Of a stretch of 41,188 bases of DNA, positions 1-41,188 are shown piece by piece. A program made the translations under genes and the position numbers. Under the pieces are notes generated by a model that did not search any database, had not been told where the DNA came from, and worked only from the letters and a program-made list of their open reading frames with translations. This stretch comes from an uncultured Oscillospiraceae bacterium (lineage in GTDB: Bacteria > Bacillota > Clostridia > Oscillospirales > Oscillospiraceae). The stretch spans positions 1 through 41,188 of the forward strand of contig CALWVS010000019.1 in NCBI GenBank assembly GCA_944385095.1, written 5' to 3'. Numbering within the stretch: the first letter of the stretch is position 1; every line of letters starts with the position of its first letter.

Positions 1-77
1 TTTTCCCTCACAGGGAAAAGGGAAAATATCGAATTTTTCCCTCGCAGGGAAAAGGGAAAATATCGAATTTTTCCCTC
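1..77. repeat. 34-bp tandem repeats with internal palindrome, phage replication region
   Basis: Two consecutive 34-bp units (about 1-33, one base cut by the window edge, and 34-67) and a third partial unit (68-77) run up to the stop codon of the primase-helicase gene. Each unit holds a palindrome of TTTTCCCT and AGGGAAAA separated by 3 bases, then a second GGGAAAA and TATCGAA. The copies differ at one base in the palindrome centre (CAC versus CGC). Such iterated palindromes beside a replication gene could be initiator-binding iterons, repressor sites or terminator-like hairpins. The array may continue to the left of the window, so copy number is unknown. Confidence 0.8.
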
Positions 78-2263
78 TATTTTCTTCCAACTTCTCCATC
101 GTCAACCCAGAAGCCTCCATGCTCTTTTAAACGACTTCGCACCGTTTTTTCAGTCACTCCCATATATTCAGCAAGGTCATTTACTGTAACACTACCACCT
201 AAACTACATGCCTGAAAGGCGGTTTCAATAGAGTCTTTACGCTCTGTTTTCCGCTCTGAAGCACTCTTCTTTCTTCCAAATTTTCCAAACCCAGATGAAT
301 CATCATCTAGCGATATGTCTGCCAAAACCCCTGCCTGATCCAATCTGTGGACTGGGTAAGAGAACCACACATTGACTGGCGGAAACTTTGGAAACTCTCG
401 CAACGTCCCCTCCACACGCCACGCTGTAAAGGCTTCTACTGCCTTTCTCGCCCGCTCCACAACACTGCCATCCCACCCTAAGATATTTGTCTCACAAGCT
501 GCTATGGAGGCTCTCTCACTGCACAAATCGTCCTGAGACACTTCTCCTAGTTTTCCGGCTGCCCTCAATGCTGCTTCACATGCGATACAGATGGCGTTGT
601 TGGTTTCCTGCTTTCTCAAATCCTCAGATACAGGTAGCTCAATCAAATCGAGCAGAGCATCTGGGTCACGGGCAAACACACCGGAGCCGGATGCACGATC
701 CATAGAGCGTTTGCTCCCTTGGTTGCCCTTGGAGTGGTGGTGGCAGTAGATGACAGCACAGCCCAACTCTGTACACACCTTGTCAAACTGATTACAGAAG
801 GCAGCCATCTGGTCAGCACTGTTCTCATCACCGGTGATAACCTTGTAAATAGGGTCTATCACAATGGCAATATAGTTCTGTTTGACTGCTCTGCGAATGA
901 GTTTCGGTGCCAGCTTATCCATGGGAACTGACTTACCACGCAAATTCCATACATCAAGGTTGCGTAAATGTGTGGTATTCCATCCAAGGGCAGTGTATAC
1001 GTCCCGAAACCGATGAAAACAGGATGCTCTATCCAGCTCTAAATTTACATACAACACTTTTCCTTGCTCACAAGGAAAACCAAGCCACTGTTTCCCTTCT
1101 GCAATGGCAATACATAATTCAATCAGAGCATAGGATTTACCAGCCTTAGATGGACCAGCCAACAGCATTTTATGTCCTTGTCTCAGTACACCATGAATCA
1201 GAGGTGGAGATAACTGAGGCAAATCTGCCCAAATTTCAGCCATACTTTCTGTATCCGGCAAATCATCATTGACACTTTCAATCCACTCCTTCCACTCTGT
1301 CCATGATGACATACCAATGTTAGTGTCCACTAAAAACTGTTTCTGCCCTTTACGAGTCACACCAGGCATTCTGGATAATCTGGACGGATTTCTGTTTTGT
1401 CGGTCAATGTCCAACCCGTTTTTTCTGCACACTTCGTAGAGATAGTCTACACGCTTCCTGTATTCGTCATAGTTACCTGCATCTACTTTGACAATAGCAT
1501 GCAGACTTTTTCCACCGGAATGGACAAGACAGGCAACTGGAAGCTCCAGGGCACGAATCACTGCATTTTGCTCCTCAATCGGCATGGAGTCTGATTCTAC
1601 CAGTGCATACCGAAATTCCGTTACATTGTCATTTTTGCACCCTGTACCATCCAACGGATTGAATCGAATCCACGCCCCAGCTTCTGGCTGGTAGTCTCCA
1701 AGCACACTGCCAATGTCACCATTGCAGCGGCTCAGTTTCTCAATCAGTTCTCCAGCTGTTCTGTCCCAGCAGCCCTTTGTGGGGAGATACTTTCCATCCT
1801 TCTCCCAGCTTTCCGTGACATATCCAACATTTTCCCCAGCCTCAAACAAGGTCTCCAGATATAAAATCAGCTGTTGGTGCGGTTGCCAGTTGCTGGGTTC
1901 GTGAACCTCTTTCCCTTCTATCCAGTCCCGATTCACCACAACCAGGTCATTGCCTCCAATGGCATCTTCCCAGCCCAATTCATAACCATTTCCATTGAAT
2001 GTTGGACTCCAGCCATATTCCATTGCCATCTGCACAATGGTAGCAGCTGTCACTGGAGTAGCACTTCCATGAAAGGAATTCCATTTTCGTCCACATTCCC
2101 CTGCATGGTATCTTTTCCCATCCCGCTTACTCCATTCCTCCCAGTCCTGAGCTGTATAGCCAGACTCTTTCAAAGCCATCCCCACATTCACCCATTCCTG
2201 ATAGCTCAAACAGGCAGGGTCAATATGACTTAAAATTTCCAATAAGTCTGTCTGTTGTTCCAT
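77..2263 (-). CDS. Phage/plasmid-type primase-helicase (PriCT_2 + RepA-like AAA ATPase)
   Basis: 728-aa replication protein, probably priming and unwinding DNA for the prophage. Residues ~10-75 resemble the PriCT_2 primase C-terminal domain (WVNVGMALKESGYTAQDWEEWS). Residues ~190-330 look like an archaeo-eukaryotic-type primase segment (LVHSGGKSLHAIVKVDA, then NPSRLSRMPG). A RepA/DnaB-like RecA-fold ATPase follows, with the P-loop GPSKAGKS at ~370-377, a hydrophobic IVIDPIYK strand as likely Walker B and an HHHSKG segment typical of RepA-like helicases. A C-terminal helix-turn-helix (LAEYMGVTEKTVRSRL) ends the protein. The start overlaps the stop of the upstream helicase gene as TGATG, so translation is probably coupled. 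It is the last gene of the visible early operon. Domain assignments are by motif recognition, not a search. Confidence 0.85.
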   Translation of the reverse strand: MEQQTDLLEILSHIDPACLSYQEWVNVGMALKESGYTAQDWEEWSKRDGKRYHAGECGRKWNSFHGSATPVTAATIVQMAMEYGWSPTFNGNGYELGWEDAIGGNDLVVVNRDWIEGKEVHEPSNWQPHQQLILYLETLFEAGENVGYVTESWEKDGKYLPTKGCWDRTAGELIEKLSRCNGDIGSVLGDYQPEAGAWIRFNPLDGTGCKNDNVTEFRYALVESDSMPIEEQNAVIRALELPVACLVHSGGKSLHAIVKVDAGNYDEYRKRVDYLYEVCRKNGLDIDRQNRNPSRLSRMPGVTRKGQKQFLVDTNIGMSSWTEWKEWIESVNDDLPDTESMAEIWADLPQLSPPLIHGVLRQGHKMLLAGPSKAGKSYALIELCIAIAEGKQWLGFPCEQGKVLYVNLELDRASCFHRFRDVYTALGWNTTHLRNLDVWNLRGKSVPMDKLAPKLIRRAVKQNYIAIVIDPIYKVITGDENSADQMAAFCNQFDKVCTELGCAVIYCHHHSKGNQGSKRSMDRASGSGVFARDPDALLDLIELPVSEDLRKQETNNAICIACEAALRAAGKLGEVSQDDLCSERASIAACETNILGWDGSVVERARKAVEAFTAWRVEGTLREFPKFPPVNVWFSYPVHRLDQAGVLADISLDDDSSGFGKFGRKKSASERKTERKDSIETAFQACSLGGSVTVNDLAEYMGVTEKTVRSRLKEHGGFWVDDGEVGRK

Positions 2264-3861
2264 CAGGTCTCACCTCCAGAGGATGCCGGAACATACTCAG
2301 CTGGGATGATTCCATGAGGGATTCTCCATCCATTGGCTGCAATACGGTCAATCAGATGTTTTGCTGATTGAAACTCCCATGTTCCCACATGCTGAAACCC
2401 TCTGCTCTCCAAAAAACGAATTTGTTTTGGTGTTGTCAATCCCTGTTCTTTACGATCAGATAAATGTCTAAGAAGCATGACCGCTTTTCCTGCATTTTCA
2501 ACCTCATCAGGTAAAATTCCCAATTTTTCCAACTTATTGATTTGTGTTTTAGTAGCTGGTTGTTTCTCCCATCCAAATGTTGGTTCATACCCACTCAAAT
2601 CCTCTGCCTGAATACTCATAGCAAATTGGAGCGGGTCTACGAGCCGCTGTTTTCTTCTTCTCATCTCATGGAGTTTTTTTGCCAGTGCCTCCTCACGCTG
2701 GGCAACAACTTCCTCACTGGCTTTTTTCTCTCCCTCCACCAGATCTACTGGACAACCGGCTGCTCCCACCTGCTCTGTCATTGTTTTTGCTACTTCCTCA
2801 CTTTCACAAATGAGATGGGCAGGGTGACAAAGTTCGTGCCGCTCTGTATTCCACAAAAAGTCCAGTAGAAGAAGGTGGTCTTTTTCAGGAAATAGTCGGG
2901 TCCCACGTCCTACCATCTGGCAGTACAGACTTCTGACCTTGGTCGGACGAAGCACAACCACACAGTCTACAGAAGGACAATCCCAACCTTCTGTCAGCAG
3001 CATAGAGTTACACAAAACATTGTATTTGCCCTGTGCATAATCCTCCAAAATCTGCTTTCTGTCCTCACTATTTCCGTTAACCTCTGCGGCATGGAATCCA
3101 TGAGTATTCAAAATATCTCTGAATTTTTGAGAAGTCTTTACTAAAGGCAGAAATACCACTGTTTTTCTATCCATACAGTACTGTTCCATCTCTGTGGCAA
3201 TTTGCTCCAAGTAAGGGTCCAGGGCAGTCCCCAGATCCCCTACTTTAAAGTCTCCACCTTGAATACTGACACCACTTAAATCCAGTTTCAATGGTATGGT
3301 AAGAGCTTTTATTTTGCATAAGTACCCCTCTTTAATTGCCTGTGGCAAGGTATACTCATAGGCTAGGGATTGAAAAAACTGCCCCAGATTTCTCATGTCT
3401 CCACGGTCAGGTGTGGCTGTTACACCCAGCACCTTTGCATCACGGAAATAGTTCAACACTTTCAAATAACCATCTGTCAATACATGGTGTGCCTCATCGA
3501 TGACAATGGTTTGAAATGCTTCTTGCTTAAATTGTTTCAAACGTTTTTCTCTCATCAGCGTTTGCACAGAACCAACCACCACTCGATACCAGCTTCCAAT
3601 ACTGGTATGTTCTGCTTTTTCCAAAGCACTTTTTAAACCAGTAGCCGATTCCAATTTATCCGCAGCCTGTTCCAGCAGTTCTCCTCTGTGGGCAAGGACG
3701 AGGATACGATCCCCTGCACGTACCCTGTCCTCAATAATTTTGGAAAATACAATGGTTTTGCCACACCCTGTTGGAAGCACCAATAGGGTCTTCTGTACTC
3801 CCTGTTCCCACTCGGATTCCACTGCCAGACGACTTGCCTGTTGATAGGGTCTCAATTCCAT
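2263..3861 (-). CDS. Superfamily II DEAH-box helicase, phage type
   Basis: 532-aa ATP-dependent DNA helicase/translocase of the SF2 type common in replication modules of Firmicutes phages. Visible motifs: Q-like RPYQ at residues 4-7, Walker A LPTGCGKT at 29-36, motif Ia LAHRGELLEQ, DEAH at 122-125, motif III-like VTATPDR, and motif VI QMVGRGTR at 315-322. The C-terminal ~150 residues are outside the helicase core and unassigned; they include a region rich in K/R/E. The TGA stop overlaps the ATG of the primase-helicase gene, and its own ATG overlaps the TGA of the DUF669 gene in the same TGATG form. It probably acts with the neighbouring primase and single-strand-binding-like protein in phage replication or recombination. 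Confidence 0.9.
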   Translation of the reverse strand: MELRPYQQASRLAVESEWEQGVQKTLLVLPTGCGKTIVFSKIIEDRVRAGDRILVLAHRGELLEQAADKLESATGLKSALEKAEHTSIGSWYRVVVGSVQTLMREKRLKQFKQEAFQTIVIDEAHHVLTDGYLKVLNYFRDAKVLGVTATPDRGDMRNLGQFFQSLAYEYTLPQAIKEGYLCKIKALTIPLKLDLSGVSIQGGDFKVGDLGTALDPYLEQIATEMEQYCMDRKTVVFLPLVKTSQKFRDILNTHGFHAAEVNGNSEDRKQILEDYAQGKYNVLCNSMLLTEGWDCPSVDCVVVLRPTKVRSLYCQMVGRGTRLFPEKDHLLLLDFLWNTERHELCHPAHLICESEEVAKTMTEQVGAAGCPVDLVEGEKKASEEVVAQREEALAKKLHEMRRRKQRLVDPLQFAMSIQAEDLSGYEPTFGWEKQPATKTQINKLEKLGILPDEVENAGKAVMLLRHLSDRKEQGLTTPKQIRFLESRGFQHVGTWEFQSAKHLIDRIAANGWRIPHGIIPAEYVPASSGGET

Positions 3862-4373
3862 CAGAATCTACCTGGCTGATAAGATACAGGGGACACAGGG
3901 GAGGCAGGGGATGGATGAATCGGCTGCTGTATCAGTTCTGTCTGTGGCTCTAGGAATCTCACCACTTCATTGATTGTGCGTTCCATGCCACTTTTATCTT
4001 TGTACTCCCGAATACCCAGTTGGGCACGTCCTGTAGCATTCAGCACCGCACCCCAATTCATCGTGAACCGCTCCCCATGCTTTCGCTGACCAATACAGGT
4101 AAAAAAGGCACATAGTAAGCCTTCTACACTGGAATGCAGGAACAGCTTGTGCTTGATGACTGCCGTACCCTCATTTGCCTCAAATTTCAAAGTAAGCACT
4201 GCCATATTACAGGGAGGCAGCTTGGCGTTTGGAGTTGGAGTGTACCGACTGCGCTCAAAACCAACCACCTCAAACTCATATTCCCCCTTTGGCAAGGTCA
4301 CATATTGCGGACTGTCATTCTCAATCTGGGCATCCCAGTCCAGCTCATAACCCATATTGTTCAAGTTACCCAT
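3861..4373 (-). CDS. DUF669 family phage protein (probable ssDNA-binding role)
   Basis: 170 aa from the chosen ATG; a TTG two codons upstream is possible, but GAGGAGG lies 8 bases before the ATG. The N-terminal core (DAQIENDSPQYVTLPKGEYE, then VVGFERS and AVLTLKFE) resembles DUF669, a family found beside RecA-like ATPases and helicases in phage recombination modules. The family has no firmly established activity that I can cite; a single-stranded-DNA-binding or annealing-support role is inferred from context. The C-terminus is Pro/Gln-rich and low in complexity (ELIQQPIHPSPASPVSPV), a tail type common in SSB-like proteins. The stop overlaps the helicase start as TGATG. Confidence 0.8.
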   Translation of the reverse strand: MGNLNNMGYELDWDAQIENDSPQYVTLPKGEYEFEVVGFERSRYTPTPNAKLPPCNMAVLTLKFEANEGTAVIKHKLFLHSSVEGLLCAFFTCIGQRKHGERFTMNWGAVLNATGRAQLGIREYKDKSGMERTINEVVRFLEPQTELIQQPIHPSPASPVSPVSYQPGRF

Positions 4374-4394
4374 ATTCAAATCCTCCTCATATTG

Positions 4395-5567
4395 TTAAAA
4401 CGGCAAGCCATAGTGTTGAGAAATCATATTAGAAACCTGCTCCCATGCCCCAATCAGTACCCCCTCCACAAAATCAACTGGATACTCCTCTAGCGGCATA
4501 TCTGCTGGAAAATATCCACGCTCTCCTACCACTTTCTGTACATCCTCTGCGGTGAAGCCCTTCATTTTCATCAGTTCATACAATGACTCCAAATGCCTCG
4601 GAACTGACTTCTGTGGTGGTTCTGATGGTTGCTGCATTTGTATGGCTGAATTAGGAATAAACACTTGGGGTGGTATACTTTCTGAAGACTGCATAATTTG
4701 AGGTTGTATCTGTTGTGGAACAACCTGTGGAGATTGTGGAAGTGGGGCAGATTGTGTGTAAGGCTGAGGTGAAGCTATCTGCTGAGATAGTGTGTACTGC
4801 TCAATGGTAGGTGCTTGTACTGCTCCGCCAAGGTCAGGAATAGATTGAACCAGCTGTGCAAAATCGAATGGCATTTCCTCTGGAAGTCCAAATCGGTTCT
4901 TGGCATCCCAACAGGGATTATGACTGGTGTACATCACCCGTTTTCCGCCCTGTACTTTGTTTTTGCCTTTGACTGCTCCCTGACCATCCACATTGACAAC
5001 GGTAGTCTTATAGTTGGCAAACAGTACCATATCTGCCCACTCTTTGACCATAGCGGCAGTGTTACACTTTTTTGATGTCTGCAATTTCAGTTCCCAGCGG
5101 TCGTAGGCTCCAAGCTCATCTGGCTGCTCAAATTTCTGTATTGCAGCATGGGCAATCAAAAGCACATTCACACCACTGTTGACCACATTGGTCAGCTCAT
5201 TCAGTAAACTTCCCATAGTCTCATAGGCAAAGCGGTATCCTGAACCATACCCACCATCTTCAATGCTTTTCCATCCTTTTTGCATACATACTGTTTCGTA
5301 TGCAAATTTCTCTGCCCAATCCAAGGTATCTAAAACCAATGTCTTACACACACTGGGATTTTGGGCAACATATTGAACTTGTTGGAGCAGCATAGGGAAT
5401 GAGCTGGGTTTATCAAATCTGGAAACATCCATTTCTACCGTACTGTCCTCTACATCAATAAACACCGGTTCTGGGAAGTGAGATGCAAAGGTGGACTTCC
5501 CGATACCTTCCACCCCATAAAGCACAATTTTTTTTGCTTTACACAGTTTTCCTCTTGATATATTCAT
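4395..5567 (-). CDS. RecA-like P-loop ATPase, phage nucleotide-binding protein (AAA_24 type)
   Basis: 390 aa from the ATG at 5567. This start is chosen because it forms TGATG with the stop of the upstream SMC-like gene and has AGGGGA six bases before it; an in-frame ATG at 5588 would lengthen the protein by 7 residues. Walker A GVEGIGKS lies at residues 18-25, then FIDVEDSTVEMDVSRFDKP, a Walker-B-like TLVLDTLDW, and a sensor-like VLLIAHA. This pattern matches the AAA_24 phage nucleotide-binding proteins (Sak4-like RecA-fold ATPases) that accompany DUF669. Residues ~240-320 are Gln/Pro/Ser-rich linker and the C-terminal ~70 residues form a separate small domain. Likely role: single-strand annealing or recombination during phage replication. 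Confidence 0.85.
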   Translation of the reverse strand: MNISRGKLCKAKKIVLYGVEGIGKSTFASHFPEPVFIDVEDSTVEMDVSRFDKPSSFPMLLQQVQYVAQNPSVCKTLVLDTLDWAEKFAYETVCMQKGWKSIEDGGYGSGYRFAYETMGSLLNELTNVVNSGVNVLLIAHAAIQKFEQPDELGAYDRWELKLQTSKKCNTAAMVKEWADMVLFANYKTTVVNVDGQGAVKGKNKVQGGKRVMYTSHNPCWDAKNRFGLPEEMPFDFAQLVQSIPDLGGAVQAPTIEQYTLSQQIASPQPYTQSAPLPQSPQVVPQQIQPQIMQSSESIPPQVFIPNSAIQMQQPSEPPQKSVPRHLESLYELMKMKGFTAEDVQKVVGERGYFPADMPLEEYPVDFVEGVLIGAWEQVSNMISQHYGLPF

Positions 5568-6859
5568 CAAAATTCCCCTGCCTTCCATGTTACTTTTTTC
5601 TCAGAAGATGGCATCGGCTCCACAATATACCCATCCTCAATAATGATAGAGCATTCTCCACCTGTACTGACCCTTGTAGCAATTCCTTGCAGTCCCTCCT
5701 GCACCATCCATGCCCCGAATTCTTCCAATGTGCTGGTGTCCATCTGCTCCAGCTTATCCAGCAGCACAAAACCACATTCTGGTTTAATGGCTCTGACAAT
5801 GGCAGTGGAGACTTTTAACTGGTCACTTCCACTCAGGTTGTCCCACTTCTTCCCCTGATAGGTCAACTCTCCGTCCTGTACAGACAGCCCTTCCAGTGGA
5901 AGGTTTGCGCCTTGTAGCAAGTCCATTTTTTCCTTACGCACACCATCAATTTCTGTGGACAGTGTGTCATATTGGCTTCTGTACTCAGATGCTTCTTCCT
6001 CTGCCTTTTCTTTGTCCCAATTGGCTCTCACCTTCTGATTGATTATCTCAATATTTTGGATACTCCGCTCCAGCTCCTCAGTAGATTGATCCTGCAAATC
6101 CAGTGCATCCCTTGTGGCAATTTCCAAATCTTTTCGTATCGCCAGAAGTTCATTTTCCTTTTGGTCAAGCTGGGTTCTCAGCTGAAAGACATGGGACTCC
6201 ACCATTGCACACTGTCTCATCAATTCGTCCCGTCTCAATCGCTTTCGCTGGTTTTCTCCATTCCGTGCCAAAATCTCCTGCTGGCTTTGAATCAGCTCAC
6301 TGATAGAAACCAGCTCTTTTGGTGCTTCCGGAAATTGTGGCATTTCATTGGCAAATTTTCGCTTTTGGTCTGCAATGCGACCAATGGCAAGGCGGTTATT
6401 GTATAGCTCCTTTTCCTTCTGCTCCAAAACAGCCAGCTGCTCGCCAACTCCGATGATTTTCAGCAGGATGTTCGCCTTTTCCTTAGAACTTGCTTCCATA
6501 AACTTCGGAAGATCCAGTGCCAACTGCTCAACAAATTCATTCAGCAGTTGCTGCCCTGCCCGTCTCCCGTCTGGATCAGTCACCTTCAGCTCACTGTTCT
6601 TTCCGGAGCGGTCTACCACAATCCCGTTGGACAGGGTAATATGTAACTTAGGTGGGAGGACAGAACCATCCCGATTGGCTTGTGATGGGCGGTAACGCTC
6701 TCCACCCAATGCCCACGCAATGGCATCTAAAATGGATGTCTTGCCTTGATTGTTGCGACCTCCAATCACAGTCAGTCCCGTAGGAGTTGGGACAATGCTG
6801 CATGCCCGAATCCGCTTGACGTTTTCCAGCTCCAGACTGGTAATTTTCACTGCACTCAT
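5567..6859 (-). CDS. SMC/RecF/Rad50-like ATPase of the phage replication module
   Basis: 430 aa. An ABC-type head (ITSLELENVKRIRA, Walker A GGRNNQGKTS at residues 33-42) is separated from the C-terminal signature (LSGSDQLKVSTAIVRA) and Walker B (GFVLLDKLEQMD) by a charged coiled coil at roughly 130-300. The layout is that of SMC-like proteins, but with a short arm. Walker B has DK where the classic motif has DE, so the catalytic carboxylate may be supplied by a later residue (E or D of KLEQMD). A good site, GAGAGGAG, precedes the ATG. The stop overlaps the next gene's start as TGATG. Likely a DNA-end or recombination ATPase partner of the downstream RecA-like protein. Confidence 0.85.
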   Translation of the reverse strand: MSAVKITSLELENVKRIRACSIVPTPTGLTVIGGRNNQGKTSILDAIAWALGGERYRPSQANRDGSVLPPKLHITLSNGIVVDRSGKNSELKVTDPDGRRAGQQLLNEFVEQLALDLPKFMEASSKEKANILLKIIGVGEQLAVLEQKEKELYNNRLAIGRIADQKRKFANEMPQFPEAPKELVSISELIQSQQEILARNGENQRKRLRRDELMRQCAMVESHVFQLRTQLDQKENELLAIRKDLEIATRDALDLQDQSTEELERSIQNIEIINQKVRANWDKEKAEEEASEYRSQYDTLSTEIDGVRKEKMDLLQGANLPLEGLSVQDGELTYQGKKWDNLSGSDQLKVSTAIVRAIKPECGFVLLDKLEQMDTSTLEEFGAWMVQEGLQGIATRVSTGGECSIIIEDGYIVEPMPSSEKKVTWKAGEF

Positions 6860-6874
6860 AAAAAAACTCCTCTC

Positions 6875-7072
6875 TTATGTCAATGGAAAAAGGGTTACAA
6901 ATCCAACTGTAGATAGAAAAAACATTACAGAAAAGAGAAATAAACCCCATACAAAACGGCGAAACCTTACCTGCCTCCGATATGCCTTGGCACGCTCATT
7001 TCTCTTATATCGCTGACCGCCATAGTCCACACTTTTCACCTTCTCACCTACTTTCCCAATACACCCTTGCAT
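6875..7072 (-). CDS. Small basic single-pass membrane protein, unknown function
   Basis: 65 aa. The first ~38 residues are strongly basic (YKRNERAKAYRRQVRFRR) and the last ~25 form one hydrophobic segment (FVWGLFLFSVMFFLSTVGFVTLF), so a tail-anchored membrane protein is predicted. It sits between the SMC-like ATPase and the small HTH gene with normal operon spacing. The Shine-Dalgarno match is weak (GGTGA just before ATG). I do not recognise the family. It could be a phage host-interaction or regulatory protein; it may not be expressed at all. Confidence 0.55.
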   Translation of the reverse strand: MQGCIGKVGEKVKSVDYGGQRYKRNERAKAYRRQVRFRRFVWGLFLFSVMFFLSTVGFVTLFPLT

Positions 7073-7118
7073 TTCACCATTCTATGTGGTAGAATAAGGG
7101 TGCTTTCTGTACTGGAGT

Positions 7119-7283
7119 TCACTGGTAGAATCGCTCCAGTAGGTATTTTTCGGGTACCTTACCTCTGATGGTAAGGTACCCCTTTTTTTGCAGCTCTGCA
7201 TTCAGGGTTCGGATAACCTCATACGCCTTTCCCTTCTTCACACGCAGAAGCTCTTGAACATCATCTACACCAAGGTACTTCAT
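7119..7283 (-). CDS. Small helix-turn-helix protein, excisionase-like
   Basis: 54 aa, read as MKYLGVDDVQELLRVKKGKA, then helices ending in RTLNAELQKKGY and a C-terminal RGKVPEKYLLERFYQ. The layout (an N-terminal VDDVQELL helix, a recognition helix with KAYEVIRTLN, then the K-G-Y and V-P-E-K-Y wing) is that of the small phage and conjugative-element winged-HTH proteins often annotated as excisionase or DNA-binding protein. AGGGGG lies a few bases before the ATG, and the start overlaps the upstream gene's stop by 4 bases (ATGA). It lies within the early operon rather than next to the integrase, so it may be a regulator rather than Xis. Confidence 0.75.
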   Translation of the reverse strand: MKYLGVDDVQELLRVKKGKAYEVIRTLNAELQKKGYLTIRGKVPEKYLLERFYQ

Positions 7284-7651
7284 GATACAACCCCCTTCAC
7301 CTCATGAATCCAAGCAACGGCAAACACTTCACTGACAACCTGTGTTACGTTGATTTTCTCCTTGTCTGGGTCTGGTGTGAAACCCACCGCTTGTGCAATG
7401 TTCCGTTCAAATTCTAGCAGCAGCCGTTTCTTTTCGTTGACATACGCCTCAAATTCCCCATCTGTGTCAAAGCACTCTTGGTAGTAATCATGGACAATGG
7501 TATCATTCCACGCTTTCAGTGCCACATGATTCAGACGAATCGTTGCAGTTTCCACCAGATAGGTTCTTCCACCACCGTAAACAGGCTGATCCACAAAGGA
7601 ACCGGAAGCAATTACCTGAATTGCAAAATTGTTTGAATTGAAATCATTCAT
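7280..7651 (-). CDS. Hypothetical phage early protein
   Basis: 123 aa, family not recognised. It is acidic and Asn-rich at the N-terminus (MNDFNSNNFAIQVIASGSF), followed by a mixed segment with VETATIRLNHVALKAW and a C-terminal helical region (EFERNIAQAVGFTPDPDKEK). GGAGAG precedes the ATG at suitable distance. The 3' end overlaps the small HTH gene by four bases. Being the first minus-strand gene after the plus-strand Cys-rich ORF, it may have its own promoter in 7652-7728. Confidence 0.7.
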   Translation of the reverse strand: MNDFNSNNFAIQVIASGSFVDQPVYGGGRTYLVETATIRLNHVALKAWNDTIVHDYYQECFDTDGEFEAYVNEKKRLLLEFERNIAQAVGFTPDPDKEKINVTQVVSEVFAVAWIHEVKGVVS

Positions 7652-7684
7652 CTTAAATCTCTCCTACTTCATACCCTTGTCTCT

Positions 7685-7719
7685 CTCCTTCCAACATGAT
7701 AAAATCACGTTGGAAGGAG
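7685..7719. promoter_or_regulatory. Inverted repeat that buries a ribosome binding site
   Basis: An 11-bp perfect inverted repeat (CTCCTTCCAAC at 7685-7695, GTTGGAAGGAG at 7709-7719) with a 13-base spacer. The right arm contains most of the AAGGAGG site of the Cys-rich ORF that starts at 7729. In RNA the hairpin would hide that site; as DNA it is also a plausible operator between the divergent genes at 7651 and 7729. Confidence 0.7.
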
Positions 7720-7728
7720 GTGAATGTT

Positions 7729-7932
7729 ATGGATTTTGAAAATTTCAGCGATTCATTTTGTCCCATTCTGTCTGCTGGTACTGGCTCACCATGCAAATGT
7801 ATGAAGAACTGTCAATGGTATAATCCTTCCACTACGTCTTGTGACATCAATACCATTGCTGATATTCTTCTGCATGACCCAGATGCTATGACTATTCGGG
7901 TACAGAATGATTTGCAGACTCTCTCAGATTGA
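7729..7932 (+). CDS. Small Cys-rich protein, possible metal binding
   Basis: 67 aa from the ATG preceded by AAGGAGGTG; an in-frame ATG at 7696 would add 11 residues but lies inside the inverted repeat. The protein is MDFENFSDSFCPILSAGTGS, then PCKCMKNCQWYNPSTTSC, then an acidic helix. Five cysteines (C-x(12)-C-x-C-x(3)-C-x(9)-C by eye) suggest Zn or Fe-S binding; similar small Cys-rich proteins occur in Clostridial phages, but I cannot name the family. It is the only plus-strand gene embedded in the minus-strand early region and runs convergently into the 75-aa gene, overlapping its 3' end by 41 bases. Confidence 0.65.
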   Translation: MDFENFSDSFCPILSAGTGSPCKCMKNCQWYNPSTTSCDINTIADILLHDPDAMTIRVQNDLQTLSD

Positions 7933-8119
7933 CGGTAAGATGCTTTTTGGCTTGTAGCAGAATCTTATCTACATCTGACACAGTGGCTTCACTCTCAGCC
8001 AAGAGTGTAGCCACTTTTTTTGCGACTGCATCAATCTTGCTATTGGGAGTGTCCAACATTCTCCACAATTTTTGTTGGCTTCTTTCCCTATCCGTCAACT
8101 CCTTTGTCTCACAATTCAA
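7892..8119 (-). CDS. Small helical hypothetical protein, phage early operon
   Basis: 75 aa from a TTG start preceded by AGGGGGTG at 5-base spacing; an upstream in-frame ATG (8137) would place the Shine-Dalgarno inside the gene. The sequence is highly charged and helical (ELTDRERSQQKLWRML, IDAVAKKVATLLAESEATVS, VDKILLQAKKHL). Family not recognised. It follows the 54-aa gene in what is probably the first transcriptional unit of the phage early region. Confidence 0.6.
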   Translation of the reverse strand: MNCETKELTDRERSQQKLWRMLDTPNSKIDAVAKKVATLLAESEATVSDVDKILLQAKKHLTVNLRESANHSVPE

Positions 8120-8150
8120 GGTTTCACCCCCTCTCATGTGTTGTATCTGG

Positions 8151-8315
8151 TCAGCATTGTGGAGCCTGCCCACCTGCCAGCTCTGCACCAATCAGCATCG
8201 CCTCAATCATGAGAGCTAAAATAGGTCGCTTGTCGCCAGATACGCTCATAAGAGCTTTCGCTATTTTTTTTGCATCCTCCATCTGCTCCTGTGTGTATAT
8301 CTTATCGGCTGCCAT
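8151..8315 (-). CDS. Small hypothetical protein, first gene of the early operon
   Basis: 54 aa: MAADKIYTQEQMEDAKKIAK, then ALMSVSGDKRPILALMIEAM and a short Gly/Ala-rich end with a terminal Cys. GGAGGTG lies 7 bases before the ATG, and a near-consensus promoter (see 8350-8378) lies just upstream, so it is the first gene transcribed leftward from the switch. Position and size resemble Cro-like or antirepressor genes, but no HTH is evident, so the role is unknown. Confidence 0.7.
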   Translation of the reverse strand: MAADKIYTQEQMEDAKKIAKALMSVSGDKRPILALMIEAMLIGAELAGGQAPQC

Positions 8316-8331
8316 GTCTTTTTCACCTCCA

Positions 8332-8402
8332 TTTATTGATTCTGAAATAATTGTACATTGCTATATCCATAATGTCAATACTCATTTTATTGATTTTGAA
8401 TT
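8332..8402. promoter_or_regulatory. Candidate repressor operators (direct repeats) at the phage switch
   Basis: The motif TTTATTGATT-n-TGAA occurs twice in the same orientation, at about 8332-8346 and 8385-8399, flanking the leftward promoter and just upstream of the rightward one. Repeats in this position are expected for binding by the XRE repressor encoded at 8460. Binding is inferred, not shown. Confidence 0.55.
8350..8378 (-). promoter_or_regulatory. Leftward early promoter
   Basis: On the minus strand, TTGACA (8378-8373), a 17-base spacer and TACAAT (8355-8350). Only one base departs from the sigma-A consensus. It drives the 54-aa gene at 8315 and probably the operon beyond. Confidence 0.85.
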
Positions 8403-8408
8403 TTTTTA

Positions 8409-8437
8409 TTGACTGTGCAATATCTCAATGGTATAAT
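8409..8437 (+). promoter_or_regulatory. Repressor promoter
   Basis: TTGACT (8409-8414), 17-base spacer, TATAAT (8432-8437), followed by AAAGGATG and the TTG start of the repressor at 8460. Back-to-back with the leftward promoter, about 30 bp apart. Confidence 0.85.
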
Positions 8438-8459
8438 CCAAATGAAAGGATGTGATATA

Positions 8460-8954
8460 TTGAATACACGAATAAAAAAACTTAGGCAACAGCTTAATTT
8501 AACTCAGCAAGCATTTGCTGAGAGGATTGGGATGAAGCAAAATTCAATTGCCCTAATAGAAAGTGGAAAAAGAAATATTTCTGAGCAAGCCATTCTTTCA
8601 ATCTGTCGAGAATTTAAAGTAAGTGAAGAATGGCTGAAAACGGGAATAGGTGAAATGTTTGCTCCATCTCCAACATCAGCTCTAGATGCTCTGGCTCTGG
8701 AGCAGAAATTGACCTATGGTGAGTACATTCTTATAGAAAAAATGCTTCATTTGAAGCGGGAAGTCCGGCAAAGCATCTTGGACTATATTGTAGAGGTGGC
8801 AGCGGCTATTAATTCGGATAATATACCAATCGATTATCCTGCAGTACCTTCACCTGTAACCTTGGGAGGAAAAACTGAACAGGAACTCAAGGATATGGTT
8901 GGTAAGCATTTCCATCTTGAAAAAGAAGCGAAGGAAAAATCCGAAGTATCATGA
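8460..8954 (+). CDS. XRE/Cro-cI family repressor of the prophage
   Basis: 164 aa from a TTG start chosen because AAAGGATG lies just before it and the promoter -10 box at 8432-8437 excludes earlier starts. Residues ~4-60 form a classic XRE helix-turn-helix (IKKLRQQLNLTQQAFAERIG, then SIALIESGKRNISE) followed by CREFKVSEEWLKTG. The rest has a helical oligomerisation-like region (EYILIEKMLHLKREVRQSIL) and a charged tail. No S24 peptidase Ser/Lys dyad is visible, so it is not the RecA-cleavable LexA/cI type; induction may need an antirepressor or another protease. It divides the lysogeny module from the early operon. Confidence 0.88.
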   Translation: MNTRIKKLRQQLNLTQQAFAERIGMKQNSIALIESGKRNISEQAILSICREFKVSEEWLKTGIGEMFAPSPTSALDALALEQKLTYGEYILIEKMLHLKREVRQSILDYIVEVAAAINSDNIPIDYPAVPSPVTLGGKTEQELKDMVGKHFHLEKEAKEKSEVS

Positions 8955-9094
8955 TCTGGCGGCTGCTTCATAGGCAAAAAATCTGGTATGAATAAGGGCA
9001 GCCAGCAGACCGCAGACCTATGGGATCTGTCAAAAATTAAATGGAATTGAAGCACTGCTTAATTTAAGTGCTTGAGATTCAAGACTTTTGTAGC

Positions 9095-9245
9095 CTTTTC
9101 CCCGCACATGCGGGGGTGATCCCGTATCAAAATAATTCGTAAAGACTTAGGACTACTTTTCCCCGCACATGCGGGGGTGATCCCTGCTTCTTCTCTTTCG
9201 GTAGTGCTTCGAATTGCTTTTCCCCGCACATGCGGGGGTGATCCC
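9095..9245 (+). CRISPR. Mini CRISPR array, three repeats and two spacers, type I-E form
   Basis: Three identical 29-base repeats at 9095-9123, 9156-9184 and 9217-9245, each starting CTTTTCCCCGCACATGCGGG and ending GGTGATCCC. They are separated by two different spacers of exactly 32 bases (9124-9155, 9185-9216). The 29/32 geometry, the CCCCGC/GCGGGG stem and the ATCCC end match type I-E repeats. No cas gene is in the window, so crRNAs would need Cas proteins encoded elsewhere. It lies between the prophage repressor and the DUF4160 cassette. Transcription direction is inferred from the repeat ends; no clear leader was identified. Two decayed copies lie downstream at 10144-10231. Confidence 0.93.
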
Positions 9246-9284
9246 ACGAGAGCAAAGTAAGCTAAAAAACCAAAATATACGCAT

Positions 9285-9319
9285 AAGTTATTGACGTTTA
9301 ATAACTTGTATGTTATAAT
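9285..9319 (+). promoter_or_regulatory. Strong promoter with overlapping palindromic operator
   Basis: TTGACG (9291-9296), 17-base spacer, TATAAT (9314-9319). An 8-bp perfect inverted repeat, AAGTTATT (9285-9292) and AATAACTT (9300-9307), straddles the -35 box, as expected for an autoregulated toxin-antitoxin-like operon. The likely binder is the XRE protein encoded third in the operon. Confidence 0.85.
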
Positions 9320-9344
9320 AGTGCCAGAAAGTGAGGAAAACGAG

Positions 9345-9596
9345 ATGCCAGAGATTACAAGATTTTATGGGATTATCATTAAGATTTTTCTAACGAGGGA
9401 GCATAACCCACCACATTTTCACGCAGTATATGGAGAATATAACGGTAGCTTTGATATTCAGACACTGGAAATGTTAGAGGGAGATTTACCTCGTAAAGCC
9501 CAACAGATGATTAAAGAGTGGGCTGGAGAGTACAGAGCCGATATGATGAAAATGTGGGAAACAAAGACAATTAAAAAGCTCCCCCCGCTGGAATAA
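9345..9596 (+). CDS. DUF4160 domain protein
   Basis: 83 aa. The start (MPEITRFYGIIIKIFL) is chosen because the promoter ends at 9319 and AGGA lies 8 bases before the ATG. NPPHFHAVYGEYNGSFDIQT and the following LEMLEGDLPRKA are typical of DUF4160, a small family often encoded next to DUF2442. The conserved H-x-H with flanking acidic residues could be a metal or catalytic site, but no activity is established that I know of. First gene of a three-gene operon with DUF2442 and an XRE protein; this arrangement resembles toxin-antitoxin loci. The operon sits between intact and decayed CRISPR repeats. Confidence 0.88.
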   Translation: MPEITRFYGIIIKIFLTREHNPPHFHAVYGEYNGSFDIQTLEMLEGDLPRKAQQMIKEWAGEYRADMMKMWETKTIKKLPPLE

Positions 9597-9608
9597 GCGA
9601 GGGGAGCT
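9577..9608 (+). terminator. Intra-operon hairpin over the DUF4160 stop codon
   Basis: AGCTCCCC (9577-9584) pairs with GGGGAGCT (9601-9608), with a further GCT/AGC pairing inside. The stop codon of DUF4160 lies in the loop. No strong T-run follows, so partial termination, RNA processing or control of relative expression of the two genes are possible. Confidence 0.55.
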
Positions 9609-9633
9609 AAAACCAAGAAAGGGGGCTAACAGG

Positions 9634-9903
9634 ATGGCTTTATCTGTAAGAGTAAAAGAGGTAAAAGCTCTTGATAACTTTATGCTATCCGTTCTTTTCG
9701 TGAACGGAGTAAAAAAACTGTACGATGTAAAGCAACTCTTCCCAGAATTTCCACAGATATTTACCCCTCTAAAGGATAACCCGGCACTATTTAAAAATGT
9801 AATAGTAGATTGTGGTGGATGTGGTATATCTTGGAATGAGGATATAGACATTTCCGAGTGCGAGCTTTGGGAAAATGGAGTATTAGAAAGCGTGAGCGTA
9901 TGA
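9634..9903 (+). CDS. DUF2442 domain protein
   Basis: 89 aa, MALSVRVKEVKALDNFMLSV followed by FVNGVKKLYDVKQLFPEFP and a C-terminal GISWNEDIDISECELWENG. This is the usual DUF2442 pattern: an N-terminal strand pair that binds a partner, a YDV..L core, and a WNEDIDIS end. GAAAGGGGG precedes the ATG. The stop overlaps the start of the XRE gene as ATGA. DUF2442 proteins recur next to DUF4160 and HTH proteins; the biochemical role is unknown, so assignment as toxin or antitoxin would be guesswork. Confidence 0.88.
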   Translation: MALSVRVKEVKALDNFMLSVLFVNGVKKLYDVKQLFPEFPQIFTPLKDNPALFKNVIVDCGGCGISWNEDIDISECELWENGVLESVSV

Positions 9904-10121
9904 CAGCAGAGGAAAAGAGAGAAGAGCTTGTAGCGGAGATTGTCAGGCTCCGGCAAGAGCAAGGACTGACACAAAAACAGCTTGAGCAATTAAGTGGGGT
10001 AAAACAGCCTATTATAGCAAGAATGGAAACGGGGACAAACATTCCACAGCTATCCACTATGATTAAATTACTTGTACCTTTAGGAAAGACCCTTGCAATC
10101 GTCCCTTTGGAGCAACATTGA
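9900..10121 (+). CDS. XRE family HTH protein, antitoxin-like
   Basis: 73 aa; the ATG overlaps the DUF2442 stop by four bases. Residues ~10-62 are a compact XRE domain (EIVRLRQEQGLTQKQLEQLS, then GVKQPIIARMETGTN). The C-terminal LVPLGKTLAIVPLE is the short tail seen in HigA/RelB-type antitoxins with an XRE fold. It is probably the autorepressor acting on the palindrome at 9285-9307. A perfect hairpin 49 bases after the stop probably terminates the operon. Confidence 0.85.
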   Translation: MTAEEKREELVAEIVRLRQEQGLTQKQLEQLSGVKQPIIARMETGTNIPQLSTMIKLLVPLGKTLAIVPLEQH

Positions 10122-10143
10122 TGCAATCGTATCTATCAGAAAT

Positions 10144-10231
10144 CTTTTCCCACACATGCTGGTCTGATCCCAAGGGGGTCGCAAAATGCGACCCCCTTGG
10201 AGGCTTTTCCCCACATAGAGGACGTGGATCG
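10144..10231 (+). repeat. Two decayed CRISPR repeats with a 32-base palindromic spacer
   Basis: 10144-10171 matches the array repeat with one deletion and about five substitutions (CTTTTCCCACACATGCTGG, ending CTGATCCC). 10204-10231 keeps CTTTTCCCC at its start and GTGGATCG at its end but has lost the stem. The interval between them (10172-10203) is exactly 32 bases, the spacing of the intact array. This supports common origin with 9095-9245 rather than chance. Repeat-stem pairing is broken in both. Confidence 0.75.
10170..10200 (+). terminator. Perfect 14-bp hairpin after the XRE gene
   Basis: CCAAGGGGGTCGCA (10170-10183), loop AAA, TGCGACCCCCTTGG (10187-10200), then AGGCTTTTCC. It begins in the end of the decayed CRISPR repeat and fills most of the 32-base spacer. 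The T-run is short (TTTT), so it may be a moderate terminator or a double-strand-symmetric protein-binding site. Confidence 0.65.
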
Positions 10232-10240
10232 AAAAAAAGA

Positions 10241-10283
10241 TATAATACAAAAACAACCCTATTCTGTAATACCAGAATAGGGT
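10241..10283 (+). promoter_or_regulatory. Integrase promoter -10 box and palindrome
   Basis: TATAAT at 10241-10246, with no good -35 box (the decayed repeat lies there). It is followed by an 11-bp perfect inverted repeat, ACCCTATTCTG (10256-10266) and CAGAATAGGGT (10273-10283), in the integrase leader. The palindrome would sit near the transcription start, so it could be an operator or a leader hairpin. GGAGGTGAAG and the integrase ATG follow. Confidence 0.65.
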
Positions 10284-10308
10284 CAATTAAAAATGGAGGT
10301 GAAGTTTT

Positions 10309-11418
10309 ATGTCTGTGGCAAAAATGAAGGACGGAAAGCGGTGGTACGTCTTTGTCCGATACAAAGACTGGACGGGAGCCACAAAGCAACACAAAAAAGA
10401 GGGATTTACAAAGAAATCTGATGCGTTGGCGTATGAGCGGACTTTTTTAGAGAAGCAGAATGGCTCATCTAATATGACCATCCACTCCCTTTATACACTG
10501 TATATGGAAGATTGTAAATCAAGACTCAAACCAACCACCTACGCAAACAAAGAGTTTCTGTTCCAGAAGCATGTGCTTCCCTATCTCGGTAATCTATCTG
10601 CCAATGAAGTTGGTCCCGCTCAAATTAGACGGTGGCAAAATATGCTGCTTGATTCCAAACATCCAGATTCTGGTGAGTCCTACTCCCAAACTTATCTTAA
10701 AACGGTTCACAATCAAATTTCAGCTCTTTTTAACTTTGGGGTAAAATATTATGGCATAAAAAATAACCCATGCCGGCAGGCTGGGTCAATGGGAAAGAAA
10801 AATGCAGATGCTATGCAATTTTGGACAGTAGACGAATTCAACAGATTCATAAATGCAGTTTCTGATAAACCATATTCTGTTGTTATGTTCTCTCTTCTTT
10901 TTTGGACTGGTATGCGATCAGGTGAAATGTTGGCTCTTACTCCAGCCGATTTTGACTTTAAAAACAACACAGTCAACATCAATAAGAGCTTTGCCAGACA
11001 CGAAGGGCAAGACCTTATTATGGATCCAAAGACACCAAAAAGCAAACGGACAATTCCTATTACCCAAAAACTGGCTGATATGGTGCAAAACTACATACAG
11101 ACAATCTATGGTTTAGATTCTACTGACCGTATCTTCCAAACCAACACAAAACACCTATTGCTCCACGAAATGAAAAGAGGGTGTGCAGCATCTGGAGTGA
11201 AACGGATTCGAGTTCATGATCTTAGGCACTCCCATGCCTCTCTTTTGATTGAGCTAGGGTATTCTCCCCTGCTTATTGCTGAACGCCTGGGACACGAAAA
11301 CATAGAGACAACTCTACAAACCTATTCCCATTTGTACCCCAATAAGCAGGGGGAATTGGTGTCGAAACTAGAAACCTTTCAAAATAGCTACGATTTTGCT
11401 ACGCATGAATTTAAGTAG
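10309..11418 (+). CDS. Tyrosine recombinase / phage integrase
   Basis: 369 aa, usual length for this family. The N-terminal ~50 residues resemble an AP2-like arm-binding domain (GKRWYVFVRYKDWTGATKQ), then a SAM-like core-binding domain (~57-150). The catalytic domain shows R203 (WTGMRSGEML), a K in DPKTPKSKR near 241, H303 and R306 (HDLRHSHA), H329 (LGHENIETTL) and nucleophile Y339 (TYSHLY), so all active-site residues are present. GGAGGTG precedes the ATG. It ends 94 bp from the 3' end of guaA, pointing to integration there. Confidence 0.95.
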   Translation: MSVAKMKDGKRWYVFVRYKDWTGATKQHKKEGFTKKSDALAYERTFLEKQNGSSNMTIHSLYTLYMEDCKSRLKPTTYANKEFLFQKHVLPYLGNLSANEVGPAQIRRWQNMLLDSKHPDSGESYSQTYLKTVHNQISALFNFGVKYYGIKNNPCRQAGSMGKKNADAMQFWTVDEFNRFINAVSDKPYSVVMFSLLFWTGMRSGEMLALTPADFDFKNNTVNINKSFARHEGQDLIMDPKTPKSKRTIPITQKLADMVQNYIQTIYGLDSTDRIFQTNTKHLLLHEMKRGCAASGVKRIRVHDLRHSHASLLIELGYSPLLIAERLGHENIETTLQTYSHLYPNKQGELVSKLETFQNSYDFATHEFK

Positions 11419-11512
11419 CATTTTTTCATAACATTTCTAAGAAGGAAGTTGTAAAACACTCCTATCAAAAACCAGTTTTACAATGTTTCTTTATATTTTT
11501 GTTTTTCTGCTA
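11419..11512. other. Probable prophage-chromosome junction at the guaA 3' end
   Basis: 94 bases between the integrase stop and the guaA stop. It contains an inverted repeat, TTGTAAAAC (11449-11457) and GTTTTACAA (11475-11483), that could be a bidirectional terminator or integrase-binding arms, and a T-rich stretch. If the element entered at guaA, the crossover core would be in the last bases of guaA and a copy of it should lie at the far left end, outside this window. guaA itself is intact, as expected when the element restores the gene end. Confidence 0.5.
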
Positions 11513-13054
11513 TTATTCCCACTCAATTGTAGCTGGTGGCTTACTGGTAACATCATAGCAAATACGGCTAATACCGCTGACCTCGTTGACAATACGCACA
11601 GAGATACGGTCCAACAATTCATAGGGAATTCTTGCCCAATCTGCGGTCATAAAGTCACTGGTCGTTACTGCACGCAGTGCAAGTGCATAATCGTAGGTGC
11701 GGTAATCGCCCATGACACCCACAGAACGGGTATTGGTCAACACTGCAAAATACTGGTTCAAGTTTTTATCCTCTCCAGCCTTTGCAATCTCCTCACGGAA
11801 AATATAGTCAGCATCACGGAGCAAATCTGCTTTCTCCTTTGTAATCTCACCAATGATACGGATGGCAAGACCTGGACCGGGGAATGGCTGACGGCTGACC
11901 AGATATTCTGGCAGACCAAGCTCACGACCCAAGTCACGTACCTCATCTTTGAAGAGCATCCGCAGAGGCTCAATGATTTCTTTAAAGTCAACATAGTCAG
12001 GCAAACCGCCTACATTGTGATGGCTCTTAATGACAGCAGCATCCCCAGCACCAGACTCAATCACATCAGGATAGATGGTTCCCTGTGCAAGAAAATCTAC
12101 TGCACCAATTTTCTTTGCTTCTTCCTCAAAGACACGGATAAATTCCTCACCAATGATTTTCCGCTTGCTTTCAGGCTCTGTCACATCTGCCAGCTTACCA
12201 AGGAAACGCTGTTCTGCATCCACACGGACGAAGTTGATATCCCATTTCGAAAATGCGTTTTCTACTTCATCCCCTTCATTCTTACGCATCAATCCGTGGT
12301 CCACAAACACACAGGTCAGTTGCTTACCCACTGCCTCTGCCAGCAGTGCAGCCACAACAGAGGAATCCACACCGCCGGAAAGTGCCAGCAGAACCTTACC
12401 ATTTCCTACTTTTTCCCGGACCTGAGCAATGGCAGTTTTGCAGTAATCTCCCATGGTCCAATCACCAACTGCACCACAGACTTCATACAGGAAATTACGA
12501 ATCATAGTAATACCATGCTCGGTATGATTCACCTCTGGGTGATACTGAACCCCATAGAATCCCCGCTTTTCGTCTGCAATTGCCACATTGGGGCAAGCAT
12601 CAGAATGGGCTGTCAGTGCAAACCCATCTGGCACCTTTGCCATATAGTCACTGTGGCTCATCCATGAAATTCCCTCGCTGGGCAGCCCCTTAAAAATCTT
12701 GCAGGTGGTATCGTAATAGGTTTTGGTTTTTCCATACTCTCGGGCAGAGTCGTCCTGTGCTTCCACCACTTCTCCACCCAAAGCCTGTGCCATCAACTGA
12801 CTGCCATAGCAAATACCAAAAATGGGGACGCCCCATGTAAAAATTTCATTATCAACATGGGGAGAATTTTCCAGATATACACTGTTTGGACCACCGGTGA
12901 AAATAATACCGATTGGATTCATAGCCTTTATTTCAGCAAGTGGAGTGTTATATGGCTTCACTTCACAGTACACATTGCATTCACGCACACGACGTGCAAT
13001 CAACTGATTATACTGTCCGCCAAAGTCAAGGACAACGACCATTTGATGGGACAT
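11513..13054 (-). CDS. guaA: GMP synthase (glutamine-hydrolysing)
   Basis: 513 aa. Converts XMP to GMP using glutamine and ATP, last step of guanine nucleotide synthesis; cytosolic. The N-terminal class I amidotransferase domain shows GGPNSVY, the nucleophile Cys82 (FGICYGSQL) and His172/Glu174 (YHPEV). The ATP-pyrophosphatase P-loop SGGVDSS is at 226-232, and the C-terminal dimerisation domain ends in PPATIEWE as in the family. I start at the ATG 12 bases after AAAGG; a GTG four codons upstream is too close to that site. It is transcribed toward the prophage integrase. No purine riboswitch was recognised upstream. Confidence 0.96.
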
Positions 13055-13170
13055 AATAATTGACACCCTTTCTTTGTTTGATTTCTCATAGATTTAACCA
13101 AATATTGCTTGTTTTTTACATATCAATCTTCTATACTAACCTCATCCAATACAGAAAAGGAGATGATAGC

Positions 13171-13254
13171 ATGACACAGTTCAACTGGGACCCTTCCAGC
13201 GATTTGGAAGACTTAATTTATGAACGTGAAGATTCCACAATCAGCGAGCGGTAA
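13171..13254 (+). CDS. 27-aa micro-ORF with its own ribosome site and terminator
   Basis: The ATG at 13171 is preceded by AAAAGGAGATG. It reads MTQFNWDPSSDLEDLIYERE and seven more residues, with a strongly acidic centre. A textbook terminator begins 10 bases after the stop. A longer frame opening further upstream has no ribosome site. Divergent from guaA. Size, RBS and terminator suggest a real small protein or a leader peptide; family unknown. Confidence 0.55.
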   Translation: MTQFNWDPSSDLEDLIYEREDSTISER

Positions 13255-13263
13255 AGATGAGAG

Positions 13264-13285
13264 CCACACCAACGGTGTGGTTTTT
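13264..13285 (+). terminator. Rho-independent terminator of the micro-ORF
   Basis: CCACACC (13264-13270), AAC loop, GGTGTGG (13274-13280), then TTTTT. Confidence 0.85.
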
Positions 13286-13301
13286 GCTTTTATAAATAAA
13301 A

Positions 13302-13341
13302 CCCGTCATCACTCAGTTGTATTTCATTCGAGGATGACGGG
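13302..13341 (-). terminator. carB terminator hairpin
   Basis: CCCGTCATC (13302-13310) pairs with GATGACGGG (13333-13341) across a 22-base loop. On the minus strand it is followed by TTTTATTTAT, right after the carB stop. The long loop makes it less certain than a compact terminator. Confidence 0.65.
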
Positions 13342-13351
13342 CTTTTCTCAT

Positions 13352-16300
13352 TTAAATCTTTGTAATATCCAATGGGGACAGATCCACACTGCGGCTCTGC
13401 TCACGCACAGTCAACACAGCTCTAGCTGTGTCAATGGCTGTCACACAGGCAACGGAGTGCTCCACAGCAGAACGGCGGATTTTGAACCCATCACTATCCT
13501 GCTTGCGTCCCTTAGTAGGTGTGTTGATAATCATATCCACAGTACCACTCTGAATCATATCCAGAATGTTGGGGTGTGCCTGAGACACACGATTCACACG
13601 TTTACAGGGGATACCTGCCTCAGTCAGCGTATCACAGGTGCCAGAAGTGGCATAGATTTCAATACCCATTTCCACAAATCCACGGGCAATGCCTACCATT
13701 TCCTGCTTATCTTCGTCCTTTACAGTGATAATGATACGGCTGCCACGCTTAGGCACCTTCAGTCCTGCACCCTTAAATGCCTTTAGCAGTGCCTGAGGAT
13801 AGGTTTCATCAATACCCAACACTTCACCGGTGGACTTCATTTCTGGACCAAGTCCAGTATCCACATCTGTCAGCTTCTCAAAGGAGAAGACAGGAGCCTT
13901 CACCGCATAGTATTTGGACTCTTTATAAATCCCCACACCATACTCCATATCCTTTAACTTCTCACCCAGCATCACACGGGTCGCCAAATCAATGATGGGC
14001 ACCCCTGTTACTTTGGAGATATAAGGAATAGTACGGGAAGAACGTGGGTTGACTTCAATTACATAGATATCATCATTATAGAGGATATACTGTGCATTGA
14101 TGAGACCAATGACACCCAGATGTTTTGCCATGTTGCGGGTATGCTGCAAAATCAGCTCGCGGTGTTTCTCCTCCAGATTGATGGGAGGATACACTGCAAT
14201 GGAGTCACCAGAGTGCACACCAGCCCGTTCCACATGTTCCATAATACCGGGAATCAGAATGTCTTCTCCATCAAACACGCCGTCCACTTCCAGCTCACGA
14301 CCCATCAGATATTTATCAATCAAAATGGGGTGTTCCTGAACGGTCATGTTGATGATTTTCATGAACTCCTCAATGTTGCGGTCTGAGTAGGCAATTTCCA
14401 TACCTTGACCACCCAGCACATAGGAAGGACGCACCAGCACAGGATAACCGAGCTGATGGGCTGCCTCCAGTGCCTCCTCTGTGGTATACACAGTGCGACC
14501 CTTTGCACGGGGAATACCACACTTCTGGAGAATTTCATCAAACCGCTCTCTGTCCTCTGCTGCATCCACACCATCAGAGGAAGTACCCAGCAACTGAACG
14601 CCCATGTCAGTCAGTGCCTTTGCCAGTTTAATGGCAGTCTGTCCACCAAACTGCACCACAGCACCCCAAGGCTTCTCCTGCTCCACAATGTTCTGGACAT
14701 CCTCAGCAGTCAAAGGCTCAAAATAGAGCTTGTCAGCTACGTCAAAGTCAGTGGAAACGGTCTCTGGATTGTTGTTGACAATAATGGTCTCACAGCCCAG
14801 CTTTTTCAATGCCCAGACAGAGTGGACAGAACAGTAGTCAAACTCAATACCCTGACCAATACGAATGGGACCTGAACCAAGTACCAGCACTTTCTTTTTA
14901 CCAGAACCGGTGTCCACTGCCTCGTTCTCTCCATCGTAAGAGGAGTAGTAGTAGGGAGTCTCTGCATCAAACTCTGCTGCACAGGTATCTACCATCTTGA
15001 AAGATGGGATAATGCCATACTTTTCACGCAGAGCCTTGACTTCTGCCTGCTTCATACCACAGAGAGTACCAATATAGCTATCTGCAAAGCACATCTCCTT
15101 GGCACGCTTGAGCAGCTCGGCAGAAGGAAGACCCTTGCAGCGTTCCAGCTCATTTTCCATGTCAATGATATGCTGGAAGCCCTCCAGGAACCAGATGTCC
15201 ATCTTGGTGATGTGGTTGATTTTCTGGGGAGAGAACCCACGGCGCAGAGCCTCAGCCACCACAAAGAGACGCTCATCTGTAACCTGAACCAGCAAATCCT
15301 CAATTTCATCAGTATACAGGTCCTTCAACTTGTCCAGCTTCAATGCGCGCACATTCAGTTCCAGAGAACGGATTGCCTTCATCAACGCACCCTCAAAAGA
15401 GTTTGCAATGGCCATAACCTCACCAGTTGCCTTCATCTGTGTGCCCAGAGTACGGCTGGCTGTGGTAAACTTATCAAAAGGCAGGCGTGGAATTTTCAGC
15501 ACGCAGTAGTCCAGTGTTGGCTCAAAGCAGGCAGTTGTTTTGCCAGTGACTGCATTGGGAATCTCATCCAAATGATATCCCAGTGCAATTTTAGCTGCCA
15601 CCTTTGCAATGGGATAACCTGTTGCCTTAGAAGCAAGGGCAGAGGATCGAGACACACGTGGGTTGACTTCAATGACTGCATACTCATAGCTGTCTGGATT
15701 CAGTGCAAACTGGCAGTTACAGCCACCCTCAATTTCCAGTGCAGAAATAATATCCAGTGCGGCAGTACGGAGCATCTGATACTCCTTATTTGCCAAGGTC
15801 TGAGTGGGAGCCACTACAATGGAGTCACCAGTGTGAACACCAACTGGGTCAATGTTCTCCATAGAACAGACGGTAATCACATTGCCCGCTCCATCACGCA
15901 TAACCTCAAACTCAATTTCCTTCCAGCCTGCAATACAACGCTCAATGAGTACTTGACCCACACGGGAAAGATTGATACCGCGGTCAGAAATTTCTTCGAG
16001 AGAAGCACGGTCATAGGCAATGCCGCCACCGGTACCACCCAGTGTATAGGCAGGGCGCACAATGACAGGGTAGCCAATTTCCTCAGCAAAGGAGACAGCA
16101 TCCTCCACGCTCTCCACCACTTTTGAGGTGACACAGGGTTGATGGATGGACTCCATACAGTCCTTAAAGCCCTGTCTGTCCTCTGCTTTGCGGATGGATT
16201 CAGGGCTGGTTCCCAGCAGCTTGACACCGTACTTTTCCAGTGTTCCATTTTCATGCAGTGCCATAGCCAGATTCAAACCGGTCTGTCCACCCAAGGTAGG

Positions 16301-16561
16301 CAAGATGGAATCAGGACGTTCCTTCTCAATCACCTGTGTGACAGAATGGATGTTCAATGGCTCAATATAGACATGGTCTGCAATATCCTTGTCCGTCATG
16401 ATGGTAGCAGGGTTGGAGTTGACCAGTACAACCTCAATTCCCTCCTCCTTCAAGGCACGGCAGGCCTGGGTTCCTGCATAGTCAAATTCGGCGGCCTGAC
16501 CAATGACAATAGGACCAGAACCAAGTACAAGAACTTTTTTGATTTCAGGATTTTTTGGCAT
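13352..16561 (-). CDS. carB: Carbamoyl-phosphate synthase large subunit
   Basis: 1069 aa, full length. Makes carbamoyl phosphate from bicarbonate, ATP and ammonia passed from CarA, feeding pyrimidine and arginine synthesis. Two homologous ATP-grasp halves are visible, each starting with the same motif ([20 protein letters not shown] near residue 8; [19 protein letters not shown] near 560) and each with [12 protein letters not shown] or [12 protein letters not shown]. The C-terminal MGS-like allosteric domain ([20 protein letters not shown]) is present. The ATG overlaps the carA stop as TAATG, so the two subunits are translationally coupled. Confidence 0.97.
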
Positions 16562-17643
16562 TACTTGTCACCTCCCATAGATGCAATAAAGCGGTCAAAC
16601 AGATATTCTGTGTCCTTTGGTCCAGGGCTTGCCTCTGGGTGGAACTGTGTGGTGAAGCAGTTGGGACGCTTATAACGCAGACCCTCACAGGTTCCATCAT
16701 TGACGTTGATATGAGACACTTCTGCAACAGCAGGGTCCACACTGTCAGCCAGCACCATATAGCCGTGGTTTTGGCTGGTAATAAAGACACGACCCTCTGC
16801 CAAATCCTTTACAGGATGGTTGCCGCCACGATGCCCGTAGGCAAGGCGACCTGTCTTTGCTCCAGTGGCCAGAGCCATCAACTGATGCCCAAGACAAACC
16901 GCAAACATGGGTACATCGCTTGCATAGAGCTTTTTGACTTCTTCAATGATTGCCACATTGTCAGCAGGGTCACCAGGTCCGTTGGACAGCATAATGCCAT
17001 CGAACTTACCTGCCAATACTGTTTCGGCTGGTGTGCTGGCTGGAAATACTGTTACATGGCAGCCACGGTGACGCAGACACTCAATCATATTCTGCTTCAC
17101 GCCATAGTCCATCATGGCCACACGGTATTTCTGTTCCCCATAAGCGGGGCATTCCTCTGCCTCCTTACGGGAGACACGCTCCACAGTGCCTTCCACTCGA
17201 TAGGCTTTGAGCTTCTCCAAAATTTCAGCCACATTAAAATGCTCCGCACAGGTAAGCATGCCATTCATGCTTCCCTGACTACGGAGTATTTTTGTCAATG
17301 CTCGGGTGTCGATGCCCTCAATACCCGTAATATCATATTTTTTCAAATAATTGTCCAATGTATCCTCACAGCGGAAATTGCTGCCCACAGAGGACATACG
17401 GCGCACGACAAAAGCCTCCGCCCAAGGGCGACCAGACTCATTATCCTCGCTGTTTACACCATAGTTTCCAATCAGTGGATAAGACATAACCACGCCCTGT
17501 CCTGCATAGGAGGGGTCGGTCAGAATCTCCTGATAACCGGTCATAGAGGTATTGAATACCATCTCACAGATGCGGTCGGAGGTACTGCCGATGCTGGTCC
17601 CGGAAAATACACTTCCATTTTCCAGAATCAAAGTTGCCTTCAT
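16561..17643 (-). CDS. carA: Carbamoyl-phosphate synthase small subunit (glutaminase)
   Basis: 360 aa. Hydrolyses glutamine and channels ammonia to CarB. The N-terminal CPSase_sm_chain domain ([18 protein letters not shown], then [16 protein letters not shown]) is followed by a class I amidotransferase domain with nucleophile Cys250 ([10 protein letters not shown]), the GGNHPV and SQNHGY stretches, and His335/Glu337 (FHPEAS). I start at [10 protein letters not shown], which matches the family start; an in-frame GTG four codons upstream is almost on top of GAAGGG. A sigma-A promoter lies ~75 bp upstream. No PyrR-type attenuator was recognised in the leader. Confidence 0.96.
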
Positions 17644-17717
17644 CAATTTTCTCACACGCCCTTCCGTTCCAGTTCATTATCTGACATCTGAATTTTATGT
17701 CAAACTTTATTCAATCT

Positions 17718-17746
17718 ATTGTATCTGAAATTTTTTAAAATTGCAA
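17718..17746 (-). promoter_or_regulatory. carAB promoter
   Basis: On the minus strand TTGCAA (17746-17741), 17-base spacer, TACAAT (17723-17718), about 75 bp before the carA start. Confidence 0.75.
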
Positions 17747-17873
17747 GAGGCGTTTCCCCTTTTTTCGTATTTTTTATCTCCGCTTTTTTGTTCATTGTGC
17801 AGGATAAAATGCCCTGATATTGGAAATCATAGGGTTATCCTATTTGATTTCACTGCAAAAGGAGGGAAATCCC

Positions 17874-18551
17874 ATGTTCACTGGTCTGGTTCGTACTGTC
17901 ATTCTCTACATTCTGCTTATTTTGGGAATTCGATTGATGGGAAAACGTCAGGTGGGGGAATTAGAGCCATCTGAGCTTGTTTTATCTTTGGTCATTGCAG
18001 ACCTGGCCGCTGTTCCTATGCAGGATTTTGGCATTCCTCTCAGTACAGGTATCATTCCCATTTTAACTCTGTTGTCTCTCACCATGCTTTTGTCCGTTCT
18101 GACACTGAAAAATATACGCCTTCGTGGCTTGATATGCGGTGAACCAAGTATAATTATTCAAAATGGGCACATTGACCAAGGGGAAATGCGACGTAACCGC
18201 CTAACCATAGATGAGCTGTTAGAGGAATTGCGCAATCAGGGTTATACCGACCTGACTGGCATTCAGTATGCTATCTTAGAAACCAATGGTCAACTCTCTG
18301 TCCTACCAAAAGCAGAACGACAACCACTTACTTTGTATGATTTTGGTCGTTCTACCACAGAACATGGTCTGCCTGTTGTACTCATTAGTGATGGACAGAT
18401 TCTCTTGTCCAACTTAAAAAAGCGGAATCTGTCGCAGCAATGGCTGGACCATACATTGACAGAGCAGGGCATTTCCAACTGTAAAACCGTGTTTCTGATG
18501 ACCATAGACGATGCAGATGAAATTTATCTAGTAAAGAAGGAGACCTCATGA
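17874..18551 (+). CDS. DUF421 (YetF-like) membrane protein
   Basis: 225 aa from the ATG preceded by AAAGGAGGG. Three hydrophobic segments at ~5-25, 37-55 and 60-80 (VILYILLILGIRLMGKRQVG; PSELVLSLVIADLAA) are followed by a cytosolic domain with LICGEPSIIIQNGHI, NRLTIDELLEELRNQGY and IQYAILETNGQLSVLPK, the YetF signature. These proteins are widespread in spore-forming Firmicutes and of unknown biochemical role. It overlaps the DUF4363 gene by 4 bases; this pairing recurs in Clostridia, so the two probably act together at the membrane. Confidence 0.93.
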   Translation: MFTGLVRTVILYILLILGIRLMGKRQVGELEPSELVLSLVIADLAAVPMQDFGIPLSTGIIPILTLLSLTMLLSVLTLKNIRLRGLICGEPSIIIQNGHIDQGEMRRNRLTIDELLEELRNQGYTDLTGIQYAILETNGQLSVLPKAERQPLTLYDFGRSTTEHGLPVVLISDGQILLSNLKKRNLSQQWLDHTLTEQGISNCKTVFLMTIDDADEIYLVKKETS

Positions 18552-18928
18552 AACGTTTTTATGGTGCATTGACCATCCTGTTGGTTTTGTTGGCACTTTC
18601 CCTCTACAACAGTTACTACGCCAGAGAACTGACCACCCAAATCGCCTCTGAACTAACCAAGGCGCAGAAGTATGCTGCATCCAATCAATGGGAGCTTGCT
18701 GCAACACACACAAAAACTGCACATGAATTGTGGGATGCTCACGATTTTTATTTGCATGTATCCATGCGGCACACAGACACTGACAATATTCTGCTCTCTT
18801 TACAGGCGGTTGAAGAAGCCATTGCGTTGGAAGAAGCAGACCAATATCGTACCAGTAATGCACAACTGATTACACAGATTCAGTTACTTGCTGAAATGGA
18901 AGCTCCTTCCATACAAAATATCTTCTAA
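18548..18928 (+). CDS. DUF4363 family membrane-anchored protein
   Basis: 126 aa. One N-terminal membrane segment (ALTILLVLLALSLYNSYYA) and an extracytoplasmic helical domain (ELTTQIASELTKAQKYAASN, then WELAATHTKTAHELWDAHDF). This is the usual DUF4363 layout, and it follows DUF421 with an ATGA overlap. Its function is unknown. A shared terminator lies directly downstream. Confidence 0.88.
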   Translation: MKRFYGALTILLVLLALSLYNSYYARELTTQIASELTKAQKYAASNQWELAATHTKTAHELWDAHDFYLHVSMRHTDTDNILLSLQAVEEAIALEEADQYRTSNAQLITQIQLLAEMEAPSIQNIF

Positions 18929-18937
18929 GCAAATAAA

Positions 18938-18980
18938 ACAGGGAAAGGACTGCTTATGACACAGCCTTTTCCCTGTTTTT
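18938..18980. terminator. Bidirectional terminator between DUF4363 and the immunity island
   Basis: ACAGGGAAAGG (18938-18948) pairs with CCTTTTCCCTGT (18965-18976) with one bulge. TTTTT follows on the plus strand, and TTTTATTTG on the minus strand. It ends both the DUF421-DUF4363 operon and the leftward cluster that closes at 18981. Confidence 0.85.
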
Positions 18981-19550
18981 CTATTCCTCATCATATGCCC
19001 AATATAGGTCCGGTACCCCTTTGTTCCAATCCTGTTCTGGCATTGCCTCTAATCTGTCTAAAAAGATGTAAACCACTCTGGGACGGTTTGCATATTCCTC
19101 ACATTCTTCTTCACTAAGCTGTTCTTCCAATGCGCTCAGTGGTGGCTCCCCACAAATCGTCATCTGATAGATTCCTGATTCAATTTCTACTTGTTGTTCT
19201 TTTGGGCAATCATTCTTCCAGCGCATCAGCCAATATACATCAACCACATTGAGTTCTGTTCCCATCACATGGATGACGAATTGAAGCTGGGCAGGGTAAT
19301 TTTGCTGTATCTCCTCACTGGGGAAGCCACTGCGAAACCTCAATTCAAAATCAGCAGACTCTCCCCCTGTACAAATGCCAATCATGTCTCCACGTCTGAT
19401 GTGTTCTGAAACTTTTTGTGGTTGTGAAAACACTTTTTCAAAATAATCTTCTCCAACTGGGATGTGTTTCACTGCCCCTTCGGAATAAAACAGTATCCCC
19501 AAGCCATCCAGTGGCAATATCATGTCCTTACATAAGTGTTCCCATTTCAT
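18981..19550 (-). CDS. Immunity-island protein, unknown family
   Basis: 189 aa, acidic, cytosolic; no signal peptide or membrane segment. It reads as alternating strands and short helices (MILPLDGLGILFYSEGAVKH; FVIHVMGTELNVVDVYWLMR) with an acidic segment LEEQLSEEECEEY and an end of GVPDLYWAYDEE. I do not recognise the family. Size, acidity and position as the last gene in a run of immunity-like genes suggest an immunity protein. Confidence 0.7.
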   Translation of the reverse strand: MKWEHLCKDMILPLDGLGILFYSEGAVKHIPVGEDYFEKVFSQPQKVSEHIRRGDMIGICTGGESADFELRFRSGFPSEEIQQNYPAQLQFVIHVMGTELNVVDVYWLMRWKNDCPKEQQVEIESGIYQMTICGEPPLSALEEQLSEEECEEYANRPRVVYIFLDRLEAMPEQDWNKGVPDLYWAYDEE

Positions 19551-19598
19551 AGGAAATTCCCTCTTTCAACTCATGGGCATCCGTGGTCATGTTTTTAC

Positions 19599-20189
19599 TT
19601 ATCTTCCTACTTTTTTCTTCATCAATCCATGATGGTTGCAATAACAGTACAGATAGCCTGAGCCTCTCAGTCGGAACCGACATTGTGCATTTCCCTCTGG
19701 ATATAATTTTACCATCTGGAACTGGTCTGAGGTCACATAGGCAAGAAATGAAATATAATGTGCTTTTGTCATGGGATGTTGCACTGTCACAAAGTGCTCA
19801 TCCTCCACTTCTTCTATGAGAATGGCATGGGCACTGTCTGTTTCCTCTGCCTCCAGCACTGGCAAAGACACGCCACAACAACTGATGACTGTCTCCCCCA
19901 TGGTATGAATCACATTGCCACAAACGGGACAGACATACAACTTTGAACGCAGTAAATTGGCAGATTTATTTTGGTTGATCACTGCATCCCCAGACATCAA
20001 TTCCAACACCGAAACTCCAAGCACAGCGGAAAGTGGTTCCAATAATGAGATATCCGGCAACCCCTTTGCTGTCTCCCATTTGGAAATCGTTTTACTGCTC
20101 ACATCCAATTTTTCTGCCAGTTCTGCCTGTGTCAGTTTTTTCCGCTCCCGCAGTTGTTTGATGGTATTTCCTGTCACATATAAATTCAT
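19599..20189 (-). CDS. XRE regulator fused to a desulfoferrodoxin-like module
   Basis: 196 aa from the ATG preceded by GAGGAG; an upstream in-frame start has no ribosome site. Residues ~5-62 are an XRE helix-turn-helix (IKQLRERKKLTQAELAEKLD, then KTISKWETAKGLPD). Residues ~80-110 (YVCPVCGNVIHTMG, then ISCCGVSLPVLEAEE) match the four-Cys desulforedoxin-like iron site. The C-terminal part (HPMTKAHYISFL and YCYCNHHGLMKK) matches the superoxide-reductase fold with its HPM, H and C-N-x-H ligands. A redox- or superoxide-sensing regulator is a reasonable inference; catalytic SOR activity is less sure. It sits inside the immunity island but is not itself immunity-like. Confidence 0.85.
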   Translation of the reverse strand: MNLYVTGNTIKQLRERKKLTQAELAEKLDVSSKTISKWETAKGLPDISLLEPLSAVLGVSVLELMSGDAVINQNKSANLLRSKLYVCPVCGNVIHTMGETVISCCGVSLPVLEAEETDSAHAILIEEVEDEHFVTVQHPMTKAHYISFLAYVTSDQFQMVKLYPEGNAQCRFRLRGSGYLYCYCNHHGLMKKKVGR

Positions 20190-20320
20190 CAAACTACTCC
20201 TCTCCCTTTTGATACGGAAATTATACTGGGAAATACGCACCGCCACAACCTACGAATCGTAGACTATCCCTATATCCATCTATTTCACTCTGTGACAGAT
20301 TAGCAGAACTCTGTTTCTTC

Positions 20321-20749
20321 CTATTCCAAGTTTGGGGCTGGTTTCCCTGTTTTCGCAAAGTATAAGATACAGTCAACAATAGTTTGCACATCGCACAAAG
20401 CATTTCGTTTTAGAACAGGTGTCTGCCCACCAATGAAAACCGGGGCTTGCTCCTGTGTATGGTCATCCTGTGCCACTGGTTGATACAGATGAGCAATCCC
20501 ATCCTCATCCCATGTATTGAACGCCAGTGCAGCCCAGCCATCCTTCTTATCAATGGTGAGAAAATCGTCTCCATCTTCCCCATACTCATCCAGAGAAAGA
20601 TACCCAGATACCACCTGTTCTGTTTGAATTTGTTGCAGAAGGTGGTCTACTGTCTCCTGTGTGACCTCATCCCCCTCATAAATCTGTTCTCCTACAGCAA
20701 GAAAACGGATTGCAAGTTTGTTCTTCTCTTTTGGTGTTTGACATTCCAT
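20321..20749 (-). CDS. Imm1-like immunity protein (tentative)
   Basis: 142 aa, acidic. A central DGWAALAFNTWDEDG block, FIGGQTPVLKRNALCDV and the C-terminal VDCILYFAKTGKPAPNLE (conserved Phe, then T-G-x-P near the end) resemble Imm1-type immunity proteins, which neutralise deaminase and nuclease toxins of polymorphic systems. GGAGAA precedes the ATG. The similarity is by pattern only; it could be a different immunity family with a similar tail. Confidence 0.6.
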   Translation of the reverse strand: MECQTPKEKNKLAIRFLAVGEQIYEGDEVTQETVDHLLQQIQTEQVVSGYLSLDEYGEDGDDFLTIDKKDGWAALAFNTWDEDGIAHLYQPVAQDDHTQEQAPVFIGGQTPVLKRNALCDVQTIVDCILYFAKTGKPAPNLE

Positions 20750-20788
20750 TATTGTGGGTTCTCCTTTCTATTTCTCGGATGATAGAAA

Positions 20789-21106
20789 TCACATGGAAAG
20801 CAAATGAGTATCTATATACTCACACACATCTGCCCAATCTTCAAATGCAGGGGTATCCCCTTCCTCTGTATCAAGTTCAAATTCATACATTCGATAGTCC
20901 TTCAAACATATCCCTTCTTTGATATGGACAAATTCTGCACTGCCATCTTCATGGTAGGAGCCATAGACCAGTTCTCTGCTGTCAGCCAATGCAATCCAGT
21001 CAGACGTTTCCCAGCCGAAAAATTCTTGTTCTGACAAATCCTCAATGGTTGAATACCATTCCATTGGATTTTCCAGCTTTCCCTTTACCACAAATACACT
21101 TGCCAT
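20789..21106 (-). CDS. Small acidic immunity-like protein
   Basis: 105 aa, strongly acidic with many aromatic residues (ENPMEWYSTIEDLSEQEFFG, then WETSDWIALADSRELVYG). GGGAGG precedes the ATG. No recognised family. Compact acidic proteins of this size are typical of toxin-neutralising immunity genes, and both neighbours look similar. Confidence 0.65.
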   Translation of the reverse strand: MASVFVVKGKLENPMEWYSTIEDLSEQEFFGWETSDWIALADSRELVYGSYHEDGSAEFVHIKEGICLKDYRMYEFELDTEEGDTPAFEDWADVCEYIDTHLLSM

Positions 21107-21120
21107 TTTTTATTCCTCCC

Positions 21121-21477
21121 TTATACTTCATCTTCTGCAAAATAATTTTGATAATAGGTCACAAAATACCCCATAATTTCCTCTCTGGAACCAACAAATT
21201 CATTTTCAATCCCTTTCAGACTGTCAATCCACTCCCCATCAATCATACAACCTACATCCATATCAATCCCATACTTTGCTTTTTCTATTAAGTCAGCATC
21301 GGAACTGTCTCCAATACAATACAAATAGCCACACAACAATCGGATATATTCTGCACTGCCCTCTTGAAAATGAGCAATTTCATCTTTCAACAAGTCCTGT
21401 ATCTCTTGTTTTGGGATTTCTGAAAAAGTAAATCCATATTTTTGAATGAGCTGTTCTGCCCTCTGTTCATTGGTCAT
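21121..21477 (-). CDS. Immunity-like protein, unknown family
   Basis: 118 aa. An N-terminal helical part (RAEQLIQKYGFTFSEIPKQE) precedes a stretch (YCIGDSSDADLIEKAKYGID, then MDVGCMIDGEWIDSL) that I have seen as a recurrent pattern in Firmicutes small proteins but cannot name. The C-terminus is aromatic (FVTYYQNYFAEDEV). GGAAG precedes the ATG. The gap to the next gene is 14 bases, so co-transcription is likely. Confidence 0.65.
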   Translation of the reverse strand: MTNEQRAEQLIQKYGFTFSEIPKQEIQDLLKDEIAHFQEGSAEYIRLLCGYLYCIGDSSDADLIEKAKYGIDMDVGCMIDGEWIDSLKGIENEFVGSREEIMGYFVTYYQNYFAEDEV

Positions 21478-21529
21478 AATTGGTACACTTCCTTTGTTCT
21501 GTTATCTGTATTTAATGGATAGCACAATC

Positions 21530-21991
21530 CTATTTCTGTTGTACCACAGACAAAAAATAAACTCCAGCACAATAGGTATCTTCATATTCCATCTTGATAT
21601 GATACCCTGTATCTTCTATCTGTTGATTGCACTCTGTTATGACCTCTTTCAGATTATCTTCTCCATCTATATCTATATGCAAATTTTGAAGATGCCCTTT
21701 CAACTGATTCCATACCGGTTCTGGAAGTTTCGTTTTCAGAAAAGTATGTATTTGTTGTGTTGCCTCCCCTTCATACCCACCTATGAGCAGGCTTTCTTCA
21801 CATACTGCTGAATGGTAAAGGAAAAAGATGTTTTCCTCTATCTCGCATTCCCCTTCTAAAAATTCTTCCAATTCCTTCTCATCCTTGAGCATCAACATCT
21901 CATTGAGTGTCTTTGGGTAAGTGCGATAGAGTTCTCTGTAATTATGATGTTCAAAAAGATGGTGAATCTGTTGTTTTTCAATATGATTCAT
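21530..21991 (-). CDS. Immunity-like protein, unknown family
   Basis: 153 aa, acidic, His- and Glu-rich, cytosolic. Helical N-terminus (IHHLFEHHNYRELYRTYPKT), a Glu-rich block (KELEEFLEGECEIEENIFF) and a C-terminal region with EVITECNQQIEDTG and AGVYFLSVV. GGAG precedes the ATG at normal spacing. Family not recognised; assigned to the island by context. Confidence 0.6.
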   Translation of the reverse strand: MNHIEKQQIHHLFEHHNYRELYRTYPKTLNEMLMLKDEKELEEFLEGECEIEENIFFLYHSAVCEESLLIGGYEGEATQQIHTFLKTKLPEPVWNQLKGHLQNLHIDIDGEDNLKEVITECNQQIEDTGYHIKMEYEDTYCAGVYFLSVVQQK

Positions 21992-22049
21992 CAGTTTTGT
22001 CTCCTCTTTACTTGTCTAGCTGTTAGATATGGCTTCCATCTATAGACAA

Positions 22050-22487
22050 TTATTCAAACCACAAATCCACACCCAATGGGTGTCCATCCCTTTTAAACTG
22101 CACTGTAAAGACATCTAAATTAAATGGGTCCTCTGTAGTACCATCTTCTCTTTTTAAACTGATGGCAAATCCATCAAACATCTGAAAACCATGGGTTCCA
22201 AAACGAAATTCACCCACATAGATTCCGTAGGAGAAATATGATTCTCCTATCTCTACCCCAGAACTTTGTATCTGTTCCACTGCTTTTACAAGGTATGTTT
22301 CATGGTTTGCCAAAACATGTTTGAGGCATTCTACTCTCTCATTTGAAATGGTGTGGTCTGATAATTGTACAATCACTTCTGTTCCATCTTGTAACCCCAA
22401 ATGACACATGTCATCCCCAAAATGCCCAAAATGAAAACTGTCAAAACAATTCTGCTCCAGTTGAGCCAACAATTCTTTTTGATTCAT
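22050..22487 (-). CDS. Immunity-like protein, unknown family
   Basis: 145 aa from the second ATG, chosen because GGGTGA lies just before it; the upstream ATG (22499) has no ribosome site. Features include FGHFGDDMCHLGLQDGTEVI, an acidic middle and a C-terminal strand-rich part (FAISLKREDGTTEDPF, VQFKRDGHPLGVDLWFE). No named family recognised. It resembles its neighbours in size, charge and spacing. Confidence 0.6.
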   Translation of the reverse strand: MNQKELLAQLEQNCFDSFHFGHFGDDMCHLGLQDGTEVIVQLSDHTISNERVECLKHVLANHETYLVKAVEQIQSSGVEIGESYFSYGIYVGEFRFGTHGFQMFDGFAISLKREDGTTEDPFNLDVFTVQFKRDGHPLGVDLWFE

Positions 22488-22532
22488 AGTTTCACCCATT
22501 TTATTGATGATTTAGATTTCAGAAATATGAGT

Positions 22533-23057
22533 TTACATCATATGTAAATCACGAAAAATCAATGTAATCTGATTGGAGTCCAGCTTTTTGATCCAGAACA
22601 AGGCGGTTAAATCGCTGCGCTTCCCATCAATTGGCACTCCGTCAAACATGATTTCACCAATGATATTTTGATAATCCAAGTGAGAGATCCCCCACAGTTC
22701 TGCCTGTTTGGATGAAATCACACCATCAAACTTGTGGATAGATATTAGGTTCCCTTCCAGCCATACCTCTTTATCCTGTCTATTCAGAATGGATGTCACT
22801 TTTCCATCCACAGGATAATCCACTCCATATAACTGTCTCATCTCGTCTTTGGAGTACCATGGCAAACCACAAGTATAGACAGATGCCTCCAGCCGCTCTG
22901 GTGTCCACTTCCATATTTTCCCGTCTACTTCCTGTGTATTATCATATAGAATAAAATCCAGTGCCTTTGCATAGTTCTCCTGTGCCAATAATTCAATCCA
23001 TTCAATGACCAAATTGGTGAGTTCTTTTTGATTTGCATCCACAGGTAACGTTTTCAT
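22533..23057 (-). CDS. Immunity-like protein, unknown family
   Basis: 174 aa. The N-terminal helix pair NLVIEWIELLAQENYAKALD resembles the start of small helical/NTF2-like domains. WKWTPERLEASVYTCGLPWY and a C-terminal ALFWIKKLDSNQITLIFRDL follow. GGGGGAAAG precedes the ATG. Family not identified; the fold may be NTF2-like, as in several immunity families, but that is inference. Confidence 0.6.
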   Translation of the reverse strand: MKTLPVDANQKELTNLVIEWIELLAQENYAKALDFILYDNTQEVDGKIWKWTPERLEASVYTCGLPWYSKDEMRQLYGVDYPVDGKVTSILNRQDKEVWLEGNLISIHKFDGVISSKQAELWGISHLDYQNIIGEIMFDGVPIDGKRSDLTALFWIKKLDSNQITLIFRDLHMM

Positions 23058-23116
23058 TTCTATCTTTCCCCCTTGGATTCTGTGTCAGAATTACAAACAT
23101 GAATCTTTCACAAACT

Positions 23117-23641
23117 TTATTTCTTCTGTTCCAATCCCTTTTTACGTTGCCAAACAACAAGCCATCCCATCAGATACACCAATATATAAACCCCTGACAC
23201 ACCCAACGTGAGTATATGTCTCTGTCTCAATTCAGAGGTGTAGCTCTCAGCTGTCTGGTCTGCTGTCACAGTGATATATGTATTCTCTGTTGGGATAGAC
23301 AACACACGCCGCTCCACAGCACCCCGGTTGTACACCTGCTCTGCCAATTCCCTGACAGAACCACCTTCTGCCTGCCACTGGTATCCCGTTCCATCCGTTG
23401 TCTGATAATAGACCATGTAGACCGTTCTGGTGGGATTCATCCGTTGATACCGCCCTGTCATATGATTTTCAACCTGAAGTGGCAAAATATCATAGGGTTC
23501 AAAGGTATGTATCCCTTCATCTCGATAGCAACCAGTAGGACGGATTTCAGATAAATTTTGAATCGCAAAATAACTCATCACTACCCCTATAAACAAGAGC
23601 AGAAACCCAAGGACAGTTCCAAACAATTTCAGTTTTCTCAT
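23117..23641 (-). CDS. Two-pass membrane protein, DUF3592-like
   Basis: 174 aa. An N-terminal membrane helix (TVLGFLLLFIGVVMSYFAIQ), an extracytoplasmic strand-rich loop of ~110 residues (YMVYYQTTDGTGYQWQAE and GAVERRVLSIPTENTYIT), then a second helix (ILTLGVSGVYILVYLMGWLV) and a basic tail. This is the layout of DUF3592-type membrane proteins. GGAGGTG precedes the ATG. A membrane-bound immunity function is possible. Confidence 0.7.
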   Translation of the reverse strand: MRKLKLFGTVLGFLLLFIGVVMSYFAIQNLSEIRPTGCYRDEGIHTFEPYDILPLQVENHMTGRYQRMNPTRTVYMVYYQTTDGTGYQWQAEGGSVRELAEQVYNRGAVERRVLSIPTENTYITVTADQTAESYTSELRQRHILTLGVSGVYILVYLMGWLVVWQRKKGLEQKK

Positions 23642-23677
23642 ACGACACCTCCAGCATTTGATTCCCTGTTTTATGTC

Positions 23678-24064
23678 CTATCGATTTCTTCGTTGAACCC
23701 ATTTGACACACAAAAAGCCCAATCCAACCACCACCCATACCATAGCAAACAGGACGGTTAGTATACCAACAAGAAGCAAAAGCATCCCATTCATCAGCAA
23801 TGCAGGCAGACACAGAATGAGGATTGCCCAGCTACACACACCGCCTGCAAAATTCATACTCAACCACAAAATCCAGCGGTTTAAACCCAGAAATTTAGAA
23901 AAAAGTGTCCCCACTGTTACAAAATAACTGGCTATTAGGATAGGAAACCCACAAAAGAACCATTGTATTTGTTCCCCCATTGTAAAACGAAAGAGCAATA
24001 AAAATGTACCGATATAAAACAAAATTGAAACAATGAGTGCTGCTGCTTTTTTCTTTCTACTCAT
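23678..24064 (-). CDS. Four-pass membrane protein, unknown function
   Basis: 128 aa from MSRKKKAAALIVSILF, whose ATG overlaps the upstream SUKH stop as ATGAGTAG. Four hydrophobic segments are visible by eye, beginning IVSILFYIGTFLLLF and ending VLFAMVWVVVGLGFL, with a basic C-terminal RRNR. The upstream alternative start at 24094 would lie well inside the previous gene. Family unknown. Overlap with the SUKH gene suggests coupled translation. Confidence 0.65.
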   Translation of the reverse strand: MSRKKKAAALIVSILFYIGTFLLLFRFTMGEQIQWFFCGFPILIASYFVTVGTLFSKFLGLNRWILWLSMNFAGGVCSWAILILCLPALLMNGMLLLLVGILTVLFAMVWVVVGLGFLCVKWVQRRNR

Positions 24065-24503
24065 CGGCTCCATCCTTTCCATAGCACATTTCATAAAATT
24101 TTTTTATAAAGTCATACAGTGAGATGGCTTTACAAATCTCATCACAGTAAACCCTGTGTGTTTCATGGTTATAAAAAACAATATGGGTATCCTGAATCTT
24201 TCCTTGATGGATTTCATAACCATAGAAATTCCCTGCCCCATCCCCTCCAAATACAAGCAGTTTATCCGTTCCGTTGTATCTGATGGGAATACTTTGGTGA
24301 ATTTCTATGATTTGCTCCACACAAAAGAGCAAATCACAATCCCCATCCATCTCAAGAAGCATCTCCCGTAATGCCTGAGGAAAAGACACCCCTATCTTTT
24401 TTTCGGCATCCATAATGGTTTCTTCTTTTGCTGGGGGTCTAGGTTTTATATCACTCCCATATGGACTGAAATTCCTATAGTGATTGACCAACGCAAGATA
24501 CAT
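24057..24503 (-). CDS. SMI1/KNR4 (SUKH) family immunity protein
   Basis: 148 aa from the ATG 8 bases after GGGGG. The SUKH pattern is clear: KPRPPAKEETIMDAEKKIGV, SFPQALREMLLEMDGD, and the diagnostic LLVFGGDGAGNFYGYEI, then DTHIVFYNHET. SUKH proteins protect against nuclease and deaminase toxins of contact-dependent and polymorphic systems. No toxin gene lies next to it. Its 3' end overlaps a membrane-protein gene by 8 bases. Confidence 0.88.
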   Translation of the reverse strand: MYLALVNHYRNFSPYGSDIKPRPPAKEETIMDAEKKIGVSFPQALREMLLEMDGDCDLLFCVEQIIEIHQSIPIRYNGTDKLLVFGGDGAGNFYGYEIHQGKIQDTHIVFYNHETHRVYCDEICKAISLYDFIKKFYEMCYGKDGADE

Positions 24504-24546
24504 TGCCATTTCCCCCTAAAAATGTTCTTTTGGATGTATCAATTTT

Positions 24547-24981
24547 CTAAACGGTTGCTTTTAACCCTACTTCCACCAAATATTCCAGAATATCTGCGTA
24601 TTTTGTATGGTGAACTATGCCTGTATCATGTTCAAAATAAAATACCTGTTCCAAACATGCCCTGTTTTCAACTTGTAAGAAATAGCGGTCTCCACATCCA
24701 TTATCTGCAATATACAGGGCATGTTCTATGGGGCGTTTATTATAATGGAGCAGATAAAAGTCGCTTTTGGAATCCAAAGAGTAGAGGTTTGCATACCCAA
24801 AATAGCCACCATCAAACTGTAACAAAACTTTTTTGTATTTTTCCGAAAGCACAATATTTTGTTTTATCTCGAATGCTTCTACTTGTTCTCTGTTTGGAAT
24901 CTTATCTTGCTCTAAAGCAAATAGAATGGGATGTTTCTGCCTGTATTCATCCACAATTTTCTCAAACACATCATATTCCAT
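24547..24981 (-). CDS. SMI1/KNR4-like immunity protein, second copy
   Basis: 144 aa from the ATG 8 bases after GGGAAG; the reading frame stays open upstream to 25089. FEKIVDEYRQKHPILFALEQ, NIVLSEKYKKVLLQFDGGYF and HALYIADNGCGDRYFLQVE fit a divergent SUKH domain (the usual GGDGAGN replaced by ADNGCGD). Low identity to the adjacent SUKH protein means the two are not a recent duplication. It is the first gene after the candidate island promoter. Confidence 0.78.
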   Translation of the reverse strand: MEYDVFEKIVDEYRQKHPILFALEQDKIPNREQVEAFEIKQNIVLSEKYKKVLLQFDGGYFGYANLYSLDSKSDFYLLHYNKRPIEHALYIADNGCGDRYFLQVENRACLEQVFYFEHDTGIVHHTKYADILEYLVEVGLKATV

Positions 24982-25109
24982 GTATTCCACTTCCCTGCCT
25001 CGATATGTTGTTTTACGCTCTCTTAAATAGTACATATTTTTGAATATATAGAAACAACATGGTGATTCCTTTTGCTTTCCATAGAACATTTGATGTGGTA
25101 TCTACCCCA

Positions 25110-25137
25110 ATTTTACCACACTTGTACGAATTTTCAA
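25110..25137 (-). promoter_or_regulatory. Candidate promoter of the immunity island
   Basis: On the minus strand TTGAAA (25137-25132), 16-base spacer, TAAAAT (25115-25110), about 130 bases before the first SUKH start. No closer promoter was noticed in the cluster, but internal ones are not excluded. Confidence 0.55.
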
Positions 25138-25168
25138 GGTCTAATCTTTTGGGTCAAGTGTACCAGAT

Positions 25169-25210
25169 AAAAAAGCAGGTGTATGCTGGATTACACCAAC
25201 ACACACCTGC
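25169..25210 (-). terminator. nrdR terminator
   Basis: GCAGGTGT (25175-25182) pairs with ACACCTGC (25203-25210). On the minus strand the hairpin is followed by TTTTTT (25174-25169). It lies ~65 bases after the nrdR stop and insulates the island promoter from nrdR transcription. Confidence 0.85.
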
Positions 25211-25272
25211 ACCACATTCCTGGAATAAAGGCAACTTGTAAAACTAAAATTATTAGGAAAACTGGTCTAAAT

Positions 25273-25728
25273 CTACCGGTTTTCCATGAGTTTATTTAAT
25301 TCCTGCATAAAGGTATTGATATCTTTGAATTGACGGTACACAGATGCAAACCGCACATAGGCCACTTCATCCAGTTTTTTTAGACGCTCCATCACCAGTT
25401 CGCCAATTTCAGCAGAGCTGATTTCCCGCTCCATCTCATTTTGCAGCACCTGTTCAATCTCTGTTGCAATTTCCTCCAAGGTATTGACAGACACAGGTCG
25501 CTTCTCACAGGCTCGAATCAATCCACTCATCACCTTACTGCGGTCAAAACTCTCTCTGCTGCCATCCTTCTTCACCACCACAAGTGGCAGACTTTCCACC
25601 ATCTCGTAGGTGGTAAACCGTTTGTGGCAGGCAAGACACTCCCGCCTTCTGCGAATGCTGGCTCCCTCATCAGCGGGACGGGAATCCACCACCTTGCTCT
25701 CCATAAATGCACAATAAGGACACTTCAT
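25273..25728 (-). CDS. nrdR: NrdR, repressor of ribonucleotide reductase genes
   Basis: 151 aa from MKCPYC, the family start; an in-frame start seven codons upstream is unlikely. The zinc ribbon uses C3, C6, C31 and C34 (CPYC; CLAC), with RRRREC before the second pair. The ATP-cone (~49-139) starts at [20 protein letters not shown] and includes RASEKRPV-like [10 protein letters not shown]. NrdR senses ATP/dATP and represses nrd operons. No NrdR box was recognised in this window. Confidence 0.97.
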
Positions 25729-25848
25729 CCGTCTGCCCCTCCACCACATCTTTTTTGCATTAGTGTATCACAACTCATCTTTTTTCGGTAGCCCTTTTTT
25801 TCAATTTTTTCAAGTTTTTTCTTCACTTTTCTTTTTTGAATCCTCCGC

Positions 25849-25877
25849 TTGACAGAAGCTCTGTTTCAGAGTACCCT
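25849..25877 (+). promoter_or_regulatory. Promoter of the YhcH-family gene
   Basis: TTGACA (25849-25854), 17-base spacer, TACCCT (25872-25877). Perfect -35, weaker -10. Confidence 0.6.
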
Positions 25878-25939
25878 TATCTCAGAATCAGCCCTCTGCA
25901 TTTCTCCAGTTCACTTTAAAAAACAAAGGAGTATGTACC

Positions 25940-26392
25940 ATGATTTATGACAGCCTCAAACACATAACAGCCTATCAAGGCATTCACCCCGGCGTATATC
26001 AGGGATTGGAACTGCTGGCTAACACCGACTTTTCCAAACTGGAAGATGGTCGGTATGAAATTGATGGAAACCGACTGTTTTTCAGTCTGCAATCTTACAA
26101 CAGTAAACCTGAAAATGAAACTCCAGAGGCACACAAAACCTATATAGACATTCAATTTCTGGTCTCTGGTACGGAACAAATCAAAGTTGCTCCTCTGGAG
26201 GATATGACAGAAGAAGTAGAAGCCAGACCAGATGGTGATATCTGGTTCTACCGTGGTCCCACTGATACCATCACACTGACCGGTGATCGGTTCGTTGTGT
26301 TCTGGCCTGGAGACGCCCACGCCCCCGGTATCGCTGTGGATACTCCTGCCCCATGCCGGAAATGTCTGGTGAAAGTTCAGGTAGATTGGTAA
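25940..26392 (+). CDS. YhcH/YjgK/YiaL family (DUF386) protein
   Basis: 150 aa, full length. The family pattern is YDSLKHITAYQGIHPGVYQG, then NRLFFSLQSYNSKPENETPE, a conserved AHKTYIDIQFLVSGTEQI and a C-terminal DRFVVFWPGDAHAPGIAVD with KCLVKVQ. These cupin-like proteins bind metal through conserved Glu/His and act in handling sugar anomers, often of sialic acid or plant sugars. Here the gene is monocistronic: own promoter and a strong terminator. No sugar-catabolic neighbours are present. Confidence 0.93.
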   Translation: MIYDSLKHITAYQGIHPGVYQGLELLANTDFSKLEDGRYEIDGNRLFFSLQSYNSKPENETPEAHKTYIDIQFLVSGTEQIKVAPLEDMTEEVEARPDGDIWFYRGPTDTITLTGDRFVVFWPGDAHAPGIAVDTPAPCRKCLVKVQVDW

Positions 26393-26401
26393 AAAACAGT
26401 G

Positions 26402-26448
26402 CGGTCTTTGATGACACAAACTATGATGTCATCAAAGACCGTTTTTTT
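26402..26448. terminator. Strong bidirectional terminator
   Basis: CGGTCTTTGATGAC (26402-26415) pairs perfectly with GTCATCAAAGACCG (26428-26441), 12-base loop, then TTTTTTT. On the other strand it ends the small Cys-rich ORF. Confidence 0.93.
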
Positions 26449-26654
26449 CATGTGTGTTCCCTGCTGTTTTCACACATACACTTCATGCAATTCAGCATTT
26501 CACATAAAATCTGGTTTTGCTGTGCCAACAGCCAGCTCAGCCGCTCCACGCATTGCCGCTCCAAATCACCTGTACCATGGCGATGCATACACATCTCTGA
26601 CTGCTCCTCCCAGCAGGGAATATTACGCTGCTCCCTTTTGTTTCGACAAGGCAT
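26448..26654 (-). CDS. Small Cys-rich protein, unknown family
   Basis: 68 aa, with GGAGGTG 6 bases before the ATG, the best ribosome site in this stretch. It reads MPCRNKREQRNIPCWEEQSE, then a helical stretch (LERQCVERLSWLLAQQNQIL) and CEMLNCMKCMCENSREHT. Seven cysteines and a leucine-rich helix suggest metal binding or disulfide/oligomer formation. It ends exactly at the shared terminator. Possible function as a small regulator; no family recognised. Confidence 0.6.
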   Translation of the reverse strand: MPCRNKREQRNIPCWEEQSEMCMHRHGTGDLERQCVERLSWLLAQQNQILCEMLNCMKCMCENSREHT

Positions 26655-26691
26655 CTACTCCACCTCCTATACCCCAGTTTATGATTTACTC

Positions 26692-26720
26692 TTGACCTTG
26701 GTGTCCCTTCATGCTATGAT
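26692..26720 (+). promoter_or_regulatory. Promoter of the Crp/Fnr-ABC operon
   Basis: TTGACC (26692-26697), 17-base spacer, TATGAT (26715-26720), followed by AGAGGTG before the Crp/Fnr ATG at 26758. Confidence 0.75.
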
Positions 26721-26757
26721 ATCTTTGTCTTATATGTTACACTTTAGAGGTGATTGT

Positions 26758-27393
26758 ATGGCGCACTCCCTCCTTCCAGATGAATTGTCTGTCTTACAGC
26801 ACTGCCCACTGTTTCACCAAATTCCACTTTCTGCTATCCATCAACTTTTGAACTCAATCCTCTATACAGTAGAGGAGTTTTCTGCCCACACCACTTTATA
26901 TGAGCCAACCTGTTTTCGGCACTGTTTGGGGGTTGTGTTGTCTGGGCAAATTGATGTAACCAACGGACCTGTTTCCATGAGCCATCTAACCCCTGGGCAT
27001 CTGTTTGGGGCTGCCGCACTCTATCAGGATGAGGACACCTATACCACTACTTTGACTGTACATATAGACAGCCGTATCCTCTTTCTGCCGGAAAAGGTGC
27101 TGGACCAGCTTCTAGGAGAGTATCCACAAATCCGTCACAATTATCTTGCCTATCTTTCCAGCCGGATCCGTTTTCTTTCTGCCCGGCTGCGCTGTCTGGC
27201 TCAAACCGATGTGGAAGGAAAATTGATGGATTATCTTTTAGAAAATCAGGTCAATGGCAGAATCCAAATGTCCTCCACTGAGCTTGCCAAAACACTTAGT
27301 ATCAGCCGTGCCTCTTTGTATCGTGCTTTTGATGTATTGGAAACCTCTGGTTTTCTGACACGAAAAGGAAAAACGCTCATCATTCATCCATAA
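26758..27393 (+). CDS. Crp/Fnr family transcriptional regulator
   Basis: 211 aa from the ATG after AGAGGTG; the frame is open far upstream but crosses the terminator and promoter. The N-terminal ~120 residues are a cyclic-nucleotide-binding-like beta-roll (CLGVVLSGQIDVTNGPVSMS, PGHLFGAAALYQDEDTYTTT). A long dimer helix and a C-terminal winged helix follow (MSSTELAKTLSISRASLYRA, then FDVLETSGFLTRKGK). The cAMP-contact residues are not conserved. It is followed 23 bases later by an ABC importer, so it probably regulates it. Confidence 0.9.
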   Translation: MAHSLLPDELSVLQHCPLFHQIPLSAIHQLLNSILYTVEEFSAHTTLYEPTCFRHCLGVVLSGQIDVTNGPVSMSHLTPGHLFGAAALYQDEDTYTTTLTVHIDSRILFLPEKVLDQLLGEYPQIRHNYLAYLSSRIRFLSARLRCLAQTDVEGKLMDYLLENQVNGRIQMSSTELAKTLSISRASLYRAFDVLETSGFLTRKGKTLIIHP

Positions 27394-27416
27394 AACAACA
27401 AGAAAGGACTGTCTCA

Positions 27417-28457
27417 ATGAAACGTATCTTGTCTCTTTTCCTCTGTGGCACTCTTGCCATTTCCGCTCTGTCCGGTTGTACCACCTCTCCTTCTAGTTCT
27501 TCCAGTTCTGGTGATACCTCCTCTGCTGTCTCCTCTTCCTCCTCTTCCTCCTCATCCTATGAACAACTTGACTTTATGGTGCTGTCCGGTCCCACTGGGG
27601 TAGGTGCTGCTAAACTGATTTCCGACCAGATGGCACTGCCAGAATCAGAGCGTTTATTTGCTTCTGCCACTGTTGTGGCAGACAACAACGAAATCAACAA
27701 TGCCCTTATCAATGGGTCTGCTGATGTTGCTGCCATTGCCACCAATGTGGCTGCCAATCTGTATGCCAAAAGTGATGGGGCAATTCAGGTATTGGCAGTC
27801 AATACCCTTGGTGTTCTGTATATTTTGGAAAAAGGAGATTCCGTCCATTCCTTCTCTGACCTGAGTGGTAAAACCATCTATGCCACTGGGCAAGGTGCCA
27901 ATCCAGAATATGTACTCAATCATCTGCTGACTTCCAACGGAGTGGACCCTGAAAGTGTTCAAATTGAATGGATGACGGCACAGGAAGTCTCTGCAAAAAT
28001 GGTCTCCTCTGAGTCCGCTATCTGTATGCTCCCTGTTCCCGCTGCCACTGCGTTGATGCTGCAAGATGAGACGGTACGGCAGGCAATTTCCCTTTCTGAT
28101 GCCTGGGATGAACTGGGCACTGGTGCCCTTGCTATGGGCTGTATCGTAGCCAGAACGGACTACATTGAGGAAAATCCAGATGCCATTCAGTCCTTTTTAA
28201 CCCAATATCAGGAGTCCATCTCCTATGTATCCGCAGAGGAAAACCGTCAGGATGCTGCTCAACTTGTGGCTGAACTGCAAATTACCCCTAGTGCAGCAGT
28301 GGCTGAAGCTGCCATTCCCCAGTGCAATCTGGTCTATCTTGCAGGAGATGAGATGCAAGAAACATTAGAGCAATACTATCAGGTTCTCTATCAGGCAAAC
28401 CCTGATTCCATTGGTGGCAGTATGCCCTATGATGCGTTCTATTATGGCATTTCTTAA
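27417..28457 (+). CDS. ABC importer substrate-binding lipoprotein (NMT1/TauA/SsuA-like)
   Basis: 346 aa. The signal peptide ends in a lipobox (LSGC, Cys21), so it is membrane-anchored outside the cell; a Ser-rich linker follows to ~47. The mature part has a PBP2 fold of the NitT/TauT class (FMVLSGPTGVGAAKLISDQM; NGSADVAAIATNVAANLYAK; LSGKTIYATGQGANPEYVLN). Members of this class bind sulfonates, nitrate or thiamine-precursor pyrimidines; the ligand here cannot be told. It is followed by permease and ATPase genes. Confidence 0.92.
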   Translation: MKRILSLFLCGTLAISALSGCTTSPSSSSSSGDTSSAVSSSSSSSSSYEQLDFMVLSGPTGVGAAKLISDQMALPESERLFASATVVADNNEINNALINGSADVAAIATNVAANLYAKSDGAIQVLAVNTLGVLYILEKGDSVHSFSDLSGKTIYATGQGANPEYVLNHLLTSNGVDPESVQIEWMTAQEVSAKMVSSESAICMLPVPAATALMLQDETVRQAISLSDAWDELGTGALAMGCIVARTDYIEENPDAIQSFLTQYQESISYVSAEENRQDAAQLVAELQITPSAAVAEAAIPQCNLVYLAGDEMQETLEQYYQVLYQANPDSIGGSMPYDAFYYGIS

Positions 28458-29214
28458 ACGTATTGTTTTTCCTGTCCTTCTACCCCTGGTCTTTTGGCTG
28501 GGGGTATGGCAATTTTGTGCCTATCAAGTAGATTTGTGGGTAGATGGACGAGGCAATCAGCTGCTTCTTCCCTATCCTTTGACTGTTTTGGAGACCTTTG
28601 TCTCTCTGTCCCTCTCTCCTTCGTTCTGGCACACCATTATTTTGTCTCTTCTGCGTATTTTGATGGGAATTCTGTTGGGCTGTCTTTTGGGTGGTCTGTG
28701 TGCCATTTTCACCACCACCAGCACCATCTGTCACTGTCTCATGTCCCCTGTGATTCGTATCATGCGTGCCACTCCGGTTGCCTCTTTTATTTTACTGCTG
28801 TTACTTTGGTTCTATCGAAATACTGTGCCCACTGTGGTAGTGGCTTTGATGGTCCTGCCCATTCTCTGGGAAACCATGGCACAGGGCATCACTGCTGTGG
28901 ACCCTCAATTATTGGAACTGACAAGGGCATATCATTTCACCCCCATACAAACCATAAAAATTTTGTATCTCCCTTCTCTGCGCCCCTATCTGTTTTCTGG
29001 CCTTGCCAACGGGGTAGGGCTGGGCTGGAAGTCTGGCGTGGCTGCTGAGGTGCTCTGTCTGCCAAAGCTGGGCATTGGGACCGAAATTTATTTAACCAAA
29101 CAGAATCTGAATATTCCAGCCCTGTTTGCATGGACCATCATGGTTGTGGCTCTCAGCTTTGTGATGGAACAACTTCTGACTCTTTGGGTTTCCAAAAAAG
29201 GAGGGTCTGTATGA
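28432..29214 (+). CDS. ABC importer permease (BPD_transp_1, NitT/TauT type)
   Basis: 260 aa; the start is uncertain. The ATG at 28432 and one at 28444 are both inside the lipoprotein gene's 3' end, and neither has a clear ribosome site, so translation is probably coupled. About six membrane helices are visible, from VFPVLLPLVFWLGVWQFCAY to FAWTIMVVALSFVMEQLL. The EAA-type loop is LLELTRAYHFTPIQTIKILY, then LPSLRPYLFSGLANGVGLGW. It ends in an ATGA overlap with the ATPase gene. Confidence 0.9.
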   Translation: MRSIMAFLKRIVFPVLLPLVFWLGVWQFCAYQVDLWVDGRGNQLLLPYPLTVLETFVSLSLSPSFWHTIILSLLRILMGILLGCLLGGLCAIFTTTSTICHCLMSPVIRIMRATPVASFILLLLLWFYRNTVPTVVVALMVLPILWETMAQGITAVDPQLLELTRAYHFTPIQTIKILYLPSLRPYLFSGLANGVGLGWKSGVAAEVLCLPKLGIGTEIYLTKQNLNIPALFAWTIMVVALSFVMEQLLTLWVSKKGGSV

Positions 29215-29810
29215 TTTCCTGTTCTCAGTTATCCCTTTCCTACGGGGAACATACCATTTTGAATCAGTTTTCCATTGACATCCCTTCTGAGGGTATTACC
29301 GCCCTGTCTGGTCCTTCAGGCTGTGGCAAAACGTCTCTGTTACGTATTCTGGCTGGGTTGGAACAGCCACAGACAGGCACCATCACTGGATTTGATCCCC
29401 AAAAAACTGCCATACAATTTCAGGAGAATCGACTGTTCCCCTGGCGTACTGTGGAAGAACATCTTACAGATGTATTGCCTCCACACCGAGCCAGTCAGTT
29501 ATCTCACCTTCTATCGCTGGCACAGTTAGAACAGGCAGCCAAACAACTGCCAAAAGCACTCTCTGGCGGAATGCAGCGTCGTCTCTCTTTTGTGCGAACC
29601 CTGGCACTGGATGCCTCCCTTTATCTGCTGGATGAGCCATTCACTGGGGTTGACCTGCCCAGAATCACCATCCTCATGGATTTTTTAAAACTGCTTCAAC
29701 TCCCTGTCATCCTTTCCACCCATGAAACAGAGGTGCTGCAACTGGCTGACCGTGTAATTGTCTTAGATGGTCCCCCACTGCGTGTGATTCAGGTAATTTC
29801 CCAGCCATAA
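29211..29810 (+). CDS. ABC importer ATPase (NitT/TauT type)
   Basis: 199 aa; the ATG overlaps the permease stop and follows GGAGGG. Walker A GPSGCGKTS at residues 34-42, Q-loop in AIQFQENRLFPWRTV, signature LSGGMQRR at 117-124, Walker B LYLLDEP (D141, E142) and switch His in LSTHETE. It is shorter than many family members, with no extra C-terminal domain. It completes a regulator-lipoprotein-permease-ATPase operon. Confidence 0.94.
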   Translation: MISCSQLSLSYGEHTILNQFSIDIPSEGITALSGPSGCGKTSLLRILAGLEQPQTGTITGFDPQKTAIQFQENRLFPWRTVEEHLTDVLPPHRASQLSHLLSLAQLEQAAKQLPKALSGGMQRRLSFVRTLALDASLYLLDEPFTGVDLPRITILMDFLKLLQLPVILSTHETEVLQLADRVIVLDGPPLRVIQVISQP

Positions 29811-29852
29811 ATTTTATCTTCCATTTGCAATGATGTTTTTCTTTGATTCCCA

Positions 29853-29881
29853 TTGCTTTTTTTGTAAAAAAACAGTATGAT
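29853..29881 (+). promoter_or_regulatory. Promoter and leader hairpin before the AGCS gene
   Basis: TTGCTT (29853-29858), 17-base spacer, TATGAT (29876-29881). In the leader, ACCCCACC near 29893-29900 can pair with GGTGGGGT near 29919-29926, followed by TGTTTCC; this may be a weak attenuator or the end of the ABC operon. Confidence 0.55.
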
Positions 29882-29958
29882 AGAGAAGTATTCACCCCAC
29901 CCGCAGTGTCTCAAGCGCAGGTGGGGTTGTTTCCTATTGTAATGGGAGGGGAAAACAT

Positions 29959-31332
29959 ATGCTGGAACAAGTGATGTCAATCAACAGTTTTCTCAATGGA
30001 ATCATCTGGGGACCTCTGATGCTGGTTCTGTTGGTGGGAACAGGAATCTATTTTTCTGTTCGGTGTGGTTTCTTGCAGGCACGTAGATTTGGTTTCATTT
30101 TGCGCAACACATTAGGAACTCTTTTTACAAAGTCAGAGAAACAAACAAGCAGTGAACACAACCTGACTCCGTTTCAGGCAGTATCCACTGCACTGGCTGG
30201 CACAGTAGGTACTGGTAACATTGCAGGGGTTACAGGTGCTATCTTCACTGGCGGACCTGGTGCTGTATTTTGGATGTGGGTTTCTGCCTTTTTTGGTATG
30301 ATGACCAAATATGCAGAAATTGTCTTAGCGGTACAATACAGACAGGTAGACGAAAAAGGGGCACATTTTGGCGGTCCCATGTACTATATTGAAAAGGGCA
30401 CTGAGCAGAAGTGGCTGGCCTGTCTATTTGCTCTTTTGGGTGGGATTGCCTGTTTTGGAATTGGAAATATTGCCCAGTCCACAGAAATCGTAGGTTCCGT
30501 CCAGTCTCTCACTGGTCTTGACCCGTTGATTTCTGGCATTATTCTCTCTCTGTTGACTGCTGTTGTGCTGTTAGGCGGTGTAAAACGCATTGGACAGGTG
30601 GCATCTTATCTGGTGCCCTTTATGGCTCTTTTTTATATTCTGGCAGGTATTGCTGCCATTGTTCTGCGTGTGGAACAGGTACCTGCCGCTTTTGTCTCCA
30701 TTTTCCGTGAGGCGTTCAGCCTGAAAGCTGCCGGTGGCGGTGTATTTGGCTATACCATTATGCTTGCCATGCAGCAGGGATTTGCCAGAGGTGTCTTTTC
30801 CAATGAGGCTGGGCTTGGTTCTGCCCCCATTGCCCATGCTGCTTCCGACACCAAAGAGCCTGTAGAACAGGGAATGTGGGGTGTCTTTGAGGTCTTTATT
30901 GATACCATTGTCATTTGCACCCTCACTTCTATGGCAATCCTGCTCTCTGGTGTGTTGGAATACGATTTATCTGACTTTGCTTCCAATGGTGCTGCCGCTG
31001 CCGCTGCATTTAATGCCATTTTGCCTGGTTCCCTTGGTGGAACAATTCTGCAAATTAGTCTGCTCTTTTTTGCACTCTCTACCATTCTTGGCTGGAGTTA
31101 TTATGGTGAGCGTTGTTGGGGGTATCTGACAAACAACAACACATTTGTCCTCTATCTGTTCAAGCTGTTGTTTATTCTGGTGTGCATGGTGGGGGCTTTG
31201 GGTTCTGGCTCTCTGATGTGGAGCATTTCAGACACATTAAATGGTATGATGGCAATTCCCAACTTGATTGGGCTTTTGTTGCTTTCTGGCACTGTCATTC
31301 GTCTGACCAAAGAATATTTCTCCAAACATTGA
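29959..31332 (+). CDS. AGCS family alanine/glycine:cation symporter
   Basis: 457 aa, membrane carrier for small neutral amino acids with Na+ or H+. The family signature is clear: ALAGTVGTGNIAGVTGAIFT, then GGPGAVFWMWVSAFFGMMTK and YAEIVLAVQYR; GGPMYYIEKG and GFARGVFSNEAGLGSAPIAH are further hallmarks. About ten hydrophobic segments are visible. GGGAGGGG precedes the ATG. Followed by a terminator. Confidence 0.96.
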   Translation: MLEQVMSINSFLNGIIWGPLMLVLLVGTGIYFSVRCGFLQARRFGFILRNTLGTLFTKSEKQTSSEHNLTPFQAVSTALAGTVGTGNIAGVTGAIFTGGPGAVFWMWVSAFFGMMTKYAEIVLAVQYRQVDEKGAHFGGPMYYIEKGTEQKWLACLFALLGGIACFGIGNIAQSTEIVGSVQSLTGLDPLISGIILSLLTAVVLLGGVKRIGQVASYLVPFMALFYILAGIAAIVLRVEQVPAAFVSIFREAFSLKAAGGGVFGYTIMLAMQQGFARGVFSNEAGLGSAPIAHAASDTKEPVEQGMWGVFEVFIDTIVICTLTSMAILLSGVLEYDLSDFASNGAAAAAAFNAILPGSLGGTILQISLLFFALSTILGWSYYGERCWGYLTNNNTFVLYLFKLLFILVCMVGALGSGSLMWSISDTLNGMMAIPNLIGLLLLSGTVIRLTKEYFSKH

Positions 31333-31339
31333 CCGTTCT

Positions 31340-31382
31340 GGCAGTCAGTCTGTCTTTTTCTTATAGGCTGGCTGCCCTTTTG
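31340..31382 (+). terminator. AGCS terminator
   Basis: GGCAGTCAGTC (31340-31350) pairs with GGCTGGCTGCC (31366-31376) using three G-U pairs, followed by CTTTT. Confidence 0.75.
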
Positions 31383-31403
31383 ATAAAATATCGAGGACCC
31401 CCC

Positions 31404-31432
31404 TTGCAATTCCATTTGAGATATGTTATAGT
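31404..31432 (+). promoter_or_regulatory. Promoter of the rimP-nusA-infB operon
   Basis: TTGCAA (31404-31409), 17-base spacer, TATAGT (31427-31432). The leader to rimP would be ~94 bases. Confidence 0.75.
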
Positions 31433-31460
31433 AGATACATGAATTATGGTAGTATTGGCT

Positions 31461-31489
31461 AGAGTGGGGTTTCGGCTCCGCTCTTTTTG
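31461..31489 (+). terminator. Intrinsic terminator/attenuator in the rimP-nusA leader
   Basis: AGAGTGGGG (31461-31469) pairs with CTCCGCTCT (31476-31484), loop TTTCGG, then TTTTTG. It lies ~22 bases after the predicted start of transcription and before rimP. A terminator between a promoter and its operon suggests attenuation, plausibly by NusA itself. Confidence 0.75.
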
Positions 31490-31532
31490 ATTGACTAAAC
31501 CAGCCATAACACAATAAAAAGGAGGAACTTCC

Positions 31533-31988
31533 ATGGCAAAAGTAACGGATACTGTCGCCCAGCTAGCACTGCCCCTTGTGGAGGCTGCGGGCTGTTCCCT
31601 GTGGGATGTGGAATATGTCAAGGAGGCAGGCGAATGGTTCCTGCGTGTCTACATTGACAAGGAAGATGGCATTTCCATCAATGACTGTGAAGCTGTCTCC
31701 CGCCCCCTGTCTGATGCACTGGATGAGGCTGACCCCATTGAGGGAAGCTATACGTTTGAAGTGTCCTCTGCCGGGGCTGACCGTGTACTGAAAAAGGCAG
31801 AGCATTTTGCACAGTTTTTAGGCAATGAAGTAGAAGTGAAGCTCTACCGTGCCCGTAACAGTCAGAAGGAATTTGTTGGTGTACTTCGTAACTTCCATGA
31901 GGGTGATGTCACCCTCGAGGTCAACCAAACAGAACTTGTATTTGAGAAAAAAGAAGTAGCTCTTGTGCGGCTCCATCCGCATTTTTGA
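31533..31988 (+). CDS. rimP: Ribosome maturation factor RimP
   Basis: 151 aa. Needed for 30S subunit maturation. The N-terminal domain shows LALPLVEAAGCSLWDVEYVK and VYIDKEDGISINDCEAVSRP, then the family segment YTFEVSSAGADRVLKKAEHF (usual SSPGLDR-type motif here SSAGADR). AAAAGGAGG precedes the ATG. First gene of the operon with nusA, as in most Firmicutes. Confidence 0.95.
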   Translation: MAKVTDTVAQLALPLVEAAGCSLWDVEYVKEAGEWFLRVYIDKEDGISINDCEAVSRPLSDALDEADPIEGSYTFEVSSAGADRVLKKAEHFAQFLGNEVEVKLYRARNSQKEFVGVLRNFHEGDVTLEVNQTELVFEKKEVALVRLHPHF

Positions 31989-32014
31989 GCGCAGTTTTTG
32001 AGGAGGAAACCACT

Positions 32015-33211
32015 GTGGCAAAGAGAACAACAAAAAAAGTCAACAATGGCGAACTGGATGGACAGGAGTTTTTCTCCGCCATTGCACAAATTGAGCAGGA
32101 AAAGGGAATTAAGCCTGGATATATGCTGGAAAAAATTACACAGGCTCTTGTCTCTGCCTACCGGAAAGACCATGAGGGCATTGGCGATAATCTGATTGTA
32201 GATGCTGACCCCAGTACCAACACCGTTCGTATGTTTCTCAAAAAGGACATTGTAGAGGTGGTGGACAATCCCAATACAGAAATCAGCCTAGATGAGGCAC
32301 GGAAAGCACTCCCTCGTGCACAGATTGGGGATGTGGTGCGCATTGAAGTAAAGCCCAAAAGTTTTGGTCGCATTGCTGCCCAAACTGCCCGTCAGGTTAT
32401 CATTCAGGGTATTCGTGAAGCAGAACAGGGTATGGTTTATGATGAGTTCTCCTCTAAGGAGCATGAACTGCTCACTGGTACTGTCACCAGAATCGATCCC
32501 CGTACTGGCTCCATTTCTCTGCGTATCAGCTCTGGCTCTGAGTATACAGATGCCTATTTGAGCACCAATGAGCAGGTCAAGGGAGAAATTTATACAGAGG
32601 GACAGCGTTTGAAGGTCTATATGGTAGAGGTGCGCAAGGCAACCAAAGGTCCTCAGATTGTCATCTCTCGCACCCATCCCGGACTCGTAAAACGTCTTTT
32701 TGAGTTTGAAGTGCCAGAAATTCATGATGGCACTGTGGAAATTAAGTCCATTGCCCGTGAGGCTGGCTCCAGAACCAAACTGGCAGTCTGGTCTGCTGAC
32801 CCCAATGTAGATGCCATTGGTGCCTGCGTTGGTCCCCGTGGTCAGCGTGTCAATGCCATTGTAGAGGAATTAAAGGGCGAGAAAATGGATATCATCAAAT
32901 ATTCTGAAGATCCTGCTGAATATATTGCAGCCGCTCTGTCCCCTGCCGATGTCATCAGCGTGGAGGCACAGCCCGATGGCAAGAGCTGCCGTGTAGTAGT
33001 GCCTGATGACCAGCTCTCTCTGGCTATCGGTAAGGAAGGTCAAAACGCCCGTCTGGCTGCCAAACTCACTGGATTTAAAATTGACATCAAACCTGCTTCT
33101 GCTCCTGTGGAGGATGACACATCTGTATGTGACATCACCAGCGAAGATGAGGTGCAGCCTGCTACTGAGCCAGAGGGCACTGCAGAAGTCAGCGAAGATG
33201 CTGAGCAGTAA
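32015..33211 (+). CDS. nusA: Transcription termination/antitermination factor NusA
   Basis: 398 aa from a GTG start preceded by GAGGAGG; an in-frame TTG at 31985 would overlap rimP and lacks a site. An N-terminal RNA-polymerase-binding domain (residues 10-130, with QALVSAYRKDHEG) is followed by an S1 domain (VTRIDPRTGSISLRIS) and two KH domains (EVPEIHDGTVEIKSIAREAG and AIGACVGPRGQRVNAIVEEL; LAIGKEGQNARLAAKLTGFK). The acidic C-terminal tail lacks the AR repeats of proteobacteria, as usual in Firmicutes. Confidence 0.96.
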   Translation: MAKRTTKKVNNGELDGQEFFSAIAQIEQEKGIKPGYMLEKITQALVSAYRKDHEGIGDNLIVDADPSTNTVRMFLKKDIVEVVDNPNTEISLDEARKALPRAQIGDVVRIEVKPKSFGRIAAQTARQVIIQGIREAEQGMVYDEFSSKEHELLTGTVTRIDPRTGSISLRISSGSEYTDAYLSTNEQVKGEIYTEGQRLKVYMVEVRKATKGPQIVISRTHPGLVKRLFEFEVPEIHDGTVEIKSIAREAGSRTKLAVWSADPNVDAIGACVGPRGQRVNAIVEELKGEKMDIIKYSEDPAEYIAAALSPADVISVEAQPDGKSCRVVVPDDQLSLAIGKEGQNARLAAKLTGFKIDIKPASAPVEDDTSVCDITSEDEVQPATEPEGTAEVSEDAEQ

Positions 33212-33241
33212 GACAGACTTGACTTTGAAAGGGTGAACCAT

Positions 33242-33520
33242 ATGCCCAAAAAAATTCCACTGCGTCAATGTGTGGGCTGTCGGGAGATGAAACCCAAAAA
33301 AGAGTTAATTCGAGTGGTCAAATCTCCAGAAGGGCAGATTTCTCTGGATTTTCGTGGAAAATTACCTGGTCGAGGTGCCTATGTCTGTCCAGATGCTGCC
33401 TGTCTTGCCCGTGCAAGAAAGTCAAAAGCATTAGAACGAGCCTTTTCCATGCCCTTGCCCCCAGAAGTCTATGAGGCATTGGAGGCTCAGATGAAGGAGG
33501 TGCCCGACCATGCCACATGA
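33242..33520 (+). CDS. rnpM: YlxR/RnpM, RNase P modulator
   Basis: 92 aa. QCVGCREMKPKKELIRVVKS, the conserved PGRGAYVCPDAACL and a final helix with KSKALERAF. YlxR proteins bind RNA and have been reported to modulate RNase P in Bacillus; the gene lies between nusA and ylxQ in most Firmicutes. The stop overlaps the ylxQ start by 11 bases. Confidence 0.93.
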   Translation: MPKKIPLRQCVGCREMKPKKELIRVVKSPEGQISLDFRGKLPGRGAYVCPDAACLARARKSKALERAFSMPLPPEVYEALEAQMKEVPDHAT

Positions 33521-34115
33521 TCCCATTTTGCACCTGTTGGGGCTTGCCCGTAAGGCTGGCAAGCTGGAGCTGGGAGAGGAACCCGTAGGGGCTGCCTGTC
33601 GTGCAAAACAGGCAAAACTCATGCTTCTGGCGTCTGATGCCGCCCCCAACACACGTCGCAGGGCTGCCCATTTTGGAGAAGCTGGCAATGTCCTCTTCTT
33701 GGAACTTCCCTTCACCAAAGCAGAACTTGGTTTTGCGATGGGTCGTGGCTTCTGTGCCATGCTGGCTCTGACAGATTCCGGCTTTGCTGCCTCTCTGGCT
33801 GACAAGCTGGCAGCCCGCTCCCCAGAGCGGTATGCCCCAGCCGCAGAACAACTCCGAATCAAGGCGGAACGTGTTTTACAGAGACAGAGAGAAAAGCGAC
33901 AGCATGAAAAAAACCTTCGGGAAGGCAAAAAGAAACCTTGGGTTGCTCCCCCCTCCCCACCAAAAAAGCAGGCTGAACCAAAAAAACAGTCCTCCTTTTC
34001 TGGGAAGAAGGGAAGCGGAAAACAAACCCAGTCCCATCACGGTCTGCACTCCCAGCGTTCCGCCCCCATCGGACGGAAAAAACTGACCGGTAAATTCCGG
34101 CAGAAACCTGAATAA
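33510..34115 (+). CDS. ylxQ: L7Ae-family ribosomal protein (YlxQ) with long basic tail
   Basis: 201 aa. Residues ~1-100 are the L7Ae/L30e/Gadd45 fold (LHLLGLARKAGKLELGEEPV, then RRAAHFGEAGNVLFLELPF), binding kink-turn RNA. YlxQ is usually ~100 aa; here an extra ~90 residues are rich in K, R, P and Q (KQAEPKKQSSFSGKKGSGKQ). The tail is probably disordered and RNA-binding. GGAGG precedes the ATG, inside the end of rnpM. Confidence 0.9.
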   Translation: MPHDPILHLLGLARKAGKLELGEEPVGAACRAKQAKLMLLASDAAPNTRRRAAHFGEAGNVLFLELPFTKAELGFAMGRGFCAMLALTDSGFAASLADKLAARSPERYAPAAEQLRIKAERVLQRQREKRQHEKNLREGKKKPWVAPPSPPKKQAEPKKQSSFSGKKGSGKQTQSHHGLHSQRSAPIGRKKLTGKFRQKPE

Positions 34116-34133
34116 GCGAGGTGGCTCCTAAAT

Positions 34134-36413
34134 ATGATGAATAAATATCCTGTCCACAAGGTTGCCAAAGATTTTAAGAAAGGTTCCAAGGAAGTCCCAT
34201 CCAAAGAGGTCATGGACATTTTAGCCCAGTATGGTCATCCTCAGAAAAACCATATGCAGCCTCTCAATGATGAACAACTCTCTATTGTATTTGAATATCT
34301 CACACAGCACAATCAGGTAGAATCCTTTGAAGCCGCTCCAAAGGAAACTTCCAAGCCCGCTGCCCAGAAATCCGCTCAGTCTTCCAAACAGTCACACAGC
34401 AAGCAGCAGGAAACTGTTTCCAGCCGTGTGCCTACTAAGAAAGTGGTGGATACCCGTGGTGGTGGCTCTGTCAACTTAGATAAATATGACGAACGTCTGG
34501 AATCGTTCACTGACCAGCGTCAGCAGGACAGAGGCGGCAAGGAAAAATTCCAGAACCGCAACTCCCAGCGGCAGAAGGGACGCCAAATGGGTCCCGGCAA
34601 TAAGCGGAAACAGGAGGAAGCAGAAAAGCTGCGCCGTCTCCAGCTGGAGATTGCCAAAAAAGCTCCGTTGAAGGTACTCATCCCTGATGAAATCGGGGTA
34701 GGTGAGCTTGCATCCCGCATGAAGAAAACTGGTGCAGAGGTGGTCAAAACCCTGATGAAAATGGGTGTCATGGCCTCTCTGAGTGAAATCATTGACTATG
34801 ATACCGCTGCACTGGTGGCAATGGAGCTGGGCTGTAAGGTAGAAAAAGAAGTGGTTGTCACCATTGAAGAAAAGCTCATTGACACCACCGAGGACAAAGA
34901 GGAAGACCTGGTGCCCCGTGCCCCCGTTGTGGTGGTAATGGGTCACGTTGACCACGGTAAAACCTCCCTTCTGGACTACATCCGCCATGCCAATGTGGTA
35001 TCTGGTGAGGCTGGTGGCATTACCCAGCACATTGGTGCCTATCAGGTGGACGTGAAGGGCAGCCCTGTCACCTTCCTGGACACCCCTGGTCATGAGGCAT
35101 TTACTGCCATGCGTGCCCGTGGTGCTATGGTCACGGATGTTGCCATTCTGGTGGTGGCTGCGGACGATGGCATCATGCCTCAGACCATAGAGTCCATCAA
35201 CCACGCCAAAGCCGCAGAGATTCCCATTATTGTGGCAGTCAACAAAATGGATAAGCCCACTGCCAATCCAGACCGCATTATGCAGCAGCTCACAGAGTAT
35301 GAACTGGTTCCCGAGGAGTGGGGCGGTGACACCATTATCTGTCCCATTTCTGCCAAAACTGGCATGGGAATTGACAATCTGTTGGACATGGTGGTTCTGT
35401 CTGCGGAAATGCGGGAGTTAAAGGCAAATCCCAACCGCTCTGCCCATGGTACTGTGATTGAAGCCCGCCTGGATAAGGGACGTGGTCCTGTTGCCACTCT
35501 GCTGGTGCAGAAGGGCACACTCCATCAGGGCGATGTTATTATTGCAGGTACTGCTGTGGGTCGTGTGCGTGCCATGACCAATGATAAGGGTGTTAAGGTG
35601 ACTGAGGCAGGTCCCTCTGTACCTGTGGAAATCATTGGCATGGGTGAAGTGCCCAACGCCGGCGACGACTTCCACGCTGTGGATGATGAGCGTATGGCTC
35701 GTGAACTGGTGGAGCAGCGCAAGCACGAACACAAGATGGCACAGAACAGTAACGCCGGTAAAGTAACCTTGGAGGACTTGTTCAGCCAGATTCAGGCTGG
35801 AGAGATGAAAAACCTAAATGTCATTGTCAAGGCAGATGTGCAGGGTTCTGCCGAAGCTGTGAAGGCATCTCTGGAAAAACTGACCAATGAAGAAGTCCGT
35901 GTCCGTGTCATCCACTGTGCAGTAGGTGCCATCAGTGAATCCGATGTCATGTTGGCTGCCACATCTGGAGCTGTTATTGTTGGCTTTAATGTCCGTCCCG
36001 ATGCCAATGCAAAGGAAACCGCTGCCCGTACCAAGGTAGATATGCGTATGTACCGTGTCATTTATGATGCCATCAATGAGATTGAGGCAGCTATGAAGGG
36101 TATGCTGGCTCCCAAGTTCAAAGAAGTGGAACTGGGTCGTGCCGAAGTGCGCAACGTGTTCCGTATCACTGGTGTTGGTATGGTGGCCGGCTGCTATGTG
36201 CTGGATGGCAAGATGCAGCGCAACGCCCAGATGCGTCTGCTCAGAGACAATATTGTCATCTATGATGGTTCCATTGCCTCTCTGCAACGTTTTAAGGACA
36301 GCGTAAAAGAGGTAGCTGCCGGCTATGAGTGCGGCATTACCTTTGAGAAATTCCAGGACATCAAGGAAGGGGACATCATCGAAGCCTTCTTGATGGAGCA
36401 AATTCAGGTCTGA
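34134..36413 (+). CDS. infB: Translation initiation factor IF-2
   Basis: 759 aa. Recruits initiator tRNA to the 30S subunit in a GTP-dependent way. A low-complexity Gln/Ser/Lys-rich N-terminus (~60-180) with [13 protein letters not shown], an IF2 N domain ([20 protein letters not shown]), then the G domain: GHVDHGKT (270-277), DTPGHEAF and NKMD. Domains II-IV continue to the C-terminal tRNA-binding part. GAGGTG lies 10 bases before the ATG; a second ATG follows directly. Confidence 0.97.
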
Positions 36414-36438
36414 TTCCAACCTGACCAATGTTAAGAGC

Positions 36439-36475
36439 GGGGCGGGCGATTTCGCCCGTCCCTTCTCTGCTATTT
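36439..36475 (+). terminator. Hairpin between infB and rbfA
   Basis: GGGGCGGGCGA (36439-36449) pairs with TCGCCCGTCCC (36452-36462), 2-base apex, followed by a stretch ending in TATTTTT. Probably partial termination or mRNA stabilisation within the operon. Confidence 0.6.
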
Positions 36476-36497
36476 TTCCGAAAGGAGTATACGACTT

Positions 36498-36890
36498 ATG
36501 GCAAGCAACCGTATTAGCCGTATCAACGAGGAAATCCAGCGTGAGCTGGCATCCCTCATCCCAACTGTAAAAGATCCCAGAGTGTGTGGTTTAATTTCTG
36601 TCACTGCTGTTTCTACAACCCCTGACCTGAAATATGCCAAAGTCTATATCAGTGTGTTGGACAAAAGTGACGTGAATCAGGTGCTCAAAGGTCTAAAATC
36701 CGCTGCTGGATACCTGCGCCGGGAACTGGGGCACTCTTTAAACCTGCGCAATACACCCCAGCTTTCTTTTGTAGCAGATGATTCCATTGACCAAGGTGCA
36801 CACATTCTGGCAATGTTAAGAAACCCTGAAATTGTCAAACCGGTCAATCCAGATAACCATTATGGTGAAGATGAGGAGGAAGAAGTATGA
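36498..36890 (+). CDS. rbfA: Ribosome-binding factor A
   Basis: 130 aa. Binds the 30S subunit and helps 16S rRNA 5'-end maturation. The KH-like core shows RISRINEEIQRELASLIPTV, KDPRVCGLISVTAVSTTPDL, KYAKVYISVLD and LRRELGHSLNLRNTPQLSFV, the family pattern. The C-terminus is acidic (EDEEEEV). AAAGGAG precedes the ATG, and the stop overlaps nrnA as ATGA. Confidence 0.96.
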   Translation: MASNRISRINEEIQRELASLIPTVKDPRVCGLISVTAVSTTPDLKYAKVYISVLDKSDVNQVLKGLKSAAGYLRRELGHSLNLRNTPQLSFVADDSIDQGAHILAMLRNPEIVKPVNPDNHYGEDEEEEV

Positions 36891-37849
36891 CAGTGTCTGT
36901 GAAAGAAGCTGCCAACTATCTCAAGTCTCAATCTGATATTTTAATTTTGACCCATGTTCGTCCAGATGGCGACACCATTGGCTGTGCTGCTGCCCTGTGC
37001 CATGGTCTGCGTTTTCTGGGCAAAACCGCCTACGTCTTACCTAATCCTCAAACCATACCTCTATACAACTGCTATGTAGAGGAACTATTGGCTCCAGCAG
37101 AGTACCACCCCTCCTGTGTGGTATCTGTAGATATGGCTGCCCCATCTCTATTTCCTGAAAATGCACTGCCCTATTTGGAGCAGGTGGATTTAGCCATTGA
37201 CCACCACCCATCTCAAACCTTTTTTGCTGCCAGAACTTGTCTGGATGCCTCCCGTGCTGCCTGTGGTGAGCTGCTCTATGACCTTTTGTGTGAAATGGGG
37301 GCAATGGTTCCAGAAGCTGCCACTCCCCTCTATGTGGCCATTGCCACAGATTGTGGCTGTTTTGCCTACAATAATACAACCCCAAATACCCACCGCATTG
37401 TTGCTTCTCTCATGGAGCTGGGGATTCCTACTGCGGCACTGAACAAACGGCACTTTAAAACCAAATCATTTACCCGTCTGAAACTGGAAAAACTGCTCAT
37501 TGATTCCATTGAGCTTCACGAAGATGGAATGATTGGTATCATCAGCATCAGTCAGGATATGATGGATTCCATTGGTGCCACCGAACAGGATGCAGATGAT
37601 ATGTCTGCATTCATTGGTCAGGTAGAAGGGGTTTTGATTGGTGCAACCATCCGTGAATTACAGCCTGGTATTTGCAAACTCTCCCTGCGTACAGACCCAA
37701 CTGTACTCAACGCAAGCAAAACCTGTGAGCTGTTGGGTGGCGGCGGTCATGCCGCTGCCGCTGGAGCGACTATGGAAAGTTCTATGGAACATGCAAAGGA
37801 CCTTCTGCTGGCTGCAATCCATCAGACACGCCATGAAACGGCACAATAG
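36887..37849 (+). CDS. nrnA: DHH/DHHA1 phosphoesterase, NrnA-type (oligoribonuclease/pAp phosphatase)
   Basis: 320 aa. Degrades nanoRNA and dephosphorylates pAp in family members. Metal-binding motifs: DGD (27-29, in THVRPDGDTIG), VDMAAP, DHH (105-107, IDHHPS) and the DHHA1 C-terminal GGGGHAAAAGATM. The GGAGGAAG site and the 4-base overlap with rbfA support coupled translation. It sits in its usual place between rbfA and truB. Confidence 0.93.
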   Translation: MTVSVKEAANYLKSQSDILILTHVRPDGDTIGCAAALCHGLRFLGKTAYVLPNPQTIPLYNCYVEELLAPAEYHPSCVVSVDMAAPSLFPENALPYLEQVDLAIDHHPSQTFFAARTCLDASRAACGELLYDLLCEMGAMVPEAATPLYVAIATDCGCFAYNNTTPNTHRIVASLMELGIPTAALNKRHFKTKSFTRLKLEKLLIDSIELHEDGMIGIISISQDMMDSIGATEQDADDMSAFIGQVEGVLIGATIRELQPGICKLSLRTDPTVLNASKTCELLGGGGHAAAAGATMESSMEHAKDLLLAAIHQTRHETAQ

Positions 37850-37857
37850 GGGGGCAT

Positions 37858-38727
37858 ATGGCAAACGGTATTCTCATCATTGACAAGCCGATGGATTGGA
37901 CCAGTATGGATGTGTGCGCCAGATTGCGGCGTTGTATGAATGAACGCCGTATTGGTCACGCTGGCACTCTGGACCCTATGGCCACCGGTGTTTTACCTGT
38001 TTTTCTGGGACGTGCTACCAGAGCGGTAGAATTTGCAACGGAAGGGGAAAAAGAATATGTGGCTGGCCTTCGGCTGGGTGTTGTGACAGATACACAGGAT
38101 ACCACCGGCACTGTGCTGCAAACCACCTCTGTGTCTGTGACACGTTCTCAGTTAGAAACGGTACTGATGCAATTTCAGGGTGCAATCCAGCAAATTCCCC
38201 CTATGTATTCTGCCATTAAAATTCAAGGCAAGAAACTTTATGAACTGGCACGCAAGGGAAAAGAGGTGGAACGCCCCCCCCGCTCCATTACCATTCATGC
38301 ACTGACCATCGAGGAACAGTTGAATGAGACAGATTTTTTCCTCCGTGTGCGCTGTTCCAAAGGAACCTATGTGAGAACATTGTGCCATGATATTGGTCAG
38401 GTTCTGGGCTGTGGCGGGGTAATGTTTTCCCTTCGCCGCACTATGGCTGCCGGCTTTTCTTTGGAACAATCCCATCCTCTCTCTTATGTCCTGGAACACC
38501 CTGACCCCCAATCCCTGCTCATAGGGGTGGATTCCTATTTTTCCAAATATCCGCCCCTGTCTGTCAGCCCATCACAGGAAAAGAAAATTCGCAATGGTGC
38601 AGTGCTCTCTTTTCCCTCTACTCCAAATGGGACGTATCGAGTCTATGGGCAAGATGGTACTTTTCTTGCCCTCAGTCGGGTGGAGCGTGAACACCTGACC
38701 ACCATTAAGAGCTTTTATGAAGTCTAA
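37858..38727 (+). CDS. truB: tRNA pseudouridine-55 synthase
   Basis: 289 aa. Forms pseudouridine in the T-loop of tRNAs. NGILIIDKPMDWTSMDVCAR, then RIGHAGTLDPMATGVLPVFL with catalytic Asp39, and RCSKGTYVRTLCHDIG. The C-terminal ~60 residues (VSPSQEKKIRNGAVLSFPST) form the TruB C-terminal/PUA-like domain. The ATG is 8 bases after the nrnA stop. Confidence 0.96.
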   Translation: MANGILIIDKPMDWTSMDVCARLRRCMNERRIGHAGTLDPMATGVLPVFLGRATRAVEFATEGEKEYVAGLRLGVVTDTQDTTGTVLQTTSVSVTRSQLETVLMQFQGAIQQIPPMYSAIKIQGKKLYELARKGKEVERPPRSITIHALTIEEQLNETDFFLRVRCSKGTYVRTLCHDIGQVLGCGGVMFSLRRTMAAGFSLEQSHPLSYVLEHPDPQSLLIGVDSYFSKYPPLSVSPSQEKKIRNGAVLSFPSTPNGTYRVYGQDGTFLALSRVEREHLTTIKSFYEV

Positions 38728-38765
38728 GAACTTTGAACCTGATAAAAAGGAGCGTTTCTACTACA

Positions 38766-39671
38766 GTGAAACAGACAAAACGCGTCATTGCCCTGGGTTT
38801 TTTTGATGGTGTCCACCTTGGACACGGTGCCCTGCTGCGCAAAGTGACGGAACGTGCCGCACAACTGAATGCAACCCCCTGCGCCTTTACCTTTGACCGC
38901 AGCCCTACGGCTGCCATTACAGGTCAAACAGTCCCTCTGCTCAGCTCAGTGGATGACCGAATTTGGCTGATGAAAACCCATTATCAAATTCAAGAAGTCA
39001 TTGTATCCAGTTTTGATGGTATGATGCGTATGGACTGGCGGGATTTTATCACAGACTATCTAGTCAAGGAACTGGGGGCAATCCATGTAGTAGCTGGTCA
39101 TGATTTTCACTTTGGCTATCTTGGAAAAGGCAATCCCCAGAGGCTGCAAGAGACTTGCCAACAGCTTGGCATTGGCTGCGACATTGTTGGAAAGGTGGAG
39201 GAGGAAGGTATCACTGTCTCCTCTACCTATATTCGCAGTTTAATTGCACAGGGAGAAATGGAGCGGGCTGTCCACTTTCTTGGGCATCCCCATACATTGA
39301 CCAATCGTGTCACCCACGGCAAAAAAATTGGCAGTTCCTCTCTGGGCTTTCCTACTGTGAACCTTCAAATTCCATTTCCTGTCATTACCCCAGCATTTGG
39401 GGTCTATGCCACCAAAGTGACGGTCTGCAACGAAACCTATCAGGCTGTCACCAATGTAGGTGTGCGCCCCACCATCGAAAATAATGATGGTCGTGTTACT
39501 GTGGAGGGCTTTATTCTGGACTTCCATGGTGACCTCTATGGACAGGAACTGCGTATGGAATTTTATCAACGGCTACGTGGAGAGGAAAAATTTCCCTCCC
39601 TGCAAGCCCTTTCCACCGAAATTCGCCGCAATGCAGAACAGACAAGAGCTTTTTTCAACGCTATGAAATGA
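38766..39671 (+). CDS. ribF: Bifunctional riboflavin kinase / FMN adenylyltransferase
   Basis: 301 aa from a GTG start (then KQTKRVIAL), the best match to the family start, though AAGGAG is a rather long 13 bases upstream; a TTG at 38733 lies before that site. The N-terminal FAD synthetase (nucleotidyltransferase) shows GFFDGVHLGH (11-20), VVAGHDFHFGY and TYIRSLIAQG. The C-terminal riboflavin kinase shows GKKIGSSSLGFPTVNLQIPF and the AVTNVGVRPT stretch. It makes FMN and FAD in the cytosol. Confidence 0.95.
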   Translation: MKQTKRVIALGFFDGVHLGHGALLRKVTERAAQLNATPCAFTFDRSPTAAITGQTVPLLSSVDDRIWLMKTHYQIQEVIVSSFDGMMRMDWRDFITDYLVKELGAIHVVAGHDFHFGYLGKGNPQRLQETCQQLGIGCDIVGKVEEEGITVSSTYIRSLIAQGEMERAVHFLGHPHTLTNRVTHGKKIGSSSLGFPTVNLQIPFPVITPAFGVYATKVTVCNETYQAVTNVGVRPTIENNDGRVTVEGFILDFHGDLYGQELRMEFYQRLRGEEKFPSLQALSTEIRRNAEQTRAFFNAMK

Positions 39672-39716
39672 TTCCCTTGCATTGCCTCTGACTTCCGATG
39701 AAAGGACGGTTTTCCC

Positions 39717-41072
39717 ATGACACATCAGGCAGAACATAAACGCTATGACAGCATGTTTTTCCACTTCTGGATTTTCGTTGCCCTTTTGGCGATTGTTGGT
39801 TTTCTTCTCTCCTCTCCTTCTGAAATTATCAGAGGGCTTCATACGATTATTGTAACAGAAGATGCCTTAATTACCGATTATATCCTCATTGCTGGTCCAG
39901 GTGCTGCCCTAATCAACTCCGCCATTGTCACAGCAATTACAATCCTGATTCTCAAATTATCACAGGAGCCATTCAATGGCTATTCTTTTGTGGTGGTTGG
40001 TCTTATGTCCGGCTTTTCCCTTTTTGGGAAAAACTTTGTGAATATATGGCCTATTTTACTTGGTACTTACCTCTATGCCAAAAGCCGCCACGAACCCTTT
40101 GGCAAATACGCCTGTTCTGGATTGCTTGCCACTGCGCTGTCCCCTGTTATCAGCTACATTGCTTTGGATAACGGTTGGGGCACTCCATTGGCAGGGCTTT
40201 TGGTGGGTATTCTCATTGGCTACATTATCCCTCCTCTCTCTGCCTACACCTATAAAGTTCAAAATGGAATGAATTTATATAACATGGGGTTTGCCTGTGG
40301 TTTAGTGGCAATGATTCTGGTTCCCCTGATGAGTTCTATGGGTGCCACCCCTACCACTCAGTACCATTGGGCTTCAGGATATGATGTGATTTTTGGGAGC
40401 TGTTTGGGGATTCTCTGTCTCACCCTCATCCTTGCTGGTCTATTCTTTTCTGGTCTGCCAGTTTGGGCCTCTTGGGCCGGATACCGCCGCTTACTGCAAA
40501 ACAGCGGTCGTGCCCCCAGTGATTTCCTGCGTATGTTTGGGATTGGTCCTGTGCTTATCAACATTGGAATCAACGGCTTTATTGGTATGATTTTTGTATT
40601 GAGTGGAGGCGGTGAATTGAATGGTCCCACTGTGGGTGGCATTTTGACCATTATGGGATTTTCCGCCTTTGGCAAACATGCCTTTAATATCATTCCAGTG
40701 ATGGCTGGTGTATTCATTGGAAGCCTTGTCATGCACTGGTCCCTCAGTGACCCTTCTGTCCAGCTTGCCTGCCTGTTCTGTACCACATTGGCCCCTATTT
40801 CTGGTTATTTTGGCTGGGCATATGGTGTGTTGGCTGGCTTCATTCACTCCTCTGTGGTACTCTACACTGGTACGCCTGTGGCTGGTATGAACTTATACAA
40901 CAATGGTTTTTCCGGTGGATTGGTTGCCACAGTGCTCTACCCCATTATTATTGCCATTTTTCAGCATCGCAAACCCACTCTTGTGGATCGAGATTACTTC
41001 GACCCAGTGGAGCATGACGAACCTGTTATGCCTCCCAAACCCCATGAGATTGTGGAAGAACGTGACGATTAA
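39717..41072 (+). CDS. DUF1576 polytopic membrane protein
   Basis: 451 aa, about 12 hydrophobic segments. Two halves repeat the same motifs: GFSLFGKNFVNIWPILLG and GFSAFGKHAFNIIPVMAG, then GMNLYNMGFACGLVA and GMNLYNNGFSGGLVA, so it arose by internal duplication. It matches DUF1576 in my reading; function unknown, transporter-like layout. The acidic C-terminal tail (VEHDEPVMPPKPHEIVEERD) is cytosolic. It follows ribF by 45 bases. Confidence 0.88.
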   Translation: MTHQAEHKRYDSMFFHFWIFVALLAIVGFLLSSPSEIIRGLHTIIVTEDALITDYILIAGPGAALINSAIVTAITILILKLSQEPFNGYSFVVVGLMSGFSLFGKNFVNIWPILLGTYLYAKSRHEPFGKYACSGLLATALSPVISYIALDNGWGTPLAGLLVGILIGYIIPPLSAYTYKVQNGMNLYNMGFACGLVAMILVPLMSSMGATPTTQYHWASGYDVIFGSCLGILCLTLILAGLFFSGLPVWASWAGYRRLLQNSGRAPSDFLRMFGIGPVLINIGINGFIGMIFVLSGGGELNGPTVGGILTIMGFSAFGKHAFNIIPVMAGVFIGSLVMHWSLSDPSVQLACLFCTTLAPISGYFGWAYGVLAGFIHSSVVLYTGTPVAGMNLYNNGFSGGLVATVLYPIIIAIFQHRKPTLVDRDYFDPVEHDEPVMPPKPHEIVEERDD

Positions 41073-41116
41073 ATTCATTTTTTCTAAATAAAGAAAGGAG
41101 AGCTCTGAACCTGAAG

Positions 41117-41188
41117 TGACCCCAAAAAGTTAGACAATATTATCTAAGTAAAATTGTTCAAGGAGCCGAAAGGGCTTGTTGTCTGTGA
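41117..41188. mobile_element. Left end of an IS3-family insertion sequence (partial)
   Basis: TGACCCCAAAAAGTTAGACA at 41117-41136 resembles the terminal inverted repeat of IS3-family (IS150-like) elements of Firmicutes. The following bases look like the leader of orfA, but no coding frame is completed in the window. It begins ~20 bases after an AAAGGAGAG site, suggesting insertion just before a gene. Right end and transposase are outside. Confidence 0.6.

Follow-up and report, generated by a model that had tools for sequence, protein, structure and literature searches.

The window analysed here, a stretch of 41,188 nucleotides from the draft genome of an uncultured Oscillospiraceae bacterium, carries on its forward strand a CRISPR array (9095-9245) that is composed of three identical 29-nt repeats of type I-E (9095-9123, 9156-9184 and 9217-9245) and of two unique spacers with a constant length of 32 nt (9124-9155 and 9185-9216). 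The array sits between the gene of a phage repressor-like HTH protein (8409..8954, forward strand; HTH_3/HTH_19 and phage regulator families) and that of a tyrosine integrase (10309..11418, forward strand; PF00589, phrog_1). To its left are phage early and replication genes, encoding a primase, a helicase, a Sak4-like annealing protein and an SbcC-like ATPase (77..6859, reverse strand; Pfam and PHROGs), and to its right, as the next gene after the integrase, is the host gene guaA for GMP synthase (11513-13066, reverse strand), which is the likely attachment site of the prophage. Host genes are also found on the contig of the array-bearing prophage. The initial annotation had described three perfect 29-base repeats with 32-base spacers between repressor and integrase, and this description is borne out by the coordinates and the gene models.

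Related integrases are encoded in 79 of 300 genomes of the family. In three loci of this kind a repressor-like HTH gene, named by eye, directly abuts the integrase gene, and the region 8955-10308 of the window is therefore regarded as added cargo. As far as the array is concerned this cargo is rare, since a CRISPR-like repeat within approximately 1.5 kb of the integrase is absent from all 29 other loci of a comparison that comprised the 30 loci returned, the one in the window included, some of them cut by contig ends.

The second component of the cargo, on which the initial annotation was silent, is an operon of three genes on the forward strand. It encodes a DUF4160 protein as candidate DhiT-like toxin (9345..9596; PF13711, E=4.5e-20), a DUF2442 protein as candidate DhiA-like antitoxin (9634..9903; PF10387, E=4.8e-8) and a small HTH regulator (9900..10121; PF01381, E=1.6e-12). 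As its DUF4160 and DUF2442 genes are neighbours on the same strand, it resembles dhiTA of Dickeya dadantii, which has been described to work as a toxin-antitoxin (TA) system in D. dadantii and in E. coli, but differs from the system described there by its third, HTH gene and by its location in a prophage behind a CRISPR array (PMC8198452). The operon is preceded by a promoter-like site, TTGACG-17-TATAAT (9291..9319, forward strand), which is a match to the consensus only (11 of 12 consensus bases); the region contains four such sites as compared to a mean of 3.6 in shuffles, i.e. not more than expected from these. Four phage records with DUF4160 and DUF2442 were found, and both of those examined (PP511792.1 and PQ571279.1) have the two genes side by side and are devoid of these CRISPR repeats, and thus the TA genes do not need the array. 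In PQ571279.1 they are followed by the gene of an HTH-type regulator, as in the window.

The operon fills the gap between the array and a pair of degenerate repeats (10143-10232, forward strand) that enclose a palindromic spacer of 32 nt. The first repeat of the pair (10143-10171) deviates from the intact repeat at 7 of 29 positions and the second (10204-10232) at 11 of 29, and the two are spaced by 61 nt. None of 100 windows resampled by dinucleotides contained such a pair when both strands and distances of 59-62 nt were considered, which confirms the earlier observation of degenerate copies with a 32-base spacing as real. The sequence between the repeats contains a 14-bp palindrome (10170-10200), whose arms match perfectly around a loop of 3 nt and which overlaps the first degenerate repeat by 2 nt. 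In folding stability the 90-nt pair surpassed 198 of 200 shuffled sequences. The hairpin of the repeat itself has mostly disappeared from the pair (-0.7 and -4.2 kcal/mol as compared to -13.2 kcal/mol). The appearance of the pair is that of a decayed array end on the trailer side, set apart from the rest by the TA operon. The former suggestion that the locus once was a single array is plausible, with the addition that what separates its parts is a toxin-antitoxin operon.

Origin of the mini-array

Upstream of the first repeat, and adjoining it, lies a CRISPR leader (9049..9094, forward strand), recognised by local alignments to the reference loci L149 and L063, and in front of it a stub from the 3' terminus of a type I-E cas2 gene (9015..9048, forward strand), in which 28 of 34 bases are identical, without gaps, to the cas2 end of L150. 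The 78 nt upstream of the first repeat thereby match the cas2 3' end and leader of a complete type I-E locus: positions 9015-9092 align with those of L149 with 53 identities in 79 columns, and between the end of the alignment and the repeat there remain 2 nt in the window and 3 nt in L149. The leader alignments reach 9092 for L149 and 9089 for L063 and end 2-6 nt short of the first repeat on both sides. The reading frame of the cas2 remnant reads TYGI..KL..I, yet it continues beyond the position of the cas2 stop.

In a local alignment test with 11 references, none of 2000 background segments attained the match for L149, where it covers cas2 end and leader, or for L150, where it covers the cas2 end alone, and 1 of 2000 did so for L063. 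For the other eight references, background segments attained it in 26 of 2000 (cas2 end of G651) or in 137-1477 of 2000 cases (the remaining seven), and the match thus stands out against only 3 of the 11 references in this test. A right-anchored test with 10 references gave 0 of 1000 background segments for L063, L147, L149 and L150, of which L147 is discordant, as it was attained by 811 of 2000 segments in the local test. We relied on nucleotide comparisons for the cas2 remnant because its match on the protein level, 11 residues with a score of 32, remained below the shuffle maxima of 34 and 42.

Given the match to both the cas2 end and the leader, the array looks, as judged from these alignments, to have been captured together with its leader from the cas2-leader-array junction of a type I-E locus. 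Such a scar would mean that a virus can gain a leader-bearing mini-array when it picks up the tip of a cas locus.

Cas genes and related arrays in the host and in other genomes

The absence of cas genes from the vicinity of the array, as previously noted, is confirmed. In the draft genome of the host (98.9% complete, 59 contigs) models of Cas8e, Cas6e and Cas7e found no match, these models responding in only 2 of 14 control genomes, the E. coli control not among them. The Cas7e model, however, responds in 3 of 10 genomes (G454, G606 and G651), and since these three belong to the wider group at least this model works here. The only match to Cas1 in the host sits in an operon which, by its gene order and repeat, we take to be of type I-C. 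A search of the host genome for type I-E cas genes and for further copies of the repeat, as proposed in the initial annotation, has therefore been successful for the repeat only, and the array is probably silent in its present host.

The identical repeat is found in two more orphan arrays of the host assembly, C46 and C58, both of which lie beside TA genes; as both are contigs of 6 kb they could be misbinned. The array of C46 comprises four exact repeats and, at the contig end, a fifth one of poor match, and its last repeat ends 16 nt before the gene of an MNT nucleotidyltransferase, to which a HEPN-like gene and the gene of a large serine recombinase are joined. That of C58 consists of ten repeats, of which six are exact, and its final repeat ends 27 nt before a gene pair with a DUF4160 gene as second member; the contig also encodes the phage-type proteins HNHc_6 and DUF6291.

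In the genus sample of 64 genomes the repeat was detected, at ≤2 mismatches, in the host alone. It was present in 13 of 400 genomes of the family (≤3 mismatches) and in 13 of 395 order genomes (≤1 mismatch, with another form of the pattern), the host being included in both counts and four repeat-bearing genomes being common to the family and order samples. These two samples yielded 22 non-host loci, whose cas genes were named by eye from ORF order and sequence: 12 are adjacent to cas genes, 5 are cut by a contig end, 3 consist of a single repeat-like sequence and 2 are of other kinds, namely L060 with five repeats and L148. The latter comprises the gene of an S24-type repressor, two small genes, an array of 2 repeats and an integrase gene, and thus repeats the arrangement seen in the window. 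The genome that harbors L148 has a type I-E cas operon on another contig, with cas7e assigned by model and the rest by eye; its cas3 reads as two ORFs, and its own array is not seen because the contig ends 95 nt after cas2.

When the genome contigs were scanned for the repeat together with a ribosome-binding site and an ATG, 20 loci were obtained. In 18 of them every match lies inside an array, and in two, L068 and a locus of genome G454 (L069), the match is terminal. L068 combines a repressor gene, 2 repeats, a Fic gene that begins 17 nt after the last repeat and integrase-like pieces, the first of which was tested by model; the Cas7e model found no match in the genome to which L068 belongs. 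The locus in G454 (L069/L120/L121, WRMW01000003.1) is of type I-E and includes cas genes, with Cas7e assigned by model, and its distal array is interleaved with HicAB, AbiEii, a transposase and small genes, which are separated by single repeats or short blocks of repeats; it also holds a weak epsilon-antitoxin-like gene, below the Pfam cut-off. Such TA modules between repeats were present in this one cas-linked locus; among the 12 loci of the family and order samples that adjoin cas genes, we noticed no further case. As to the leader, none was found at L068 and C58, and that of L148 is weak at best.

In the virus contig collection (viral_contigs) the repeat had 0 matches, exact or degenerate. 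Queries with the whole array matched 36 phage and 183 plasmid records and, among the matches listed (15 each), are driven by the repeat by the look of them. One record filed as bacteriophage (MT835722.1) contains 27 repeats and ORFs that read as a bacterial type I-E cas locus. Sixteen Streptomyces phage records (e.g. OL455886.1) match the array query as well; among those listed, the matches are repeat-like sequences of approximately 29 nt with about 89% identity and E values of 0.5-2, each possibly a solitary repeat.

Possible functions of the array and its toxin-antitoxin partners

On the level of sequence we consider as established the array with its cas2-leader scar, its position in a prophage, the TA genes next to it and the recurrence of similar pairings in a few further integrated elements. 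The initial annotation of a mini-array in a prophage lysogeny module, with a decayed pair from the same repeat family downstream, has gained support, with the array now assigned to type I-E and provided with a leader and a cas2 stub in an architecture that recurs.

Mini-arrays with leader and without cas genes have been described for the Sulfolobales viruses SPV1 and SPV2. The window array shares with these, in the account given there, the 1-2 spacers, the leader, the absence of cas genes, the use of a repeat class of cellular arrays of the group and the location inside a virus. It differs in that it is of type I-E, lies in a bacterial prophage and has a cas2 stub and a TA operon alongside, and also in having no spacer shown to hit a related virus and a host without matching cas genes (PMC6858448). 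Cas proteins able to use the repeats were not found in the present host, which shows only the operon read as type I-C; the L148 genome does have a type I-E operon. A further parallel exists in C. difficile, where one study found CRISPR arrays in most of its predicted prophages and the vast majority of these arrays to be cas-less (PMC10778935), where type I TA genes adjoin arrays, two of them in phiCD630-1 and phiCD630-2 (PMC6563280, citing Maikova 2018), and where the host CRISPR system is of type I-B (PMC8406132). The parallel comprises the cas-less prophage arrays, the TA genes beside them and the role in prophage stability proposed for them (PMC10778935, PMC6563280). As described, however, the C. 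difficile TA systems are of type I, with RNA antitoxins, and go with type I-B, whereas here type I-E repeats occur with protein TA or Fic genes in a host without type I-E. Repeated pairing of cas-less type I-E arrays with protein TA genes near integrases would thus extend the C. difficile link to other bacteria and other TA types. Among the papers listed from the open-access literature, as judged by titles and the beginnings of abstracts and with few subscription papers covered, we recognised none on type I-E mini-arrays beside protein TA genes in prophages, and we regard as new the cas2-leader scar, the association with protein TA genes and the array-TA junctions that leave no space for a promoter.

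What, then, would be the role of the array? We consider it fairly probable, if well short of certain, that it is a phage-borne mini-array which is able to borrow the type I-E Cascade of a host, is packaged with an addiction module and is silent in the present host. The prophage would have acquired the leader-proximal tip of a type I-E locus, with cas2 end, leader, repeats and spacers, and would have kept it as cargo between repressor and integrase, together with the DUF4160-DUF2442-HTH operon. Type I-E processing yields crRNAs of ~61 nt which begin with the GTGATCCC handle; in a compatible type I-E host, Cas6e of the host may cut the array transcript, its Cascade may use the two guides against competing elements and the leader may permit the addition of new spacers, while the TA genes may stabilise the cargo or the prophage. 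The perfect, leader-bearing array, the position of this repeat class beside type I-E cas genes in 12 of the 22 loci and the arrangements at C46, C58, L148 and L068 all support such a role. On the other hand, the missing type I-E cas genes of the host and the missing Cas7e match in the L068 genome, the rarity of the cargo, the occurrence of the TA genes without an array in phages and the restriction of the leader match to 3 of 11 references count against it.

So does the outcome of the proposed protospacer search, in which neither the two array spacers nor the palindromic spacer had a convincing target. Both window spacers had 0 matches in viral_contigs with every sixth base left free, did not recur at ≤3 mismatches in the genus sample of 64 genomes and had best phage matches of E=0.02, to an enterobacterial phage, and E=3, the former also being the best of four single-spacer phage searches. 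Five spacers and the palindromic spacer had 0 matches in viral_contigs, and a phage origin of the latter was rejected on these grounds; its 26/32 'match' in its own genome is the palindrome itself, read on the other strand. Altogether, single searches against a virus collection covered 6 of the 16 distinct spacers that the five loci have between them, and none of these 6 had a convincing protospacer.

The lack of convincing protospacers, the lack of type I-E cas genes in the host and the decay of the downstream pair would also fit a silent relic, i.e. a fragment of a type I-E locus that was left by recombination and is now functionless, beside TA genes which are an unrelated prophage gene set. 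Such a relic is conceivable, though in our view unlikely, given that all three repeats are perfect, that the leader is still recognisable and that a second and a third array with the same repeat lie beside other TA genes in the host assembly.

More doubtful is a closer coupling, in which array and TA genes are transcribed as a single unit, by which the TA genes would be linked to the CRISPR machinery, and in which phages and some type I-E arrays trade such cassettes. At the cas-less loci C46, L068 and C58 the last repeat lies 16, 17 and 27 nt, respectively, before the start codon of the TA or Fic gene. The gap holds a ribosome-binding site, and as 16-27 nt leave no room for a promoter and a simple promoter scan of the C46 and C58 arrays found none, transcription of the genes at all three loci probably passes through some or all of the array. 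L068 is no independent evidence for a short gap, since the scan that retrieved it had asked for one. As background for the gap lengths the genes after 14 other arrays were listed; two of these lists (L153 and MT835722.1) start with an ORF that overlaps the array by 7 nt and that we take to be a chance frame. In the window itself such coupling need not apply because the TA operon has a promoter-like site of its own. In a coupled unit Cas6e of the host might cut the leader of the mRNA at the last repeat, and the TA genes might guard the array against loss through repeat recombination, as TA cassettes are said to guard superintegrons in like manner; the HicAB and AbiEii genes between the repeats of the cas-linked array in G454 would be a chromosomal example. 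The pairing poses the testable question whether Cas6 can control a TA gene through an upstream CRISPR repeat.

We regard it as improbable that the array serves as an RNA anti-CRISPR (Racr), whose repeat transcripts titrate Cas6e and Cas7e of type I-E hosts and thereby shield the phage. Phage-borne repeat mimics, type I-E included, have been reported to inhibit CRISPR, and a non-targeting crRNA to lower interference as well (PMC10651486), and this would fit a phage that moves between hosts with and without type I-E. However, Racrs are solitary repeat units in mobile elements, whereas the window has a regular three-repeat array with two full-length spacers and a leader, and the degenerate pair lacks most of the repeat hairpin.

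Finally, regulation of the CreTA kind, in which Cascade, directed by guides of the array or of the decayed pair, would repress the toxin genes next to them, had been raised in the initial annotation. Degenerate repeats that adjoin toxin genes do recall CreTA, yet CreT is described as an RNA in a cas-linked system whose guide matches the toxin promoter (PMC9458426), and neither a guide complementary to the toxin promoter nor a linked functional cas locus was found here. None of 15 spacers, the palindromic one included, has a seed or word match to its own TA region of a size attained by fewer than 5% of 500 shuffles. Given this, the apparent lack of a type I-E Cascade in the host and a spacer in the degenerate pair that folds on itself, we reject this reading as highly improbable. 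Compared at full length with four pieces of their own genome, the spacers did not outscore the best of 3 shuffles, two C58 spacers excepted, which exceed it by one base at distant places of the window. In the C58 array (L009, 5728-5820) two adjacent spacers are identical, as after the duplication of a repeat unit.
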